Below, piece by piece: positions 1 to 64,000 of a stretch of 64,000 nt of DNA (positions are counted from its first letter, which is position 1; each line of letters starts with the position of its first letter). Source of the stretch: Candidatus Zixiibacteriota bacterium (GTDB lineage: Bacteria; Zixibacteria; MSB-5A5; GN15; FEB-12); assembly GCA_022571985.1 (NCBI GenBank), contig JACZWU010000002.1:62001-126000 (forward strand), given 5' to 3'. Made by a program: the position numbers and the translations under genes. The notes beneath the pieces were generated by a model. It saw only the letters and a program-made list of their open reading frames with translations. It was not told where the DNA came from and ran no database searches.

Positions 1-1822
1 ATTGAAAGATGCCAATTGTATTCCCTTTGGCAAACATCTTGTAAACTTCGGCGTCATCCAATTTCAGATTGTCAATATCCACCTGAACACCGGGGTAGTT
101 TTCTGAAATCAGCCGCAGAGCGTCATCTATGACAGAGAGAGTGCGCAGCCCCAAAAAATCCATTTTCAAAAGACCAACTTCTTCGACCATCTTCATATCA
201 AACTGGGTGGTGATCTCGTCACGTGAACCCTTAAATAACGGCACATAATCGGTCAGGGCAGTCGGGGCAATGACAACCCCGGCGGCGTGAGTACTGCAAT
301 GGCGCGCCAGACCTTCGAGAGTACGCGAAATCTCAAGCAGTTTTTCGACCCGTTTATCGCTTTTGACAAGTTCTGATAAATCTTTGGACTGCTTCAGAGC
401 TTTTTCCAGAGTCATGTCGACGGCAAAGGGAATCATTTTGGCGATACGGTCAACCTCGGCATAAGGCATAGACAATACCCGTCCGACATCGCGAACCACA
501 CCTCTGGCCGCCATAGTGCCAAATGTTATTATCTGACTGACATTGTCTTTGCCATACTTGTCAATGACGTAGCGGATTATTTCATCGCGGCCTTTATCTG
601 AAAAATCAATATCGATATCGGGCATTGAGATTCGTTCGGGGTTTAAGAAACGCTCGAACAAAAGCCCAAAATGAATCGGGCAGACATTGGTAATTTTTAA
701 GACATAAGCAACGATTGAACCGGCAGCAGAGCCGCGGCCGGGGCCAACCCGGATTTTTTTCAAGCGGGCGTAATCGCAAAAATCTTTGACAATCAAAAAG
801 TAACCGGAGTAACCCATCTGACGGATGACCCCCAGCTCGTACTTCAGACGTTCACTAACGACATCGTTCATCTTGCCATAGCGCTCGTCAATACCTTTCA
901 GGCAGAGATGCTCTAAAAAAGCATCGGCGTCGACAAAGGGAGTCGGGATCGGAAATGTGGGAAGTTTGAGTTTGCCCAGTTCCAATTCCAGATTGCACTT
1001 TTCGGCAATCTCGATAGTATTGTCGAGAGCTTCTTTGAAATCGCCGAGTGCCTGCTGCATTTCGCTTTCGGACTTAAAATAAATCTGGTCGGTACTGTAT
1101 TTGAGACGGTCATTGTCTGAGACAAATTTGCCGGTTTGAATACATATCAAAGCATCGTGTGCTTCATAATCTTCCTGGCGCATATAGTGGCAGTCGTTAG
1201 TGGCCACCAGCGGTATCTTTGTTTCTCTGGCGATTGCTTCAATTTTTGGTATGAGTAGCAGTTCTTTGTCTATGCCATGATTCTGAAGTTCGAGATAAAA
1301 ATTGCCTTTACCAAAAATTTCCTCTAATTCCCTGGCGGCCATGACGGCGCCGTCGGTATCACCGTTTAAAAGGTTCCAGTTAACTTCACCTTTTAAGCAG
1401 GCCGAGGTAGCAATAATGCCTTCGGAGTATTTTCTGAGTAACTCTTTGTCCATGCGGGGGCGGTGATAAAATCCCTCCAAAAAGGCTGCGCTGGAGAGTT
1501 TTACCAGATTCTTATAGCCGCTCAGATTTTTGGCCAAAAGTATCAGATGATAGCCGCCGTCGGGGTGCTTGCTTGAGGGCTGCTTATCATGACGGCTGCC
1601 GCCGGCCACATAAGCCTCTATGCCTATTATCGGCTTGACTCCGGCTTTGGTCGCTTTTTTATAGAATTCAATAGCCCCAAACAGGTTGCCATGATCGGTT
1701 ATGGCCAGAGCAGGCATTTTGTACTCTTTGGCCTTGGCTATCAGGTCATCGATTTTGCTGGCGCCATCCAGTAATGAATAATGGCTGTGCGTGTGCAAAT
1801 GTACAAAATTTCCGTGTTTCAT
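1..1822 (-). CDS. dnaE: DNA polymerase III alpha subunit, 5' part (partial)
   Basis: Catalytic subunit of the replicative polymerase. The reverse strand reads open from ATG at 1822 to the window edge (about 607 codons), so the C-terminal half is missing. The N-terminus starts MKHGNFVHLHTHSHYS, the PHP-domain metal-binding signature. Further on, the polymerase core shows VGPGRGSAAGSIVAYVL followed by MPDIDIDFSD, which carries the two catalytic aspartates of the family C polymerases (about residues 394-405). AGG lies just before the ATG (AATAGGTTATG). It is transcribed divergently from recA across about 300 bp. It is a normal full-length-type DnaE as far as visible. Confidence 0.97.
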   Translation of the reverse strand, partial: MKHGNFVHLHTHSHYSLLDGASKIDDLIAKAKEYKMPALAITDHGNLFGAIEFYKKATKAGVKPIIGIEAYVAGGSRHDKQPSSKHPDGGYHLILLAKNLSGYKNLVKLSSAAFLEGFYHRPRMDKELLRKYSEGIIATSACLKGEVNWNLLNGDTDGAVMAARELEEIFGKGNFYLELQNHGIDKELLLIPKIEAIARETKIPLVATNDCHYMRQEDYEAHDALICIQTGKFVSDNDRLKYSTDQIYFKSESEMQQALGDFKEALDNTIEIAEKCNLELELGKLKLPTFPIPTPFVDADAFLEHLCLKGIDERYGKMNDVVSERLKYELGVIRQMGYSGYFLIVKDFCDYARLKKIRVGPGRGSAAGSIVAYVLKITNVCPIHFGLLFERFLNPERISMPDIDIDFSDKGRDEIIRYVIDKYGKDNVSQIITFGTMAARGVVRDVGRVLSMPYAEVDRIAKMIPFAVDMTLEKALKQSKDLSELVKSDKRVEKLLEISRTLEGLARHCSTHAAGVVIAPTALTDYVPLFKGSRDEITTQFDMKMVEEVGLLKMDFLGLRTLSVIDDALRLISENYPGVQVDIDNLKLDDAEVYKMFAKGNTIGIFQ

Positions 1823-2120
1823 AACCTATTCTCTATTATACGGGGAGATTTACCAGAAAGATACCACATTCCCCGGTCTGTAACTGCTTATTACTGTTCT
1901 GCCTTCTTATAATTACGTTTGGGCAGTCGTTCGGGTTGGCAAAAGTTTCATCCCATCCTCTGTTTTTACTGACAATATCTGTCAGTAGCCCATATATATT
2001 AATAACAGAAATTAGAAATAAGAGAGACTAGAAAGTGATATACTACCTGATATAAAACAGATATTTTGGGTACAGATTATGGTTAGAAAACAAATTGAAA
2101 TAAAGAAGAGGAAGCGTGAT
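1823..2120. promoter_or_regulatory. dnaE-recA divergent intergenic region
   Basis: This stretch must hold the promoters of both dnaE and recA. It is AT-rich near 1990-2075. I looked for the common LexA boxes (GAAC-N4-GTTC and CTGT-N8-ACAG types) and found no convincing copy, so SOS control of recA cannot be read from the sequence. No exact -35/-10 pair stands out. Confidence 0.35.
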
Positions 2121-3173
2121 ATGGGAACTACCACAATTATTCCGGACAGACACAAAGCTTTAGAAGCTGCTTTGACGCAGATAGAGCGGAATTTTGGTCG
2201 CGGCTCAATAATGCGTCTGGGCGACAAGAATGTTTTTGAAATCGCCACAATTTCAACCGGTTCTTTGGGGCTGGATTTTGCTTTGGGAGCGGGCGGTATT
2301 CCCCGCGGAAGAGTCACGGAGATATTCGGGCCGGAGTCTTCGGGTAAAACAACCTTGGCCCTGCATGTCGTAGCCGAAGCCCAAAAAGCCGGCGGCGTGG
2401 CTGCTTTTATTGATGCTGAGCATGCGCTCGATGCCACTTATGCTCGCAATCTTGGTGTCGATACCGACGAACTGCTGGTTTCACAGCCGGACACCGGCGA
2501 ACAGGCGCTGGAAATTGTCGATACTCTGGTTCGTTCCAGTGCGGTTGATTTAATCGTTATCGATTCGGTTGCGGCTTTGACCCCTAAATCTGAAATCGAA
2601 GGTAACATGGGTGACAGCCATATGGGACTTCAGGCGCGGCTGATGTCACAGGCTTTGCGCAAGCTGACTGCCATCATCTCCAAATCCAATACCTCGGTTA
2701 TTTTTATCAATCAGATAAGAATGAAAATTGGGGTCATGTTCGGCAACCCCGAAACAACTACCGGCGGTAATGCGCTCAAATTTTATTCGACAATCAGACT
2801 TGATATCCGCCGCATTGCAACTATCAAAGACAATCAGGTAGTTATCGGTTCGCGTACGCGGGTGCGGGTGGTCAAAAACAAAATCGCGCCGCCCTTTAGG
2901 GATGCCGAGTTTGATATCATTTATGGCATCGGTATTTCTACCGAAGGCGAGATTTTAGATATTGCCGCGGAGAAAGGTATTGTCGATAAATCCGGCTCCT
3001 GGTACAGCTATGGCGATGACCGCCTCGGTCAGGGACGTGAAAACGCCCGGGCATTCTTGCAGGAAAACAAAGATATTTTCGAGGAAATCAAAACCAAGGT
3101 CAAACAGGAACTGGGCATGCTGCCTGCCGACAAAAAAGAAGAAGCTCCTGTCAAAGAAGCCGCCGAAGGGTAG
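2121..3173 (+). CDS. recA: Recombinase RecA
   Basis: ATP-dependent strand-exchange protein of homologous recombination and trigger of the SOS response. It has about 350 residues, the usual length. Visible motifs: [23 protein letters not shown] at the N-terminus (start of the RecA fold), Walker [10 protein letters not shown], the MAW/DNA-binding segment with [27 protein letters not shown], and an acidic-basic C-terminal tail ending [11 protein letters not shown]. An in-frame ATG at 2079 would add 14 basic residues, but the ATG at 2121 has a purine-rich GAAGAGGA 8 nt upstream and gives the normal RecA N-terminus, so it is preferred. Confidence 0.97.
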
Positions 3174-3317
3174 TAGGGGCATAGAGTTCCATGCCAGAAC
3201 TCACTGAGCAGCCAGTTAGAACATCGGGATAATCTTGACATTACTGATGAGATGATGTTTTATCCGTATGTTTAAGTGAAATGCAATCAGTTACATATTG
3301 CATGTTGGAGGTGTGAA

Positions 3318-3683
3318 GTGCGTGGGATCATAGTCGTTTGTATTAGTCTAATTTTAATGGCGTGTGGTGCGGTTGTTGATGTCGTTACTTTAGATGAAAC
3401 CGCGAGAGCTAAAACGACTAAAATCGATGTTTTTACATCATATGCAAGTATTGACCATGAGTATAAAGAAATAGCAGTACTTTCAGCCAATGATCAAGGA
3501 TGGGGTCGGAAAGAGTCAGAGTTAATAGAAAAATTGAAGGAAAAAGCAATGAAGCTTGGTGCTAACGGTATAGTATTGGTCGGATTAAAAGAATCTCATG
3601 CTGGTTCAGTACCAATTGGAGACTCTTGGTTCAATATCAATGAGCGTATTGTTAGAGTTGTTGCAATAATTTATACTGATTAG
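3318..3683 (+). CDS. Small predicted lipoprotein
   Basis: About 121 residues. GTG at 3318 is chosen because GGAGG sits at 3307-3311, six bases upstream. An in-frame ATG at 3276 would put 14 polar/Cys-rich residues before the signal sequence. The protein then starts with RGIIVVCISLILMAC: a hydrophobic stretch and lipobox LMAC, so lipidation at that Cys and membrane anchoring are expected. The mature part holds a helix-rich KLKEKAMKLGANGIVLVG segment, a pattern seen in small lipoproteins and heavy-metal-binding-like (YbjQ-like) folds. No specific function is recognised. It stands alone between recA and the STAS gene. Confidence 0.7.
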   Translation: MRGIIVVCISLILMACGAVVDVVTLDETARAKTTKIDVFTSYASIDHEYKEIAVLSANDQGWGRKESELIEKLKEKAMKLGANGIVLVGLKESHAGSVPIGDSWFNINERIVRVVAIIYTD

Positions 3684-3828
3684 CTCCTAGTCTCCCCCCA
3701 CTTTCCGCTTGATTTTTTGGGTGGAGGTGGTAACTTTTGGGCTGTTCGAATTACCGAAGGCTCAAGGGCTTTCTCTAACCGATCTGACAGGAAAAGGCTG
3801 TAGGGACACTCTGGAAAGGTAGGATTTG

Positions 3829-4167
3829 ATGAAGTTTAATGATATTCTCGAAGGTGATATTGTCATTATGGAGGTATCCGGAAAAATTATGGGCGGCGAT
3901 GAAACCGCACTGTTCCATGGTAAACTCCATGAATATATAAATCTGGGCAAGAAAAGCGTTGTGATTGACCTGGCCAAAGTTGACTGGATGAATTCAATCG
4001 GACTGGGCATGCTGATATCTGCTTTGACTACTCTCCGCAATGTCAGCGGACGGCTGGTCCTGGCAAATATCGATAAGATTGAGTCAATTCTGACAATTAC
4101 CAGACTAATCACTGTTTTCGACCATTACGACAGCCGCGATGAGGCCATCAAGTCTTTCGCATCATAA
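3829..4167 (+). CDS. STAS-domain protein (anti-anti-sigma factor type)
   Basis: About 112 residues, a single STAS domain as in SpoIIAA/RsbV. These proteins bind an anti-sigma/serine-kinase partner and are switched by phosphorylation of a serine. The signature is the stretch VVIDLAKVDWMNSIGLGML (about residues 44-62), where the Ser of NSIGLG aligns with the regulatory serine. The ATG at 3829 directly follows a TTG. GGTAGGA lies just upstream (3818-3824). No serine-kinase or phosphatase partner is encoded next to it, so its partner must lie elsewhere. An intrinsic terminator follows. Confidence 0.88.
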   Translation: MKFNDILEGDIVIMEVSGKIMGGDETALFHGKLHEYINLGKKSVVIDLAKVDWMNSIGLGMLISALTTLRNVSGRLVLANIDKIESILTITRLITVFDHYDSRDEAIKSFAS

Positions 4168-4192
4168 CCAAAAAGAATTATTTGACCCCTGA

Positions 4193-4220
4193 AAGCCCCC
4201 GCCAAGGCGGGGGCTTTTTT
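4193..4220 (+). terminator. Intrinsic terminator after the STAS gene
   Basis: GC-rich stem AAGCCCCCGCC / GGCGGGGGCTT with a 2-nt loop, followed by a run of T's on the + strand. It closes the STAS transcript just before the convergent lipoprotein gene. Confidence 0.9.
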
Positions 4221-4222
4221 AT

Positions 4223-4858
4223 TCAGTCCAAACGCCAATCACACGGCCTGTATTTTGGGTTCCAGATAATTTGTGGTTTAATATATTGAGTCCAGCTATT
4301 TACTAGGCGGATATCCACAACTGCACAACTGTCTGCTTTAACCGATACGATGTCAATCGTCGACATCCCGCAAGGGGAGTTAAGCGCATACATGGCCGAA
4401 GGAGGAATCGGTTCAATATGTACCACAATAAAACTGTCTGGTCTAACTTGGATAGTATCTACTCCCCAATCATTTGAATCAGAGTCGCTTGGTGTACTCG
4501 GTGGAGCTGGAAATGACACCACAACTTGATAGTTGCCTACGGGAATACTATTGAATATGTAATTTCCAAGAGAATCGGCAGTTATCTGGATGTTCAGAAA
4601 CTCATCGTTATAGAAACCCATATCCCTGGCAATGAATATGCTATTATTTAATTTCATTTTTATAGTGTCTGGCATCTTATTTAGATAAAGGCTGGCGTAT
4701 GGAAGCGGTTTATTAAAGCAGTCATAAGCAGTCCCTTCAATGCCGCCTAATCTGGGACTGAAATTAGGTTTGGTTTCTACGTTTTCACTCCCTCCATAGC
4801 CTTTGTTGCAAGTCTGTAGAGATATAAGCAGTAATAGCAATAAGTATCTTTTCAACAT
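4223..4858 (-). CDS. Lipoprotein with carboxypeptidase-regulatory-like domain (paralogue A)
   Basis: About 211 residues. The start at 4858 is set by GAGG 8 nt upstream; a further in-frame ATG at 4873 lies upstream of that site. The signal sequence MLKRYLLLLLLISLQTC ends in a lipobox-like LQTC. The mature part has GGIEGTAYDCFNKPLPYASLY and, later, ADSLGNYIFNSIPVGNYQVV: the start and end of a CarboxypepD_reg-like beta-sandwich, a fold common in exported FCB proteins. A second conserved block runs from IQVRPDSFIVVHIEPIPPSA to the C-terminal WNPKYRPCDW. Function unknown; probably periplasmic or surface-exposed. It is a tandem duplicate of the next gene (4927-5562). Confidence 0.8.
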   Translation of the reverse strand: MLKRYLLLLLLISLQTCNKGYGGSENVETKPNFSPRLGGIEGTAYDCFNKPLPYASLYLNKMPDTIKMKLNNSIFIARDMGFYNDEFLNIQITADSLGNYIFNSIPVGNYQVVVSFPAPPSTPSDSDSNDWGVDTIQVRPDSFIVVHIEPIPPSAMYALNSPCGMSTIDIVSVKADSCAVVDIRLVNSWTQYIKPQIIWNPKYRPCDWRLD

Positions 4859-4926
4859 TTTTGAAACCTCCATAAATGTGACAAGGCCGGACTCAAACCG
4901 TTTCGTTCAGTCAGCGCTTTTTTTGA

Positions 4927-5562
4927 TTAATTTATATTCCAATCACACGGTCTGTATTTTGGGTTCCAGATAATTTGTGATTTCATTTCTTCAGTCCAGG
5001 GATCTGCTAGGCGGATATCCACAACTGCACAACTGTCTGCTTTAACCGATACGATGTCAATCGCCGACATCCCGCAAGGGGAGTTAAGCGCATACATGGC
5101 CGAAGGAGGAATCGGTTCAATGTGTACCACAATAAAACTGTCTGGTCTAACTTGGATAGTATCTACCCCCCAATCGATTGTATTAGTGCCGTTTTGTGAT
5201 GATGGTGGACTCGGAAATAACTCTACAACTTGGTAGTTGCCTACAGGAACACTTTCGAACATGAAATTGCCGAGCGAATCTGCCGTAATCTGGATGTTAA
5301 GAAATCCATCATTGTATAAGCTTAAATCTCTGAAGATGGCAACCTTATCTCGAATTTTCATTTTCTGCGTGGCAGGCATTTTATTCAAGTATAGACTAGC
5401 ATATGGTAATGGCTTATTAAAGCAGTCATAGGCTGTCCCGACTATTCCGCCGAATTTAGTATCGGAACCCGATAGGTTCTCTATATTTTCATTCGTCCGA
5501 TATTCCTTGTGGCAAGCCGATAGTGAGACAACTATCAGCAGCAATATGAGTCTCTTGGTCAT
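4927..5562 (-). CDS. Lipoprotein with carboxypeptidase-regulatory-like domain (paralogue B)
   Basis: 211 residues with the same architecture as paralogue A: signal MTKRLILLLIVVSLSAC with lipobox LSAC, then a CarboxypepD_reg-like domain (GTAYDCFNKPLPYASLYL to LGNFMFESVPVGNYQVV), then the conserved C-terminal block ending YRPCDWNIN. GGGAGG lies 9 nt before the ATG. The pair sits head-to-tail with 68 bp between them. The N-terminal halves have diverged clearly while a 169-bp stretch near the 3' ends is almost identical (see findings). Function unknown. Confidence 0.82.
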   Translation of the reverse strand: MTKRLILLLIVVSLSACHKEYRTNENIENLSGSDTKFGGIVGTAYDCFNKPLPYASLYLNKMPATQKMKIRDKVAIFRDLSLYNDGFLNIQITADSLGNFMFESVPVGNYQVVELFPSPPSSQNGTNTIDWGVDTIQVRPDSFIVVHIEPIPPSAMYALNSPCGMSAIDIVSVKADSCAVVDIRLADPWTEEMKSQIIWNPKYRPCDWNIN

Positions 5563-5772
5563 TAGTAATACCTCCCTAACGATATTGGAATCGTTCTGAT
5601 GTAACTTCTGTCTTCAGTATTACAGCCGCCAGCCCAAAATCTTCCTGAGAACTCCGTATATATGCCGAGTTTTGGCTCTCTGAGGCTGGCACGAAATTAG
5701 GTTGCGGACGCCCCAATTTTCAATTAGATATGTATAACTATAGAGCTGCTAACAAATTATGGAGCGTGCCTG

Positions 5773-6825
5773 ATGGCCTTAGACATTGAAAAACTCTTAG
5801 GAGCAGATAAATCACTTTTAACCCACCAGTGTAAAACTATCGACAAATCGATGCTGCACCTGCCGGGACCCGACTTTTTAGACAGAGTCACCTCGGATTC
5901 CGACCGCAGCTCGGCAGTGCTCAGCTCTTTAAGCTCACTTTTTGGTCATGGCCGCCTGTCTGGAACCGGCCATCTCTCGATTCTACCAATTGACCAGGGC
6001 ATAGAGCACTCCGCCGGAGCTTCTTTTGCACCAAACCCGATATATTTTGACCCGGCCAGATTAGTAGAGCTGGCAATCGAGGGCGGCTGCAACGGCGTGG
6101 CTTCCACTTTCGGAGCGCTGGGCTCGGTATCGCGCAAATATGCTCACAAAATTCCGTTTATAGTTAAACTTAACCATAATGAAATGCTGACTTTTCCCAA
6201 TCGCTTCGACCAGGTCATGTTCGCCCGGGCGCATGACGCCTTTAATCTTGGCGCGGTCGGGGTTGGCGCCACTATTTATTTTGGTTCCGACCAGGGTATG
6301 CGGCAGCTTGAAGAAGTCAGCGAGGCTTTTTCCGAAGCTCATGAGCTGGGAATGTTTACAGTCCTCTGGTGTTATCTTCGCAATCCGGCTTTCAAGGTAG
6401 ACGGTATAGATTATCACAGCGCCGCGGATTTAACCGGTCAGGCCAATCACCTTGGAGTTTCAATTGAGGCCGACATCATTAAACAAAAACTACCGGAAAC
6501 AAATAATGGTTACGGCGCTCTCAAATTCGGTAAAACGCACCAGAAAGTCTATGACGAACTAACGTCAGACAACCCTATCGACTTGACCCGCTATCAAATC
6601 GCCAACTGCTATATGGGACGGATAAGTATGATAAACTCCGGCGGCGCCTCAGGCGGTGATTCAGATCTGGTGCAGGCTGTGCGCACGGCGGTCATAAACA
6701 AACGTGCCGGCGGTACCGGACTTATATCGGGACGCAAAGCCTTTCAAAGGCCGATGAAAGAAGGCGTGGAACTCTTAAATGCAATTCAGGACGTTTACTT
6801 AAGCGATAAAGTCACAGTGGCTTAG
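5773..6825 (+). CDS. fbaB: Class I fructose-bisphosphate aldolase (DhnA/FbaB family)
   Basis: Cleaves fructose 1,6-bisphosphate to glyceraldehyde 3-phosphate and DHAP (and the reverse), through a lysine Schiff base. The length of 350 residues matches E. coli FbaB. The family pattern is clear: [13 protein letters not shown] near residue 70, the barrel segments [10 protein letters not shown] and [10 protein letters not shown], a lysine in the strand ADIIKQKLP (candidate Schiff-base Lys), and the phosphate-binding loops [13 protein letters not shown] and [15 protein letters not shown] 5773 has GGAG 8 nt upstream. It stands alone, with no glycolysis operon around it. Confidence 0.95.
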
Positions 6826-6906
6826 CTCTGGAAAACCTGCAGCAGTTGTCGGCCGGCCGGCCGCAGGTAAATAGATTAGTAACTCCATAAATTGTAAATT
6901 TTTCCC

Positions 6907-6934
6907 TTGACAAAGATTTCTGATTTGTTAAATT
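6907..6934 (+). promoter_or_regulatory. Sigma70-type promoter of the structured RNA candidate
   Basis: TTGACA at 6907-6912, a 16-nt spacer, and TAAATT at 6929-6934. The predicted start is near 6941. It has the same geometry as the tRNA-Lys promoter in this window (TTGACT, 16 nt, TATTTT). Confidence 0.55.
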
Positions 6935-6940
6935 GTAAAG

Positions 6941-7332
6941 GAATTGGATGTGTGTTCCCTTTGGTATCACGGAGTTTGCAACTGTGATATTACTGGACGT
7001 CATTGGGGACAAGTTAGGTAATCGGGAGGAGTACGGGAATTTTGATTGTTCTGCTGTACTCGACCTTTCTAATTTTATAATAGAAACTTCTCTCCCGAGA
7101 CAAAATATAAATAATTTCGATTCATGTTGCGCCTGATTGGCGGGCAGTGGAATTGTGTGAGGCAAAGTGTGCTGTTTTAAGTTTCGGCTTAAAATATGCT
7201 GGAGCGTTTGGTGCCGCCGCGTGTGCTTACCGGTCTAACCGGCTAAGTCATTTTCCCAATACCCTGTTGTCCCGGTGGGCTGAATCTTCAGAGGTGAATC
7301 CCCGCTTTTTGTCGAGGCGGGGTTTCTTTTTT
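6941..7332 (+). ncRNA. Candidate structured non-coding RNA, about 390 nt, no recognised family
   Basis: A 520-bp gap has a promoter at one end, an intrinsic terminator at the other, and dense exact helices between. Domain 1: TGTTCCC 6953-6959 with GGGGACA 7005-7011 encloses TATCAC 6965-6970 / GTGATA 6984-6989, topped by AGTT/AACT. Domain 2 is a three-way junction: TCGGGAG 7022-7028 / CTCCCGA 7092-7098 closes GAGTAC 7029-7034 / GTACTC 7056-7061 and TTTCTA 7066-7071 / TAGAAA 7081-7086. Domain 3: TTTTAAG 7175-7181 / CTTAAAA 7188-7194 with a TTTCGG loop, inside GGC-AAA 7161-7166 / TTT-GCC 7207-7215. Then comes hairpin CTTACCGGT 7226-7234 / ACCGGcTAAG 7238-7247, then the terminator. I checked for RNase P (GAGGAAAGTCC, ACAGAA), tmRNA (tRNA-like ends) and SRP RNA motifs and found none. 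Confidence 0.6.
7300..7332 (+). terminator. Intrinsic terminator of the RNA candidate
   Basis: CCCCGC 7300-7305 pairs with GCGGGG 7317-7322 across an 11-nt loop, followed by TTTCTTTTTT on the + strand. No + strand protein gene ends within 470 bp upstream, so it most simply ends the RNA above. Confidence 0.8.
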
Positions 7333-7345
7333 ATAAAATATTTTA

Positions 7346-7648
7346 TCAGTCAGGATTCTTCAAATTTACAACTGTAGCACCCCATGATCCGCCACTGCCG
7401 CTTTCCTGATAAAAACGCTCGACCCCAGGATGCCTTTTCAGAAGTGATTCCACCATACGTCGCTTAACTCCTTTACCCTTGCCATGTACAATGCGAATTG
7501 CATAAATCTTTTTTTCCAGAGCTGCTCGTATATACTCTGCGACAACTTCTGTAGTTTCCCCGGCGGCAAACTGGTGTAAATCGAGTGTGCCGTCTATGGG
7601 ATATTTAATCGATGTTTCGCTCTTAATGTTTTTTTCTTTTTCACTCAT
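7346..7648 (-). CDS. Stand-alone Smr-domain protein
   Basis: 100 residues. An Smr (MutS2 C-terminal-like) domain fills most of the protein. The two signatures are visible: TLDLH (about residue 20) and VHGKGKGVKR (about residue 54). Smr domains are nicking/RNA-cleaving endonuclease modules, often linked to ribosome-collision rescue or to recombination control. Here the domain is not attached to MutS2. The Shine-Dalgarno is weak. It is convergent with the RNA gene. Confidence 0.9.
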   Translation of the reverse strand: MSEKEKNIKSETSIKYPIDGTLDLHQFAAGETTEVVAEYIRAALEKKIYAIRIVHGKGKGVKRRMVESLLKRHPGVERFYQESGSGGSWGATVVNLKNPD

Positions 7649-7659
7649 ATTTCAATAAT

Positions 7660-7686
7660 AGTCATGCTGAGCCTGTCGAAGCATGG
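7660..7686. repeat. Dispersed intergenic repeat, short 'TGAGCCTGTCGAAG' module
   Basis: Contains CTGAGCCTGTCGAAG. The same module recurs near 13420, in 31503-31518 and, changed or reverse-complemented, near 9375, 10230, 10325 and 19135. Confidence 0.6.
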
Positions 7687-7740
7687 TTGTTCAAGATATG
7701 CTTGCATAATAATCTTCCAAGTAGTTTATTTGAAGTCAAC

Positions 7741-9183
7741 ATGCCAGCCGCACAAAAACTATCTTTATGGTCGCAGCTTTCGTCGCTTAATCGTCCTTTC
7801 TGGATGGTCAATCTGATGGAGATATTTGAGCGGGCCGCTTATTACGGCGTGCGAGTAGTTCTCCCAATTTATATAGCTCAAGCCGATGAAATCGGTGGGC
7901 TGCATTTTACTCAGATAGAAAAAGGATTAATATATACCATCTGGGCACTTGTAGAATCTTTGACTCCTCTTATTTCAGGTGGTTTTGCCGACCGCTATGG
8001 ATACAAGAAAACTATCACGTTCAGCGTGGCCGTAAAAATTATCGGTTATATCCTGATGGCGACTCAGCGCGAGTTCTGGCCGTTTCTATTCGGCTGCAGT
8101 GTGCTGGCTTTGGGAACTGCTACTTTCAAACCGGGTGTGCAGGCGACGATGTGCCAGACAATGACCAGGCAGAATTCTTCGGTCGGCTGGGGCACGTTTT
8201 ATATGCTGGTTAATATCGGCGCGTTTCTGGGACCGCCGATTGCGCATTTTTTATACGGCATTTCATGGTCGACACTTTTCTATGGCTGTGCGGCGCTGGT
8301 ATCGCTGAACTTTTTGCTGCTGTTTACTTACAAAGACCCGCCCACCGGAGGCGAAGACCAGGGCAGCGTCATTCAGGTAATCATAAACACTATTAAAAAT
8401 CTTTTTAATCCGAGACTGATTGTCTTCATTCTTATCACATCGGGTTTCTGGCTGATGCTGATGCAACTCTTTGACATGATGCCCAACTTTATCGTCGACT
8501 GGGTAGACAGTTCACAAATGGTCAGCGACTTAAACCTTCCCGAATATATGCTTCAGACAAATTCCGCTCGCGGAGCGCAAGTTTCACAGGAGTGGCTGAT
8601 AAATGCCAACGCCGGCCTGATAGTCCTGACGGTAGTTATCATCTCAGCCATGGTAGCGCGCATGAGACGAGTTTTGTCAATTACGCTGGGCATCACTATA
8701 GCCTCAGCAGGTTTAATCGTAGCCGGTTATACAACTTCCGGTTATGTTTGTCTGGCGGGTATTCTTATATTCTCAGTCGGTGAAATGCTGGCCTCGCCCA
8801 AGATGCAGGATTATCTCGGTGTCATAGCACCTGACGGTCAAAAGGGATTGTACATGGGCTATGTTAATATTCCGCGCGCGCTGGGCTGGGGGCTGGGTTC
8901 TTTTTGGGCCGGTACTGTCTATGATAAAATGGGCGACAAAGCCAATCTGGCGATCGACTACCTGGCCGCAAATTATAATATCACGGGCATAGAGCGGACT
9001 GAAGCGATGACCATGCTTATCGAAGTCACCGGCCTTGATGCAGCGGCAGCTACTAAGATGCTCTGGGAAACTTACGACCCATTTACGCTGTGGTTTCCGT
9101 TTGCAGCGGTTGGTTTAGTCTCTGCAGTCGGGATGTTCTTTTATTCTAAGTGGGTCAAGCAACACGCGACTGCTGATGCGTAG
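7741..9183 (+). CDS. MFS peptide transporter, POT/PTR2-like
   Basis: About 480 residues with around 12-14 hydrophobic segments. After WMVNLMEIFERAAYYGVR comes the usual transmembrane series; the ExxER(F)xYYG pattern (EIFERAAYYG) is the proton-coupling motif of the proton-dependent oligopeptide transporter family, and GGFADRYGYKK is the MFS loop 2-3 motif. Likely imports di/tripeptides with protons. A long periplasmic insertion around residues 255-300 (MPNFIVDWVDSSQM onward) is unusual for bacterial POTs, as is the loop YLAANYNITGIERTEAM near the C-terminus. ATG 7741 is preferred to an upstream TTG at 7687, which lies in repeat DNA. It fits the two peptidases at 10.5 and 17.4 kb. Confidence 0.82.
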   Translation: MPAAQKLSLWSQLSSLNRPFWMVNLMEIFERAAYYGVRVVLPIYIAQADEIGGLHFTQIEKGLIYTIWALVESLTPLISGGFADRYGYKKTITFSVAVKIIGYILMATQREFWPFLFGCSVLALGTATFKPGVQATMCQTMTRQNSSVGWGTFYMLVNIGAFLGPPIAHFLYGISWSTLFYGCAALVSLNFLLLFTYKDPPTGGEDQGSVIQVIINTIKNLFNPRLIVFILITSGFWLMLMQLFDMMPNFIVDWVDSSQMVSDLNLPEYMLQTNSARGAQVSQEWLINANAGLIVLTVVIISAMVARMRRVLSITLGITIASAGLIVAGYTTSGYVCLAGILIFSVGEMLASPKMQDYLGVIAPDGQKGLYMGYVNIPRALGWGLGSFWAGTVYDKMGDKANLAIDYLAANYNITGIERTEAMTMLIEVTGLDAAAATKMLWETYDPFTLWFPFAAVGLVSAVGMFFYSKWVKQHATADA

Positions 9184-9227
9184 GAAGAAAAGTGAATCTC
9201 ATTTGTATCTCCAGCGAAGGCTGAAAT

Positions 9228-9266
9228 CCATTTCCGTGGGCGGCAGATGTCCTCATCTGCCCCATT
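9228..9266. repeat. Dispersed repeat 'GTGGGCGGCAGA' module
   Basis: TTCCGTGGGCGGCAGATG, then TCCTCATCTGCCCC: an inverted repeat GGCAGATG / CATCTGCC forming a short hairpin. Related copies occur at 10180-10204, 19080-19113 and 43630-43640. Confidence 0.65.
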
Positions 9267-9316
9267 GATTGAAACCCACCAAAATGGTGGGCCACCTAGC
9301 GATCATGACTGTTTTT

Positions 9317-9407
9317 ATTTTGTCATTCTCGCGCAGGCGGGAATCCATCTTTTACAATCGTCATCCTTCGACTCCCACGGGACATTGTCCGCTCAGGATG
9401 ACGAGTA
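9317..9407. repeat. Composite dispersed repeat
   Basis: Two modules side by side: GTCATTCTCGCGCAGGCGGGAATCCATC (a degenerate relative of the 56-nt element at 21902) and CATCCTTCGACTCCCACGGGACATTGTCCGCTCAGGATG, which is a hairpin (CATCCT / AGGATG). Confidence 0.6.
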
Positions 9408-9465
9408 ATAGTATGATTCAAGTAACGTCAGAATTGCAAAAGGGTATTGCCACTTGCTCAAGTCT

Positions 9466-10173
9466 ATGAACAAAGAAACAGATGGATATCTAAGCGTTTT
9501 TGGAACAGCACTTCTTCAGTCGATTGTAGACTTGTGGGAAAAGCTAGAAGAGAAGCCCGAAAAAAGACCGAATCAAGTTCAAACAAACGTGGTGGAGAAC
9601 GGATTGGCCATTGCCATTATAATTCTTACTATGGCAGTTGTTGAGTCTTTGCTAAATCGCACAAGATACATTATGCATTGCCGCAATATCCATAATATTC
9701 CCGAGAAAGAGAAAGAGTCATTAGTTAGCTTCTTTAGACTCAGATTCAAGAAACGTGGCCTTGCCAATAGACTGGAAGAATTGTACGTCATACGTGATGT
9801 TATTCTCCATAATCACATATGGGACGCAGAGGTTCATAGAGAAGGGAAATTAACATTTACCAAACCGCCAATACTCGTACTTGGACATGGAGACAAGAAA
9901 TTCAAAAAGGTCTTAAATATTAACAATCGGTGTTCAAAAATCCTGCGCCTCAATCTTTTCCCTACCCGAATTTCGCGAAGAGACGCAAGGAAAGTGCTTC
10001 GAGTAGCATATGATATTCTCTATTCTGTTGAATCCGTTGATCAAAATTATTGTGTGGTGAGTTGGATGTCGGTTATATATATGAAGAAAGGTATGGAATT
10101 TTCCGAATTTATACTTAGAATATCTGGTGAATACAGTGATCCAATTCCCATTGCTGAATTGGCACCTGAATAA
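9466..10173 (+). CDS. Uncharacterised protein with a HEPN-like Rx4H motif
   Basis: About 235 residues, mostly helical, with a hydrophobic helix GLAIAIIILTMAVVESLLN (about residues 47-65). The segment ELYVIRDVILHNHIW (about residues 105-119) has R-x4-H followed by N, the active-site pattern of HEPN ribonucleases, set in a helix as expected. HEPN proteins are often toxins or defence nucleases. No MNT/nucleotidyltransferase partner lies beside it. It sits alone between two blocks of dispersed repeats and is more AT-rich than its neighbours, which suggests acquired DNA. A TTG at 9454 has a better-placed AAGGG (9440-9444) and is an alternative start. The HEPN call is a motif-level inference. Confidence 0.55.
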   Translation: MNKETDGYLSVFGTALLQSIVDLWEKLEEKPEKRPNQVQTNVVENGLAIAIIILTMAVVESLLNRTRYIMHCRNIHNIPEKEKESLVSFFRLRFKKRGLANRLEELYVIRDVILHNHIWDAEVHREGKLTFTKPPILVLGHGDKKFKKVLNINNRCSKILRLNLFPTRISRRDARKVLRVAYDILYSVESVDQNYCVVSWMSVIYMKKGMEFSEFILRISGEYSDPIPIAELAPE

Positions 10174-10179
10174 TTCTGT

Positions 10180-10345
10180 GGACGGCAGATGTTCTCATCT
10201 GGCCAGATATATCAACCAACATTTTTACTCGTCACCCTGAGCCTGCCTCCTTGGTCCCGAGTGTTTTGAGGGGTCAAAGGGAGCGAGTGAGTAAGTAAGT
10301 ACTTGAGATATACAGCGCCTACTTCGACAAGCTCAGTATGACGCT
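10180..10345. repeat. Cluster of dispersed repeat modules
   Basis: Holds GTGGACGGCAGATGTTCTCATCTGG (10178-10202), then GTCACCCTGAGCCTGCC, a direct repeat GAGTAAGTAAGTACTTG and CTTCGACAAGCTCAGTATGACG (inverted copy of the TGAGCCTGTCGAAG module). No coding sequence. Confidence 0.55.
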
Positions 10346-10464
10346 GTATGTAGGCGAATATAATATAAGAACAATCGCCACAGTTTCCGCCTTACTACTT
10401 CTTGCATTTCCCTCGATTTTCCGCTATTTTCTCACTCTAACTCAATAACCAATAAGAGAAAAAT

Positions 10465-12285
10465 ATGACCATAGCAGCAGCTACCAAAATACCAGCAGCG
10501 CCAACCTGGGACTTAGACTCAATCTTTCCCGGTGGCAGTAGGTCCGAAGAATACAAAAAGTTCCGCGAACAGACTAAGGGCAGACTTGACGGTGCCAAAA
10601 AGTTAGTCGATTCGCTACCAGCCAATATTACAACAAACACGCTTAGCGTGTGGGTGGAGTTTGTGGAGAAACTGCAGGAATGCCAGTTGGATATCAGTCT
10701 GGTGCTTTCGTTTGCCAGCTGTCTGGGCTCGCAGAATGTCGAGGACAGTCTGGCTGATTCTATTTATGTCGAGGGTCTCGAAATTTATTCCGAATGGGAA
10801 AAAATAAAAGCCGAGCTGGAGTCGCTGGCAATAAAGCAGAGCGACGAAGACTGGGCGCTTTTGACATCGGATCCGAAAATTAACGAGGTCAAATTTTATC
10901 TCGACGAGATGCGTGATCTTGCCCGGAGCAAAATGCCTATTGAACAGGAAAAGCTGGCGCTGGATTTGTCTGTCAACGGTTACCATTCCTGGTATCAGTT
11001 ATATGAGAAAATGTCGGGCGAACTTCGGGTGGAGTATCAGGAGAACGGCAAGTCTGAGACTTTGTCACTGGGGCAGTTGGCCACCAAGTTTGCCAGTCCC
11101 GACCGTGCCATCAGACGGCAGGCCTTTGAAAAAATGACCGAAGCCTGGAAATCGCGTACTTCGCTGGCATCGATGGCCTTAAACAACATGAGCGGTTTCC
11201 GCTTAAGTCTTTACAAAAACAGAAACTGGAAATCGTACATGTACGAGCCGCTGCTGCTCACCCGCATGCAGGAGAAGACGCTTGATACTATGTGGAGCGT
11301 GATTGAAAAGAACATCTCGCGCCTGCAGCCGTATATAGACGCCAAGAAAAAGCTGCTCAATATCGACAAGTTTTGCTGGTACGATGAGTTCGCTCCCTGC
11401 GGCAAGGCCGATAAGCTGATTCCGTATGCCGAAGCTGCAGATTTTATTGTCGAAAAAACTCGTACGTTTTCGGATGACTTAGCTGATTTTTGCCGGATGG
11501 CCATCGATAAAGGCTGGATAGAAGCCGAAGACCGTGCCGGCAAACGAGGCGGCGGTTTTTGTACTGACCTGGGACCGCGCAAGCAAAGCCGCATTTTTAT
11601 GACTTACGCCGGCAGCTATGAAAATTTACTGACACTGGCGCACGAATTAGGTCACGCCTACCACGGCTACGTTTTAAAAGACCGACCGGTATTCGCTCAG
11701 GAATACCCGATGAACTTAGCAGAAACGGCGTCGATTTTTACCGAGTCATTAGTGACCGAGGCGGCACTGGCAGCCACCACCGACCCGCAGGAAAAGCTGA
11801 TGCTCTTAGACCAGAAACTTCAGAGTGCTTATATATTTTTCTGCAATCTGTACAGCCGCTATTTGTTTGACCGTTCTTTCTACGAAGAGCGCGCCAGAGG
11901 AATGGTCGAAGCCGACCGTTTGAGTGAACTGATGGTGACCGCCCAAAAAAGAGCTTATGGCAAGCTGCTGGATGAATCGGGACTCCATCCGCTGTTCTGG
12001 TGTTCAAAACTGCACTTTTATATTTCCGATACCCCGTTCTATAATTTCCCTTATACTTTTGGATTTCTTTTTTCTGCCGGTGTTTATGAGCAGTCCAAAA
12101 AAGAAGGCGCCGGATTTGCTGACAAGTACCGGGCACTGCTGGCCGATACCGGATCTATGACCACCGAGGCTGTTGCCCAAAAACATATGGGCGTTGATCT
12201 GACCAGAGATGATTTTTGGCAGGCTGCGGTCGATAACGCCCTGTCCGATATTGACGAGTTTGTTAAGTTAGCTTCTTCAATGTAA
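10465..12285 (+). CDS. pepF: Oligoendopeptidase F (M3 metallopeptidase)
   Basis: 606 residues, the usual length. Cytoplasmic zinc peptidase that cuts short peptides. The zinc site HExxH is LAHELGHAYHG (about residue 388), and the third ligand region is NLAETASIFTESLV about 25 residues later. The N-terminus APTWDLDSIFPGG is typical of PepF. AAGAG lies just before ATG 10465. The C-terminal half has YIFFCNLYSRYLFDRSFYEE and FYNFPYTFGFLFSAGVY, both typical of family M3B. It probably processes peptides brought in by the POT transporter 1.3 kb upstream; alkC follows after 15 bp. Confidence 0.95.
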   Translation: MTIAAATKIPAAPTWDLDSIFPGGSRSEEYKKFREQTKGRLDGAKKLVDSLPANITTNTLSVWVEFVEKLQECQLDISLVLSFASCLGSQNVEDSLADSIYVEGLEIYSEWEKIKAELESLAIKQSDEDWALLTSDPKINEVKFYLDEMRDLARSKMPIEQEKLALDLSVNGYHSWYQLYEKMSGELRVEYQENGKSETLSLGQLATKFASPDRAIRRQAFEKMTEAWKSRTSLASMALNNMSGFRLSLYKNRNWKSYMYEPLLLTRMQEKTLDTMWSVIEKNISRLQPYIDAKKKLLNIDKFCWYDEFAPCGKADKLIPYAEAADFIVEKTRTFSDDLADFCRMAIDKGWIEAEDRAGKRGGGFCTDLGPRKQSRIFMTYAGSYENLLTLAHELGHAYHGYVLKDRPVFAQEYPMNLAETASIFTESLVTEAALAATTDPQEKLMLLDQKLQSAYIFFCNLYSRYLFDRSFYEERARGMVEADRLSELMVTAQKRAYGKLLDESGLHPLFWCSKLHFYISDTPFYNFPYTFGFLFSAGVYEQSKKEGAGFADKYRALLADTGSMTTEAVAQKHMGVDLTRDDFWQAAVDNALSDIDEFVKLASSM

Positions 12286-12300
12286 CCTGGCGCGTTTTTT

Positions 12301-13425
12301 ATGCCGTCAAAACTAAATCGCAAAGAAAAACCGCGTCTCTGGAAAGACCATTTAAGCAAAGACGCGGTCTCAGTTTTCTCCAAATGCATCAAAGATGCCT
12401 ATTCCAAATTTGATCAGAAACAATATGCCAAAGCTGTCTTGTCAGATGGTTTTTTGAAGTTGGAGCTAAAAGAACGCTTGAATAAAATAGCCGAGTCGCT
12501 CAAAGGTTTTTTACCGGTCGACTATGACGCTGCTGTTCGAATACTAATCGAAGTTGCGCCGCATGTCGGCACTTTCGAGAACTGGGCTTTGACTATTTAT
12601 ATTGAAAAGTTCGGGCTCAAAGATTTTCGAGTTTCAGTCAATGCTTTAGAAGAGCTGACCAGGTACGGTACCAGCGAATTTGCTATCCGGCCGTTTATAA
12701 TTCATCAGACGGCCAGGATGCTCCCGATTCTGATCAAGTGGACTAAGAGCGATAACGAGCATATCAGGAGACTGGCTGCCGAGGGCAGCCGTCCGCGCGG
12801 AGTCTGGGTGGCGCATATCGACGCTTTCAAAAAAGATGCGCGTCCTGTGATTAAAATACTTGAAAAGCTAAAAGCCGACGATTCACTTTATGTCCGCAAA
12901 GCTGTGGCTAATAACTTAAACGATATTTCCAAAGAACACCCGGACTTAGTAGCTAGTACCTGCAAAAAATGGCAAAAAGCGGGCGATGCTCGTACCGATT
13001 GGATTATCAAGCATGGCTGTCGCACACTGATCAAAAATGGTCACCCGCTGGCGATGAGCCTGTTTGGCTTTGCCAAAAAGCCAAATGTAAGAATTAAGTT
13101 GTTTTCGATCAAACCGGCCAAAGTCAAAATTGGTGACAGTGGCGTGGCCACTTTGGTTTTGAAGTTGAGTACAGATCAAAAATCTAAGCAGAAACTCTCG
13201 GTTGATTACAAAGTATATTTTGTATCAAAGAACGGTTCTAAGAATAAGAAATTGTTTAAGTGGGCGGTAAAATCAATTGATAGTCAAAACGATTTAACTT
13301 TAGAGAAAAAGCAGTTGTTCAAAGACCAGCTTACCCGCAAGCATTTCCCGGGAGCGCATAAGATAGAAGTATTGATAAATGGTGAAGTTGTGGCAAGTAA
13401 GAGCGTAGTGTTATCGTCACCCTGA
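12301..13425 (+). CDS. alkC: AlkC-type DNA alkylation repair glycosylase (HEAT-like repeats plus Ig-like tail)
   Basis: 374 residues. Removes alkylated bases such as 3-methyladenine. The HEAT-like repeat core runs to about residue 260; the diagnostic block is HIRRLAAEGSRPRGVW, followed by LKADDSLYVRKAVANNLNDI. Residues about 265-374 (VRIKLFSIKPAKVKIGD to EVLINGEVVASKSVVL) look like an Ig-like beta domain, as reported for one AlkC subtype. The ATG is 15 bp after pepF with only a weak Shine-Dalgarno, so it is likely translated from the pepF transcript. No ada-type regulator is nearby. Confidence 0.88.
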   Translation: MPSKLNRKEKPRLWKDHLSKDAVSVFSKCIKDAYSKFDQKQYAKAVLSDGFLKLELKERLNKIAESLKGFLPVDYDAAVRILIEVAPHVGTFENWALTIYIEKFGLKDFRVSVNALEELTRYGTSEFAIRPFIIHQTARMLPILIKWTKSDNEHIRRLAAEGSRPRGVWVAHIDAFKKDARPVIKILEKLKADDSLYVRKAVANNLNDISKEHPDLVASTCKKWQKAGDARTDWIIKHGCRTLIKNGHPLAMSLFGFAKKPNVRIKLFSIKPAKVKIGDSGVATLVLKLSTDQKSKQKLSVDYKVYFVSKNGSKNKKLFKWAVKSIDSQNDLTLEKKQLFKDQLTRKHFPGAHKIEVLINGEVVASKSVVLSSP

Positions 13426-13640
13426 GCCTGTCGAAGGGTCGAAGTTTCCTCTTCATAGTGAGCGGAGTCGAAGTATGGCTAATTCATGGCGTTCAAATCT
13501 GTGGTCGTATCAACGACTGGATTCTCGCATGCGCAAGAATGACGGAAAAAACGGGAGTGACAAAAAGAGTAAATTCATCACTCTGAGCGGACAAGATCCC
13601 GAAGCGAAGTTGAGGGTGTCGAAGAATCGAAGGGCATGTG
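13411..13640. repeat. Dispersed repeat cluster after alkC
   Basis: CACCCTGAGCCTGTCGAAGG overlaps the alkC stop; then GAGCGGAGTCGAAGTATGG, GGATTCTCGCATGCGCAAGAATGACGG (hairpin ATTCTCGCATGCG / CGCAAGAAT) and CACTCTGAGCGGACAAGATC with GGGTGTCGAAGAATCG. Non-coding. Confidence 0.6.
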
Positions 13641-13653
13641 TCCGGAGTTGTTA

Positions 13654-14421
13654 TCAATAGGGTGCGCTTGACATTTCTAACCAAACTCCAGTTGTGGCAT
13701 CAACCACGCATCTCGCACGGTCCACGTCCTTATAAGTACCTCCGAATGTAGCCAAAGTAATTGGCACATCAATACACATGAAGTGCCATACGCCATTGAT
13801 TTCTCCATCAAGGTTTGTTTGCGTAATCAACTGAGCCATAATCACCTTTGCCGCCCATGGCATGCACCCAACTCCGACAAATACGGCATCAATGAATCGA
13901 ACTTCGGGCAAACCATCCAAGAAATCGTGAAATATCTCATTACTGAGGCGGACCTGTCCTTCTACTTTTTGTGCAGATACTTCAGGTAGTTGGATTGAGT
14001 CAAGATTGCTAGATGAAACAATTATTCTGAGAAGTTGGCCGGTTTTTGGGTCGAGAAGAATCTCGATGTCACGCAGATTCGTGACATTACTATCTTTCAA
14101 TAATAAAGGTCGTCGAAAATCAACGTCGGTATATACCACTCTCCAAATTTCTCTCCCGTTAATTCTGTTACTCAAAAACGGTGTCACATCACTATTTATT
14201 ATGACTTTCTCAACTTTGACGAAAGCAGCTGCAGTATGGGTACCAATTCTTGATTCAAGCCCTGTGAACTCCAACGCTCTCTTAGCAGCCTGTTCAGGTT
14301 TGTCAAGTCGCAATTGCCCCGTTTTCAAATTATCATTATTGGATTCAATTGTTTTCGGATTTTGCGACATCGTTGATATGCCACTAGATAAAAGTAAGAA
14401 TATTAGTGTAAGAGTTTTCAT
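13654..14421 (-). CDS. Exported protein of unknown function
   Basis: 255 residues. The signal peptide MKTLTLIFLLLSSGISTMS suggests export. GAGGG lies 9 nt before the ATG. The middle contains REIWRVVYTDVDFRRP and EILLDPKTGQLLRIIV, which resembles the 'convert residue to current strand' pattern of PepSY-like protease-inhibitory domains. The end has VVDATTGVWLEMSSAP, a second copy of the same DxxTGxxL pattern. The similarity is only pattern-level. It is flanked downstream by repeat DNA and is not in an operon. Confidence 0.65.
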   Translation of the reverse strand: MKTLTLIFLLLSSGISTMSQNPKTIESNNDNLKTGQLRLDKPEQAAKRALEFTGLESRIGTHTAAAFVKVEKVIINSDVTPFLSNRINGREIWRVVYTDVDFRRPLLLKDSNVTNLRDIEILLDPKTGQLLRIIVSSSNLDSIQLPEVSAQKVEGQVRLSNEIFHDFLDGLPEVRFIDAVFVGVGCMPWAAKVIMAQLITQTNLDGEINGVWHFMCIDVPITLATFGGTYKDVDRARCVVDATTGVWLEMSSAPY

Positions 14422-14510
14422 TCGATTTAACCCTCTAATATGTAAATTTCGTTCTAGCTTACAACTCAGAGACGATATTGGGTTGCACTATGTGCAGTTG
14501 ATGTATGACG

Positions 14511-15371
14511 CTATAACTTAGCTATCTTCCTCAGCTTCCGGCGGAACTCGCGGGCCTCGCGTTTGGACAGACCCTGCTTCTCAAGCTCTTCAATCTCCGG
14601 CAAAAAGTCAGCAAGCCGGTCTTTGAGCACATTCACCTCGCTGCCTGAGAAGCTAAAAGAATTAATGCGGTAATCCATAAAGGCTTCGAATGCCACAGGA
14701 CAAACCGCCTTGACCATATCGGCCATCACCTCGGCATAAACCCGAATCTCTTTTTGGGCGTGGTCGTCCATGCGCAGAGCCAGAAAATGAAACAAATTGT
14801 GCAAATCAATTTTCCAGTACCACTCGGTGTATAGTGAAATCGGCAGATCTATGCGCGCCAGTTCGCGCGCCAGACCGGTTTCGAGAATTTCCTGATACTG
14901 GTCATAAGATTTGCGGTTAGTCTCTTTTAGCTGTCCGATAAATTTTTGTTTGAGCTCGTCCGGGACTTCCTCTTTTGATCTGCCCTGCTTGTTGACTGTC
15001 GACTGAAAGCGGATATCCTCAGGTTTGGGCAGGTAAAATTCTTCTTTCATGACCGAATAGCGCCCGGAGTATTCGTTGACATTGGCCGAGCGGTGGCGAA
15101 TCCACTGCCGCGCCACAAATATGGGCAGCTTGACATGAAACTTAAACTCAACCATTTCAAGCGGGGTGGTGTGGCGGTGGCGCATCAGGTAGCGGATAAG
15201 CCCGCGGTCTTCGGAAACTTTCTTGGTGCCGGCGCCATAGCTGACTCTGGCCGCCTGGACAATGGCGTCATCGGAGCCCATATAATCGACCAAGCGCACA
15301 AAGCCATGGTCTAAGACCTTAAATTCTTTGTCTAATAAAGCCTCAGCTTTTTTGTTTATCTCATGTGGCAT
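14511..15371 (-). CDS. thyX: Flavin-dependent thymidylate synthase
   Basis: 286 residues. Makes dTMP from dUMP with FAD, NADPH and methylenetetrahydrofolate. The ThyX motif RHRxxSxNxxSxR is present as RHRSANVNEYSGRYS (about residue 93). The N-terminal core VRLVDYMGSDDAIVQAARVSYG and the flavin-contacting HRHTTPLEMVEFKFHVKLP are typical. The C-terminal REAREFRRKLRKI is extra. No thyA is seen in the window. It is divergent from the PRTase gene at 15531. Confidence 0.96.
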   Translation of the reverse strand: MPHEINKKAEALLDKEFKVLDHGFVRLVDYMGSDDAIVQAARVSYGAGTKKVSEDRGLIRYLMRHRHTTPLEMVEFKFHVKLPIFVARQWIRHRSANVNEYSGRYSVMKEEFYLPKPEDIRFQSTVNKQGRSKEEVPDELKQKFIGQLKETNRKSYDQYQEILETGLARELARIDLPISLYTEWYWKIDLHNLFHFLALRMDDHAQKEIRVYAEVMADMVKAVCPVAFEAFMDYRINSFSFSGSEVNVLKDRLADFLPEIEELEKQGLSKREAREFRRKLRKIAKL

Positions 15372-15530
15372 AGAATTGAGAATATAGGTTAACTTGGTCG
15401 AGCAGGCAATATTAATAGGATTACCAATTTTTCAGTTTGAGCTTGAAATGTGATTGACATTATATCCAAAGTTTTTATCAATACTGGGCAGTCATTTTAG
15501 TTTGTTAATGAAAATGAAGAGGGGAAAGCT

Positions 15531-16409
15531 GTGATACCAAGGTCAGGAACCAGCAGAAGGCAGCTAAAATATTTTAGTTTTGACCAAACTGAAAATCATG
15601 ACTGGATTATGGTCGTCCCAAAATACTATGCTGATCTATTTTCTCTCGAAGAACCTGAAATCCTGAAGAAATCCAACACGGGCTGGCGAGTCTCCAGGAA
15701 CCCGCGTCAGAAGTTCGCTTTTTTCAAAGAATTGGAACAGAGTGAAATAGGCAGGGTAGAATCATTTCTGAAGGAATATGAAAAATGGATAATCCTGGAC
15801 TTGAATGAACATATCACAAGTAGTTTCACAGACGAGCTGGATTTTTGTCTTGCACTTGGCTGGCCAGCAGAGAATCCAAAAGAATTGAGTATGAAAAACA
15901 GAAGCCGTATAGGTGAGCTGGTATATCAAGCTAAGTATAAGAGGAAAATGAACAAGGCGAATGAACTAGCAATAGAGTTAAGTAAGGCAGTAAAACGTAT
16001 TTCGAAGGGCAAAACCAGAGGTCCAATAAGTATTAGTTTCGTGCCCAGTGATAGTTATGAAGATTTTTATTTGCCCAAATACCTGGCGGAAAAGCTGGCT
16101 GCTGACAATTCTCTATCACGAATCCGAGATTCAAGCAATCCATATATAGAGTCGCGGATAACCACAAAATTATACAAACTTAAAAACATATCGATTAAGT
16201 CAAAGTTGTTCGTTTGCAAAGAATTATATGCTAACAATAGAGTCTCGCTTGCGAACTCTGTTAAAGGATACAATATTGTAATAATTGATGATTTTTATCA
16301 ATCTGGAACTACTATGTGGTCTTATGCAAAATTTCTGAAAGACAAAGGTGCAACGACAGTTTTTGGCTTGGCTTGTGAAAAAAACTTCAGAGATAGTGAT
16401 AACATATGA
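15531..16409 (+). CDS. Phosphoribosyltransferase-fold protein coupled to a DprA-like gene
   Basis: 292 residues from GTG 15531, with GAGGGG 8 nt upstream. The C-terminal half is a type I PRTase: the PRPP-binding motif is IVIIDDFYQSGTTMWSYA (about residues 249-266), followed by LKDKGATTVFGLACEK. The N-terminal 110 residues (FDQTENHDWIMVVPKYYADLF onward) have no domain I recognise. The stop overlaps the next start (ATGA at 16406-16409), so the pair is translationally coupled. Comparative genomics links PRTase and SLOG/DprA-like domains to nucleotide-centred conflict systems, so a defence or signalling role is possible. It could also serve DNA uptake, as ComF-type PRTases do. AT-rich relative to neighbours. 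Confidence 0.75.
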   Translation: MIPRSGTSRRQLKYFSFDQTENHDWIMVVPKYYADLFSLEEPEILKKSNTGWRVSRNPRQKFAFFKELEQSEIGRVESFLKEYEKWIILDLNEHITSSFTDELDFCLALGWPAENPKELSMKNRSRIGELVYQAKYKRKMNKANELAIELSKAVKRISKGKTRGPISISFVPSDSYEDFYLPKYLAEKLAADNSLSRIRDSSNPYIESRITTKLYKLKNISIKSKLFVCKELYANNRVSLANSVKGYNIVIIDDFYQSGTTMWSYAKFLKDKGATTVFGLACEKNFRDSDNI

Positions 16410-17338
16410 ATAAAGATACTGCAATTCTTCAACTGATGAATACTTCCGGGATAGGTGCAAAACGCTTATCTCGGCTGCTGAAGAGATTACAAAATGAGAG
16501 TTATCCTGTTGAAGATTTCGTGATGACATCGACAAAAGAACTAATCGAACGATATGGATTTACAGAAAATATGGCGGCTTCACTCAAAGAAGTGGATTCG
16601 GAATTGGAGCAATTGTCAGATAAATTCTGGGAGCATGAAATTAAAGTTATTACTCAACAAGACAATTTGTATCCGAGCGTCTTGAGTAAAGTTCTAGGCG
16701 AAGATGCTCCCCCTGTGCTTTTCATTAAAGGGAATCTTCAAATTCTGGAAAGTCGTGCAGTAGGTTTCTGTGGTTCCAGAAAGGCATCCGAAAAGGGCTG
16801 CGAATTGGTAAGGGACTCAGCTGCATACTTAGCTCGCCAGGGAGTCAATATAGTCAGTGGATACGCACACGGAGTAGATCTTGCTGCTCATATTGGCGCT
16901 CTTAGTGCCGGAGGTGTAACCACGCTAGTGTTACCACTGGGAATTATGAACTATTCATTAAAAACTTCACTTTTGGAATTAATGTCAGATGATAACATGT
17001 TAATCATATCAGAATTTTCACCAAGACTCGGCTGGGCGGTACACAACGCTATGCAAAGAAATCATACAATTTGCGGGCTCAGTCGGGCTATTGTACTTGT
17101 TGATTCGGCACTTAAAGGTGGAACATTTGAGGCAGGCAAGACCGCATTGAAGCTTGAAAGACCTCTTTTTGTCTGGGAATATCAGTATCAGCCATGCACC
17201 GAAGGAAATGAATACTTTCTAAAAAGAGGCGCTATTGCTCTGACGGAAAATGATGATAGGGAACAGAATTTTGAAGAAATTCTCGAGGTGATTAGCACGG
17301 AGAATTTGAGAAGTAAACAGCAGTCTTTATTTGAATAG
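16406..17338 (+). CDS. DprA/SMF-like SLOG-superfamily protein
   Basis: 310 residues. An N-terminal helix-hairpin-helix-like segment (STSGIGAKRLSRLLKRL) precedes a Rossmann SLOG domain: AVGFCGSRKASEKGCELV, then GVNIVSGYAHGVDLAAHIGA and GGVTTLVLPLGI, matching the GSR and SG-A-GID-AAH motifs of DprA. The end is short, without the usual C-terminal winged-helix domain. Its start overlaps the PRTase stop by 4 bp. A second, more divergent DprA is encoded at 37634-38536, so this copy is probably not the housekeeping one. Role inferred as nucleotide binding or ssDNA handling within the two-gene unit. Confidence 0.8.
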   Translation: MNKDTAILQLMNTSGIGAKRLSRLLKRLQNESYPVEDFVMTSTKELIERYGFTENMAASLKEVDSELEQLSDKFWEHEIKVITQQDNLYPSVLSKVLGEDAPPVLFIKGNLQILESRAVGFCGSRKASEKGCELVRDSAAYLARQGVNIVSGYAHGVDLAAHIGALSAGGVTTLVLPLGIMNYSLKTSLLELMSDDNMLIISEFSPRLGWAVHNAMQRNHTICGLSRAIVLVDSALKGGTFEAGKTALKLERPLFVWEYQYQPCTEGNEYFLKRGAIALTENDDREQNFEEILEVISTENLRSKQQSLFE

Positions 17339-17418
17339 TCGTTTCGCACCCCCCCTCCCCCCTCTTGCCTTTGCCCTCCAAATCCCTTATTTTATCCGAC
17401 TTATAAGGAGATTTTTAA

Positions 17419-18936
17419 ATGGCAGAGAATAACAAAACTTATCAAAAATTAACCAAAAAGTGCCGCAATATTGCCCTGCTTGTCTCATGCGAGGCAGTTT
17501 TGGGCTGGGATGAGCGCACCTATATGCCCCGCGGCGGGGCTCAGCTTCGTGCTGACCAGTTAGGGCTTTTGGCGGGGATGGTTCACGAAAAGTTCACTTC
17601 AACCGAAATCGGCGACTGGCTGAGTGAACTCGAAAGTTCTGATCTGGTCAAAGATAACGGTTCACCCGAAGCGGCCAATGTTCGTGAAACGCGCCACCGC
17701 TATGACAAAGAAGCCAGACTCCCCAAAGACTTAGTCGAGGAATTCACCAGGACTACCACCTTAGCGCAGGGGGAATGGGTCACAGCCCGTCAGAATAATG
17801 ATTTCAAGGCGTTTCTACCCTGGCTTGAAAAAGTTGTCGATTTGAGCCGCCAGAAAGCTGAAGCCTATGGTTACGAAGGTGAGCCCTACAATGCGCTCTT
17901 AGATGACTACGAACCGGGGGCAACCGTTGATATGGTTTCTGAAACTTTTAAGCTCCTCCGCGATGATTTAGTCATTCTTTTGAAGAAAATAAAAGAGGCT
18001 CCCAAACAGCCGGATAAAACTATTGTTGAACGGCCCTACGATGTCGACCTGCAAAAGGTTTTCGGCGAATCGGTAGCGGCGGCTATCGGTTTTAGTTTTG
18101 ATTCGGGTCGGCTTGATGTCACCACTCACCCCTTCTGCTCAGGGATTGGACCCGGAGATACTCGAATCACCACTCGTTACAATCCCAACCATATCAATGA
18201 TGCTTTGTTTGGAATCATGCACGAGGCCGGTCATGCGTTGTACGAGATGGGCATCGACAAGAAAAACAATTTTGGCATGCCGACCGGTGAAGCGGTCTCG
18301 CTTGGTATTCATGAGTCGCAGTCACGGATGTGGGAAAATCAGGTTGGGCGCTCAAAAGAATTTTGGCAATACTTTTTCCCGCAGGCTCAGCGTATTTTCA
18401 AAACATCTCTGTCCGGGGTATCGCTTGATGATTTCTACGACTCAATAAACGCGGTGCAGCCGTCATATATACGAGTCGAAGCGGATGAGGCTACTTATAA
18501 TCTTCACATTTTGCTTCGCTTTGAACTGGAACGGGCGATTATGAAAGGTGATCTGAAACCGGCCGATATCCCCGGCGAATGGAACAGCCGCTTTGAAAAA
18601 TATTTCGGGCTTAAAGTTGACAAAGACAGTAACGGCTGCCTTCAGGATGTGCACTGGTCGGCCGGGCTTTTTGGGTATTTCCCGACCTACACTTTAGGGA
18701 ATCTATACTCGGCTCTGTTTTTCAATAAGGCCAAAAAGGATATGCCTGATCTGGGCGACCGCTTCAGCCGCGGCGAATTTAAGACTATGGTTGACTGGCT
18801 GCGCGAGAATATCCATAAACATGGCGCCCGTTACCGCGCCAATGTACTTTGCAAGAGAGTGACCGGTGAAGAATTATCTCACAAGCCGCTGGTTGACTAT
18901 ATGAATGATAAGTATGCCGGGATTTATGGTTTTTAG
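17419..18936 (+). CDS. M32 carboxypeptidase (carboxypeptidase Taq family)
   Basis: 505 residues. A cytoplasmic zinc carboxypeptidase of family M32. The zinc-binding HExxH is MHEAGHALYEMG (about residue 268), followed by GIHESQSRMWEN, the second family motif holding a further ligand Glu, and later QPSYIRVEADEATYNLHI. AAGGAG lies 10 nt before the ATG. A long pyrimidine run (17343-17365) lies just upstream. Together with PepF and the POT transporter it suggests a peptide-based diet. Confidence 0.94.
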   Translation: MAENNKTYQKLTKKCRNIALLVSCEAVLGWDERTYMPRGGAQLRADQLGLLAGMVHEKFTSTEIGDWLSELESSDLVKDNGSPEAANVRETRHRYDKEARLPKDLVEEFTRTTTLAQGEWVTARQNNDFKAFLPWLEKVVDLSRQKAEAYGYEGEPYNALLDDYEPGATVDMVSETFKLLRDDLVILLKKIKEAPKQPDKTIVERPYDVDLQKVFGESVAAAIGFSFDSGRLDVTTHPFCSGIGPGDTRITTRYNPNHINDALFGIMHEAGHALYEMGIDKKNNFGMPTGEAVSLGIHESQSRMWENQVGRSKEFWQYFFPQAQRIFKTSLSGVSLDDFYDSINAVQPSYIRVEADEATYNLHILLRFELERAIMKGDLKPADIPGEWNSRFEKYFGLKVDKDSNGCLQDVHWSAGLFGYFPTYTLGNLYSALFFNKAKKDMPDLGDRFSRGEFKTMVDWLRENIHKHGARYRANVLCKRVTGEELSHKPLVDYMNDKYAGIYGF

Positions 18937-19077
18937 ATAGCTGTTGCCGGCGTCTGTGGTTCTGTCTTTAATTTCGGGCTGAATGTATTCAGCCCCTACT
19001 AGGACTCTTGAGTAGGTCTAAGCCCGTCTCCGGCGAATGGTTCCGACAGCGTTGAGATTGCCGCGTCTTCTCGTTTG

Positions 19078-19180
19078 AAAATTTCCGTGGGCGGCAGACG
19101 TCTCGTCTGCCCCAGCCGTCCGATTCGGCTACCCTTCGACTCCCGAGACTACGCTCGGGACTTCGTACGCTCAGGGTGAC
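19078..19180. repeat. Composite dispersed repeat
   Basis: TTTCCGTGGGCGGCAGACG then TCTCGTCTGCCCC (hairpin GGCAGACG / CGTCTGCC), followed by CTACCCTTCGACTCCCGAG, ACTACGCTCGGGACTTCG and TACGCTCAGGGTGACG (inverted copy of the TGAGCC module). It ends against the stop of the secreted gene. Confidence 0.65.
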
Positions 19181-19181
19181 G

Positions 19182-21758
19182 TTACAAAATTATCACCAGT
19201 TTTCCCATCTCGGTGCGGCTGTCGGATTCGACCACCCAGTAGTATAAGCCGGAGACTACTCGAAGGCCATTGCGGCTGATTAGTCCCCACTCGGCATGCC
19301 TTGCTGTCGGGTCGCTGGGGTCTTTGTCATGGTGAATCTCCCTGATCAAATCACCATCGAGTGAAAATATGCTGATAGTGCACTTAGGCGGGATATTGGC
19401 AAAATGAATTCTTCTTACCCTCTCGCTCCAGCGGTCTTCCTGATTTAAACCTTCAAAGCCACGAGCGCGATAATTAGCGTCGATGCGATACGGATTAGGA
19501 TAGACAACTATCTGTAAACTATCGGCACCAACTGCGGGGTCAACTATTTTGGCATAAACTTGCTGGGCGTTCTCTGTTATCGAGGTCTCCAGTGGCTCGA
19601 GTCTTGACTTCGGCCAGCCAAAATCAATTGCTGTCACGCTGACATAATAGGCCACTGTCGGAATTATATTTTCGATTATGAATTCGTACTCAAAAAATTT
19701 GAGATAGCCGTCATCGGTGTAAAATCCGGCGGTGATAGAATCCGCCGGAAGTACTCTTGGGTCGGGGGCATTGGGGAATCGTTTTGTTATCGGTGTCGTA
19801 ACGCCGAACTCTGAAACATTGTGCTCATGTTTGACAAAGTAAAAAAGTGATTCGGGATAAATCGGATGAGAGTAGGGGAAACTCGGCCGGTATTTAAAAA
19901 CATCGAAGAGTATATCGTTGCAGCTGTCGGCATAGGCACATTTGATTTCCTCAAGTGTCATGGGAAAATCAAGCAGTTCCCAGCCGGGGTCGGGCTGCTT
20001 CTCGTAGTTCCAGACATACTTGTCATAGTTTTCAATATCATACGATGCCAACAAAGAATAGCTGGTCTCGCGGTCATCGCGGGCGATATATATTTTATAG
20101 CCTTCAAAATCCAACAACTTGGTGAAGATATCAGGTGTCGTCTCCGACTCCTGACCGTTGAACCTGATATTTATCCCTTTAAATGTCGGTATTACCCAGA
20201 CTTTAGGCGCAGGCGGGGGAGCGGCCGCCCGCCAGTCCGGCACACCGTCACCTTTGTACCAGGTTGTCTCGGCAACAGTTGCCACCCACATAGAATCAGC
20301 ATCAAGCACCGAATCAAAAACACAGACACGAAATTCCCCAGCGTAACCGTCGTTGTCAGTGTCAATTCCAGGGTTATCGTAAATCCATCTGGCCCATTGC
20401 GCATTTTTGACTAAATCAGAAAAATCAAGATTGGCATAGTAAGCGTCAACATCGCCACGATATATGTTTTCTAAGTTTCTGGGGTTGGTGTGAAAGTTTT
20501 CACCGGCAGTAATTACGAATACTATCGGGATAGTGCTGCCCGGAGAAAGATTAAACGGTCCAACCGAATAAAGAAATTTATGAGGGAATCCGTCAGATTC
20601 GTCCAAAGGCAACCGCCTGTCAGGATACATCCATTTCAAATCATATTGTTTAATCGTGCTTATCAAAGGCATATCGTAATCAATTTCACCGTTACTAAGC
20701 AGATGATACATGTTTCTGTCGCCTGCCGGTCTGCCAAGCCCTCCTGTTCCGAAATTGCGAAAATTTTCATTATGTCTTGGTCCGAAGTCGGCATAAAGCG
20801 GTGTACTGGGAAATAAATAGTTCCACCAGTTAAACGAATATCTGACTTCATCTGAAGGCAAGCCTATAAATGATGCTCCAATAGCATGACGCGAGGACTT
20901 GTAGGGAGGACCGCGGTCCAGAAATTTACCCTCGTATGGGTCGCCGTCGTTATCTGCCAGCCAGGCCATATTAAGAGTATCAACAAAACCACAGCCGTTC
21001 TTTGCTTTATAGCTCTTCATGTAGCCGCAAATATCATCCTCTCCGATCCAGATTGTATCACGGCCTATCCAGCCTACTTCGGGTTCCATATATATTCCAA
21101 AATATAGATTACGTAAATTATCATCGCCGATATTTTTTAATTTGAGATCATACAAAATGAAGTCTTCTGCGTAGCTGAATGACCAGGCGTAAGATGCTTC
21201 TGTAATTTCAATATTTAATGGCTTATGAGCTCTAAAATCTACCTCATCATACCCTATATAGGAAAACTGACTGGTCTTAAACGTATCTGTATAAACTCCA
21301 ATATAATCTTCTTCAGATATGGCGTTCTTGTATAAAGGAGAATTAGGGACAAGTGTTGATCTATACTTTAGATAGCCAAATGGGGCTTCATCTGGATGCA
21401 ATTCGCTTGTAGGCGGCGGCCAATTTGAAGATACAAGAGTATCTCCGCCAACCAAAGCTCCAACCCAAAATGCACCATGTTCAATGTGTGTGAGTTGACT
21501 TTTTATCGGAAACTCTGAGCCAATCCACTCGATCTCCCCGGTATAAACGTCAATTATGCCGGGGAAATTCCTTAGTCCACCTCCGAAAGAACCAAAATTA
21601 CCTTTTCCCAATCTCAATCTATTACTTTTATGTGATGTCTCTTGTCCCGCCGGAATTCCGGCCTTTACCTGGACTGTGTCAACTCCGACAAGAAAGATGC
21701 AGGTTATGGCGAACAATAAGAAGCATTTCAGATGCGTCCAAGAATGCGGCTTTAGCAT
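19182..21758 (-). CDS. Large secreted protein with C-terminal sorting-like domain
   Basis: 858 residues. GGAGGGAG lies right before the ATG. A long n-region and the hydrophobic stretch CFLLFAITCIFLVGV form a signal peptide. The body is rich in aromatic and acidic residues with no domain I recognise; DNDGDPYEG and DTDNDGYAG look like calcium-binding loops. The last about 110 residues contain VVYPNPYRIDANYRARGFEG, then IHFANIPPKCTISIFSLDGD and VSGLYYWVVES, the pattern of FlgD-Ig-like/T9SS-type C-terminal domains found in exported FCB proteins. Probably a cell-surface or secreted protein. It is followed by repeat DNA and has no operon partner. Confidence 0.82.
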   Translation of the reverse strand: MLKPHSWTHLKCFLLFAITCIFLVGVDTVQVKAGIPAGQETSHKSNRLRLGKGNFGSFGGGLRNFPGIIDVYTGEIEWIGSEFPIKSQLTHIEHGAFWVGALVGGDTLVSSNWPPPTSELHPDEAPFGYLKYRSTLVPNSPLYKNAISEEDYIGVYTDTFKTSQFSYIGYDEVDFRAHKPLNIEITEASYAWSFSYAEDFILYDLKLKNIGDDNLRNLYFGIYMEPEVGWIGRDTIWIGEDDICGYMKSYKAKNGCGFVDTLNMAWLADNDGDPYEGKFLDRGPPYKSSRHAIGASFIGLPSDEVRYSFNWWNYLFPSTPLYADFGPRHNENFRNFGTGGLGRPAGDRNMYHLLSNGEIDYDMPLISTIKQYDLKWMYPDRRLPLDESDGFPHKFLYSVGPFNLSPGSTIPIVFVITAGENFHTNPRNLENIYRGDVDAYYANLDFSDLVKNAQWARWIYDNPGIDTDNDGYAGEFRVCVFDSVLDADSMWVATVAETTWYKGDGVPDWRAAAPPPAPKVWVIPTFKGINIRFNGQESETTPDIFTKLLDFEGYKIYIARDDRETSYSLLASYDIENYDKYVWNYEKQPDPGWELLDFPMTLEEIKCAYADSCNDILFDVFKYRPSFPYSHPIYPESLFYFVKHEHNVSEFGVTTPITKRFPNAPDPRVLPADSITAGFYTDDGYLKFFEYEFIIENIIPTVAYYVSVTAIDFGWPKSRLEPLETSITENAQQVYAKIVDPAVGADSLQIVVYPNPYRIDANYRARGFEGLNQEDRWSERVRRIHFANIPPKCTISIFSLDGDLIREIHHDKDPSDPTARHAEWGLISRNGLRVVSGLYYWVVESDSRTEMGKLVIIL

Positions 21759-21901
21759 AACTCCCTCCAGAGCGAACAGTCTTCTAAATTAACGAATAAA
21801 CAGTCCAATTTGTCCAACGGTATTTGGAGACACTTTGGATTTTCAGGGGTGGACGCCACGGCGGATGTCGACTGCCCTAGCGTTGAGTATGAAATTAGAT
21901 G

Positions 21902-21957
21902 AAGATGGATTCCCGCCTACTCCCCGTGATTACACGGGACTAAAGCGGGAATGACAA
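21902..21957. repeat. 56-nt REP-like hairpin repeat, copy 1
   Basis: Nested palindrome: ATTCCCGC 21909-21916 / GCGGGAAT 21945-21952 enclosing CCCGTG 21923-21928 / CACGGG 21933-21938. An identical 56-nt copy lies in inverted orientation at 43648-43703. Confidence 0.85.
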
Positions 21958-21977
21958 GAAACGGGTCCCCTTTGTTT

Positions 21978-22193
21978 CTAAAAAAATATCCCCTTGGCGA
22001 TCAGGTAAGGAATGATAATATAAAGAATCGTATCTCGAATCAGATAAAACAGTATAAAGGCGGCTACGAATTTCCAGCCGAGTTTTTTGACTTCGCCCCA
22101 GCTTTTAGGGAATTTCAAAAACCTCCGGCGTTTTTTCTTTTCAGCTGCTTCTGGTCGGACAGCCGGTCTTTCAATGAATGCTTCTTGTCTCAT
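21978..22193 (-). CDS. Small one-helix membrane protein
   Basis: 71 residues. A basic N-terminal half (EKKKRRRFLKFPKSWGEVKK) leads into one long hydrophobic segment FVAAFILFYLIRDTILYIII. The basic flank predicts an N-in orientation. Weak Shine-Dalgarno (AGGCAG). The composition is protein-like and unlike the shadow frames nearby, so it is kept as a probable gene. Function unknown. It lies between a repeat and the trkA promoter region. Confidence 0.6.
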   Translation of the reverse strand: MRQEAFIERPAVRPEAAEKKKRRRFLKFPKSWGEVKKLGWKFVAAFILFYLIRDTILYIIIPYLIAKGIFF

Positions 22194-22387
22194 TTATCTG
22201 CCTAAATCCAATTATAAGGCCTCTTTACTGAATTACTAACCGATTTTTTGAGCTCTGGTTCCTGATATTTGGCCAAAATCCGGCCAGGGACGAATTTGCA
22301 GGCGGCGAAAAAATAATTGATAAAACATCTAACAATCCTCAAATTGTAGCTATTGCATTGACTAAAACCAGAGGATAATTTGCAAAT

Positions 22388-23758
22388 ATGCGCATAATCA
22401 TAATTGGCGGTGGAATTGTCGGCTCAAGCCTGGCAGAGCACCTCTTAAAAGAAGGACATAACCTGTCAATGATAGAGCTTAATGACAAGCTCTGTATCGA
22501 GGTAAGTGAAAAACTTGACCTGCAAGTCATTGAAGGCTCCGGCTCTTCGCCGTCGGCGCTGAAATCTGCCGGAGTTGATTCGGCGGACATGCTTCTGGCG
22601 GTAACCCCGGAAAACGATGTCAACATTTTGTCGTGCGGCTTAGCCGCCCAGTATGGTGTAAAATCCAGAATAGCGCGACTTCGCGGCCGGGAGTACTCCG
22701 GAGAGCATGATCTGGTAGATTTAGAAAAGCTGGGAGTAACCTCCGTAATCCAGCCCGAACGCGTTTTAGTAGACCAGATTATGCAGTATGTCGAAACGCC
22801 CCATGCGGTAGAGTCGGCCAATTTTGAAGATGGCCGTATTCTCCTGCGCGGCTTTCGCATTACCGATAAAATGCCTTTAGCCCACAAAACACCACGTGAA
22901 ATCCGCCAAGAAACTGATATGCAGCTGCTATTTGCGGCCATCGTCCGCCGCAGCAAGGGCATGATACCCGATGGTGATACGGTCATTGAACCCGGCGATA
23001 TTTTGTATACTCTCTTTCCGCGAGAGTCGCTTGATAAATTTCTGGAGCTGGTAAATATCGAAAAGAAAACTGTCCGTAAAATAATTATTACCGGCAGTTC
23101 CTATTCGACAGTTGAGCTGGCGCTCAGGCTGGACAAGACAGATCACCATGTTACCTTAGTCGATCCCGATCTTGACCACGCCAACAAAATCGCCGGACTG
23201 TTTGACAATGTTGAAGTTCTGCATGGCGACTGCACCCACGACGATCTCCTGAGAGAGCTCAATGTGGACAAAGCTTCATTTTTCATAGCCGTATCAGACG
23301 AGGCCGACTACAATATGCTTTCATCCCTTTTGGCAAAGGTTGAAGGGGCACACGAAGTTATCTCTACAACCTCGGAATGGCAGCATGACAAACTGTTTCA
23401 TTCTATAGGCATAGACCATGTCATTAACCCGCGGCTGACAACCGCCAGAGAGATTCTGGAGATTATCTCGCGCGGGCAGATCGGGGCAGTTGTAAAACTT
23501 TCTGATGTTGATATCGAAGCCATCAGGTTTAATGTTGCGCCAAGCAGTAAAATCGCCGGCATGCAGGTCAAAGACGTGGCTGTCAAACTCAAGAAAGGCT
23601 CCATCATTGGTGTTATTATTCGCGAAGGCAGCATGCTGCTTCCGGACGGAGAGACCACTATTTTGGCAAATGATCATGTTATAATAATAACCCGCCATGA
23701 AAACCTGGACTCGGTCAATAAGCTGTTTAAGTCCGGCGGCATATTTGTCCGAAACTAA
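22388..23758 (+). CDS. trkA: Trk potassium uptake regulatory subunit TrkA
   Basis: 456 residues with tandem RCK modules: RCK_N starting MRIIIIGGGIVGSSLAEHLL (dinucleotide-binding GxGxxG) and a second from about residue 230 (KIIITGSSYSTVELALRL), each followed by an RCK_C domain (for example IDKMPLAHK-type loops; the final domain GMQVKDVAVKLKKGSIIGVI). Binds NAD(H)/ATP on the cytoplasmic face and gates TrkH. It runs into trkH after 5 bp, a classic operon. Promoter region AT-rich; no K+-responsive element recognised. Confidence 0.95.
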   Translation: MRIIIIGGGIVGSSLAEHLLKEGHNLSMIELNDKLCIEVSEKLDLQVIEGSGSSPSALKSAGVDSADMLLAVTPENDVNILSCGLAAQYGVKSRIARLRGREYSGEHDLVDLEKLGVTSVIQPERVLVDQIMQYVETPHAVESANFEDGRILLRGFRITDKMPLAHKTPREIRQETDMQLLFAAIVRRSKGMIPDGDTVIEPGDILYTLFPRESLDKFLELVNIEKKTVRKIIITGSSYSTVELALRLDKTDHHVTLVDPDLDHANKIAGLFDNVEVLHGDCTHDDLLRELNVDKASFFIAVSDEADYNMLSSLLAKVEGAHEVISTTSEWQHDKLFHSIGIDHVINPRLTTAREILEIISRGQIGAVVKLSDVDIEAIRFNVAPSSKIAGMQVKDVAVKLKKGSIIGVIIREGSMLLPDGETTILANDHVIIITRHENLDSVNKLFKSGGIFVRN

Positions 23759-23763
23759 ACTAA

Positions 23764-25362
23764 ATGCATAAATCTGCAGTAGCATACGCAATTGGAAAAC
23801 TTATGCAGGTCATGGGACTGGTGCTGCTGGTTCCGCTGGCAATTGCAATCTATGACCGCTCTGGCGAAAGCAGCATGTCTCTTTTCAGCCGTCCCGAAGT
23901 GATCGGCTTTATGATAGCGATTATTGCGGCTCTTTTTGTAGGCAGCGCCTGCGTCTATATTTTTCGAAAAGGAAAAAAATTACAGGGTGTCAAAGAAGGT
24001 TTTGCAGTAGTCGCCATCGGCTGGGTGGCCTTGACTTTTATCAGCTCAATACCGATGACGCTCTATCTATTAAGCCAGCCCGCTGCCAATGGTTTCGGAT
24101 TTCTTGAGGCCTTCACCAACGGTTTTTTTGAAACAATGTCGGGCTTCACTACCACCGGAGCCACGATACTAACTGACATTGAAGCTGTCCCGGATTCACT
24201 TTTATTTTTAAGAGCGCTGACGCAATGGTTAGGCGGTATGGGCATTATTACTCTGGCCATTGCCATTTTCCCGGCAATGGGCGTATCCGGCTATCAGATG
24301 TTTCGAAGCGAGGTCCCCGGACCTACCAAGGAAAAACTTCAGCCTCGCCTGGCACAGACTGTTTCGGTCCTTTGGGGTGTCTATGTTCTTTTGTCAGTTT
24401 TTGAAACGTTGCTTTTGATGGTAGGAGATATGAGTTTGTTCGATGCTGTTTGTCATACTTTTTCCACTATGGCGACTGGAGGATTTTCGACTAAAAATGG
24501 TTCAATAGCAGCCTTTGACTCGCCCTTTATCGAATGGGTCATAATTGTCTTTATGTTCTTTGCGGGAATTAATTTTTTATTACATTTCAGAGTATTCAGA
24601 GGTGACTTTAAATCATTAACGAAAAACCCAGAGTTCAGGTTTTATGCCGGCGTAATTTTGACCGCTATCGTAGTTTTTACGGCTGTGCTCACTTTTCAGG
24701 GTTTGGCGCCGATTGAAACAGCAGCCGAAAGCTATCGCTTCTCGCAGCCCGGAGATTCTGAATTCGCTCTCCATTATGCTGACCAGCAAGAAAAAATAAA
24801 CGGCTTTGGGACTGTTTTTCGTACCGCCGCCTTTCAGGTAATGTCATTTGTCACAGGCACTGGCTTTGTTACTGCAGATTTTGACCTCTGGGATGATTTT
24901 TTGAGAGCTGCACTAGTGTTTCTGATGTTTTTTGGTGGCTGCGCCGGTTCTACGGCAGGGGGAATAAAAATGATCCGGATTTTGGTAGTGGCCAAAACTG
25001 CTTTCAATGAACTGAGAAAGATAGCCCAGCCGCGCCTGGTATCTCCTGTTAAAGTTGCCAATCGGGTAGTTGAACAAGACCGGGTTGTTAATATAGCTTC
25101 CTTTTTTATTTTCTTTTTGGGGCTGTTTATTCTCTGCGGACTTCTGATGACTCTCTTTGTCCCCGATTTAGAAACTGCTTTTACAGCTTCAATAGCTGCT
25201 ATCGGAAACATCGGCCCCGGGCTGGCTGGAGTAGGCGCAACTCAAAATTATGCCTGGCTGCCAATTCCTGCCAAATGGCTGCTGATTATTACAATGCTGC
25301 TGGGACGCCTGGAAATTTTCACAGTCCTTATTCTTCTTCGCGCCAGGACCTGGCGAAAATAA
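23764..25362 (+). CDS. trkH: Trk potassium uptake channel subunit TrkH
   Basis: 532 residues with the four pseudo-repeated pore loops: SGFTTTGATIL, STMATGGFSTKNG, FVTGTGFVTADF and GNIGPGLAGVG. The glycines of the K+ filter are all present. An insert of about 50 residues (QGLAPIETAAESYRF to KINGFGTV) lies before the third pore. No clear Shine-Dalgarno; translation is probably coupled to trkA, whose stop is 5 bp upstream. Works with TrkA in K+ import. Confidence 0.95.
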   Translation: MHKSAVAYAIGKLMQVMGLVLLVPLAIAIYDRSGESSMSLFSRPEVIGFMIAIIAALFVGSACVYIFRKGKKLQGVKEGFAVVAIGWVALTFISSIPMTLYLLSQPAANGFGFLEAFTNGFFETMSGFTTTGATILTDIEAVPDSLLFLRALTQWLGGMGIITLAIAIFPAMGVSGYQMFRSEVPGPTKEKLQPRLAQTVSVLWGVYVLLSVFETLLLMVGDMSLFDAVCHTFSTMATGGFSTKNGSIAAFDSPFIEWVIIVFMFFAGINFLLHFRVFRGDFKSLTKNPEFRFYAGVILTAIVVFTAVLTFQGLAPIETAAESYRFSQPGDSEFALHYADQQEKINGFGTVFRTAAFQVMSFVTGTGFVTADFDLWDDFLRAALVFLMFFGGCAGSTAGGIKMIRILVVAKTAFNELRKIAQPRLVSPVKVANRVVEQDRVVNIASFFIFFLGLFILCGLLMTLFVPDLETAFTASIAAIGNIGPGLAGVGATQNYAWLPIPAKWLLIITMLLGRLEIFTVLILLRARTWRK

Positions 25363-25496
25363 GCGAGCCACCAGATTTTTGGTATAACCTGGTATAATAA
25401 GAAGCAATAAATAATTGAAACAAAAAGAAGATGACGGCTGTTTTTTAGAATATGAACGGTATCAAGAGCCATAATTATAGAAAGCATTCCTGAGAA

Positions 25497-26693
25497 ATGC
25501 GTAGTTTCTACCCTCTGATATTTTCGATAATATTCATTCTTTTTTTCGGTCTGCTTGAAATATTACTCTTAAGAGTACTTAACAAAGTCTGGTGGAAAAA
25601 GCGTCTGGTCAGGTACGCAGCGATAGGACTGCCAATCTTTGGTTCGTTGATGGTCCTGCTCTGGGCCTTAGGAGAATACAATACTATCGGCTGGCTCTCT
25701 TTTACAGGAGCAATTCTGGCAGTAACCGCTTTCATGTTAGAATTTGCGCTGATGGTCTCGCTGCCGGTATCGGGGGCACTTCATCTTTTCCAGCACCTTG
25801 CAGATTTTATAGCGAAAAGAAAAAGCGGCCAAGTAAACGAAGTCATAAACCAGAAGCGCCGGCTGTTTTTGAAAACTGCCGCTGTAGCCGTACCCGCTAT
25901 AACCGTAGTTGGTGCAGTATCAGGAATCAGTAATTCTTTTCACGAGGTAAATGTTTACCGCCGGAAGTTGTTTTACAAGGATTTACCCGAAGAATTAGAA
26001 GGTTTGAAAATCTTCCACCTCTCAGATCCACACCTGCACCACTATGTTACACTCTCGGATTTGGAAGACGTTCTTAGTGCTGCTGAAAAATTCCGGCCTG
26101 ATATTACACTGGTTACAGGAGATATAGCCGACGATCTCAATCTACTGCCGGATGCGCTAAATATGATTGAGCAGCTCAAGTCCCCTCTGGGAACATTCGC
26201 TTCCTTAGGTAACCATGAGTATTTCAGAGGAGTGAAGCGGGTCAGGCGCATTTTTGATAAGTCTGACACTCCGCTTTTAGTCGATGAAGGAATAGTCATG
26301 CCAGTCGGTAATCTTAAACTAATGGTTGGCGGCGCCGATGATCCTGTCAGAATGAGAGTAAGAAATGTTGACTTTTTCCGTACCTCCATAGACTATCTCC
26401 TCTCCCGGCAGCCCCTGGGAGATTTTTCTATCCTTATGAGCCACAGGCCCTACGCTCTTGACTACGCCTCTGAAAAAGAGTTTGATCTGGTCTTAGCGGG
26501 TCACACCCACGGCGGTCAGATAGGATTTATGGGTCGTTCGGTATTTGAAAGCGTCTGGCCGGACAGGTACCTCTGGGGTGAATACTCTATGGGGAAAACC
26601 AAACTTTACACATCTTCGGGAATGGGACACTGGTTTCCCTTCAGACTGGGTTGTCCCTGCGAGGCTCCCATTCTGGAATTACACCGGGGTTAA
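25497..26693 (+). CDS. Membrane-anchored metallophosphoesterase (YkuE/YaeI-like)
   Basis: 398 residues. Three to four hydrophobic segments fill residues 1-105, then a further segment after RRLFLKTAAVAVPAITVVGA (twin-Arg-like). The calcineurin-type phosphoesterase domain spans about residues 160-395 with all metal motifs: FHLSDPHLHH, LVTGDIADD, LGNHEYFRG and LAGHTHGGQIG. The family includes YkuE and YaeI; the substrate cannot be read. The start is 134 bp after trkH on the same strand, so co-transcription with the K+ genes is possible but unproven. Confidence 0.88.
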   Translation: MRSFYPLIFSIIFILFFGLLEILLLRVLNKVWWKKRLVRYAAIGLPIFGSLMVLLWALGEYNTIGWLSFTGAILAVTAFMLEFALMVSLPVSGALHLFQHLADFIAKRKSGQVNEVINQKRRLFLKTAAVAVPAITVVGAVSGISNSFHEVNVYRRKLFYKDLPEELEGLKIFHLSDPHLHHYVTLSDLEDVLSAAEKFRPDITLVTGDIADDLNLLPDALNMIEQLKSPLGTFASLGNHEYFRGVKRVRRIFDKSDTPLLVDEGIVMPVGNLKLMVGGADDPVRMRVRNVDFFRTSIDYLLSRQPLGDFSILMSHRPYALDYASEKEFDLVLAGHTHGGQIGFMGRSVFESVWPDRYLWGEYSMGKTKLYTSSGMGHWFPFRLGCPCEAPILELHRG

Positions 26694-26781
26694 TTAAAAA
26701 CATATTCGAGTTTTTCGAAATTGACTACAAATTACCCTCTAAAGAAGAGCAAAGTTTTTTTCAAAAAAGTTACGATTTTTC

Positions 26782-26811
26782 TTGCACAAAAAATTAAAAA
26801 AACCTTACTTT
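26782..26811 (+). promoter_or_regulatory. Promoter candidate for the H1-like/SWIB gene
   Basis: TTGCAC at 26782-26787 and TACTTT at 26806-26811 with an 18-nt spacer (or TTACTT with 17). It is embedded in A/T tracts (AAAAAATTAAAAAAA) that would act as bent or UP-like DNA. Confidence 0.45.
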
Positions 26812-26910
26812 TCCCTATGAGAAGTGATTTGGTTTTCTGGGAGCAGTTAACGAAGAAAATCTGAGCACGAAAAACCTAACAAAACCTATATTTTAACAAA
26901 GGAGTTAAAC

Positions 26911-27456
26911 ATGGCAGTAGCGCGTAAGAAGAAGGCGAGCGCCAAGAAGAAACCGGCTAAGAGAAAAGTAGCCAAGAGAAAACCGGCCGCTAAGAAAAAA
27001 GTTGCCAAGAAGAGAACTACTACTAAGAGAAAAGTAGCCAAGAAGAAACCGGCTAAAAGAAAAGTAGCCAAGAGAAAACCGGCCGCTAAGAAAAAAGTTG
27101 CCAAGAGAAAACCAGCTGCTCGTAAAAAAGCAACAGCTAAAAGAAAACCAGCCGCGCGCAAGGCGGCCCCTCGCAAAAAAGCTAGAGCAAAATCAAAAAC
27201 TAAACGTAAACCAAACGCTGCTTTTATGCGCCCGGTGACTCTTTCGAGCGAATTGGGTGAGGTTGTCGGGCACAAGGCTATACCTCGTACAGAGGTCACC
27301 AAAAGGCTCTGGCTCTATATCAAGAAGTATAAACTGCAGGACAACGTTAATCGTCGTATGATTAACGCCGACCCTAAACTCTTAAAAGTTTTTGGCGGTA
27401 AAAAGAAAGTTAATATGTTTGAAATGACCAAGCTGGTCTCCAAACATATGAAATAA
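26911..27456 (+). CDS. Histone H1-like / SWIB domain fusion protein
   Basis: 181 residues. Residues 1-105 are a lysine/arginine/alanine repeat tail (units such as KRKVAKRKPAAKKKVAK), as in histone H1-like bacterial nucleoid proteins. Residues about 106-181 form a SWIB/MDM2 domain: PVTLSSELGEVVGHKAI, VTKRLWLYIKKYKLQD and ADPKLLKVFGG with MFEMTKLVSKHMK. Expected to bind DNA through the tail. SWIB domains are mostly eukaryotic chromatin modules but occur in Chlamydia and scattered bacteria. AAAGGAG lies 7 nt before the ATG; it has its own promoter candidate and terminator, so it is a single-gene, probably highly expressed unit. Confidence 0.92.
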   Translation: MAVARKKKASAKKKPAKRKVAKRKPAAKKKVAKKRTTTKRKVAKKKPAKRKVAKRKPAAKKKVAKRKPAARKKATAKRKPAARKAAPRKKARAKSKTKRKPNAAFMRPVTLSSELGEVVGHKAIPRTEVTKRLWLYIKKYKLQDNVNRRMINADPKLLKVFGGKKKVNMFEMTKLVSKHMK

Positions 27457-27483
27457 TTCGTACTGCGTTTTAGTACAATAGTC

Positions 27484-27514
27484 AGCAGGCCGGTTAAGTC
27501 CGGCCTGCTTTTTT
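27484..27514 (+). terminator. Intrinsic terminator of the H1-like/SWIB gene
   Basis: AGCAGGCCGG 27484-27493 pairs with CCGGCCTGCT 27500-27509 (10 bp, 6-nt loop), followed by TTTTTT. Confidence 0.93.
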
Positions 27515-27607
27515 ATGGGTTGTTATTTCAAAACAGCCTGAGTATCCTTACATTTCTAATGAATGTTATCCAGCAAAAAGCAGACAGAACAGAGGCAGCT
27601 TACTAGA

Positions 27608-28849
27608 ATGTCAACAGTCCTCCCCTTCAAAGGTCTGAGACCAAAATCGGACCTTGCCTCTCAGATTGCATCTCCCCCCTACGATGTTTTAAGCAGCGCT
27701 GAAGCCAGAGCTTTGGTGAAAGAAAACCGGCTGTCGTTTTTGAGAGTGAATAAACCAGAAGTTGATTTCCCCCCCGAACAGTCTGCCTATTCCGAAGAAG
27801 TTTACAATTCCGGCAAAAAAATTCTTGAAAATATGATCTCGGCGGGACAGTTAGTCAAAGATAACCAGCCGGCTTTTTACCTGTATCAGCTTAGCTGGCT
27901 GGGGAAATCACAGACCGGACTGGTCTGCCTTTGCTCAGTCGACGAATATGAAAACGGTTTCATCAAAAAACACGAACTGACCCGTCCTCAAAAAGTAAAT
28001 GACCGGGCAGATCATATGCTCGCTCTTAATACTCAGGTGGGACCGGTAATGATGACGCTTAAACCAAATCAGGAGATCAACCGGCTCTTTGACAAGCTGA
28101 CAGAGAGCGTACCTGAAATAGATTTCGAAGCAGACGATTCTGTCAGGCACAGGATCTGGGTCGTAAGTGACGCTGACAGTATCGGTAGCTTAAAAGAGGC
28201 ATTTGAAGCGGTAGATTTTCTGTACATTGCCGACGGGCACCATCGCTCTGAGTCAGCCGCCGAGGTGCGTCGTCGCTTAAAAGAGCAGAACTCGTCTCAC
28301 CATGGCAGCGAGCCATACAACTATTTTCTGTCAGTAATCTTTCCCTCAGACCAGATGCGAATACTTTCTTATAACAGGGTTGTGACTGATCTGGGGCGAC
28401 TGTCTCTTGAAGAATTGCTCGAAAACGCTTTAGAAAATTTTATAATTGAGAAATCTGAGAGACCTTTTGAACCGCTGACCAACACAGAATTTGGCATTTA
28501 TTCGCAAGGGAAATGGTATAAACTGACAGTGCGAGACAAGGTTTTTGATGCCAGCAGCGTCACCGCTTCTATTGGCTCGGCTATTTTAGAAAACTGTTTC
28601 TTGAAAACTTATCTGAAAATTGATGATGTTCGAAAAGACCCCCGTATTGAATTTGTCGGGGGAATTAGAGGACTCGGTGAGCTGGAGCGGCTGGTAGATT
28701 CCGGCAAGTTTGCAATCGCCTTTTCGGTTTCAGCGGTGACAGTCGGGCAATTATTGAAAGTAGCCGATGCCAACCAGATAATGCCGCCCAAATCTACCTG
28801 GTTTGAACCGAAACTTAGAAGCGGACTTTTATCCCACACTTTCGACTAA
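27608..28849 (+). CDS. DUF1015 family protein
   Basis: About 413 residues. Typical start STVLPFKGLRPKSDLASQIASPPYDVLS. Family markers include LYIADGHHRSESA (about residue 208) and NYFLSVIFPSDQMRILSYNRV. Biochemical role unsettled. The ATG at 27608 is preferred because the family normally begins at this PF.G.RP stretch; an ATG at 27563 would add 15 polar residues. It is followed by serA after 19 bp and then serC, so it belongs to a serine-biosynthesis operon. Confidence 0.88.
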   Translation: MSTVLPFKGLRPKSDLASQIASPPYDVLSSAEARALVKENRLSFLRVNKPEVDFPPEQSAYSEEVYNSGKKILENMISAGQLVKDNQPAFYLYQLSWLGKSQTGLVCLCSVDEYENGFIKKHELTRPQKVNDRADHMLALNTQVGPVMMTLKPNQEINRLFDKLTESVPEIDFEADDSVRHRIWVVSDADSIGSLKEAFEAVDFLYIADGHHRSESAAEVRRRLKEQNSSHHGSEPYNYFLSVIFPSDQMRILSYNRVVTDLGRLSLEELLENALENFIIEKSERPFEPLTNTEFGIYSQGKWYKLTVRDKVFDASSVTASIGSAILENCFLKTYLKIDDVRKDPRIEFVGGIRGLGELERLVDSGKFAIAFSVSAVTVGQLLKVADANQIMPPKSTWFEPKLRSGLLSHTFD

Positions 28850-28868
28850 ATTAGGAGCTTTACAAAAA

Positions 28869-29747
28869 ATGCTGATTTTAATATCCGATGCTTTTGACAA
28901 GACGCTGCCGGAAAAACTAAAACAATACGGCGAAGTTACCGATGACAAGAATCGCCTGCCCGAAGCAGAAATCGTCTTAGTCCGCAGCAAGACCCAGGCG
29001 ACCAGAGAATATATTGACCAGGCCAAAGGTCTAAAAATGATAATCCGCGGCGGCGTCGGGCTTGATAATATCGACATAGAATACGCTGAGCAAAAAGGGA
29101 TAGCCGTGTACAATACTGCCGACGCCTCCACCACCGCAGTTGCGGAACTTACTTTTGCGCTGATGATAGCCATGCCCAACCAGTTAGTAAGAGCGCAGCA
29201 ATCGATGACCGAGGGGAAATGGATAAAAAAAGAGCTGATGCGCACTGAGCTGATGGGCAAGACGCTCGGTATTTTGGGCATGGGTCGTATCGGCACCGCC
29301 TTAGCAATTCGCGCCCGTGCTTTCCGGATGAACATTTTGTGCTGGCGGCCGCTCGTATATTTTTCAGACTTCGCTGTTATCAGAAATCATTTAGAAGAAG
29401 TACTGGCAGAGTCGGACTATATCTCCCTGCATATGCCGCTGTTAGATTCCACCCGCGGCATTATAAATAAGAAAACTCTGGCCTCTGTTAAAAAAGGGGC
29501 TTATATGATTAACACCGGCCGGGCTCAGTGCGTAGTCGAAGAAGACATAGCAGCAGCCTTAGAAGAAGGGACTCTGGCCGGATATGCCAGTGACGTCTGG
29601 TATTCTGATCCGCCCGAAAACTCGCCGCTTATAAGTGCCCCCAACGTCTTGATGACACCGCATATCGGAGCCAGTTCGACCGAAAACATGCAGCGCATTG
29701 GAGAAATAATCGAGAAACTTATTGGCGACTATGTTGAGCACCATTAA
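28869..29747 (+). CDS. serA: D-3-phosphoglycerate dehydrogenase-like 2-hydroxyacid dehydrogenase
   Basis: 292 residues, the short form without the C-terminal ACT domain. Oxidises 3-phosphoglycerate to 3-phosphohydroxypyruvate with NAD. The Rossmann motif LGILGMGRIGTALAIRA is present, as are the catalytic segments RGGVGLDNIDIEYA (Arg/substrate), LLDSTRGIINKKTL and MTPHIGASSTEN (catalytic His). ATG 28869 has TTAGGAG 11 nt upstream. The track through the DUF1015 end is out of frame, so this start is firm. serC follows after 29 bp, which makes the SerA assignment far more likely than another 2-hydroxyacid dehydrogenase. Confidence 0.9.
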   Translation: MLILISDAFDKTLPEKLKQYGEVTDDKNRLPEAEIVLVRSKTQATREYIDQAKGLKMIIRGGVGLDNIDIEYAEQKGIAVYNTADASTTAVAELTFALMIAMPNQLVRAQQSMTEGKWIKKELMRTELMGKTLGILGMGRIGTALAIRARAFRMNILCWRPLVYFSDFAVIRNHLEEVLAESDYISLHMPLLDSTRGIINKKTLASVKKGAYMINTGRAQCVVEEDIAAALEEGTLAGYASDVWYSDPPENSPLISAPNVLMTPHIGASSTENMQRIGEIIEKLIGDYVEHH

Positions 29748-29776
29748 CGAATAACTAAAAACAAGCAGGCCAGAAA

Positions 29777-30859
29777 ATGTCAGATAGAATTTATAATTTT
29801 AATGCCGGTCCGGGTACACTTCCGCTGGAAGTCTTACAAAAAGCTCAGAGCGAACTCTTAAATTACAAAAACAGCGGCATGTCGGTCATGGAAATTTCAC
29901 ATCGCTCAAAAGATTACGAAGAAATAAACGACAGAGCTATGGCACTATTCAAAGAGCTGATGGGACTGGATGACAGTTATAAAGTCATGTTTATGGGTGG
30001 CGGAGCATCGTCTCAGTTTGCTATTATCCCGATGAATTTTTTAAGTTCTGACAAAACTGCCGTATATATCGATACCGGTGAGTGGTCTGGTAGAGCCATC
30101 AAAGAAGCCAAAAAATTTGGAACAGTAGATTTGGCCGGATTTTCGGGCGATAAAAATTATAACGCCATTCCAGCTATCGATTCTTTGAACATACCCGACA
30201 GTGCCGAGTATCTGCATCTGACTTCAAACAACACTATTTTTGGCACCCAGTGGCAGAGTTTCCCGAAAACAAACCTGCCGCTTTTCTGTGATATGTCATC
30301 AGACATTTTGTCCAGACAGTTAGATTTTTCTATGTTTGATTTATTCTATGCCGGCTCCCAAAAAAATCTGGGACCAGCCGGTGTCACTGTTATAATCGCT
30401 AGAGACAGTCTGCTCAAAAATTGCAACAGCAATCTCCCGGTCATTTTCGACTATAACACTCACGCCTCCAAAAATTCGCTTTATAATACACCGCCGGTAT
30501 TTTCTATTTATATGGTCAAACTGGTTTTAGAATGGATAAATGAAAGAGGCGGACTAAAGACGATAGAAAAAGAAAACGCCGCTAAGAAAGATTGTATTTA
30601 TGGTCTGATGGACGACCATGCCGATTTTTATCGGGGGACGGCCCAAAAAGACAGCCGCAGCTGGATGAATATAACAATGCGGCTGCCATCAGAAGATCTT
30701 GAGAGCAAATTCATTGCAGAAGCGAAAGCGGCCGGGTTCGGTGGACTCAAAGGCCACCGTTCGGTTGACGGAGTTCGTGTTTCGCTGTACAATGCCATGC
30801 CGCTAGCCGGCGCTGAAAAATTGGCTGAGTTTATGCTGGAGTTTAAGAAAGTAAACTAA
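29777..30859 (+). CDS. serC: Phosphoserine aminotransferase
   Basis: 360 residues. Converts phosphohydroxypyruvate and glutamate to phosphoserine with PLP. The start IYNFNAGPGTLP is diagnostic, and the PLP lysine lies in FYAGSQKNLGPAGVT (about residue 196). The C-terminus GLKGHRSVDGVRVSLYNAMP matches the family substrate loop. It is the last gene of the DUF1015-serA-serC operon; no serB is seen in the window. Repeat DNA follows immediately. Confidence 0.95.
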   Translation: MSDRIYNFNAGPGTLPLEVLQKAQSELLNYKNSGMSVMEISHRSKDYEEINDRAMALFKELMGLDDSYKVMFMGGGASSQFAIIPMNFLSSDKTAVYIDTGEWSGRAIKEAKKFGTVDLAGFSGDKNYNAIPAIDSLNIPDSAEYLHLTSNNTIFGTQWQSFPKTNLPLFCDMSSDILSRQLDFSMFDLFYAGSQKNLGPAGVTVIIARDSLLKNCNSNLPVIFDYNTHASKNSLYNTPPVFSIYMVKLVLEWINERGGLKTIEKENAAKKDCIYGLMDDHADFYRGTAQKDSRSWMNITMRLPSEDLESKFIAEAKAAGFGGLKGHRSVDGVRVSLYNAMPLAGAEKLAEFMLEFKKVN

Positions 30860-30861
30860 TT

Positions 30862-31000
30862 GTTTTTCCAGCGTAGGCTGGAATCCATCTTCGCCGTCAT
30901 TGCGAGTCCCGGCCTTGCCGGGACGCGGCAATCTATACTGTGAATGCAAACGAGATTGCTTCGTCGCCCCGACTGTGTCGGGACTCCTCGCAATGACGAT
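30862..31000. repeat. Long imperfect inverted repeat (dispersed 'CGTCATTGCGAG' element)
   Basis: CGTCATTGCGAG (30895-30906) returns as CTCGCAATGACG near 30987-30998. Inside are GTCCCGGCCTTGCCGGGAC (a hairpin), GCAATCT / AGATTGC, and CCCCGACTGTGTCGGG (a hairpin). The outer edge carries TTTTCCAGCGTAGGCTGG. It has the form of the common intergenic palindromic elements of bacterial genomes. Short open frames across it are not genes. Confidence 0.8.
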
Positions 31001-31052
31001 GTTGGAGAGGCTTTTTCTTGAGCCGGTCGAACGGGGGCTACTGATTGCTCGA

Positions 31053-31388
31053 TCACTCATTCACCGGTCTTATGGCATCCCTTGCAAGAAGTCGAACGGC
31101 CTCTTGGTCGAACAGGACTATCATTGAGTAGACGCCGATGGCGGTGCCATGAGGAAAGGTAAGTAGATTGAAAATGGACATGACTATGCCAAGTATACGT
31201 GCCCAGGGCCTGAGCTTAATTAGGCCGACACCGGCAATAACGCCGGGGATTGAGAAAATCACGATTGCCAAGGGGAGATAAGTGGTTTCGAAAGACACCC
31301 CGAAAAAGATTGCAATCCCGATTGTGGTCAGATTGAGGGCGATATGGAGCCAGCCCACTATGGTTATATGTTTTGAGATATTACGCAT
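31053..31388 (-). CDS. Small multi-pass membrane protein
   Basis: 111 residues with about three hydrophobic helices: ITIVGWLHIALNLTTIGIAI, YLPLAIVIFSIPGVIAGVGL and ILGIVMSIFNLLTFP. The motif IKLRPWARILG between helices resembles small DUF-type membrane proteins seen in many lineages. Function unknown. It is flanked by repeat DNA on both sides. Confidence 0.7.
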   Translation of the reverse strand: MRNISKHITIVGWLHIALNLTTIGIAIFFGVSFETTYLPLAIVIFSIPGVIAGVGLIKLRPWARILGIVMSIFNLLTFPHGTAIGVYSMIVLFDQEAVRLLARDAIRPVNE

Positions 31389-31463
31389 CGATTGTTTCCC
31401 ACCAAAGTTTTTCGCGCTAATTTATAGATATAATTAAAAAATACTTTATAGCATTGTCAATTG

Positions 31464-31535
31464 TTTTTCGAGGTCCGCCCATCACGGCGGGTTCCCACTT
31501 GTCCTGAGCCTGTCGAAGGATCTGCCCTTTGGCAG
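31464..31535. repeat. Dispersed repeat modules
   Basis: GGTCCGCCCATCACGGCGGG (hairpin CCGCC / GGCGG), GTCCTGAGCCTGTCGAAGG, and CTGCCCTTTGGCAG (hairpin). It abuts the stop of the epimerase gene. Confidence 0.55.
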
Positions 31536-31538
31536 AAA

Positions 31539-32435
31539 CTAATACAACCCAATGGTTTCTTTAATTGCCTCTTTCAAACTGTACTGCGCTTTCCAGTCCA
31601 GCGCTTTTTCTGCTTGAGTCATGTCGGCCTGAGTGTCGCTTTGATAAGTAGATGGGTCATACGGCATTTCAAAATATTCCGGATCTAAATTTGTGCCCAT
31701 GACATCGTTTAAGACAGCTACTAACTCGTTAAACGATGTCGCCAGCCCTGTGCCCACGTTATAGACTCCGCTCTTGACATTAGCCGCTTTGATAGTCGCT
31801 GCTACAACATCTTTTATATAAATATGATCACGTTTTTGCTCACCGTGCTTAAACAACCGCGGATTTTTGCCCTCTTTCATCTGATTATAAAGATGATAAA
31901 TCATCGAGGCCGCCCTGCCTTTGTGTTGTTCGCCCGCACCGAAAACGTTAAAATAGCGCAAGCCTACAATCTGCATTTTGTCAAAAAGTTTTTCAGCCAT
32001 AAAGTCCATCTCGAGTTTTGATTTGCCATAGACCGAAATCAGCTCTTTTTCCTGCGATTCTTTCATCGGTACCGGGCCGTTGCCGTACAGATTGGCGGTA
32101 GAAGCATAAACAAGTTTAGCATTATTCTTCTTGGCTAATTTAATAATATGCTCAAATCCCTGAATGTTAGCCCGCATCATTTCTGCGTCGTCATCAAATC
32201 TGGGGTCGGTGATAGCGGCCTGATGAATTATCAGATCAATCTTCTGGTTCAGCTCAAACGGCCGGGAAATATCGAGTTTGAGAAATTCGCCATTGAAACC
32301 TTTTAGATTACCCATAACGCCCGACATCAGATTATCGACAATAGTAACCTCATGCCCGCTCGCTTGAAGCTCTAAGGCGATATTGGAGCCGATAAATCCG
32401 GCACCGCCTGTTATCAGACACTTTAGTTTATCCAT
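31539..32435 (-). CDS. NAD-dependent epimerase, HldD-like
   Basis: 298 residues, extended SDR fold: nucleotide-binding ITGGAGFIGSNIALEL, the Ser/Tyr/Lys site as YASTANLYG and SVYGKSKLEMD. The segment GRAASMIYHLYNQMKEG and FKHGEQKRDHIYIKDV is like ADP-glycero-manno-heptose 6-epimerase (HldD/RfaD). It is divergent from the serine palmitoyltransferase gene. In sphingolipid-making bacteria such as Caulobacter, a ceramide reductase (CerR) of the same epimerase superfamily works with Spt, so that role is an alternative. I lean to HldD by motif and keep CerR open by context. Confidence 0.8.
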   Translation of the reverse strand: MDKLKCLITGGAGFIGSNIALELQASGHEVTIVDNLMSGVMGNLKGFNGEFLKLDISRPFELNQKIDLIIHQAAITDPRFDDDAEMMRANIQGFEHIIKLAKKNNAKLVYASTANLYGNGPVPMKESQEKELISVYGKSKLEMDFMAEKLFDKMQIVGLRYFNVFGAGEQHKGRAASMIYHLYNQMKEGKNPRLFKHGEQKRDHIYIKDVVAATIKAANVKSGVYNVGTGLATSFNELVAVLNDVMGTNLDPEYFEMPYDPSTYQSDTQADMTQAEKALDWKAQYSLKEAIKETIGLY

Positions 32436-32691
32436 TTAATAAGTTTCATAGAACAGAGCCGAAGATACTCATTGGAAGCGTCTCTGTCACCATCACATTG
32501 CCTGGCAGTCAGGGTTACTTCCTGAAGAGGCTCCAAATGCTCTGTAACCGCATCAGAGCGCCTGTTTTGCAGGATTTAGAGAGTGTCTCAATACTGTCTA
32601 ATCTTTCTAATTCCTTGACAATTAAGCCAAAAATAGGTTGTTTTGCAGCGGTGAATTATATCCCTGTTACAATGTTGTTAGGAGTAAGCAG
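32436..32691. other. Divergent intergenic region (epimerase / SPT)
   Basis: 256 bp. Contains TTGACA at about 32616 (ATTCCTTGACAATTAAG) without a good -10 box at normal spacing. TAGGAG at 32679-32684 is the Shine-Dalgarno of the SPT gene. No other feature seen. Confidence 0.4.
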
Positions 32692-33918
32692 TTGCATCCC
32701 CAAGAAAAGACCGCGGTAACTATTTCAGACCTGTTTGAAAAAGCCTACAAGTTTACCGCCGCTCGCGAGGTAATGGCATTAGGCATTTATCCTTATTTTC
32801 ACCCGGTTCAATCTGCGCTCGGTAATGAAGTTGTTATAGACGGCAAGAGCTGCATTATGGTCGGCTCAAATAATTATCTGGGTTTAGTTGACCACCCTAA
32901 AGTCAAAGAAGCCGCCGCCAAGGCTTCCATGAAATACGGCTCCGGCTGTACCGGCTCCCGTTTTTTAAACGGCACACTCGATTTACATCTGGAACTCGAA
33001 GACCGCCTGGCAAAATTTATGAAAAAAGAAAAAGTACTGGTCTTTTCGACCGGCTTTCAGACAAACCTGGGTGTTATTTCCTGTCTGGTCGGCAAAAATG
33101 ATGTCGCTTTGATAGATCGTCAGGACCATGCCTGTATTGTCGACGGCTGCCGTCTGGCCTACGGGAAAACGCATAAATTTGCTCACAATGACATAAATGA
33201 CTTAGAGCGGCTCTGTAACAACCTGCGCAGCAACGGCCATCGCGCCGGGATTTTAATAATTGTCGATGGCGTTTTCTCAATGGAGGGGGACATCATCAAT
33301 CTGCCGGATTTGATCACGGTGGCAAAGAAGTTCCATGCGCGCGTTATGGTTGACGACGCTCATGCTGTTGGTGTTTTGGGTGAAAATGGCGCCGGTACCG
33401 CCGAGCATTTTAAGCTGATAGACGAAGTAGATTTGACGATGGCCACCTTTTCCAAGTCGTTTGCAGCACTCGGTGGCTATGTGGCAGGCGACACCGACAT
33501 AATTCACTTCATACAGCATAGCGCCCGCTCGCTTATTTTTTCTGCTTCAATTGCCCCGGCCAATGCCGCCGCAGCCTTAGCGGCTTTAGACATTATGGAA
33601 AGCGAACCCGAACGCCGCGAAAACTTGTGGAAAAACGCCAGACGAATGAAAAAAGAATTTGACAGCCTCGGTTTTGATACCGGCGCTTCAGAGACTCCGA
33701 TAATACCGATAGTTGTCGGCGGAGATCTTGAAGCATTCGAATTCTGGAAAGAACTTTTTGACAACGGCATCTTCACCAATCCGGTAGTTTCTCCGGCTGT
33801 ACCTGCGGGACAGTCAATGATCAGAACCTCATACACCGCCACCCATACCGACGAACACCTCGACCGGGTAGTCGAAATCATGGCCAGGGTTGGCAAAAAA
33901 CGCGGACTGATTTCTTAA
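32692..33918 (+). CDS. spt: Serine palmitoyltransferase-like alpha-oxoamine synthase
   Basis: 408 residues from TTG 32692, chosen because TAGGAG ends 7 nt upstream. PLP enzyme joining an acyl thioester to an amino acid. The family features are GSNNYLGLVDHP, KYGSGCTGSRFLNGTLDLH, VDGVFSMEGDIINLP, VDDAHAVGVLG and the PLP lysine in TFSKSFAALGGY. The YGSGCTGSRFLNGT block and the N-terminal GIYPYFHPVQS are typical of bacterial serine palmitoyltransferase, while KBL has SVRFICGTQ there. It is followed after 10 bp by the GNAT gene, which supports ceramide synthesis. The alternatives are KBL or AONS. Confidence 0.8.
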   Translation: MHPQEKTAVTISDLFEKAYKFTAAREVMALGIYPYFHPVQSALGNEVVIDGKSCIMVGSNNYLGLVDHPKVKEAAAKASMKYGSGCTGSRFLNGTLDLHLELEDRLAKFMKKEKVLVFSTGFQTNLGVISCLVGKNDVALIDRQDHACIVDGCRLAYGKTHKFAHNDINDLERLCNNLRSNGHRAGILIIVDGVFSMEGDIINLPDLITVAKKFHARVMVDDAHAVGVLGENGAGTAEHFKLIDEVDLTMATFSKSFAALGGYVAGDTDIIHFIQHSARSLIFSASIAPANAAAALAALDIMESEPERRENLWKNARRMKKEFDSLGFDTGASETPIIPIVVGGDLEAFEFWKELFDNGIFTNPVVSPAVPAGQSMIRTSYTATHTDEHLDRVVEIMARVGKKRGLIS

Positions 33919-33928
33919 AAAAATTACT

Positions 33929-35056
33929 ATGGCGGCCATTGATGTTGTTGAAATAGAATCTGCGTCTCAACTTAAGAAATTTATTAAGTATCCCCATAAG
34001 CTTTACAAAGACGACCCAAATTACGTTACTCCGCTCATCTCTGAGCGGTTAGAATTTTTTGATAAAAAGAAAAATCCGTTTTTTCAGACGGCCAATTCAA
34101 GAGAGTATCTGGCCTACCGCGATGGTCAGATTGTCGGACGCATAGGCACCTGCATTAATTATGCCCACAACGAACATCATCTGGAAAAAGCCGGTTTTTT
34201 TGGATTCTTTGACTGCCCCGATGATTACGAAATAGCTTCAATGCTGCTGCGGGTAGCCATGATCAATCTAAAAAAAGACGGCGTCGAAAAAATGATCGGC
34301 CCGGTTTCATATTCCACCAATCACGAGTGCGGGTTTTTGGTAGACGGTTTTGATTCCCCCCCCAAAGTTATGATGACCTACAATCAAGCGTATTTGCCGA
34401 AGCTTTGTGAAAAATTCGGATTTAAGAAAGCTATGGACTTGTTCGCCTATCGCATCACCAAAGAGATGCCGGTACCTGAACGGATTGATAAAATCGTCGA
34501 CAAGATTCTCAAAAGAGTGGGAGCTACTGTCAGAAACGTTAACATGTCCCGCTTTGACGATGAAATTTCGAGCATTCATCAGATCTATAACGCGGCCTGG
34601 GAAGATAACTGGGGCTTTGTGCCAATGACCAAAGCAGAATTTTTTCACACCGGCAAAAATCTCAAACAGATAATCGACCCCAGAGCTGCGCTCATAATCG
34701 AAGTAGACAAAAAACCTATTGCCTTTGTGCTGGCTCTGCCGGATATAAATCAGGCCTTGATTAAACTCAATGGCAAACTGCTGCCGCTGGGGCTGCTGAA
34801 ACTTCTCTGGCATACCAAGGTTCGTAACAAGGTTAACAGCCTGCGGGTAATAACGCTGGGCGTCGTCCCTGAATTTCGGGGGCGCGGACTTGACATGGTA
34901 CTTTATGCTTTGATTTACAGGTGCGGAGAGGAGGCTGGTTACCAGTGGGCTGAGATGTCCTGGATATTAGAGACAAACCAGCAGATGAACAGCGCCATCG
35001 GCCGCATGGGCGCTGAGCTTTATAAAACTTATCGCATTCTGGAAATGAAAATTTAG
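33929..35056 (+). CDS. GNAT-fold acyltransferase, candidate bacterial ceramide synthase
   Basis: 375 residues. Two GNAT-like halves: residues 1-190 with KNPFFQTANSREYLAYRDG, GFFGFFDCPDD and GPVSYSTNHECGFLVDGFD, and a C-terminal half with ITLGVVPEFRGRGLDMVLY, the acetyl-CoA/acyl-CoA pyrophosphate loop (V..xxRGRG). In Caulobacter the bacterial ceramide synthase bCerS is a large GNAT-superfamily protein encoded near Spt. This protein is next to an SPT-like gene with 10 bp between, so N-acylation of the sphingoid base is the favoured role. This is an inference; it may act on another lipid amine. The stop overlaps the convergent macro gene by 4 bp. Confidence 0.75.
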   Translation: MAAIDVVEIESASQLKKFIKYPHKLYKDDPNYVTPLISERLEFFDKKKNPFFQTANSREYLAYRDGQIVGRIGTCINYAHNEHHLEKAGFFGFFDCPDDYEIASMLLRVAMINLKKDGVEKMIGPVSYSTNHECGFLVDGFDSPPKVMMTYNQAYLPKLCEKFGFKKAMDLFAYRITKEMPVPERIDKIVDKILKRVGATVRNVNMSRFDDEISSIHQIYNAAWEDNWGFVPMTKAEFFHTGKNLKQIIDPRAALIIEVDKKPIAFVLALPDINQALIKLNGKLLPLGLLKLLWHTKVRNKVNSLRVITLGVVPEFRGRGLDMVLYALIYRCGEEAGYQWAEMSWILETNQQMNSAIGRMGAELYKTYRILEMKI

Positions 35057-35562
35057 GGCCGCTGCTTAAGTTTATCCGAAAAACATTTGAAGCCGTAATC
35101 ATCAAACAGACAAAACTGAACTCTCTTTATATTTTCCGAACGGGTCTCGTAGCCGCGCGCGGCCGTAATCATAATATAAGCGCAGGCTTGCATAGGGAAA
35201 CCTCCCACACCTGTGCCAAAAGCCGGCAGGGCTATAGATTCTATATTATTTTTCTCGGCAATAATTAAACTGGCTATGGTTGACTGCCGGATAAATTTAT
35301 CATTGGTTTTTAAATCCTGCCCCATAACTGCCGCATGGATGATCATCTTAAAGGGCAGCTTGCCGGCGCCAGTAAAAATAGCCTCCCCCGGCATTTTAGC
35401 GCCTTGATTAACAGCCTCTTCTTCGATAACATCGCCGCCGGCACTTTTTATGGCACCCGCGACTCCTGAACCCATCCAGAACTTATTGTTGGCGGCATTT
35501 ACAATCGCCTGACAATCAGACTTTGTAATATCTCCTAAAACAACTTCGATCTTATACGGCAC
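35053..35562 (-). CDS. Macro-domain protein
   Basis: About 169 residues. Motifs: VVLGDITKSDCQAIVNAANNKF, GSGVAGAIKSAGG and ALPAFGTGVGGFP, the ADP-ribose-binding loops of a macro domain. Probably ADP-ribose or O-acetyl-ADP-ribose hydrolysis or binding. GTG at 35562 is the likely start: it lies inside the end of the PAP2 gene (11-bp overlap), with AAAGGA upstream. It is the last gene of a five-gene overlapping operon running from dprA. The 3' end overlaps the GNAT stop. Confidence 0.9.
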   Translation of the reverse strand: MPYKIEVVLGDITKSDCQAIVNAANNKFWMGSGVAGAIKSAGGDVIEEEAVNQGAKMPGEAIFTGAGKLPFKMIIHAAVMGQDLKTNDKFIRQSTIASLIIAEKNNIESIALPAFGTGVGGFPMQACAYIMITAARGYETRSENIKRVQFCLFDDYGFKCFSDKLKQRP

Positions 35563-36109
35563 GCTTGATATATTTCCTTTCAAACTGCTTAAACAATAAC
35601 ATAAAGATCAATCCGGCGAAAATTCCCAGCAGAGCGCCGGCTAAAATATCTCCCACAAAATGCACACCTACAAAAACCCGGCTGAAAGCGACAACCGTCG
35701 CGAAAATAATAAGCGGCGCTCTTACTTTTTTCAGCAGCAATCCAAATATGGCTGCCTGACCAAAAGCATTGGCAGCGTGGCTGGATGGCATCGAAAAGCC
35801 CGCCCCGCAGTTAACTAAAAGATTTATGTTTTCCATAATATGACAGGGGCGGGCGCGCTCAAAGAGCGGTTTTAAAAAGTGGCTGGCGAGCTGGTCGGTG
35901 GCAGTCAGAGTTAAAATAGAAAAGAGAACCAACCATCTCAGTCGAGCCTCACCTTTCCATAATATCAAAATCATAGTCAAGCCATAACCGACCCGAAGCA
36001 GATTGTCGGAGGTAATTATCGGCATCAGGAAATTTGTAACAGGATTAGAAAGTGTTACGTTAAAAAAAAGAAACAGCGCTGTATCTAAATCTATCAGCCA
36101 CTCAAGCAT
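35552..36109 (-). CDS. PAP2-family membrane phosphatase
   Basis: 185 residues with about five to six hydrophobic segments. The three catalytic motifs are intact: KPLFERARP, FSMPSSHAANAF (nucleophile-activating His) and SRVFVGVHFVGD (catalytic His). Dephosphorylates lipid or undecaprenyl phosphates on the outer membrane face. It starts inside the end of the PfkB gene (8-bp overlap) and overlaps the macro gene. Given the nearby SPT locus a sphingoid or phosphatidate substrate is conceivable, but undecaprenyl-PP recycling is as likely. Confidence 0.92.
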   Translation of the reverse strand: MLEWLIDLDTALFLFFNVTLSNPVTNFLMPIITSDNLLRVGYGLTMILILWKGEARLRWLVLFSILTLTATDQLASHFLKPLFERARPCHIMENINLLVNCGAGFSMPSSHAANAFGQAAIFGLLLKKVRAPLIIFATVVAFSRVFVGVHFVGDILAGALLGIFAGLIFMLLFKQFERKYIKRAV

Positions 36110-37016
36110 ATTTTTTCGGCCCGTCTTTTAAAAATTTGCTCAGTTGTTTTACGGTGGGAAGTCCTGCCCGGCCGCCTGAGCTGCTGCATTTTATGGCGGC
36201 TACTGCCGCACCAAGATGTAATCTGTCTTTTAAGTCTTTGCCTTTTAAGAGTCCAAAGAGGTAACCGGTATGAAAGGCGTCACCGGCGCCGGTGGTGTCG
36301 ACGTTTTTGACTTTATAGGCCGGCTGCCAGAAGTAACGACCTCTCTCACAGCCGGTAGAGCCCTTTATGCCTTCGGTGACCACTATAGTTCCCGGGCAGA
36401 GTTTCATAAGCTTTTTAATTGCAGCTCTGGCAGTTCTGGTTTTAGTAAATCCAAAGGCGTAATTGTCGGCCACTACCAGATGATCGACATACTCAAAGAC
36501 AGCAGAAACATCGTTGCGCATTGAGCCAATATCAAAAGAAACCAGAGCGCCGACTTTTTTCGCCCACTTAGCCAGTTTGATGGTGGCTTTCATATCCCTG
36601 CCGTCCAGATGAATAATTCTGGGGATTCTAAGTTCTTTGAGCTTAATATCTTTCGGCTCAACGAATATTCGTCTTTCTAAAACCAGTGTCCGACGGCCGC
36701 TGCCTTCTTCTACAAAACCTGCCGCCACTGCCGAGGTTTTTCTTTTTTTAATAATCTGCGAGCTGTCTACTTTTTCGTTTTTCAATTCTGAGAGAGTCAG
36801 CTCACCAAACAGGTCATTGCCAATTACAGCAATCAGCGAACTTGTGCGGCCTAATCTGTTCAGACCAATCATGACGTTGGGCACCGGACCGCCGCCCTGA
36901 ATAGTCAGCCAGCTGCCGTCAACTTTCTGACCTGCTTCCGGATATTTCTTGACGCCAAAGAGCAAATCAAGCGGGATAATTCCCAGGCCTAAGCAGTCGA
37001 GTTTTGGTTCAGGCAT
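36102..37016 (-). CDS. PfkB-family sugar kinase
   Basis: About 304 residues, ribokinase fold. The N-terminal substrate loop is GGGPVPNVMIGLNRLG; the C-terminal ATP/catalytic signature VDTTGAGDAFHTGYLFG holds the catalytic Asp. ATG 37016 is used: GCAGGA precedes it and it overlaps the yigZ stop by 8 bp (ATGCCTGA). The substrate cannot be told; ribokinase, adenosine kinase-like or ADP-heptose kinase-like members share this pattern. It is the third gene of the dprA-yigZ-pfkB-PAP2-macro unit. Confidence 0.88.
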   Translation of the reverse strand: MPEPKLDCLGLGIIPLDLLFGVKKYPEAGQKVDGSWLTIQGGGPVPNVMIGLNRLGRTSSLIAVIGNDLFGELTLSELKNEKVDSSQIIKKRKTSAVAAGFVEEGSGRRTLVLERRIFVEPKDIKLKELRIPRIIHLDGRDMKATIKLAKWAKKVGALVSFDIGSMRNDVSAVFEYVDHLVVADNYAFGFTKTRTARAAIKKLMKLCPGTIVVTEGIKGSTGCERGRYFWQPAYKVKNVDTTGAGDAFHTGYLFGLLKGKDLKDRLHLGAAVAAIKCSSSGGRAGLPTVKQLSKFLKDGPKKYA

Positions 37017-37626
37017 TTTCCTGCTTTTCAATTTGCGCCGTGCCGCGACTGATATCGGTCAGTTCTTTGACGAACTTCTCTGTCAAAGATTTTCTAATTA
37101 GAACCGTCATTGATACTTTCTCTGAAAAATCTGACTCGGTCCGCTTTGCTTTAAGTTTTTCAATCACTTTTAATATCCGGTCATAAAACGAAAATTCAAT
37201 GGTCAGTCGAATGGAATCTGTAATATAGTTAGTGTTTTTGCCGGCTTTTTCCAGCGCCAGTAAAGCTGCTTCGCTGTAAGCTCGCAGCAGACCGCCGGTA
37301 CCGAGCTTGGTGCCGCCAAAGTAGCGCGTTACTACAACTATGATGCTGGTCAGTTCCCGGCCTTTGATGCAGTCATATATCGGTTTGCCGGCGCTGCCGT
37401 TTGGTTCGCCGTCGTCGGAGTACTTAAACTCAATGTTGCTGTCAGTTCCCAGCTGATAGGCGAAGCAATGATGGGTAGCCTCATATTCTTTTTTGCGGAC
37501 GCTTTCTAAAAATTCTTTAGCGCCGGCAGCATCCTTTACCAGGGCAACTTCAGCGATGAATCTGGAGCCTTTTACTTTTGTCTCTGCTCTGGCAGCCTGC
37601 GCAATAGTGAAATAACAATCGTTCAT
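37009..37626 (-). CDS. yigZ: IMPACT/YigZ family protein
   Basis: 205 residues. N-terminal UPF0029/IMPACT domain with KGSRFIAEVA, the Y/H-rich segment ATHHCFAYQLG, SDDGEPNGSAGKPI and VVVTRYFGGTKLGTGGL, which is diagnostic. The C-terminal DUF1949-like half follows (IRLTIEFSFYDRI). Role in translation or regulation is suggested in E. coli but not settled. Starts 7 bp after dprA and overlaps the PfkB start. Confidence 0.94.
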   Translation of the reverse strand: MNDCYFTIAQAARAETKVKGSRFIAEVALVKDAAGAKEFLESVRKKEYEATHHCFAYQLGTDSNIEFKYSDDGEPNGSAGKPIYDCIKGRELTSIIVVVTRYFGGTKLGTGGLLRAYSEAALLALEKAGKNTNYITDSIRLTIEFSFYDRILKVIEKLKAKRTESDFSEKVSMTVLIRKSLTEKFVKELTDISRGTAQIEKQENA

Positions 37627-37633
37627 ATTTGAA

Positions 37634-38536
37634 CTAAACTAACGAAGCAATTATGTCGTCAACTTTGTTAAGTCCTACCATCGGAATTGCTCCATGTTTG
37701 GCTATTTTAGCCAGACTTTTTTCATCGGAGAGAGCGCCGTTTTCTGATTCAACTGAGAAAAAGACCAGCTTGCCGATCTGGTGGCAAAATTTGAGAATAT
37801 CGTGAACATGTCTGGAATCATCGTAAATCTCAGTAATCACCACCGCCTGAGACAGCCCGACAATTATCCTGTTGGATTCTTTGTAATTGGTCTTGCCGAG
37901 TTTTACGTTTGGAGCATATTCGCTTAAGACACCGCCAGAGCGGACCAGGTCGATAGCCACCGGCATATCAGCTGCGGTATCAATATGGTCAAAGCCTGCA
38001 TCAAGTACTGCAAAAGAAGCACCGCCGGCTGTCTTGCTGCCCAGATGAACGGCGTAGTCAATTCCTTTTCCAAACGAAGAAACGATCTGAACTCCGGCTT
38101 TAGAAAATGCAGCCGAAAGTTTGCTGGTCAAGGCAATGCCTTCGGCCGTAGCCTGGCCGGCACCGACTATGGCGACAGTCTTCTGGTCATTATCCGGGAG
38201 CGAGCCTCTCAGATAAAAGAGAGCCGGTGGGTCGTTAAGTTCAAACAGACGCTCCGGGTAGTCTTTGTCTAAGCGGCTGACGACGTTTATGTCTCGTGCC
38301 TGAAGTTCCTTATAAAATTTTTCTGCCGCTTCCAGTTTTTCGTCAACAGCAGCAATCCTCTCAGATACTTCTGATGAGATGTTACTAAATTCGGATAGTT
38401 CTTTTGAGCCGGCGTTAATTATTTCATGAGGTGTGGAAAAACGTTTAAGAAGCCAGTCGAGCGCCCTGGAATTTATGCCGGCGAAGCGAACCAGCGCCAG
38501 AACTATCATTTTATCGCGAAAATTAGTATCTTCCAT
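37634..38536 (-). CDS. dprA: Divergent DprA/SMF protein
   Basis: 300 residues. N-terminal helix-hairpin-helix-like LVRFAGINSRALDWLLKRF and the SLOG Rossmann core TVAIVGAGQATAEGIAL, QIVSSFGKGIDYAVHLGS and GGASFAVLDAGFDHID. The usual GSR is GAG here, and SG-A-GID is SSFGKGID, so two signature stretches have drifted. DprA loads RecA on incoming ssDNA in transformation. It has no C-terminal DML1 domain. The first gene of its operon. The copy at 16406 keeps the GSR and SG-A-GVD motifs better, so which one does the housekeeping job is open. Confidence 0.82.
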   Translation of the reverse strand: MEDTNFRDKMIVLALVRFAGINSRALDWLLKRFSTPHEIINAGSKELSEFSNISSEVSERIAAVDEKLEAAEKFYKELQARDINVVSRLDKDYPERLFELNDPPALFYLRGSLPDNDQKTVAIVGAGQATAEGIALTSKLSAAFSKAGVQIVSSFGKGIDYAVHLGSKTAGGASFAVLDAGFDHIDTAADMPVAIDLVRSGGVLSEYAPNVKLGKTNYKESNRIIVGLSQAVVITEIYDDSRHVHDILKFCHQIGKLVFFSVESENGALSDEKSLAKIAKHGAIPMVGLNKVDDIIASLV

Positions 38537-38623
38537 TTTGAGAATCTACCAAGCGGCGGAGTAAAGGTCAACTTGAGTACCATGGCCTGTCGCTAAAATC
38601 CTATAAGCTGTGTGATTGTGACA

Positions 38624-39499
38624 ATGAGATTAGATAAAAAAATAAAGCTGTCAAGCGCAGCCGTTCTGGCTCTGCTTGTTATTGTTTTACTGTCTGTTTT
38701 TGGCTGCGGTCAAAAAGAAAAGACTATTGATGAACTTTTAGCTTCAGGGCAGAAAAGTTATGACTCCGGTGACTATTTTTTAGCCCGTTCATATTTTGGC
38801 AGAGCTCTAAAAAAAGAGCCCAGCAACAGATACGCGCTCTATCACCTTGGCCGCACTTATTTCGCCGAGAATATGTACGATTCCTCCTACGCTGTTTTAA
38901 GCCGTGCCGAGAAACTTTATCCCGGCAGCCGCGAAGTCAACACCGTCCTGCATGAAGCCAGTGCCAAGACCGGCCACTATCAGGAGGCTATAAATGCCCT
39001 GCTGGCTCTCACGCGGGCAGGCGACCCGGTTGAGCAGTATTATAAACAGATGGCAGAGTATGCCTTTGCCGATACTATTGCGCATACTGCTTATTACTAC
39101 TACCGCAAACTTATTGAGACAGAGCCGGACAGCTTAAATTATTATCTGCGCTGCGCCGAGTCCGCCGTTTACAAAGAGGATGTTCTCTCGGGCATTGAAG
39201 TCTTAAAACTGGCCCTGAAGAGATTTGGCGATAGACCGCAGATTCTCTCCAGTCTGGGTCAGTATTACAGTTATATTCGGGCCTATGCGGAGTCTGAGCG
39301 GGCCCTAAGAACGCTTTTGCTAAAAGATTCTTCAATGGTATATCAGCTGCAGCTGGCCACATCTTTGGCTTTTCAGGATGACTTGAGTAAAAAGCGCGAA
39401 GCTTACGATATTTTCAAGGGGCTGCGTGCAAAAACTACGAATCAGAACAAAATTGATTCTTTAATTAGCTATCTTGAGAGGGAACTTGGTATAAAATAA
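38624..39499 (+). CDS. TPR-repeat lipoprotein
   Basis: About 291 residues. The signal sequence KLSSAAVLALLVIVLLSVFGC ends in lipobox VFGC. Three or more tetratricopeptide repeats follow: YDSGDYFLARSYFGRALKKEP, YALYHLGRTYFAENMYDSSYA, and further copies to about residue 280. A GTG at 38612 would add four residues. Probably a periplasm-facing lipoprotein scaffold. Function unknown. Single gene, promoter not obvious. Confidence 0.82.
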   Translation: MRLDKKIKLSSAAVLALLVIVLLSVFGCGQKEKTIDELLASGQKSYDSGDYFLARSYFGRALKKEPSNRYALYHLGRTYFAENMYDSSYAVLSRAEKLYPGSREVNTVLHEASAKTGHYQEAINALLALTRAGDPVEQYYKQMAEYAFADTIAHTAYYYYRKLIETEPDSLNYYLRCAESAVYKEDVLSGIEVLKLALKRFGDRPQILSSLGQYYSYIRAYAESERALRTLLLKDSSMVYQLQLATSLAFQDDLSKKREAYDIFKGLRAKTTNQNKIDSLISYLERELGIK

Positions 39500-39503
39500 T
39501 AAC

Positions 39504-39557
39504 GGGCAGGATTATCGCTAATCCTGCCCAACGCAGGGCTGTCTCTGAATGAGACAG
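39504..39557 (+). terminator. Two consecutive strong hairpins after the TPR gene
   Basis: GGGCAGGATTA 39504-39514 / TAATCCTGCCC 39519-39529 (11 bp, 4-nt loop) and CTGTCTC 39539-39545 / GAGACAG 39551-39557 (7 bp). No T-run follows either, so they may be mRNA-end stabilisers rather than a Rho-independent terminator. Confidence 0.45.
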
Positions 39558-39645
39558 AGGGGGGTCTTTAATAAGCTTTTCAATTCCTGTAACAGGATAG
39601 TATAATAAATAGTTCTGTTTTTCCAAATTTTTTATTCTTTAAACG

Positions 39646-39691
39646 CAGAACTTGCTGCCGTTCTTTCAAAAAAGACCGGCAGCAAGCCTCT
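39646..39691. terminator. Hairpin between convergent genes (terminator-like)
   Basis: CTTGCTGCCG 39651-39660 / CGGCAGCAAG 39677-39686 inside GCAGA / TCTGC. The reverse-strand side reads into GTTTAAAGAATAAAAAA, so it may end the lipoprotein transcript from the - strand. The T-tract is imperfect. Confidence 0.45.
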
Positions 39692-39713
39692 GCTAATTGA
39701 ACAAACTTCTGTA

Positions 39714-40907
39714 CTATTGAAAATCAGTAGTTAGACCGTCGTCATTGTCGATGTTGCTGTCGCTCCAGCTTTCATCCGCACAGATAATCTTCCAGCGTCC
39801 CTGGAAGAATCCGCCTGTAGCATCATTTTCAGATTGGGCAGCACCAAAATGACCGGCCAGGTAGCCTATTTGAAGGCGATCTTCGCTGAAAATCTGTCCT
39901 CTGAAAAAACCGCCGATCAAGGCTGTGCTGTCTACTGTCATGCTAATGTCACTAAATGCCCAATGCCCTTTTATATACCCTGTGAAGCGACCTTCACGGG
40001 AAACCCATTTACCGAAAAAGACTTTCTCGCCGTTTTCTCTTTGGCCAAAATGCCCTCTGGTATATCCGACAACCAGTCCGGCTCTGTTAAGCCAGACTCC
40101 CTTAAAGAGGCCGCTGGTGCTGTCATCAAACAGCCAGTGTCCGGCCAAAAATCCACGTGGACAGGGCAGGCGATCAAGTTTTAAGCCATGAAAGGCAACT
40201 GCGTTGGAATCTTCGAGAAATACAATTGTATCCAGTGATATTAGTTCATCCAGGTTAAAGGATCTACTGTAAGGCCCGGTATTAAAAGATACGATTACCG
40301 GCTCTGTTTCCGGCCAGGTAGTATCTACTACAATAATGATAGTGGTATTTCCGGCAGAATCGGTCACTTCGACTTCAGTAGTGTCCAGCAGAGGTTTTAC
40401 CGGCGGCACCAGCAGGTCAACCGCTATGCCATCATTATGAACAGTAGTTTGCGAAACCCATTCGATCAGTGCATGGTCGGTGCGCGGCACTATATAATCC
40501 TGCCCCAACTCAAAGTTAATAACCCGGCGGATAATCTCGGCGCCGCGGGATATGCTTAAAGAGCCACTCCAGTCGGTAGGGTTGGTCATGCCTGAGTCGA
40601 AACGAAGCTGACCCCAGACAATGCGCAGGTGATAAAGTCCGGCCTGGGGGTCGCTGGTCAATTCTGTTACGGCCTGGTCCGACAGCATCGGATCATCAAA
40701 TTCATCATCGCTGGCATAGGCATCGTCAAGAAGCTGATCGTCACCAAAGCCGGGAGACTCGCTGGCAGTTGAATAGCCGCCGAACTCATCAGTCAGGTTC
40801 GGTTCGTCAATCAATAGTTCCGGATCGACATTTTTGTTTGAGCAGCCGATTGCCAGGAGCAGCAACAGGGCCGGCATAAAAGCAAGTAGGATTTCTTTGG
40901 TTTTCAT
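39714..40907 (-). CDS. Lipoprotein with GxW-type repeats
   Basis: 397 residues. Signal MKTKEILLAFMPALLLLLAIGC with lipobox AIGC; AGGAG lies 7 nt before the ATG. A long acidic linker (residues about 25-85) follows. The C-terminal 130 residues repeat a glycine-aromatic pattern: GFLAGHWLF, GLFKGVWLNRAGLVVGY, VFFGKWVSREGRFTGY, GGFFRGQIFSEDRLQIGY and GGFFQGRWKI. Units are about 20-25 residues and predict a regular beta-repeat. Surface-exposed role is likely; no catalytic motif seen. The mid part (residues about 90-210) carries DTTEVEVTDSAGNTT and similar beta segments. Confidence 0.78.
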   Translation of the reverse strand: MKTKEILLAFMPALLLLLAIGCSNKNVDPELLIDEPNLTDEFGGYSTASESPGFGDDQLLDDAYASDDEFDDPMLSDQAVTELTSDPQAGLYHLRIVWGQLRFDSGMTNPTDWSGSLSISRGAEIIRRVINFELGQDYIVPRTDHALIEWVSQTTVHNDGIAVDLLVPPVKPLLDTTEVEVTDSAGNTTIIIVVDTTWPETEPVIVSFNTGPYSRSFNLDELISLDTIVFLEDSNAVAFHGLKLDRLPCPRGFLAGHWLFDDSTSGLFKGVWLNRAGLVVGYTRGHFGQRENGEKVFFGKWVSREGRFTGYIKGHWAFSDISMTVDSTALIGGFFRGQIFSEDRLQIGYLAGHFGAAQSENDATGGFFQGRWKIICADESWSDSNIDNDDGLTTDFQ

Positions 40908-41146
40908 TTTGGCACTCCTTCAAGATAAGGTTTTGAGTTTTTTTTCTATCGCAGAAAGAGTATATCAAACCTTATGCCAAAGACTGTAGATGGCTATAAA
41001 CAGCTGAATAATAACAGATTACAGGGCTAATCAGGATTTACCAAATTTGGAAATTCTGTACCATGGGGTACAGGCTCAGCCAAAGTGAACCGAGACGTTC
41101 ACTTGATATTGTCTAATGAGTTAGGCGAAGTCGCCAATCTTACCGG
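40908..41146. other. Intergenic region 5' of the GxW lipoprotein
   Basis: Contains ATAAGGTTTTGA (40925-40936) and TCAAACCTTAT (40965-40975), a large inverted repeat with one bulge, whose - strand leaves the AGGAG site just 3' of it. It could fold over the leader of the lipoprotein mRNA. No gene seen. Confidence 0.4.
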
Positions 41147-41695
41147 TTATTTGAGCTCTTTGAGCATTTTAATGCTCTCGTCAATCCATTGAAAAACCGA
41201 GTCTTGCTTTTTGCCCTCAATCAAAAGCCCCCAGTGGGTTAAGCGATAACTTAATATCGGCATTTTGCCTTCTTTGATTTCTTCCTTTATTTCAGTTAAC
41301 TGATCTATCTGAGTGGCGTGTCCGCCAAAAGGGAAATCATTGGACATATCAAGATGTGTTTTTGCCTCTTTGATATCGTCATCTATCACGCCACCTATAA
41401 ACGGCAGGACATGATACCAGGGGTATTTAGTGGAATCAGTATGGCAGTCAAAACAGCTGTTTTTGAAAATATAGCGAACAGTCTGGTAGTTATCGTTAAT
41501 TGCAGCATAGACAGAGTCCTGGATTATTTGGGAGCTGTCCGAGAGGGTCGAATCGACTGCCTCTTGCTTATCGTTTTTATCGTCATCATCATGCTTCTTT
41601 TTTCCGTGACTCAGAATCGAGACTACAGGAATCAAAAGCAAAAGACCGAGAACAAGAAAACCATTGAGCAATCTTTGAATTGAACTCGTTGTCAT
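41147..41695 (-). CDS. Membrane-anchored haem-binding-domain protein
   Basis: 182 residues. One N-terminal hydrophobic helix FLVLGLLLLIPVVSIL anchors it; a Lys/Asp-rich linker follows. The haem-binding domain has SCFDCHTDSTKYPWYHVLPF, the CxxCH attachment site plus the PWY..xP pattern. A single covalently bound haem on the periplasmic side is expected. It sits just before murQ on the same strand, 27 bp away, but with no obvious functional link. A role in electron transfer is inferred only. Confidence 0.82.
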   Translation of the reverse strand: MTTSSIQRLLNGFLVLGLLLLIPVVSILSHGKKKHDDDDKNDKQEAVDSTLSDSSQIIQDSVYAAINDNYQTVRYIFKNSCFDCHTDSTKYPWYHVLPFIGGVIDDDIKEAKTHLDMSNDFPFGGHATQIDQLTEIKEEIKEGKMPILSYRLTHWGLLIEGKKQDSVFQWIDESIKMLKELK

Positions 41696-41722
41696 CTTAC
41701 AATCTCCAGTATAGTTTCCAGG

Positions 41723-42676
41723 CTATTCTATTATACGTCTGATAAAACCGTCGGCCTCTTTTAGTTTGAACAATGCTTCATCACCGCTGCAGTCAAACTT
41801 CTTCATAACAATGGCGGTCTTAACAGAGCCGCCGGCGTTTACAAGTAAACTTTCGGCTTCGTTTATTTCAATCTCAAACATATCTATCAAAATTTTTCGG
41901 GATCGAGCTGCAAGCTTCTCTGATTTAGCCTGCAAGTCAACCATCAGGTTGCCGCAGGTTTTACCCAGCAGTACCATGGCGGTAGTAGAGATCATATTGA
42001 GCGCCATTTTTTGAGCTGTGCCCGATTTCATCCGGGTAGAACCGGTGATAATTTCCGGACCGACCGGCAGCTCGATAATAATACCAACAAACTGCTTTAG
42101 TAAATTTTCTTCATTATCGATTAACTTATTACAGATAATAAAAGCGGTAGCAGCTCGCTGCTCTTTAGCGAACTTAAGACCGGCGATGGTATAGGGCGTT
42201 CGTTTTGAGGCCGCTAAGCCAATCAGGAAATCTTTGAGACCGAGCTGGTGCTTTTTTAAGTCATCTGCAGCTGATTCGGTTTGGTCTTCGACACCTTCTT
42301 TGGACTGTACAAGCGTCTCATAGCCGCCCGATATAACGCCAATAATCTGAGCCGGGTCGGTTCCAAAAGTAGGCGGACATTCGGCAGCATCGAGCACTCC
42401 CAGCCGGCCCGATGTCCCGGCGCCGATATAGAAAACTCTGCCGCCGCTTTTGATCGTAGCTGCAAATTTTTCGGCAGCTTTTGAAATCGGTTCTAAAGCA
42501 GACTCTACGGTAGCAGCGACAGTTTTGTCTTCAGAGTTTATCAGCCGGGCGATCCCAAGCGGATCTAATAAGTCTATATCTTTGGATTTTGAATTTACTT
42601 TCTCGGTCTCAAGTCGTCCGAGCTGTTTGATTAAATCTTCGTAATTTGACACAGACAAGAAGAAAGCCTGAGACAA
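41723..42676 (-). CDS. murQ: N-acetylmuramic acid 6-phosphate etherase
   Basis: Up to 317 residues. Cleaves the lactyl ether of MurNAc-6-P in cell-wall recycling. Diagnostic text: GRLETEKVNSKSKDIDLL, GAGTSGRLGVLDAAECPPTF, and TRMKSGTAQKMALNMISTTA. It contains a SIS domain followed by a helical C-terminus. The annotated start is a TTG at 42676 without a Shine-Dalgarno; a GTG at 42652 is an alternative and would shorten it by 8 residues. No anmK or nagZ is seen nearby. Confidence 0.93.
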   Translation of the reverse strand: MSQAFFLSVSNYEDLIKQLGRLETEKVNSKSKDIDLLDPLGIARLINSEDKTVAATVESALEPISKAAEKFAATIKSGGRVFYIGAGTSGRLGVLDAAECPPTFGTDPAQIIGVISGGYETLVQSKEGVEDQTESAADDLKKHQLGLKDFLIGLAASKRTPYTIAGLKFAKEQRAATAFIICNKLIDNEENLLKQFVGIIIELPVGPEIITGSTRMKSGTAQKMALNMISTTAMVLLGKTCGNLMVDLQAKSEKLAARSRKILIDMFEIEINEAESLLVNAGGSVKTAIVMKKFDCSGDEALFKLKEADGFIRRIIE

Positions 42677-42737
42677 GGCAAAAACAACAAAAAGGGAAAA
42701 GTTGTGCGTGAAAGCGGCTTGTATAATAAAAAGAAAC

Positions 42738-43538
42738 TTAAGGGCTGATAACTACCCGGATTGTATCTAAAAGAGATACTTCGATAGAGCCAAAATGCCC
42801 GGTGAATTTCCCGTCGGCGATATTATCAGCATACTGTGTTGGCAGCGGCGTGGGCAGCAGCAGGGCAGTCATAGCACTATCCGGTGAGCCGGATATTGAA
42901 TAGACATAAAGATTGTAAAGTCCGGTATCGGGGTCGCTGGTCACCGGCAGGACAAAGGCATCGGCCGGGATTGTGCCTTGGGTAGTACCAAAATCTAGAA
43001 ACGAGCTGTATCCCTGTCCCTTATAGGCGGAATCTGCTTTTACCGCTACGATTACATAACCCTCGGTATTAACCGAAGGTGTCCAAATAAAAGATACCGT
43101 GCCGGTACCTTGTATTATGCGGGTGGCGGGAGTAACACTAGTGGTATCAATACTAAAGCTGGAAACTACATTCACAAATGCAGTATCTGTCAGAAACGGG
43201 AAATCGTCCATTATCAGATTCATTTGAGTTGCAGAATAGCCGGGTGAACGGGACTTGCTGCCTGAGAAAACTGAATCAAAGCCATATTTGAGCGGACTGA
43301 ACAAAAGAACGTCACCGCCAAAATTCATTTTGGCAATCACGTAATCTGCGTCATCCCGCTGCAGTTTGACAATTACTATGGACGAATCTCTGTTGGGGTC
43401 CTGAACCAGCGCCCCGGTCAGATTGTAATTGAAAGTTGAGCCCGGTTCTATATCAGTAAGAACACCATTACAGCCAGAGCCGGCGGCGAGGCTTAATGCC
43501 AAAATGGCGACAATTATGGATATTAGCCTGATTTTCAT
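42738..43538 (-). CDS. Predicted lipoprotein, unknown function
   Basis: 266 residues. Signal KIRLISIIVAILALSLAAGSGC with lipobox GSGC. The mature part is beta-rich with no domain I recognise; a segment VSFIWTPSVNTEGYVIVAVKAD resembles a fibronectin-like strand pattern. The text PVTSDPDTGLYNLYVYSISG parallels TSDPQAGLYHLRIVW of the GxW lipoprotein at 39714, so the two share a module type. The gene ends next to murQ on the same strand. Confidence 0.72.
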   Translation of the reverse strand: MKIRLISIIVAILALSLAAGSGCNGVLTDIEPGSTFNYNLTGALVQDPNRDSSIVIVKLQRDDADYVIAKMNFGGDVLLFSPLKYGFDSVFSGSKSRSPGYSATQMNLIMDDFPFLTDTAFVNVVSSFSIDTTSVTPATRIIQGTGTVSFIWTPSVNTEGYVIVAVKADSAYKGQGYSSFLDFGTTQGTIPADAFVLPVTSDPDTGLYNLYVYSISGSPDSAMTALLLPTPLPTQYADNIADGKFTGHFGSIEVSLLDTIRVVISP

Positions 43539-43647
43539 ACTGTTATCTTATATCGACAAACCGCCCTAAAGTTCTTAACTCTGTATCTAATTATACATCA
43601 ATATCGCCGATTCCGCTGGTATTTCTAGGGGCGGCAGACGTTTCTTT

Positions 43648-43703
43648 TTGTCATTCCCGCTTTAGTCCCGTGTAATCACGGGGAGTAGGCGGGAATCCAT
43701 CTT
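43648..43703. repeat. 56-nt REP-like hairpin repeat, copy 2 (inverted)
   Basis: Exact reverse complement of 21902-21957, with the same nested palindrome. Preceded at 43630 by GGGGCGGCAGACG, the start of the other repeat family. Confidence 0.85.
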
Positions 43704-43875
43704 TTCCTTTCTGTGGGCGGATTCCAACGCAAATACTGCATTCTGCGATTTTATTCAATTTGTGAGGCATACAACTGCAACTAACTGACGTATAAGAAAG
43801 TTAAACAAGTAGAAGACGTCGGCGGCTGGATTCTGCAGGCTTATGGATATATTTGCAGCTGTGTCGTCGATATTC

Positions 43876-43918
43876 CCCCGCGTCGTTTCTGCCCTCCCCC
43901 GGCGCGGGGATTTTTTTT
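43876..43918 (+). terminator. Orphan intrinsic terminator
   Basis: CCCCGCG 43876-43882 / CGCGGGG 43903-43909, followed by ATTTTTTTT. No + strand gene ends in the preceding 4 kb, so it may end an unannotated transcript from the gap (see findings). Confidence 0.75.
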
Positions 43919-43988
43919 GGCTTATCGTTCGTCAATACTGTGAAAGAATTTGGTAGACACACAACTTAAAATTGATTGTGTTATTTCT

Positions 43989-44618
43989 ATGAAAAGCTGT
44001 CTAATTCAAAGAGCGCAGTGGGCATTCCTTTTACTTATGCTAGTTTACTTAGTCGGATGTGACGGGGGATATTTCATTGTTCCAATGGAGGAAACAGGAA
44101 GCACTACAGAACTAAGCAAGGCATGGATATATTCGAAATCCAATAATGACATCGCGGTATATGTTTCGGGCGGCTCAACGCAGAGTCCCTATGCTAAGAA
44201 AGTTCAAGCTTCATACTTATGGGTTCATGTTAATGTCAATTCATCGAAATTTTTCACAGTAGATTTCTCAAGACCGAACATTATTAGTGGCGAGAAAGTA
44301 ATTGGTGCAGATAGATTCTCTATAGACGCACAAGAAGAGAACGGAAAACGGAAAAGTATCCATGAAATAGCAAGCGATGAAGAAGGTTCCTTTCTTGGTG
44401 GTTCTTATTCAATTGGGTCAGGCAAAGCATGGATTTCCTTACACTTTTCCTCAAACTATAAGGAATCAGGATTCTTAAAATTCCCACTAATTCTAAATCT
44501 CGGAGTGGTAGAATGTCAGGGTCAAACGCTTTCTCTGACAGACCTCAAATTTGATGCAACCCGCTCCTTACCTGAATCAGTCAAGGATGCTAGGAGAGAA
44601 TTTTTCGATAATTATTAA
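43989..44618 (+). CDS. Predicted lipoprotein, unknown function
   Basis: About 209 residues from ATG 43989: MKSCLIQRAQWAFLLLMLVYLVGC, a signal with lipobox LVGC. An upstream TTG at 43950 would add 13 residues in poor context. Mature part beta-rich (AYGKKVQASYLWVHVNVNS-like strands; ISLHFSSNYKESGFLKFPLIL). AT-rich compared with flanking asnS and murQ. No family recognised. It converges on asnS with 13 bp between. Confidence 0.65.
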   Translation: MKSCLIQRAQWAFLLLMLVYLVGCDGGYFIVPMEETGSTTELSKAWIYSKSNNDIAVYVSGGSTQSPYAKKVQASYLWVHVNVNSSKFFTVDFSRPNIISGEKVIGADRFSIDAQEENGKRKSIHEIASDEEGSFLGGSYSIGSGKAWISLHFSSNYKESGFLKFPLILNLGVVECQGQTLSLTDLKFDATRSLPESVKDARREFFDNY

Positions 44619-44631
44619 TGGCATTGCCAAC

Positions 44632-46029
44632 CTAAAACTTCGCCCATCTTGGTACACGCGGGAACGGCAGGACGTCGCGGATATTGGCCATGCCGGTGAT
44701 ATACATTATCACCCGTTCAAAGCCTAACCCAAAACCAGAATGAGGCACGGTGCCGTACTTGCGGATATCCAGATACCACTGCATATCTTCGATGTTGCCC
44801 ACGCCCGACGCTTTGATACGTTCGACTAAGACATCGTGGCGTTCTTCGCGCTGCGAGCCGCCGATAATTTCACCCACCCCCGGTACTAATACGTCCATCG
44901 CCCGCACAGTCTGGCCGTCATCGCTAACGCGCATATAAAAAGCTTTTATCTTGCTGGGGTAGTCATAGACGATTACAGGTTTACCGAATTTCCTTTCGGT
45001 CAGATAACGCTCATGCTCCGACTGCATATCCAAGCCCCACTCGACCGGAAACTCAAACTTTTCATTTGAGGCTTTAAGAATTTCAATAGCCTCGGTGTAG
45101 GTGATTCTTTCAAAAGTCGAGTTTATTACTTTCTCAAGTTTTTCACGGGCGTTTTTGTCAACCCAGGTGCCGAAAAATTCCATTTCCTCGGGGCAGTCGT
45201 TAAGCGCATACCTAAACAGGTTTTTTAAGAAATCCTCAGCTAAGTCCATATTGTCTTCAAGCTCAGCCCAGGCCATCTCCGGCTCTATCATCCAGAACTC
45301 CGAAGCGTGACGGCTGGTGTTGGAGTTCTCGGCCCGAAACGTCGGACCAAAGGTGTAAATGTCGCCCAGGGCTGCGGCTAATAATTCTCCTTCGAGCTGC
45401 CCGGAGACTGTCAGGTATGCTTGAGTGCCGAAAAAATCTTCATTCCAGTCGACAGCGCCGTCTTTGAGCGGGAGATTTTTTAAATCCAAACTGGTCACCC
45501 GAAACAATTCACCGGCGCCCTCGCAGTCCGAGGTTGAAATAATCGGAGTATGGGTGTAGCAAAACCCGCGCTCCTGAAAATATTTGTGAATTCCAAACGA
45601 CAATTTTGAGCGCAGACGGTTAATCGCACCAAACGTATTTGTGCGCGGCCGCAGATGCGCTATTTCTCTTAAGAATTCAAAAGAGTGACGTTTTTTCTGC
45701 AAGGGGTAGCTGGCGTCGGCAGCTCCGATCAAATCAACCGATTCAGCCGCGATTTCAAACTTCTGTCCTTTACCCTGCGATTCGACCAACTTCCCTTTTA
45801 CTCGAACTGAAGCGCCGGTTAAAATTTCTTCTAAAATCGGAAATTTGTCAGGCTCGCTTATTACGGCCTGAATATTTTTGAGAGTAGAGCCGTCGTTGAT
45901 TTCAATAAAGGCAACTTCTTTACCGGAGCGTATAGTTCTGACCATGCCCAGGATGGTAATCTCGGCACCAAGCGGCAGTTCTTCATCAACAACGATTCTC
46001 TTTACTTTTGTTCTTATTTTATAATCCAT
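44632..46029 (-). CDS. asnS: Asparaginyl-tRNA synthetase
   Basis: 465 residues, class IIb. OB-fold anticodon-binding domain at residues 1-120 (ITILGMVRTIRSGKEVAFIE), then the catalytic core: motif 1 around FGIHKYFQERGFCYTHTPII, motif 2 FGPTFRAENSNTSRHASEFW, and motif 3 HSGFGLGFERVIMYITG. The N-terminal GEGELF-like SDCEGAGELFRV marks AsnRS rather than AspRS. Charges tRNA-Asn. Confidence 0.95.
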   Translation of the reverse strand: MDYKIRTKVKRIVVDEELPLGAEITILGMVRTIRSGKEVAFIEINDGSTLKNIQAVISEPDKFPILEEILTGASVRVKGKLVESQGKGQKFEIAAESVDLIGAADASYPLQKKRHSFEFLREIAHLRPRTNTFGAINRLRSKLSFGIHKYFQERGFCYTHTPIISTSDCEGAGELFRVTSLDLKNLPLKDGAVDWNEDFFGTQAYLTVSGQLEGELLAAALGDIYTFGPTFRAENSNTSRHASEFWMIEPEMAWAELEDNMDLAEDFLKNLFRYALNDCPEEMEFFGTWVDKNAREKLEKVINSTFERITYTEAIEILKASNEKFEFPVEWGLDMQSEHERYLTERKFGKPVIVYDYPSKIKAFYMRVSDDGQTVRAMDVLVPGVGEIIGGSQREERHDVLVERIKASGVGNIEDMQWYLDIRKYGTVPHSGFGLGFERVIMYITGMANIRDVLPFPRVPRWAKF

Positions 46030-46261
46030 AAGAGCTTTCCAAATTCTGTTTGTCAGCTAATGTCAATTCTTTCAAAATGATTGAAGAAAAACTAAGCGAA
46101 TTTCTACTGCTATCGCAAGGATTAACAGTTTTTTGACAAATTTGAAGCGGCGACAATTATTTGAAACATGATTAAAGTTACTGCGTATAAGAGAATAGAC
46201 AACACAAGCAGACGATACGCTCAAAGATTCGAGTATGAAAAGGTTCCCAACCTATCACCCG

Positions 46262-46293
46262 GACCATCTGGTTACTAAAAAAACCAGGTGGTC
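46262..46293. other. Strong intergenic hairpin between asnS and tRNA-Lys
   Basis: GACCATCTGGTT 46262-46273 / AACCAGGTGGTC 46282-46293, 12 bp with one G-T pair and an A-rich 8-nt loop. It is not followed by a clean T-run on either strand. It may mark the end of the tRNA transcript or the leader of asnS. Confidence 0.4.
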
Positions 46294-46385
46294 TTGTCTT
46301 ATCTGTAGCTAAGTTTCTATATTTGACAAGGGGCAGATTAAGGACCAGTCTTGCGCTGGCCGTCCACAAAATCGAAATTAAAAAG

Positions 46386-46458
46386 TGAGGGTGGAAGGAA
46401 TCGAACCTTCGACAACCTGCTTAAAAGGCAGATGCTCTACCCCTGAGCTACACCCCCA
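46386..46458 (-). tRNA. tRNA-Lys (anticodon TTT)
   Basis: The reverse strand reads GGGGGTGTAGCTCAGGGGTA as the 5' end. Acceptor arm GGGGGTG / CACCCTC (one G-T pair), D-arm GCTC..GAGC, anticodon arm TCTGC-CTTTTAA-GCAGG giving TTT at positions 34-36, and a T-arm GAAGG-TTCGATT-CCTTC. The discriminator is A; CCA is not encoded. The promoter is at 46480-46507. Confidence 0.97.
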
Positions 46459-46479
46459 CTAAGCTTAGTGGACTTCCCA

Positions 46480-46507
46480 AAATAGAAATGTATGAGACTA
46501 AGTCAAA
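46480..46507 (-). promoter_or_regulatory. tRNA-Lys promoter
   Basis: On the - strand: TTGACT (46507-46502), a 16-nt spacer, TATTTT (46485-46480), about 20 bp before the tRNA 5' end. Confidence 0.8.
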
Positions 46508-46580
46508 CTGTTTTTGGACACTAAGTGCCGTTATTTGACACGAAGTTTTCTTTGACGGTCTTAAATTCTACCGGGCTATA

Positions 46581-47105
46581 TTACTTATCCTTCTTGATGA
46601 ATTCAATTTCAAAAAGCAGGGTGGCGTTGGCCGGAATTACTGGCGGGTTGCCTCTTTTGCCGTAGCCGATATCTGGCGGTATAAGCAGCTGGCGGGTGCC
46701 TCCCTCTTTCATGCCCATCATACCTTCGCTCCAGCCCTCAATCAGTCTGGAACCAATCTGGCAGTGAAAGGTACGCCCCGTGTCTTTTGAGCTTTGAATC
46801 TTCTTGCCTCTGTCGCCCGAACTGTCAGAATTCCACAAGGTATAATGGCACTCAACTTTCATCCCGTCAGTAGCTACCACACCCTCACCGACAATAATGT
46901 CACGGTATTTTAATCCCGACTCGGTTTTAATCCATTCCGGTTCTTTTTTGGTGGAGTCGGCAGCTGTCTTTTTGATGGAATCTGTAGAATCTGTCATTTT
47001 TTCGACTTTCAGTTTTTCTTTAGTTTCGGGTTTAGTTGTGTCCTGAGCCAGGCTTGCAGAAATCAAAAGCAGGCTGAGAACGAGGCACAATAAGCTTTTT
47101 TTCAT
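46581..47105 (-). CDS. Exported FKBP-type peptidyl-prolyl isomerase
   Basis: 174 residues. Signal MKKSLLCLVLSLLLISASLAQ, a lysine/threonine-rich linker (residues 22-60), then an FKBP domain: ESGLKYRDIIVGEGVVATDG, the FK506-site residues in GSRLIEGWSEGMMGMKEGG, LLIPPDIGYGKRGN and IPANATLLFEIEF. Catalyses proline isomerisation in the periplasm. AAAGGAG lies before the ATG. An extra loop (NSDSSGDRGKKIQSSKD) is inserted where most members have a short turn. Confidence 0.93.
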   Translation of the reverse strand: MKKSLLCLVLSLLLISASLAQDTTKPETKEKLKVEKMTDSTDSIKKTAADSTKKEPEWIKTESGLKYRDIIVGEGVVATDGMKVECHYTLWNSDSSGDRGKKIQSSKDTGRTFHCQIGSRLIEGWSEGMMGMKEGGTRQLLIPPDIGYGKRGNPPVIPANATLLFEIEFIKKDK

Positions 47106-47151
47106 TTTTTGTTCTCCTTTTATATGAAAATAAAATTATCAGATCAATCCA

Positions 47152-49080
<1,929 letters not shown>

Positions 49081-49084
<4 letters not shown>

Positions 49085-51483
49085 CGTCCTATAGAGCTGG
49101 CGCCCGAGCGGCTTATTCTGGAGCGTTTTCTGACATAAGGAGACTTAGTCAATGCCAGTTTGAGAACGTCACGAATACTTCGTACAAAATGAAGTTTCAG
49201 TCCGTTTAAGAGATCTTCCTGCATATCAGAGATATCTTTTTTGTTTTTTTCTGGAACGATAATTTCGTTGATGCCCATTCTTTTGGCAGCCAGAAGTTTC
49301 TCGTTTAAGCCGCCGATGGCCAGGACATCGCCGGTGAGTGTAATCTCACCGGTCATGGCGATATCGGTTCTGACCGGAATGTCAGTAAGCTTAGACAGAA
49401 TTGCCGTTGTCATAGTAACGCCGGCTGAAGGACCGTCTTTGGGAACGGCTCCTTCGGGCAGGTGCACGTGGAGTTCTAAGCGGTCAAAGAAATTATCCTT
49501 TAAGCCAAACTGAGTGTGATTCTGCCTGATAAAGGCCAGTGCTGCGGTGGCTGATTCTCTCATGACTTCACCGATTGAACCGGTCATAGTCAGCTTGGCT
49601 CGACCTTTAAGCAGGGCCACTTCAACCGGCAGCACCACGCCGCCGTAATCGGTCCAGGCCAGGCCAACAGCGTAGCCTACGGTCGGCTCCAGTTTGATAT
49701 TTTTATCGCTGTAGCGGGCCGGTCCCAGATATTTGAAAATGCTCTTAGAGCTGATATTTAATTTGCGGAGACGTTTACCCTCGGCCAGTTTGACCGCCGT
49801 CTGACGCAGGATGCTGGAGAGTTGTCTTTCGAGTTCACGCACACCGGCTTCGCGGGTATAGTCCTGAATGACTTTTAGCATAGCTTCGTCTTTGAAATCG
49901 ACAGTGAGCTTCTCCAGCCCGAACTCTTTGAGCAGTTTTGGTAATAAATATTTTTTAGCAATGGCTGCTTTTTCAAAATCGAGATATCCGGGTAGACGGA
50001 TTATTTCCATTCTGTCCCGCAGAGCTGCCGGTATGGAAGCGGTCGAATTGGCCGTTGTCAAAAATAGAATTTTGGACAGGTCATATTCCACTTCCAGATA
50101 GTTATCTGTAAATGTGCTGTTTTGTTCCGGGTCTAAAACTTCAAGCAAAGCCGAAGCCGGATCCCCTCTGAAGTCTTTGCCAAGTTTGTCAATTTCATCC
50201 AGCAGGAAGACCGGGTTTGACGACTGGGCTTTCTTGATGGCCTGAATTATTCTGCCCGGCATAGCGCCGATATATGTCCGGCGGTGACCGCGTATTTCGG
50301 CTTCATCGTGAACTCCGCCCAATGACATGCGCACAAACTCACGTCCCAGCGACCTGGCCACTGACTTGCCGATAGAGGTCTTGCCTACGCCCGGAGGGCC
50401 TACCAGACAGATGATTGGTCCCTTTACCTTACCGGAGAGCTTTATTACCGCCAGATGCTCTAAGATGCGCTTCTTGGGCTTTTTCAGGCCGTAATGGTCG
50501 CTGTCTAAAATGGCCTGAACCTGCTTAAAATCAGTCCGATCATCTGTCGTTTTGTTCCAGGGAAGTCCCAAAATCCACTCAACATAGCCTCTGACTACAG
50601 CCGCTTCGGCCGAGTAGGGATGCATCTTACTTAGTTTTTGTAATTCCTCTTCAGCCTTGACTTTGACTTCTTCCGGGAATTCGTCTGTTTCCAGCTTGGC
50701 GTAAAGGTCGTCAAGTTCGGCGGCCGGCTCATCGAACTGCCCCAGTTCATCCTTGATAGCTTTGAGCTGCTGCTGCAGATAGTACTCGCGCTGATTTCTT
50801 GAGAGTGATTCTCTGACAGTGCCGTCAATGCGCTGTTCAATCTTCAAAATTTCAATCTCTTCTTTCAGCGTATCGGAAAGAATAGCAAATTGTTCTTTGA
50901 CTGTGAAAGCTTCCAGAAGTTTCTGTTTGGTTTCAATTTTTTGAAGGATGTGAGCAGCGATCGTATCTGCCTGCTGGTGATATTTTTCTATTGAAGCCAG
51001 CGACACCAGGACTTCGTCGGGCATACGCTTATTGAGCCGGATATATTCAGTAAATTGCTCGGTAACATTTCGGGAAAGAGCTTCAATCTCTCTATTTTCA
51101 GGAGTTTCATCAGGAGCTATAGGTTCAACTTCGGCGCTCATCATGCCGTTTTGTTTGCTGATATTTTTAATTTTGGCTCTGAGCACACCTTCGACTAAGA
51201 CTTTGAAAGTGTCGTTAGGCATTTTCATTACCTGCAGGATGCGGGCAACAGTGCCAACTTTGAATAAGTCGCCGGACTTGGGGTAGTCGTCGGTAGCTTT
51301 TTTTTGAGATACCAGGAGAATCTGTTTGTTGCGGTCAAGAGACTTGTGTAGAGATTTTACAGTAAATTTTCGGCCCACCAGCAAGGGGTAGATCATATGT
51401 GGAAAGACCACCACGTCCCGCAGTGGAATTACCGGCAGGGTCGATTCTATTTCAATAATCTCTGAGTTGTAGTTTAGCTTCAT
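49081..51483 (-). CDS. lon: ATP-dependent protease Lon
   Basis: About 800 residues, full length. N-domain LPVIPLRDVVVFPHMIYPLL, a coiled-coil middle, AAA+ ATPase with Walker A GPPGVGKTSIGKS and Walker B NPVFLLDEIDKLG, and the protease domain with the catalytic serine in PKDGPSAGVTMT and the lysine in the following TGEI..GGLNEKLLAAKR segment. ATG 51483 is preferred over GTG 51492; GAGAGGA abuts it. The C-terminal tail (YVRKRSRISRSGASSIGR) is longer than usual. It forms the head of the lon-engB-purA row. Confidence 0.96.
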
Positions 51484-51565
51484 TCCTCTCACTTTCTACC
51501 GTCTTGGTTTAAACATAGGATATATATCAGATCGTTCCAATTAGTTTCTTTCCTGTTATTGCCAC

Positions 51566-52513
51566 TCATTTTGAGAGACTGGCAAAAAGCAGCCAGATCG
51601 CCACAACCAATAAAATTACCAGCGAGCTCATAAAATGAAGCCTCGATTTTAACTGCTCTTTCGGTCCGATCTTCGTTACGGCTATACCATTTTTATTAAA
51701 TTCTTCTATTTCCTTCAGGGTCGTGATCAGTTCTTCGGCATCAGTAAACCTTTCGCTGGGCACTTTGGCTATCATTTTGTTTATCAGAAGAACGATATGA
51801 CCGTTTTTGATTTCACTATTTTTATGGTCCAGCGGCTCGGAATTGCCAATTTTTTCGATTAGCTCTTTTCTGGTGACGCCCTTAAAAGGCAGTTTTCCGG
51901 TCAGGCATTCATAAAAGACAATGCCCAAAGCGTACTGATCTGAGTAAACAGAGGGGGAGTGGCCATCAAGAATCTCCGGTGCGAAATAGGCCAGTTTGTT
52001 GGCAGCTACCAGTTCATCCTCCTGCTTTATCATCGCCGGGGTTGGGGCAATGCTGATATCCAGAAATTTTGGCGTTCCGCTGTCGCTGATGATGATATTA
52101 TCCGAGGTAATATACTTGTGAGTCAGGCCGCTATCATGAAGGGCTTTTAGACCTTCACTAATCTGCACCGCAAAAACTAAAAATTGATTGATGTCAAAGG
52201 GTGATTTCGCAATCCTTTTGCTTAGCATCTGACCCGGGACATATTCCATTACGGCAATCATTATTTCATCGGATTCTTCCACGCCATAGCAGCGACAGAT
52301 ATTGGGGTGGTCTAACTCCCGGGCGGAAAAAGCCGAAGTGGACAGCTGGCAGGAGAAAGCCTCGTTTTTGGCCAGTTCATCACGAATTATTCGCAAAGTG
52401 ACAATTCTATCAAGCCCGGAATCCCAGGCTTCATAAAGATCCCCGGCAAAGCCGCTGCCGAGTTTTTTATGGATATGGTATTGAAGGACTCTTTTTCGAG
52501 CAGCTGTTTCCAT
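51566..52513 (-). CDS. Kinase-fold membrane protein lacking catalytic residues (pseudokinase)
   Basis: 315 residues. Protein-kinase fold with a C-terminal transmembrane helix (SLVILLVVAIWLLFASL). The glycine loop LGSGFAGDLYEAWD (18-31), ELDHPNICRCYG and FAPEILDGHSPSVYSDQYALG (APE and following) place it in the bacterial Ser/Thr (PknB-like) family. The catalytic features are lost: the VAxK lysine is R41 (VTLR), HRDxK reads HKYIT (H132-T136, Asp to Tyr and Lys to Thr), and DFG reads DIS. Catalysis is therefore unlikely; a scaffold or ligand-sensing role is inferred. It lies just upstream of lon (82 bp) on the same strand. Confidence 0.88.
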   Translation of the reverse strand: METAARKRVLQYHIHKKLGSGFAGDLYEAWDSGLDRIVTLRIIRDELAKNEAFSCQLSTSAFSARELDHPNICRCYGVEESDEIMIAVMEYVPGQMLSKRIAKSPFDINQFLVFAVQISEGLKALHDSGLTHKYITSDNIIISDSGTPKFLDISIAPTPAMIKQEDELVAANKLAYFAPEILDGHSPSVYSDQYALGIVFYECLTGKLPFKGVTRKELIEKIGNSEPLDHKNSEIKNGHIVLLINKMIAKVPSERFTDAEELITTLKEIEEFNKNGIAVTKIGPKEQLKSRLHFMSSLVILLVVAIWLLFASLSK

Positions 52514-52574
52514 GATTACAATAACGGCAGTATGAAAAAGTTACTTAACCAAAACCGTTTATTGCAGGGCAGTT

Positions 52575-54194
52575 TTAACCCATATGGGGATAGCGATAAT
52601 CTGTGGGAGCTACCAGAGTTTCCTTGATAGAGCGAGGTGAAACCCACCTCAGCATATTTTGAATGCCGCCGGCTTTGTCGTTTGTGCCCGAGGCTCTGCC
52701 CCCGCCAAAGGGCTGCTGCCCGACTACGGCGCCGGTTGGTTTGTCGTTGATATAGAAGTTTCCGGCGGCGTGGCGGAGCCTGCTCTCAGCTAAAACAACA
52801 GCTGCCCGGTCTGTGGCGAAGACCGCCCCGGTCAGGCTGAAAGCCGAAGTAGAATCAAGCAGCTCCAGCGTCTTTTCAAATTCGCTGTCCGGATAAACAT
52901 AAATAGTCACCACCGGGCCAAAAATTTCTTCTGAGAGCATCCGAGATTTTGGGTTGGTGGTGACTACAACTGTCGGCTTGATATACCAGCCTTGGGACTT
53001 GTCGTAATCTCCACCGGCCAGAATCTGACAGTCTGCTTCGTTTTTGGCGTAATCTATATAGCCAGAGATTTTTTCAAAAGCGTGTTCGTCGATTACAGCA
53101 CACAGGAAATTCTCATGACTTTCGGGGTTGCCCATCTTGAGTTCACTGGTCTGGCTGGCCAGTTCATCTTTCATTTTGCTCCAGACTGATTTTGCAATGT
53201 AGCACCTTGATGACGCCGAGCATTTCTGCCCCTGATACTCAAAAGAGCCGCGGATTATAGCCGTAGTCAGCCTGGCCGGGTCGGCCGAATGGTGAGCTAT
53301 GATAAAATTTTTGCCGCCGGTCTCACCTACAATTCGAGGATAAGCCTTAAAATTTTCAATATTATTGCCGATGATTTTCCACATTTTTTGGAAAGTAGCC
53401 GTCGAGCCGGTAAAGTGAACTCCGGCTAAATCGTGATGATTCAGAGCAATATTCCCGACATCGGGGGCATTAGCAAACAGCATGTTTATGACGCCATTCG
53501 GCAGGCCGGCTTCAATCAAAATTTTCATCAGGAAGTACGAGGTATAAGCAGCCGTCGGGGCTGGTTTCCAGACAACCACATTGCCGAGCATGGCCGGGGC
53601 GGTGGGGAGGTTGGCATTTATAGAAATAAAGTTAAACGGTGCCACCGCCAGGATAAATCCTTCCAGCGGGCGGTGATCCATTCTGTTCCAGATGCCGTCC
53701 GAATTGTCAGGCTGGATATCCTGAATAGTCTGCATGAAATAAGCGTTAAAACGCCAGAAATCGACCAGCTCGCAGGCAGCATCAATCTCGGCCTGATAGA
53801 TGGTTTTGGAATGAGCCAGCATAGTGGCGGCGTTCATCTGGTGGCGATAGGGTCCCGCTAAAAGCTCGGCTGCTTTTAAGAATATAGAAGCCCGATGTTG
53901 CCAGGGCATATCGGCCCACTTGGTTTGAGATGAAATAGCCGAGTCAATAGCTTGATTTATCTCGCTCTTAGTTCCCTCAAAATAAGAGCCCAAAATGAGC
54001 TGGTGATTATGGGGGGCTCTGATTTCGAATGTTTTACCGCTTTTAATTTCCTGTCCGTTTATGACGGAGCCTATTTCAAGCTGACTGGATTTCAGCTCAA
54101 CCAGTGATTTCTGCAAAGCGAGGTAGTCTGCCGAGCCGGGGGCATAATCACGAACCGGCTCGTTTTTTGGATAAGGCACCCGAAACGTACTCAT
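52575..54194 (-). CDS. pruA: L-glutamate gamma-semialdehyde dehydrogenase (1-pyrroline-5-carboxylate dehydrogenase)
   Basis: 539 residues, ALDH superfamily. Oxidises glutamate semialdehyde to glutamate with NAD in proline catabolism. Catalytic glutamate in VGETGGKNFIIAHHS, catalytic cysteine in GSFEYQGQKCSASSRCY; NAD-site AVAPFNFISINANLPTAPA. The end FGGGRASGTNDKAGG and the start RVPYPKNEPVRDY match the P5CDH group. No proline dehydrogenase neighbour. It lies upstream of the pseudokinase on the same strand. Confidence 0.92.
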   Translation of the reverse strand: MSTFRVPYPKNEPVRDYAPGSADYLALQKSLVELKSSQLEIGSVINGQEIKSGKTFEIRAPHNHQLILGSYFEGTKSEINQAIDSAISSQTKWADMPWQHRASIFLKAAELLAGPYRHQMNAATMLAHSKTIYQAEIDAACELVDFWRFNAYFMQTIQDIQPDNSDGIWNRMDHRPLEGFILAVAPFNFISINANLPTAPAMLGNVVVWKPAPTAAYTSYFLMKILIEAGLPNGVINMLFANAPDVGNIALNHHDLAGVHFTGSTATFQKMWKIIGNNIENFKAYPRIVGETGGKNFIIAHHSADPARLTTAIIRGSFEYQGQKCSASSRCYIAKSVWSKMKDELASQTSELKMGNPESHENFLCAVIDEHAFEKISGYIDYAKNEADCQILAGGDYDKSQGWYIKPTVVVTTNPKSRMLSEEIFGPVVTIYVYPDSEFEKTLELLDSTSAFSLTGAVFATDRAAVVLAESRLRHAAGNFYINDKPTGAVVGQQPFGGGRASGTNDKAGGIQNMLRWVSPRSIKETLVAPTDYRYPHMG

Positions 54195-54313
54195 TTATAT
54201 TATTCCTCCAAAATTCTTTTCAAATTTCATTCAATTTATGGAAGTTCAAGATACAGATTTCACAATCTCCAGGCAACTGTCTGGAAAAGATGGCTTTGCC
54301 AAGCAAAAAAAAT

Positions 54314-54386
54314 CGACCCCAACGGGACTCGAACCCGTGTTGCCGCCGTGAAAGGGCGGAGTCCTGGGCCACTAGACGATGGGGTC
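54314..54386 (-). tRNA. tRNA-Glu (anticodon TTC)
   Basis: The reverse strand begins GACCCCATCGTCTAGTGG. Acceptor GACCCCA / TGGGGTC, anticodon arm CCGCC-CTTTCAC-GGCGG with TTC at 34-36, T-arm ACGGG-TTCGAGT-CCCGT. Discriminator G; CCA not encoded. A T-run (GATTTTTTTT) follows the 3' end on the - strand. Confidence 0.97.
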
Positions 54387-54409
54387 AATGCTCAAATTTT
54401 AAGAAGCCT

Positions 54410-54439
54410 ATAATACGGATTTTCTTGGGGCAAAGTCAA
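54410..54439 (-). promoter_or_regulatory. tRNA-Glu promoter
   Basis: On the - strand: TTGACT (54439-54434), an 18-nt spacer, TATTAT (54415-54410), about 24 bp before the tRNA start. Confidence 0.8.
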
Positions 54440-54608
54440 GAAAGTTGAATGGAAAGTAGCCGTCCTCCATTTTGCGCACTATAACTTTGTGCGGATTCAC
54501 AGAACCTTGAGGGTAACTCCGGCAATAGAAGCAGGCATTACTAATTGGCTTTGGAGCTTAGAAAATATAGCAGAAACTGATTGAACAAAACGATAGTTAC
54601 AAGAAGCA

Positions 54609-55508
54609 TTAGCCATCAAACACATCAAGTTGACCCGACTGTGAGTTTCTGAGAACTTCCAAAACCTCCAGTACTTCATACTTTGTAGAAATGAGATTAT
54701 GGTCATAGTCGTAATTCAGGGTTTGTCTAATTCTGACTCTCAAAGAATCTCCGGGGCGCACATCAATTTCTCTATCTTGGAACTTCTGCAACCAATCAAT
54801 GTGGAGAACCTTTGCCAACATTGGACTTTTAGCGTGCCTAAACTCCCACATTGCCTCCCCGAGATAGTCCGGCCTTTTTACTTTCAATATCATTGTTAGC
54901 TCACTCGATTCGGATTCTTTGATGATTAGCTCTTCAATTTCCTCCAAGACATAGCTGAACTCCAAGTTGAAGGATGCAGAACCATCCGCAGACACAAAAG
55001 TTGCCGAGTCTTTTTCAGTCAGGGGAGAAAGAGCTTGAGTTATCCCTTCAACACCCTTCAAGAGTTTGGTTTTCTCAATTGGGACGTATGAAGGCAGATG
55101 CCTCACATCCGTTTCTTCAGCAATAGATAGTAAACCTTCTTGCAACTCTTCTATTTCCCTGATATCAGTGATTCTCACCTTGCCTTCTAATTGCTTGATG
55201 ATGAACCATTTCGCTTTGACGAGATAAAGGCCAACAATTTTCTTCCAGTCACCACTCTTAAGGGCAGTATCATCAATGTTCTTTATCTTACTTGACAGCC
55301 AAGCTTTTATCGAACCCGATTCGATATCTTCAAGAAGTAAAACCGTTTCAATCTTGGAGTCAATGGACGCAACGAGGTCGTTATCGATCGATTCAAATGT
55401 GTCGATTAGTGATGAGAGTGTACTAAATACACGGCTTGGGTGCTCAGACCCTTTGTCGAAATCAATCTCTATGCAGAAGTCAGCCCCTATTTTGTTCCCC
55501 TTTGCCAT
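54609..55508 (-). CDS. Uncharacterised accessory protein
   Basis: About 299 residues from ATG 55508 (AKGNKIGADFCIEIDFDKG). No domain I recognise. The N-terminal 150 residues are helical with acidic stretches (DTFESIDNDLVASIDSKIE). The C-terminal half is beta-rich with MILKVKRPDYLGEAMWEFRH and a final YDYDHNLISTKYEVLEVLEV. The style matches orphan proteins in variable genome regions. An ATG at 55532 would add eight residues, but it falls inside the promoter proposed at 55516-55545, so 55508 is preferred. Lies 222 bp upstream of tRNA-Glu on the same strand. Confidence 0.7.
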   Translation of the reverse strand: MAKGNKIGADFCIEIDFDKGSEHPSRVFSTLSSLIDTFESIDNDLVASIDSKIETVLLLEDIESGSIKAWLSSKIKNIDDTALKSGDWKKIVGLYLVKAKWFIIKQLEGKVRITDIREIEELQEGLLSIAEETDVRHLPSYVPIEKTKLLKGVEGITQALSPLTEKDSATFVSADGSASFNLEFSYVLEEIEELIIKESESSELTMILKVKRPDYLGEAMWEFRHAKSPMLAKVLHIDWLQKFQDREIDVRPGDSLRVRIRQTLNYDYDHNLISTKYEVLEVLEVLRNSQSGQLDVFDG

Positions 55509-55515
55509 ATATTGT

Positions 55516-55545
55516 ATAATATTCCTATTCATTCTTGAATGTCAA
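55516..55545 (-). promoter_or_regulatory. Promoter candidate giving a leaderless transcript
   Basis: On the - strand: TTGACA (55545-55540), an 18-nt spacer, TATTAT (55521-55516). The ATG at 55508 is 7 nt further, at the expected transcription start, so the mRNA would have no leader. Confidence 0.55.
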
Positions 55546-55686
55546 TCCCTATTCAAACTGACCCACTTCCGAATCAATATCCAGTGCTTCTGCGAAGAAT
55601 GATAATACCGCCAACTCAAAAAAGTTCCGGCTAATGTGATTCCTGTTAAAGTTGACTGCATATCGTAATTGAAGTTGCTTGGTGGG

Positions 55687-57039
55687 ATGTTTGGCGGCAC
55701 TAAAAAACTCTGGCTGGTGGCCTTATTCTCTATCGTTCTGATAGTACTGGTAAATCTGGCCTGGTGGGTTTTCTACGATAAAACCGAGGCTATCCTTGAT
55801 GGTCAGCTGGGACGGCGATTGGCGCTGGTGGCCAATACCGGAGCTTCGAGAATTACAGCCGCGGATATTGAAGCTCTGATGTCAGCTGATTTTGAGGCTT
55901 TTGTCAACATAGTCGATATCCTCGAAGAGATCCGGCTGTCGGACTCTCTTTCTGAAGTCTTTATTCTTGATGAAAACTACTATTACCTGGCGACAACTTC
56001 CTATGAGTCAGACACTACCTATTTGCTGGCTCCGTTAAATGGCCGTTTTATAGATTCGTTTTTTTACAGTTTCAGTACTGCAGAAAATGCTCTGGTAACC
56101 GAGTCTTACCGGACCGGTTCGATTTATCTTAAATCAGCATTTGTGCCGCTGGCCGATTCACTGGGACTGGTGGTGGCAGTATTAGGCGTCGAAGCTCCCG
56201 TAGATTTTTTTGAATCACTGATAGAGCTAAAGAACAATCTCTATTTTTCGAGTCTCCTGTCAGTTCTGGCCGGGCTTATTTTCGGCATAATTTTTCTGCT
56301 GGTGCAGCGCTCGCTTAATCAGGCCGAAGCCCGCCTGGTGCTCAGCGAAACGCACTCCCACTTAGGCCGCATGGTGGCGGTCATATCCCACGAAATAAAA
56401 AACCCGCTGATGATAATCCGTGGCTCGGCTGAACGTCTTAAGAAATTTCTGGCCAAAGAAAACAAGCATCCTGAAGAATCAGATTTTATAATCGAAGAAG
56501 TTGACCGCCTAAATCAGATTGTCACGGGCTACTTAAGTTTTGCCCGCGGGACTACCGGCGGGATTTTAGCAGCCAGTCAGAGTGAGCCGGTTAAGGTGGC
56601 TGAATTTATAGCCAAAATGAAAGCTGACTTAGAGCAAAAATATGCCGACCAAAAAATTGAATGGATTAGTGACAATTCTCCGGCCGGTCTGGTTATCAAT
56701 AGCTATCCCCGGGTGCTGCGTCAAATCCTGTTGAACTTACTGATAAACGGAGCCGAGGCCTGTCTGTCTGCTGAAAAGCCGCTGAAACTGGGGCTTTCGA
56801 TATTAGAGCAGGCTGAATTTATCGAGTTAAGAGTTCTGGATTTTGGCCCGGGCATACCCAAAAGGAAGATGAAAAAGCTGTTCGAGCCATTTTATACTAC
56901 CCGTCAGCAGGGCTCCGGTCTGGGATTATACCTGACTCTAAAAATAGTTGAAGAATTAAGAGGCCGTATAGATATTCAAAGTGAGCCCGGTGAAAAAACA
57001 GAATTTATAATCTATTTGCCCAAAGAACCGAATAAGTAA
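55687..57039 (+). CDS. Membrane sensor histidine kinase (NtrB/AtoS-type)
   Basis: About 450 residues. TM1 LWLVALFSIVLIVLVNLAWW, an extracytoplasmic domain of about 150 residues (VFILDENYYYLATTSYES suggests a Cache/PAS-like sensor), and TM2 FSSLLSVLAGLIFGIIFLLV. The HisKA domain has the phospho-His in VISHEIKNPLMIIRGS; the HATPase has LLNLLINGAEACL (N), DFGPGIPKRKM (G1) and GSGLGLYLTLKI (G2). A TTG at 55669 would extend it by six residues. The next gene follows after 2 bp and is its likely partner. The ligand is unknown. Confidence 0.9.
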   Translation: MFGGTKKLWLVALFSIVLIVLVNLAWWVFYDKTEAILDGQLGRRLALVANTGASRITAADIEALMSADFEAFVNIVDILEEIRLSDSLSEVFILDENYYYLATTSYESDTTYLLAPLNGRFIDSFFYSFSTAENALVTESYRTGSIYLKSAFVPLADSLGLVVAVLGVEAPVDFFESLIELKNNLYFSSLLSVLAGLIFGIIFLLVQRSLNQAEARLVLSETHSHLGRMVAVISHEIKNPLMIIRGSAERLKKFLAKENKHPEESDFIIEEVDRLNQIVTGYLSFARGTTGGILAASQSEPVKVAEFIAKMKADLEQKYADQKIEWISDNSPAGLVINSYPRVLRQILLNLLINGAEACLSAEKPLKLGLSILEQAEFIELRVLDFGPGIPKRKMKKLFEPFYTTRQQGSGLGLYLTLKIVEELRGRIDIQSEPGEKTEFIIYLPKEPNK

Positions 57040-57041
57040 AT

Positions 57042-58376
57042 ATGGCACACATTCTTGTTGTAGATGACGAACCGAAAATTTCCTCAATGGTCTGCGGAGT
57101 TATGGAAGATCTGGGGCACGAGGTTCAGACGACAGTAAACCCGGCCGAAGCAATCAAGCTTTTAGATAAGCATTCTTTTGACCTGGTGGTAACCGATATT
57201 TCGATGCCTGAAATCTCAGGTATGGAGATTCTAAAGAAGGCCCTGGAAAAAGAGGGTACTCAGGTAATAATGATGACTGCCTACGGCTCTGTTGAAAATG
57301 CGGTGGAGGCCATGAAGATCGGCGCGGTAGATTACATCGAAAAGCCGTTTAGTTTTGAGGTTTTAGAAGTCAGGATTCAGAAAGTGCTGGAGCAGCAAAA
57401 GCAAAAGTCGCTGGCTGAACACTATAAAAAAGTTGCCTCAGCTCAGTCGGAAGGTGAGTTTATTGGAAATTCTGCAGTAGCAGAAAATGTCAAAGAACTG
57501 ATCAGAAAAGTAGCTGCCAGCGATGCTACGGTTTTGCTTACCGGCCGTTCCGGAACCGGCAAGGAAGTAGCCGCCCAAATGATTCACCGGCTGTCACCCC
57601 GTCAAGCCAATCCGTTTATTGCCGTCAACTGTGCCGCTCTGCCTGACAATTTACTGGAGTCTGAACTATTCGGACATGAAAAAGGAGCTTTTACCGGCGC
57701 CGATGCCCGCAAGCGGGGCCGCTTTGAACTGGCCGACAGCGGTACTTTGTTTTTGGATGAAATAGGTGAACTGACCACGGCCTTACAGTCAAAACTTCTG
57801 CGAGTTTTGGAAGAAAGAAAAATGGTCAGAGTCGGCGGCGTTGACCAGGTGGAGATTGATGTCAGAGTCATAGCAGCCACTAATTGTGATTTGAAAGAAG
57901 AAATTGAAAATGGAAAGTTCCGGGAAGATTTGTTTTTCAGGATAAATGTATTTCCAATAAATATGCCCAATCTCTGTGAGCGAACTGAAGACGTCATTCC
58001 CCTGGCGCAACACTTTTTGAAAAGGCAAAATTATCCCCACCTGGACTTAGACTCCAAAGTAACCGGGCTGCTCGAAATGTACGACTGGCCGGGCAATATC
58101 AGGGAGCTGCGAAATGTGCTCGAAAGAGCGGTTATTCTCTCCGGCGGGGAGCCACTAAGTACGGCTGACTTTTCTCTGGAAATAGACAACGAACCGATTA
58201 TAGATACCGGCACCGCCAGCCCGGCCGCCAGAGAAGGGCTTGAGATGGCCGAAAAACAGATGATTCTTGAGGCCATCGAACGCACCAGCGGCAATAAAAC
58301 CGAGGCGGCCAAGATGCTGAAAATTACCAGACGGCGTCTTTACAGCCGCATGAAAGTTCATGGAATTAGTCCCTGA
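57042..58376 (+). CDS. NtrC-family sigma-54-dependent response regulator
   Basis: 444 residues. Receiver domain (residues 1-120) with acidic pocket VVDDEPK and phospho-Asp in LVVTDISMPE; AAA+ domain with Walker A LTGRSGTGKEVAAQM, the sigma-54 loop GAFTGA in HEKGAFTGADARKRG, and Walker B SGTLFLDEIGE; a Fis-type HTH at the end (GNKTEAAKMLKITRRRLYSRM). All features needed for RNA polymerase-sigma54 activation are present. Partner of the sensor kinase upstream; the likely target is the sigma-54 promoter at 58492. Confidence 0.96.
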   Translation: MAHILVVDDEPKISSMVCGVMEDLGHEVQTTVNPAEAIKLLDKHSFDLVVTDISMPEISGMEILKKALEKEGTQVIMMTAYGSVENAVEAMKIGAVDYIEKPFSFEVLEVRIQKVLEQQKQKSLAEHYKKVASAQSEGEFIGNSAVAENVKELIRKVAASDATVLLTGRSGTGKEVAAQMIHRLSPRQANPFIAVNCAALPDNLLESELFGHEKGAFTGADARKRGRFELADSGTLFLDEIGELTTALQSKLLRVLEERKMVRVGGVDQVEIDVRVIAATNCDLKEEIENGKFREDLFFRINVFPINMPNLCERTEDVIPLAQHFLKRQNYPHLDLDSKVTGLLEMYDWPGNIRELRNVLERAVILSGGEPLSTADFSLEIDNEPIIDTGTASPAAREGLEMAEKQMILEAIERTSGNKTEAAKMLKITRRRLYSRMKVHGISP

Positions 58377-58399
58377 TGGTTCGTCAAAATTGGAGAAAC

Positions 58400-58413
58400 G
58401 TACCTTACGGTAC
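58400..58413 (+). promoter_or_regulatory. Candidate enhancer palindrome for the NtrC-type regulator
   Basis: GTACC-TTAC-GGTAC, about 80-93 bp before the -24 box of the sigma-54 promoter, a normal distance for an enhancer-binding-protein site. TTGG/CCAA pairs flank it about 10 nt out. Only one copy seen. Confidence 0.4.
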
Positions 58414-58491
58414 AATCCGACCAAGCCGTAGAACTTGAGGGAATAGCGTAATCTATTGTGTTCTATTTGGTTAAAGGAGCATAGGCAATAG

Positions 58492-58506
58492 TGGCACCTG
58501 CTTTGC
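58492..58506 (+). promoter_or_regulatory. Sigma-54 promoter (-24/-12)
   Basis: TGGCAC at 58492-58497, five bases, TTGC at 58503-58506: GG and GC are 12 bp apart, exactly as in the consensus TGGCACN5TTGC. The start would be near 58518, 26 bp before the ATG of the coiled-coil gene. Confidence 0.85.
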
Positions 58507-58543
58507 GACAGATATCTCCGGACATTAAAACCGGAGTAAAATA

Positions 58544-59587
58544 ATGAAAAAGAAAATGCTCAAAAGTCTCATAATTGTAATAGCGGCGGCTCTGCTGGCC
58601 CCGATATCGTCGGCCCAAATTACCGATGCTTTCGTTGAAAACCTTAGAACCGAACTGGAAAGAACAAACCATATCCTTGAGAGAGTCAGAGAAGTGGTCA
58701 GAACTGCCAGCTCTCCCCCGGCTGCATTAGCGCTGGAGCAGGCAATTCGTCTGCAAAGGCAGGCCTGGGAAAATTTTGGAATGGGCACACTTGAAGGTTA
58801 CAAGTTTGCCGCCAAGCTTACTCAGGCAGCCCGTGAGCAGGCCCACAAGGCTCTGAGTATTGCCCGCCTTTCGGAGCAAGGTGAAGAAACAGTTCTTCGC
58901 AAATTGGAACGAATCAAAGAACTTTTGACCCGGGCTCACGAATCCCTGGGCGGTTCTGCAGATGAATCGCTAAAAGCATTATCTGGTTCGGCCAAAAGAC
59001 AGCTCAGACAGGCCTGGGAGTTTTACCGTGCCAGAGAGTACAGGCCGGCTTTGAAACTGGCCAACCAGGTAGAAAAGACAGTGAGACGATTGCTGAAAAT
59101 CGTAAACCGCCATCAAAACCGCCAGGCAAATTTTGAACGCCGGGTCGAAACAGTCAGAGAACTATTAAGCCGGGTCAAGGAGAGAATTGCCGCCTGTCAA
59201 TCAGAAGCAGCCGAGAGAATTTTCAAGCAGGCCGAAGAAAGCTTTCAGAAGGCACTTGAACTGGCAGAAAATAGCAGACTCGAGCAGGCTGTCGATCAGC
59301 TGCAGAGGGCTCGAAGAGTTGCCCGGAAAGCTGCTGAGATGTGCGGCCAGGCAGATAATATCTCCGGCAGACTGGAAAGCCTGAAATCTGAGGCTGACCG
59401 CATAAAGGAAGATTTGCCGGCCAATGATAAGACCGCTTCCCGCTTGATTGGTCAGGTTTACGGCCAGCTTGAAAATGCCCGAGAATTTATATCAAGACAG
59501 GATAATGAGGCTGCCGCGGCAGCTCTGAAAGCAGCTCAGTTAACACTCAGACAACTCAAAAGGTATCTGGACAGCAGCCAGTTTTAA
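58544..59587 (+). CDS. Exported alpha-helical coiled-coil protein
   Basis: 347 residues. Signal MKKKMLKSLIIVIAAALLAPISSAQ, then an almost purely helical protein rich in Ala, Glu, Arg, Gln and Lys, with heptad-like repeats (FKQAEESFQKALELAENSRL, AVDQLQRARRVARKAAEM). Periplasmic location expected. CGGAG lies before the ATG. Transcribed from the sigma-54 promoter, together with the barrel-like gene 23 bp downstream. It resembles scaffold/tether proteins more than enzymes; no catalytic motif is seen. Confidence 0.8.
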   Translation: MKKKMLKSLIIVIAAALLAPISSAQITDAFVENLRTELERTNHILERVREVVRTASSPPAALALEQAIRLQRQAWENFGMGTLEGYKFAAKLTQAAREQAHKALSIARLSEQGEETVLRKLERIKELLTRAHESLGGSADESLKALSGSAKRQLRQAWEFYRAREYRPALKLANQVEKTVRRLLKIVNRHQNRQANFERRVETVRELLSRVKERIAACQSEAAERIFKQAEESFQKALELAENSRLEQAVDQLQRARRVARKAAEMCGQADNISGRLESLKSEADRIKEDLPANDKTASRLIGQVYGQLENAREFISRQDNEAAAAALKAAQLTLRQLKRYLDSSQF

Positions 59588-59610
59588 CAGGCGTTCCAGC
59601 AGGGATTGAA

Positions 59611-60873
59611 GTGAAATTGGGGGAAATTTATGCAGCTGCTATTTGCTTGGTAGCAGCTGCTATTTGTCAAAACTCTGAAGCCTCAGACTTTGAAATAAAA
59701 ACGTCCTTAGGCTACGATTTCATCTCGCAGGAGTATTTCCTGGACTCGGTTACTACCGACAGCTCACTTTCATTGTGGCAGCTTAAAACTGATTATCTTG
59801 ATGATTTAAGGGGCAGGCTTTCTTTTCGTTATTGGTCCGGAGACCAAAGGGAACTCGAGCTTCAGTCAAGCTACGAGCAGTCAAACGAACTCTTTAGAAT
59901 AAGGCTTTTTGCTGATTGGAGACCAAAACTTGGTAATAACAGATTAGGGATAACGACCGAACTGGAGCGGCGAGACCGCTATAAAGGAGTTTCTCTCTTT
60001 GGTGATTCTTACCTTTTTGGCTACACCAGGGCTTTCATAAAGATTCCGGTTTCAGCTAAAGTGACTTCAAAAATTCAGTTTATGAGCGAGTTTGTTCGTT
60101 TTGACACTACCTCTGAATTCAGTTTTGACTACTATAGATTTGGCCCTAAAATCGGCCTGACAAAATCCTTCGAAAGTTTTTCGTTTCTGGATGTCAATCT
60201 GTTTCTGGTAGCCCGACAGGTGCCGGACTCAGCTGAGCTTGATTATCTGAATTTTGGGCTGGACGGCTCTTTCTTTGGATTAATGGAAGGCGGCGATATT
60301 GACCTCTACGCCAGACTTGAGCGCAAAGACTATAACCGGGCTGACAAGCAAGATGACTATTTTAGATTCGATTTTGACGGCAGAGGGAAAATCAATTTGA
60401 AGGGCAATTCAATTATGCGAATTGAGCTCCACTCAGATTTCGTTTTCTACGGCTCTGAAGACCTGGTTAATTTTGACTACAGCCGGCATCTTCTGGCCAT
60501 ACTGGCAGGCTACGAAAAGAATGGCTGGGGGCTTGCTATCGGCCCGGAATTTGGGCTGCTGCTGGAACAGGCAGGCAGCTTCAATACCGTTGAAAATTAC
60601 TTTGAAATTGGCGGCAAAATTGACCTGGAATTGCTTAAGGCCGGTCGATTTTTCGGAAGTATGGAGTCGATCCTGGGCTACCGTAATCTCAAAATTGAGG
60701 ATCAATTACAAACCAATTTCATTTACGAGAGAATTAATACTATAGGAAATTTCCAGCTGGGCAATGGGCTGAGTCTGAACTGGCTCATTTCAGCTGAATG
60801 GGAATGGCATGATTTGTCTCAGGAAAACTCTCAAATTTTCCTATTGTCCTCAAATTTCAGCTACACTATTTGA
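59611..60873 (+). CDS. Outer-membrane beta-barrel-like protein
   Basis: 420 residues from GTG 59611 with AGGGA six bases upstream. Signal KLGEIYAAAICLVAAAICQN, then alternating-pattern beta strands with many Phe/Tyr/Trp and charged residues (ELELQSSYEQSNELFRIRLF, LRGRLSFRYWSGDQ, FFRFDFDGRGKINLKG-like), ending in a final strand with C-terminal IFLLSSNFSYTI. Typical of an 18-20-strand outer-membrane barrel or an outer-membrane-associated protein. No plug or TonB box seen. Co-transcribed with the coiled-coil protein, the pair may form an envelope complex. Confidence 0.78.
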   Translation: MKLGEIYAAAICLVAAAICQNSEASDFEIKTSLGYDFISQEYFLDSVTTDSSLSLWQLKTDYLDDLRGRLSFRYWSGDQRELELQSSYEQSNELFRIRLFADWRPKLGNNRLGITTELERRDRYKGVSLFGDSYLFGYTRAFIKIPVSAKVTSKIQFMSEFVRFDTTSEFSFDYYRFGPKIGLTKSFESFSFLDVNLFLVARQVPDSAELDYLNFGLDGSFFGLMEGGDIDLYARLERKDYNRADKQDDYFRFDFDGRGKINLKGNSIMRIELHSDFVFYGSEDLVNFDYSRHLLAILAGYEKNGWGLAIGPEFGLLLEQAGSFNTVENYFEIGGKIDLELLKAGRFFGSMESILGYRNLKIEDQLQTNFIYERINTIGNFQLGNGLSLNWLISAEWEWHDLSQENSQIFLLSSNFSYTI

Positions 60874-61454
60874 GTTCATTTTAGCCTCCAAAATGAGCAA
60901 TTTAAGTCAGGTGCCGTCCTGGTTTCCGGCCTGGAAATCTACGAATTTACGAGTCAAGGGGAGTCGAAATACAGAGCGGATTTGATAATTATTTCACAAT
61001 CTGTCTTTTGGGAAAGCTTCTTTTTTAACTATCTCAAGCAGCTGCCTGCCAGATGCTAAGAAACTTATACCTCCGATAAGGCGAACAATCAATCTTACGA
61101 TATGTGATTAAATTCACAAGTGAAGGGTTTTGGGTGGCACTAAATTTCAACCGATAATGATTCTTAAGGCTCAGACAGGCAGTCATAAACTGTCGATGCC
61201 CGCAATTGTCCTGGTCGTCAGCTTGAGCATATTGAGCAAAGTGAGCACGCCCCAGAGAGCTGATCTCCAGCTTAAACTTCTGTCAGGGCATTTGAAATGG
61301 GCCGTCCAAAAAGACACTGACCTTAACTGCCCGGCGATCGATTCTTTGAGCTAAAGCTGGTTCAGGCAGCAACCGGTTGTTGGAGCAAAGATGCGCCTCA
61401 AAACCGAATCTTGCTACTACCTCTTATAGTATTTCAATTATTTTAAAAAAAAGC
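60874..61454. other. 580-bp gap with no recognised gene
   Basis: A TCATTTT / AAAATGA hairpin sits just after the barrel stop (60882-60902), with no T-run. An open frame at 61130-61354 from TTG lacks any Shine-Dalgarno or protein-like pattern. Nothing else stands out. Confidence 0.4.
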
Positions 61455-61482
61455 TTGACATAATCGGTCTTTATTGTATTTT
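61455..61482 (+). promoter_or_regulatory. Promoter of the cohesin/dockerin gene
   Basis: TTGACA 61455-61460, a 16-nt spacer, TATTTT 61477-61482. TTTTAAAAAAAA just upstream is UP-element-like. The start is expected near 61489, giving a leader of about 390 nt. Confidence 0.7.
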
Positions 61483-61755
61483 AGCGCTGTCTAGGGAAAT
61501 AGTTGTGTAGAAAACGCTTCTGTTTTGAGACCGTCGCACCTTTTGTAACTCCTTATTTATTAAAGTGTTACAACATTCAAAAGCTTCTTTTTGGTTTTCA
61601 TATAGAGATGATAAGACCCCGGGTATTTTTATATCCTTTACGTCTTTAACTCTCAAAAAGATTCTTCTAAAGTCCAGTTTTGATAACAGCAGTTGATTCA
61701 GACTGATCTTTGAATTGGTTTGGATTATAGCAGATGTTAATTCGGAACTGGTGGA

Positions 61756-61796
61756 TCTCGATAGTCAGTTTACCTGATTGTAAACTGTAATCGAGA
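61756..61796 (+). promoter_or_regulatory. Large hairpin in the leader of the secreted gene
   Basis: TCTCGAT 61756-61762 / ATCGAGA 61790-61796 and CAGTTTAC 61766-61773 / GTAAACTG 61780-61787 with a small internal loop and a 6-nt end loop (15 bp in all), about 84 nt before the start codon. No T-run follows, so it is not a simple terminator. Confidence 0.65.
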
Positions 61797-61879
61797 CCTT
61801 ACGGGTAGCTGTCACTTAATATTATTTTTTGACTGTTACCTGAAATAATTAGACCTTTATGTTTTAAAGGAGCATTCTA

Positions 61880-64000
61880 ATGATGCACAAAAGAACAGTA
61901 TATTCTTTGTTGCTGACCTCCTTTATACTGGTGTTTGCATTTTCATCAGCCTTGGCTCAGACTGTTACTTTTGAGTCGAAGAACGCAAATCGCTGTGAAG
62001 CAGGAGTACTGAATATTACAGTTGATCCTGGTAATCGTAATCCGGATTTGAACGCAATTGAGATTGTTTTTGAAATCAGCTCTGCTTCTGGCGGTGCTTT
62101 CTTTGACAATATCAATGTAGTCTTCGATGCAGGTTTTGCAAGTCTCAACAACCGTATCATCGATATGTCAGGAGTAGACAATGTTTCTCCTGATACGATA
62201 CGTATTGCGGCCCTTGCAACAGACCCTGGTGACATTTGTCTTTCAGGTGTGACGGTAGTAGCTCAAGTGGAGTTCTTGACCAATGACGTATGTTCAGGTG
62301 AAATCTCTCTGGACGGAGCAGTATATACAAGCCCAACGAATCCGTTGCTTGTAGCTTCGACCCAGTTTGTAGACTGCGCAACCAATGCTTTGATTGCAGC
62401 AGCAGTAGTAGCCGGAACAGTTACGGTGGTCAATGAAGTCCCTACTATCGACGCCATAGCTAATGTTAGTCTGTCCTGGACAGCGTCCTATTCAGCTCTA
62501 GCAACAGCTAACGACCCTGATTTGGCCAATGGCTGTGAAACGCTAACGTTCAGCAAACTGGCTGGTCCGGCTGGTTTGTCAGTAAATTCTGCTACAGGTG
62601 CCTTGAGCTGGAGTCCTACCGGCGCAGACATCGGAATTAATGCAGTGACAATCCAGATAGCGGATGCTTGCGGTGCTACTGCAAGTACCAGTTATGAAAT
62701 CTGTGTAACTAACGCAGCGCCTGTAATTGCTTCATGTTCAAGTCCCGACCGTACTTGTTGGGGAGCTGAAGTTTCAGGCAGCGTAGACGCTTCCGATCCC
62801 GATGGCGGACCGGCAGCTTTATCCTATTCTGTGGCCAGGTTTAATGGTCCGGGAACGGTAAACGTTAGTCCGAGCACGGGTGACTGGAGTTGGCAGATAG
62901 ACGAGCAGAACGCTTATATTGGTACATTTACGCTGTGTATTGCAGTGACAGATGGCGCCAATGTTTCGGATCCTTCCTGCAGTCCGTCCAATGCAGACAC
63001 TTGCTGTGTGGAGATTGAAGTCATTCCTACTTTCCGGGTATCTATCGAGAAAACCGAAAGAACATCTTTTGGTTCCATCGAAAATGTCAGTATCACACTT
63101 GACAATAGTACTGACCCAGGTAACCCGATGGGTGGATATGATCTCTTGATTCAGTATGATGCCTCAGCATTGTCCTTTAACTCAGCTGCAATCGGCGCCT
63201 TGATTGAAGCCGATGGCTGGGAATATTTTAAATATCGTTTTGGTGAATCCGGTAACTGCGGCTCGAGCGCCTGCCCGTCAGGTATAGTTCGGATAGTAGC
63301 ATTTGCCGAGATCAATGATGGCGCTAATCATCCGGCCGGATTTGGTGAAACCCCGGCAGCCAGCAGCGAACTTACCGTATTGTCATTCTTAGTCACTGGC
63401 GACATTACATTTGAGTGTCAGTACGTACCGATTCGGTTCAAGTGGTATGATTGCGGAGACAATGGCATTTCATCCAAGAGTGGTGACACTCTGTTTATTT
63501 CACGAAATGTCTACGACTTCGATCTCATTGGCAACATAGCCGATCCGAGCGCTTCCTTCCCGACTTTGCAGGGCGCCAACTCAACCTGTGATGTGGCTGT
63601 TGATGACGGAAAACCGGATCTTGAGCGCTGCGTTGACTTCCGGAACGGTGGAATTGACATCGTTTGCCTAGACGAAATTGACGATCGTGGAGATATCAAC
63701 TTGAACAACGTTGCCAACGAAGTTGCTGACGCTGTTCTGTTCACCAACTATTTCATCTATGGTATTTCCGTATTCACCGTTAACCTTGAGGGACAGATTG
63801 CTGCCACAGACGTCAATGCCGATGGCTTGGCCCTGTCGGTTGCTGATTTGGTATACCTGATTCGTATCGTTATTGGCGATGCTCTGCCATATGCCAAAAT
63901 CACTCCGCTGGCGGTTCGTTATACCCATGATAATCAGGGTGTAATGTCGGTTAAGGACGATGTCCAGATCGGCGCTGCTCATATAGTGATTTCTGGCGAT
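61880..64000 (+). CDS. Large secreted protein with cohesin-like and dockerin-like modules (partial, 5' part)
   Basis: The + strand reads open from ATG 61880 (AAAGGAG nine bases upstream) to the window edge, 707 codons. Signal HKRTVYSLLLTSFILVFAFSSALAQ. First module about residues 27-175: a cohesin-like sandwich (LNAIEIVFEISSASGGAFFD). Then cadherin/Ig-like repeats with SVNSATGALSWSPTGAD and NVSPSTGDWSWQIDEQ. Next a second cohesin-like module (NVSITLDNSTDPGNPMGGYD, LLIQYDASALSFN). Then a dockerin-like pair: RGDINLNNVANEVADAVLFT and DVNADGLALSVADLVYLIRI. The end is missing. Probably on the cell surface, binding or building multi-protein structures. Confidence 0.82.
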   Translation, partial: MMHKRTVYSLLLTSFILVFAFSSALAQTVTFESKNANRCEAGVLNITVDPGNRNPDLNAIEIVFEISSASGGAFFDNINVVFDAGFASLNNRIIDMSGVDNVSPDTIRIAALATDPGDICLSGVTVVAQVEFLTNDVCSGEISLDGAVYTSPTNPLLVASTQFVDCATNALIAAAVVAGTVTVVNEVPTIDAIANVSLSWTASYSALATANDPDLANGCETLTFSKLAGPAGLSVNSATGALSWSPTGADIGINAVTIQIADACGATASTSYEICVTNAAPVIASCSSPDRTCWGAEVSGSVDASDPDGGPAALSYSVARFNGPGTVNVSPSTGDWSWQIDEQNAYIGTFTLCIAVTDGANVSDPSCSPSNADTCCVEIEVIPTFRVSIEKTERTSFGSIENVSITLDNSTDPGNPMGGYDLLIQYDASALSFNSAAIGALIEADGWEYFKYRFGESGNCGSSACPSGIVRIVAFAEINDGANHPAGFGETPAASSELTVLSFLVTGDITFECQYVPIRFKWYDCGDNGISSKSGDTLFISRNVYDFDLIGNIADPSASFPTLQGANSTCDVAVDDGKPDLERCVDFRNGGIDIVCLDEIDDRGDINLNNVANEVADAVLFTNYFIYGISVFTVNLEGQIAATDVNADGLALSVADLVYLIRIVIGDALPYAKITPLAVRYTHDNQGVMSVKDDVQIGAAHIVISGD

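Follow-up and report, generated by a model that had tools for sequence, protein, structure and literature searches.

In the window, i.e., the whole 64,000-nt stretch of DNA analysed here, which comes from an uncultured bacterium of the candidate phylum Zixibacteria, the gap in the coding map reported in a preliminary description was confirmed at 6826-7345. It is flanked by genes for a DeoC/LacD-type aldolase (5773-6825, +) and for a Smr-domain protein of 100 residues (7346-7648, -). The same description had placed a promoter and an intrinsic terminator in this gap, and both patterns are present, at 6907-6934 and 7300-7332. They frame a proposed RNA gene, the elements of which are listed below.

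6907-6934, +: putative sigma-70-like promoter, TTGACA-N16-TAAATT with TG before the second hexamer, by consensus match
6941-7332, +: proposed RNA gene of about 392 nt, from conservation and fold tests, its start placed from the promoter
6954-7010, +: 5' hairpin (6954-6959/7005-7010), from pair-probability prediction
6966-6988, +: P1, predicted hairpin of 7 bp with a 9-nt loop, invariant in four genomes
7006-7273, +: P2, predicted long-range helix 7006-7012/7267-7273 (GGGACAA/UUGUCCC), invariant, pair probability 0.47-0.77
7017-7263, +: P3, predicted helix 7017-7020/7260-7263, inside P2
7022-7098, +: D1, predicted three-way junction with a 7-bp closing stem and arms at 7029-7061 and 7066-7086
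7118-7155, +: D2, predicted hairpin, two pairs of which vary by one-sided changes that keep pairing
7169-7214, +: D3, predicted imperfect hairpin with three one-sided changes that keep pairing
7227-7246, +: D4, predicted hairpin, formed in each copy in a register that differs between the three copies
7248-7298, +: block of 51 nt with 0 differences in three full-length copies, holding the 3' arms of P2 and P3
7300-7332, +: intrinsic terminator, a 9-bp stem (7300-7322) followed by TTTCTTTTTT, identical in relatives

The region lies at the same place and in the same order in four members of the genus, namely the window's own genome (G000) and three relatives, two of which carry full copies (G002, JACZXB010000003.1; L071, JADFPZ010000061.1) and one a copy cut by the contig end (G001, JADFLZ010000244.1). 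The promoter is conserved in all four, with TAAGTT as the second hexamer in one of them, and no terminator-like site other than 7300-7322 was found from 6750 to 7700. As patterns, promoter and terminator each occur near chance expectation in 951 bases, and neither is rarer than in shuffled sequence. An own promoter (putative, as a consensus match), an own terminator and noncoding conservation, by which a stand-alone structured noncoding RNA is recognised, are all found at this locus.

Conservation of the reading frame at 6948-7136 had been named beforehand as an outcome speaking against an RNA, and the comparison of the two longest + strand frames of the region instead favours RNA. The ATG of this frame is ACG in all three relatives, with an in-frame stop in G001 and a frameshift in G002 and L071, and the frame at 7147-7377 is likewise broken, so neither of the two shows between-species conservation of a reading frame. 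A cis-acting leader or riboswitch was rejected because the next gene, the Smr gene, runs the opposite way, and the next + strand gene begins beyond it.

Two side observations concern the neighbourhood. Two adjacent and clearly related genes for putative secreted lipoproteins (4223-4873 and 4927-5562, -), one of them with a sub-threshold carboxypeptidase-regulatory-like match, are missing in G002 and L071 from the interval bounded by the STAS and aldolase genes, indicating a recent insertion or loss. A dispersed short repeat (GCTGAGCCTGTCGAAGCAT and relatives) occurs in three copies (7666-7684, 13421-13439 and 31503-31521, +) where none is expected by chance, and similar sequences lie at 9340-9405 and in gaps behind the aldolase gene of another genus, g4.

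Conservation and distribution

Between the window and G002, identity over 6941-7332 is 92.3% (three deleted bases, one inserted base), whereas the spacers at 6826-6879 and 7333-7348 reach only 71% and 73%; the flanking aldolase and Smr genes stand at 89.9% and 85%. In L071 the RNA region is 94.9% identical and the upstream spacer 74%. Other intergenic stretches of the neighbourhood gave no alignment, e.g., 3240-3696, 7607-7686 and most of 9231-10400, and dS of the aldolase gene is 0.48 between G000 and G002. Synonymous sites and spacers evolve much faster than the candidate RNA, and purifying selection acts on the DNA of this region. Measured against RNase P RNA, which shows 17 mismatches and 30 gap positions in G002 and seven mismatches in G001 relative to G000, the candidate changes at a somewhat higher rate. 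In G002, this RNase P RNA contains about 30 bases that its G000 counterpart lacks.

Covariance models built separately for the 5' half and the 3' half were run on the family and on 132 genomes of the phylum and found homologues only within the genus, each half being unique to this locus; a BLAST search of 80 genomes of the order with the 3' block was likewise negative beyond the genus. The surroundings of the aldolase and Smr genes in other genera hold no homologue either; in most of these genera the aldolase gene is followed by a short gap that lacks this RNA. Two long post-aldolase gaps, both in genus g4, contain unrelated sequence with nothing beyond chance words, and each starts with an ordinary terminator-like hairpin. 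DNA matches in genomes G003 and G009 (E about 0.008) were dismissed as chance matches of 26-30 bases in unrelated settings, one of them inside an elongation-factor-like gene. DNA searches of phages and plasmids gave no match, and viral contigs yielded one 17-base match that neither half-model supports and no match to two further patterns. Among 85,000 species genomes, an 18-base pattern was found in three genus members and three other records; the latter, two of them Bacillus-type and one Bacteroidales, gave no match to the model. On the sequences compared, the candidate RNA appears to have arisen in, or become unrecognisable outside, one genus. The suggestion of an RNA class of this lineage thus holds at the level of one genus and fails beyond it, where no homologue was found.

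Predicted fold and its statistical standing

The density of perfect helices, put forward in the preliminary description as far above chance, turned out to be at chance level and was discarded as evidence for an RNA. Exact Watson-Crick stems of 5 bp or longer number 51 (50.8 in dinucleotide shuffles), those of 6 bp or longer 17 (12.7 in shuffles) and those of 7 bp or longer 5 (3.0 in shuffles), and the observed counts were reached by 21-74 of 150 shuffles. The folding energy of the window's single sequence is likewise weak evidence, with z -1.5 to -2.1 including the terminator and about -1.2, only marginally better than shuffles, when it is left out. The single copies of G002 and L071 give z -4.5 and -5.2, respectively. 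When the three full copies are folded as a consensus, z is -4.5 against column-shuffled alignments (reached by 0 of 150), and -2.7 (1/150) and -2.8 (2/200) without the terminator; the - strand also folds better than its own shuffles (z -2.2). On the + strand, the consensus fold is moderately better than chance.

D1 and D2 stand out in the alignment fold tests (z -3.0 for 7003-7100 and z -3.3, respectively). The three-way junction closed by the 7-bp stem 7022-7028/7092-7098, which had been recognised from the window copy, is predicted in all three full-length copies, and its pairs are invariant. The window also has a perfect stem UUUUAAG/CUUAAAA at about 7174-7193, but changes in G002 disrupt it, and the alternative D3 pairing, which is kept in each of the three copies, was adopted instead.

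Variation is half as frequent in paired columns as in unpaired ones (19/254 versus 23/147, Fisher p 0.017), a partly circular test, since this alignment had also served to derive the fold. Among the 19 variable pairs of the consensus fold, 10 are kept on the + strand and none on the - strand, all 10 by way of G-U-type changes compatible with the + strand alone, and nine are broken in some copy. The 85 pairs of the named helices were picked by hand from predicted folds, so that their 100% pairing is not independent evidence; five of them vary, all still pair, and none changes on both sides. The named helices thus hold five one-sided consistent changes and no two-sided change, in four sequences that are about 92-95% alike and give covariation tests little power. 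Given that no two-sided compensatory change was seen, the exact fold is unproven and remains a model.

The segment 7005-7012 (GGGGACAA) can pair with either 6954-6959 or 7267-7273. The predicted probability of the 5' hairpin is about 0.84-0.9 in the first ~80 nt alone and 0.02-0.07 in the full RNA, the three full copies behave alike in this respect, and the only variable pair of the hairpin (U-G versus C-G) keeps pairing. Refolding from the 5' hairpin to P2 is accordingly a possible step, and a matter of prediction only.

Known RNA families and alternative explanations

None of 4227 Rfam families matched the window copy or its two relatives at the gathering cut-off, and the sub-threshold matches in the three copies were chance only, mostly on the terminator hairpin, so that the candidate belongs to no recognised family. 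RNase P RNA and tmRNA resemble it in length and in having a closing long-range helix, but their models do not match at this locus and find both elsewhere in the genome, at G000:C6:56311-56685 (RF00010, 293 bits) and G000:C2:206616-206974 (RF00023, 189 bits). SRP RNA is excluded here by the Rfam scan.

6S RNA folds into one rod interrupted by a central bubble and has a length of about 160-200 nt. It shares with the candidate the character of a stand-alone noncoding gene, but the candidate is about twice as long, multi-branched and without a match to RF00013. This model has no match anywhere in the 97.6% complete genome, and it also misses most of 14 control genomes, so a divergent 6S RNA could exist. 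With RNase P RNA and tmRNA located elsewhere, 6S RNA is the tested housekeeping RNA not found at another place. Nevertheless, the predicted folds contain no long hairpin with a large central bubble, the three copies give no Rfam signal, and sister genera, where a housekeeping RNA would be expected, hold no recognised relative; a very divergent version of a known housekeeping RNA is therefore highly improbable.

Among the large ornate bacterial RNAs OLE, ROOL and GOLLD (PMC12286853), OLE is about 600 nt long (PMC12054373) and many GOLLD RNAs exceed 800 nt. Like them, the candidate is stand-alone, long, noncoding, conserved over most of its length and, in its predicted fold, multi-domain; it differs in being shorter (~390 nt), matching none of them in Rfam, occurring in one Zixibacteria genus only, and being known here from sequence alone, with no two-sided covariation in four sequences. 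The smtA motif, a long candidate noncoding RNA with no assigned function (PMC11109978), can be likened to it by description only, both being intergenic, found by comparative analysis and longer than most riboswitches, and the copies of the present RNA are far too few to place it among candidates of that kind.

Three further readings bear on whether the region works as an independent RNA. It could be a trans-acting small regulatory RNA that base-pairs with mRNAs through conserved single-stranded seeds, for example 7099-7117 or 7248-7259, the rest being scaffold. Such an RNA would account for the own promoter and terminator, the conserved unpaired stretches and the restriction to one genus, which is usual for regulatory sRNAs. 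However, such RNAs are mostly shorter than the ~390 nt proposed here, and nearly the whole length is conserved instead of a seed alone. The Hfq protein (PF17209), which an Hfq-dependent sRNA presupposes, was not found in the 97.6% complete genome, making a classical Hfq-dependent antisense sRNA less likely, and the regulatory-RNA reading as a whole seems rather doubtful. A long 3' UTR of the aldolase mRNA, in which the RNA comes mostly from read-through, 7300-7322 is the aldolase terminator, and the structured part controls mRNA stability or yields a cut-out 3'-UTR-derived sRNA, is unlikely. It draws on 7300-7322 as the sole terminator-like site found between 6750 and 7700, on the constant neighbourhood of aldolase and RNA within the genus, and on a sister genus with a terminator-like hairpin directly behind its aldolase gene, yet a conserved promoter lies between the aldolase gene and the RNA, the spacer before that promoter is poorly conserved (71-74%), and most other genera have a short post-aldolase gap with no such RNA.

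The region might also be no RNA gene at all but a conserved DNA element, or intergenic sequence that decays slowly and carries chance hairpins, as the chance-level stem density, the small number of sequences and the z of -2.2 on the - strand would allow. This is improbable in view of 392 bases at 92-95% identity next to spacers at 71-74%, the conserved promoter and terminator that frame them, and stem changes that are G-U-compatible on the + strand only.

A probable genus-restricted RNA and its possible action

An RNA is the best reading because nucleotide conservation throughout the genus coincides with broken reading frames and with a conserved promoter and terminator. Hence, of the original proposal, the stand-alone structured RNA with no recognised family was retained as the best reading, and the helix-density argument for it was dropped. 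The locus is probably a new, genus-restricted, stand-alone structured RNA, and we consider it likely that the region is a true noncoding RNA gene, whether or not aldolase read-through also contributes to the transcript.

In the model proposed here, the RNA of about 392 nt would be transcribed from its own sigma-70-type promoter to its own terminator. During transcription, its 5' end could form the hairpin 6954-6959/7005-7010, and once the 3' block arrives, GGGACAA (7006-7012) might re-pair with UUGUCCC (7267-7273), the closure of P2 then enclosing a multi-branched domain that holds D1-D4. The folded RNA would work in trans, probably as the RNA part of a ribonucleoprotein (RNP). We hold this specific reading, in which the RNA is stand-alone, folded and active in trans, most likely within an RNP, to be about as likely as not. 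The more far-reaching version, a new class of ~390-nt structured RNA in one Zixibacteria genus that refolds co-transcriptionally and acts as an RNP or ribozyme with a function novel in bacteria, seems unlikely.

Bacterial RNAs that are long, structured and assigned to no family are rare, and unexpected activities have emerged for a few of them. The weight of the present candidate is limited by its occurrence in one genus only and by the lack of two-sided covariation in the four sequences. In the literature searched, no paper pairs Zixibacteria with noncoding RNA, and for this candidate phylum without described RNA biology the locus provides a defined sequence together with covariance models and a fold that can be tested.
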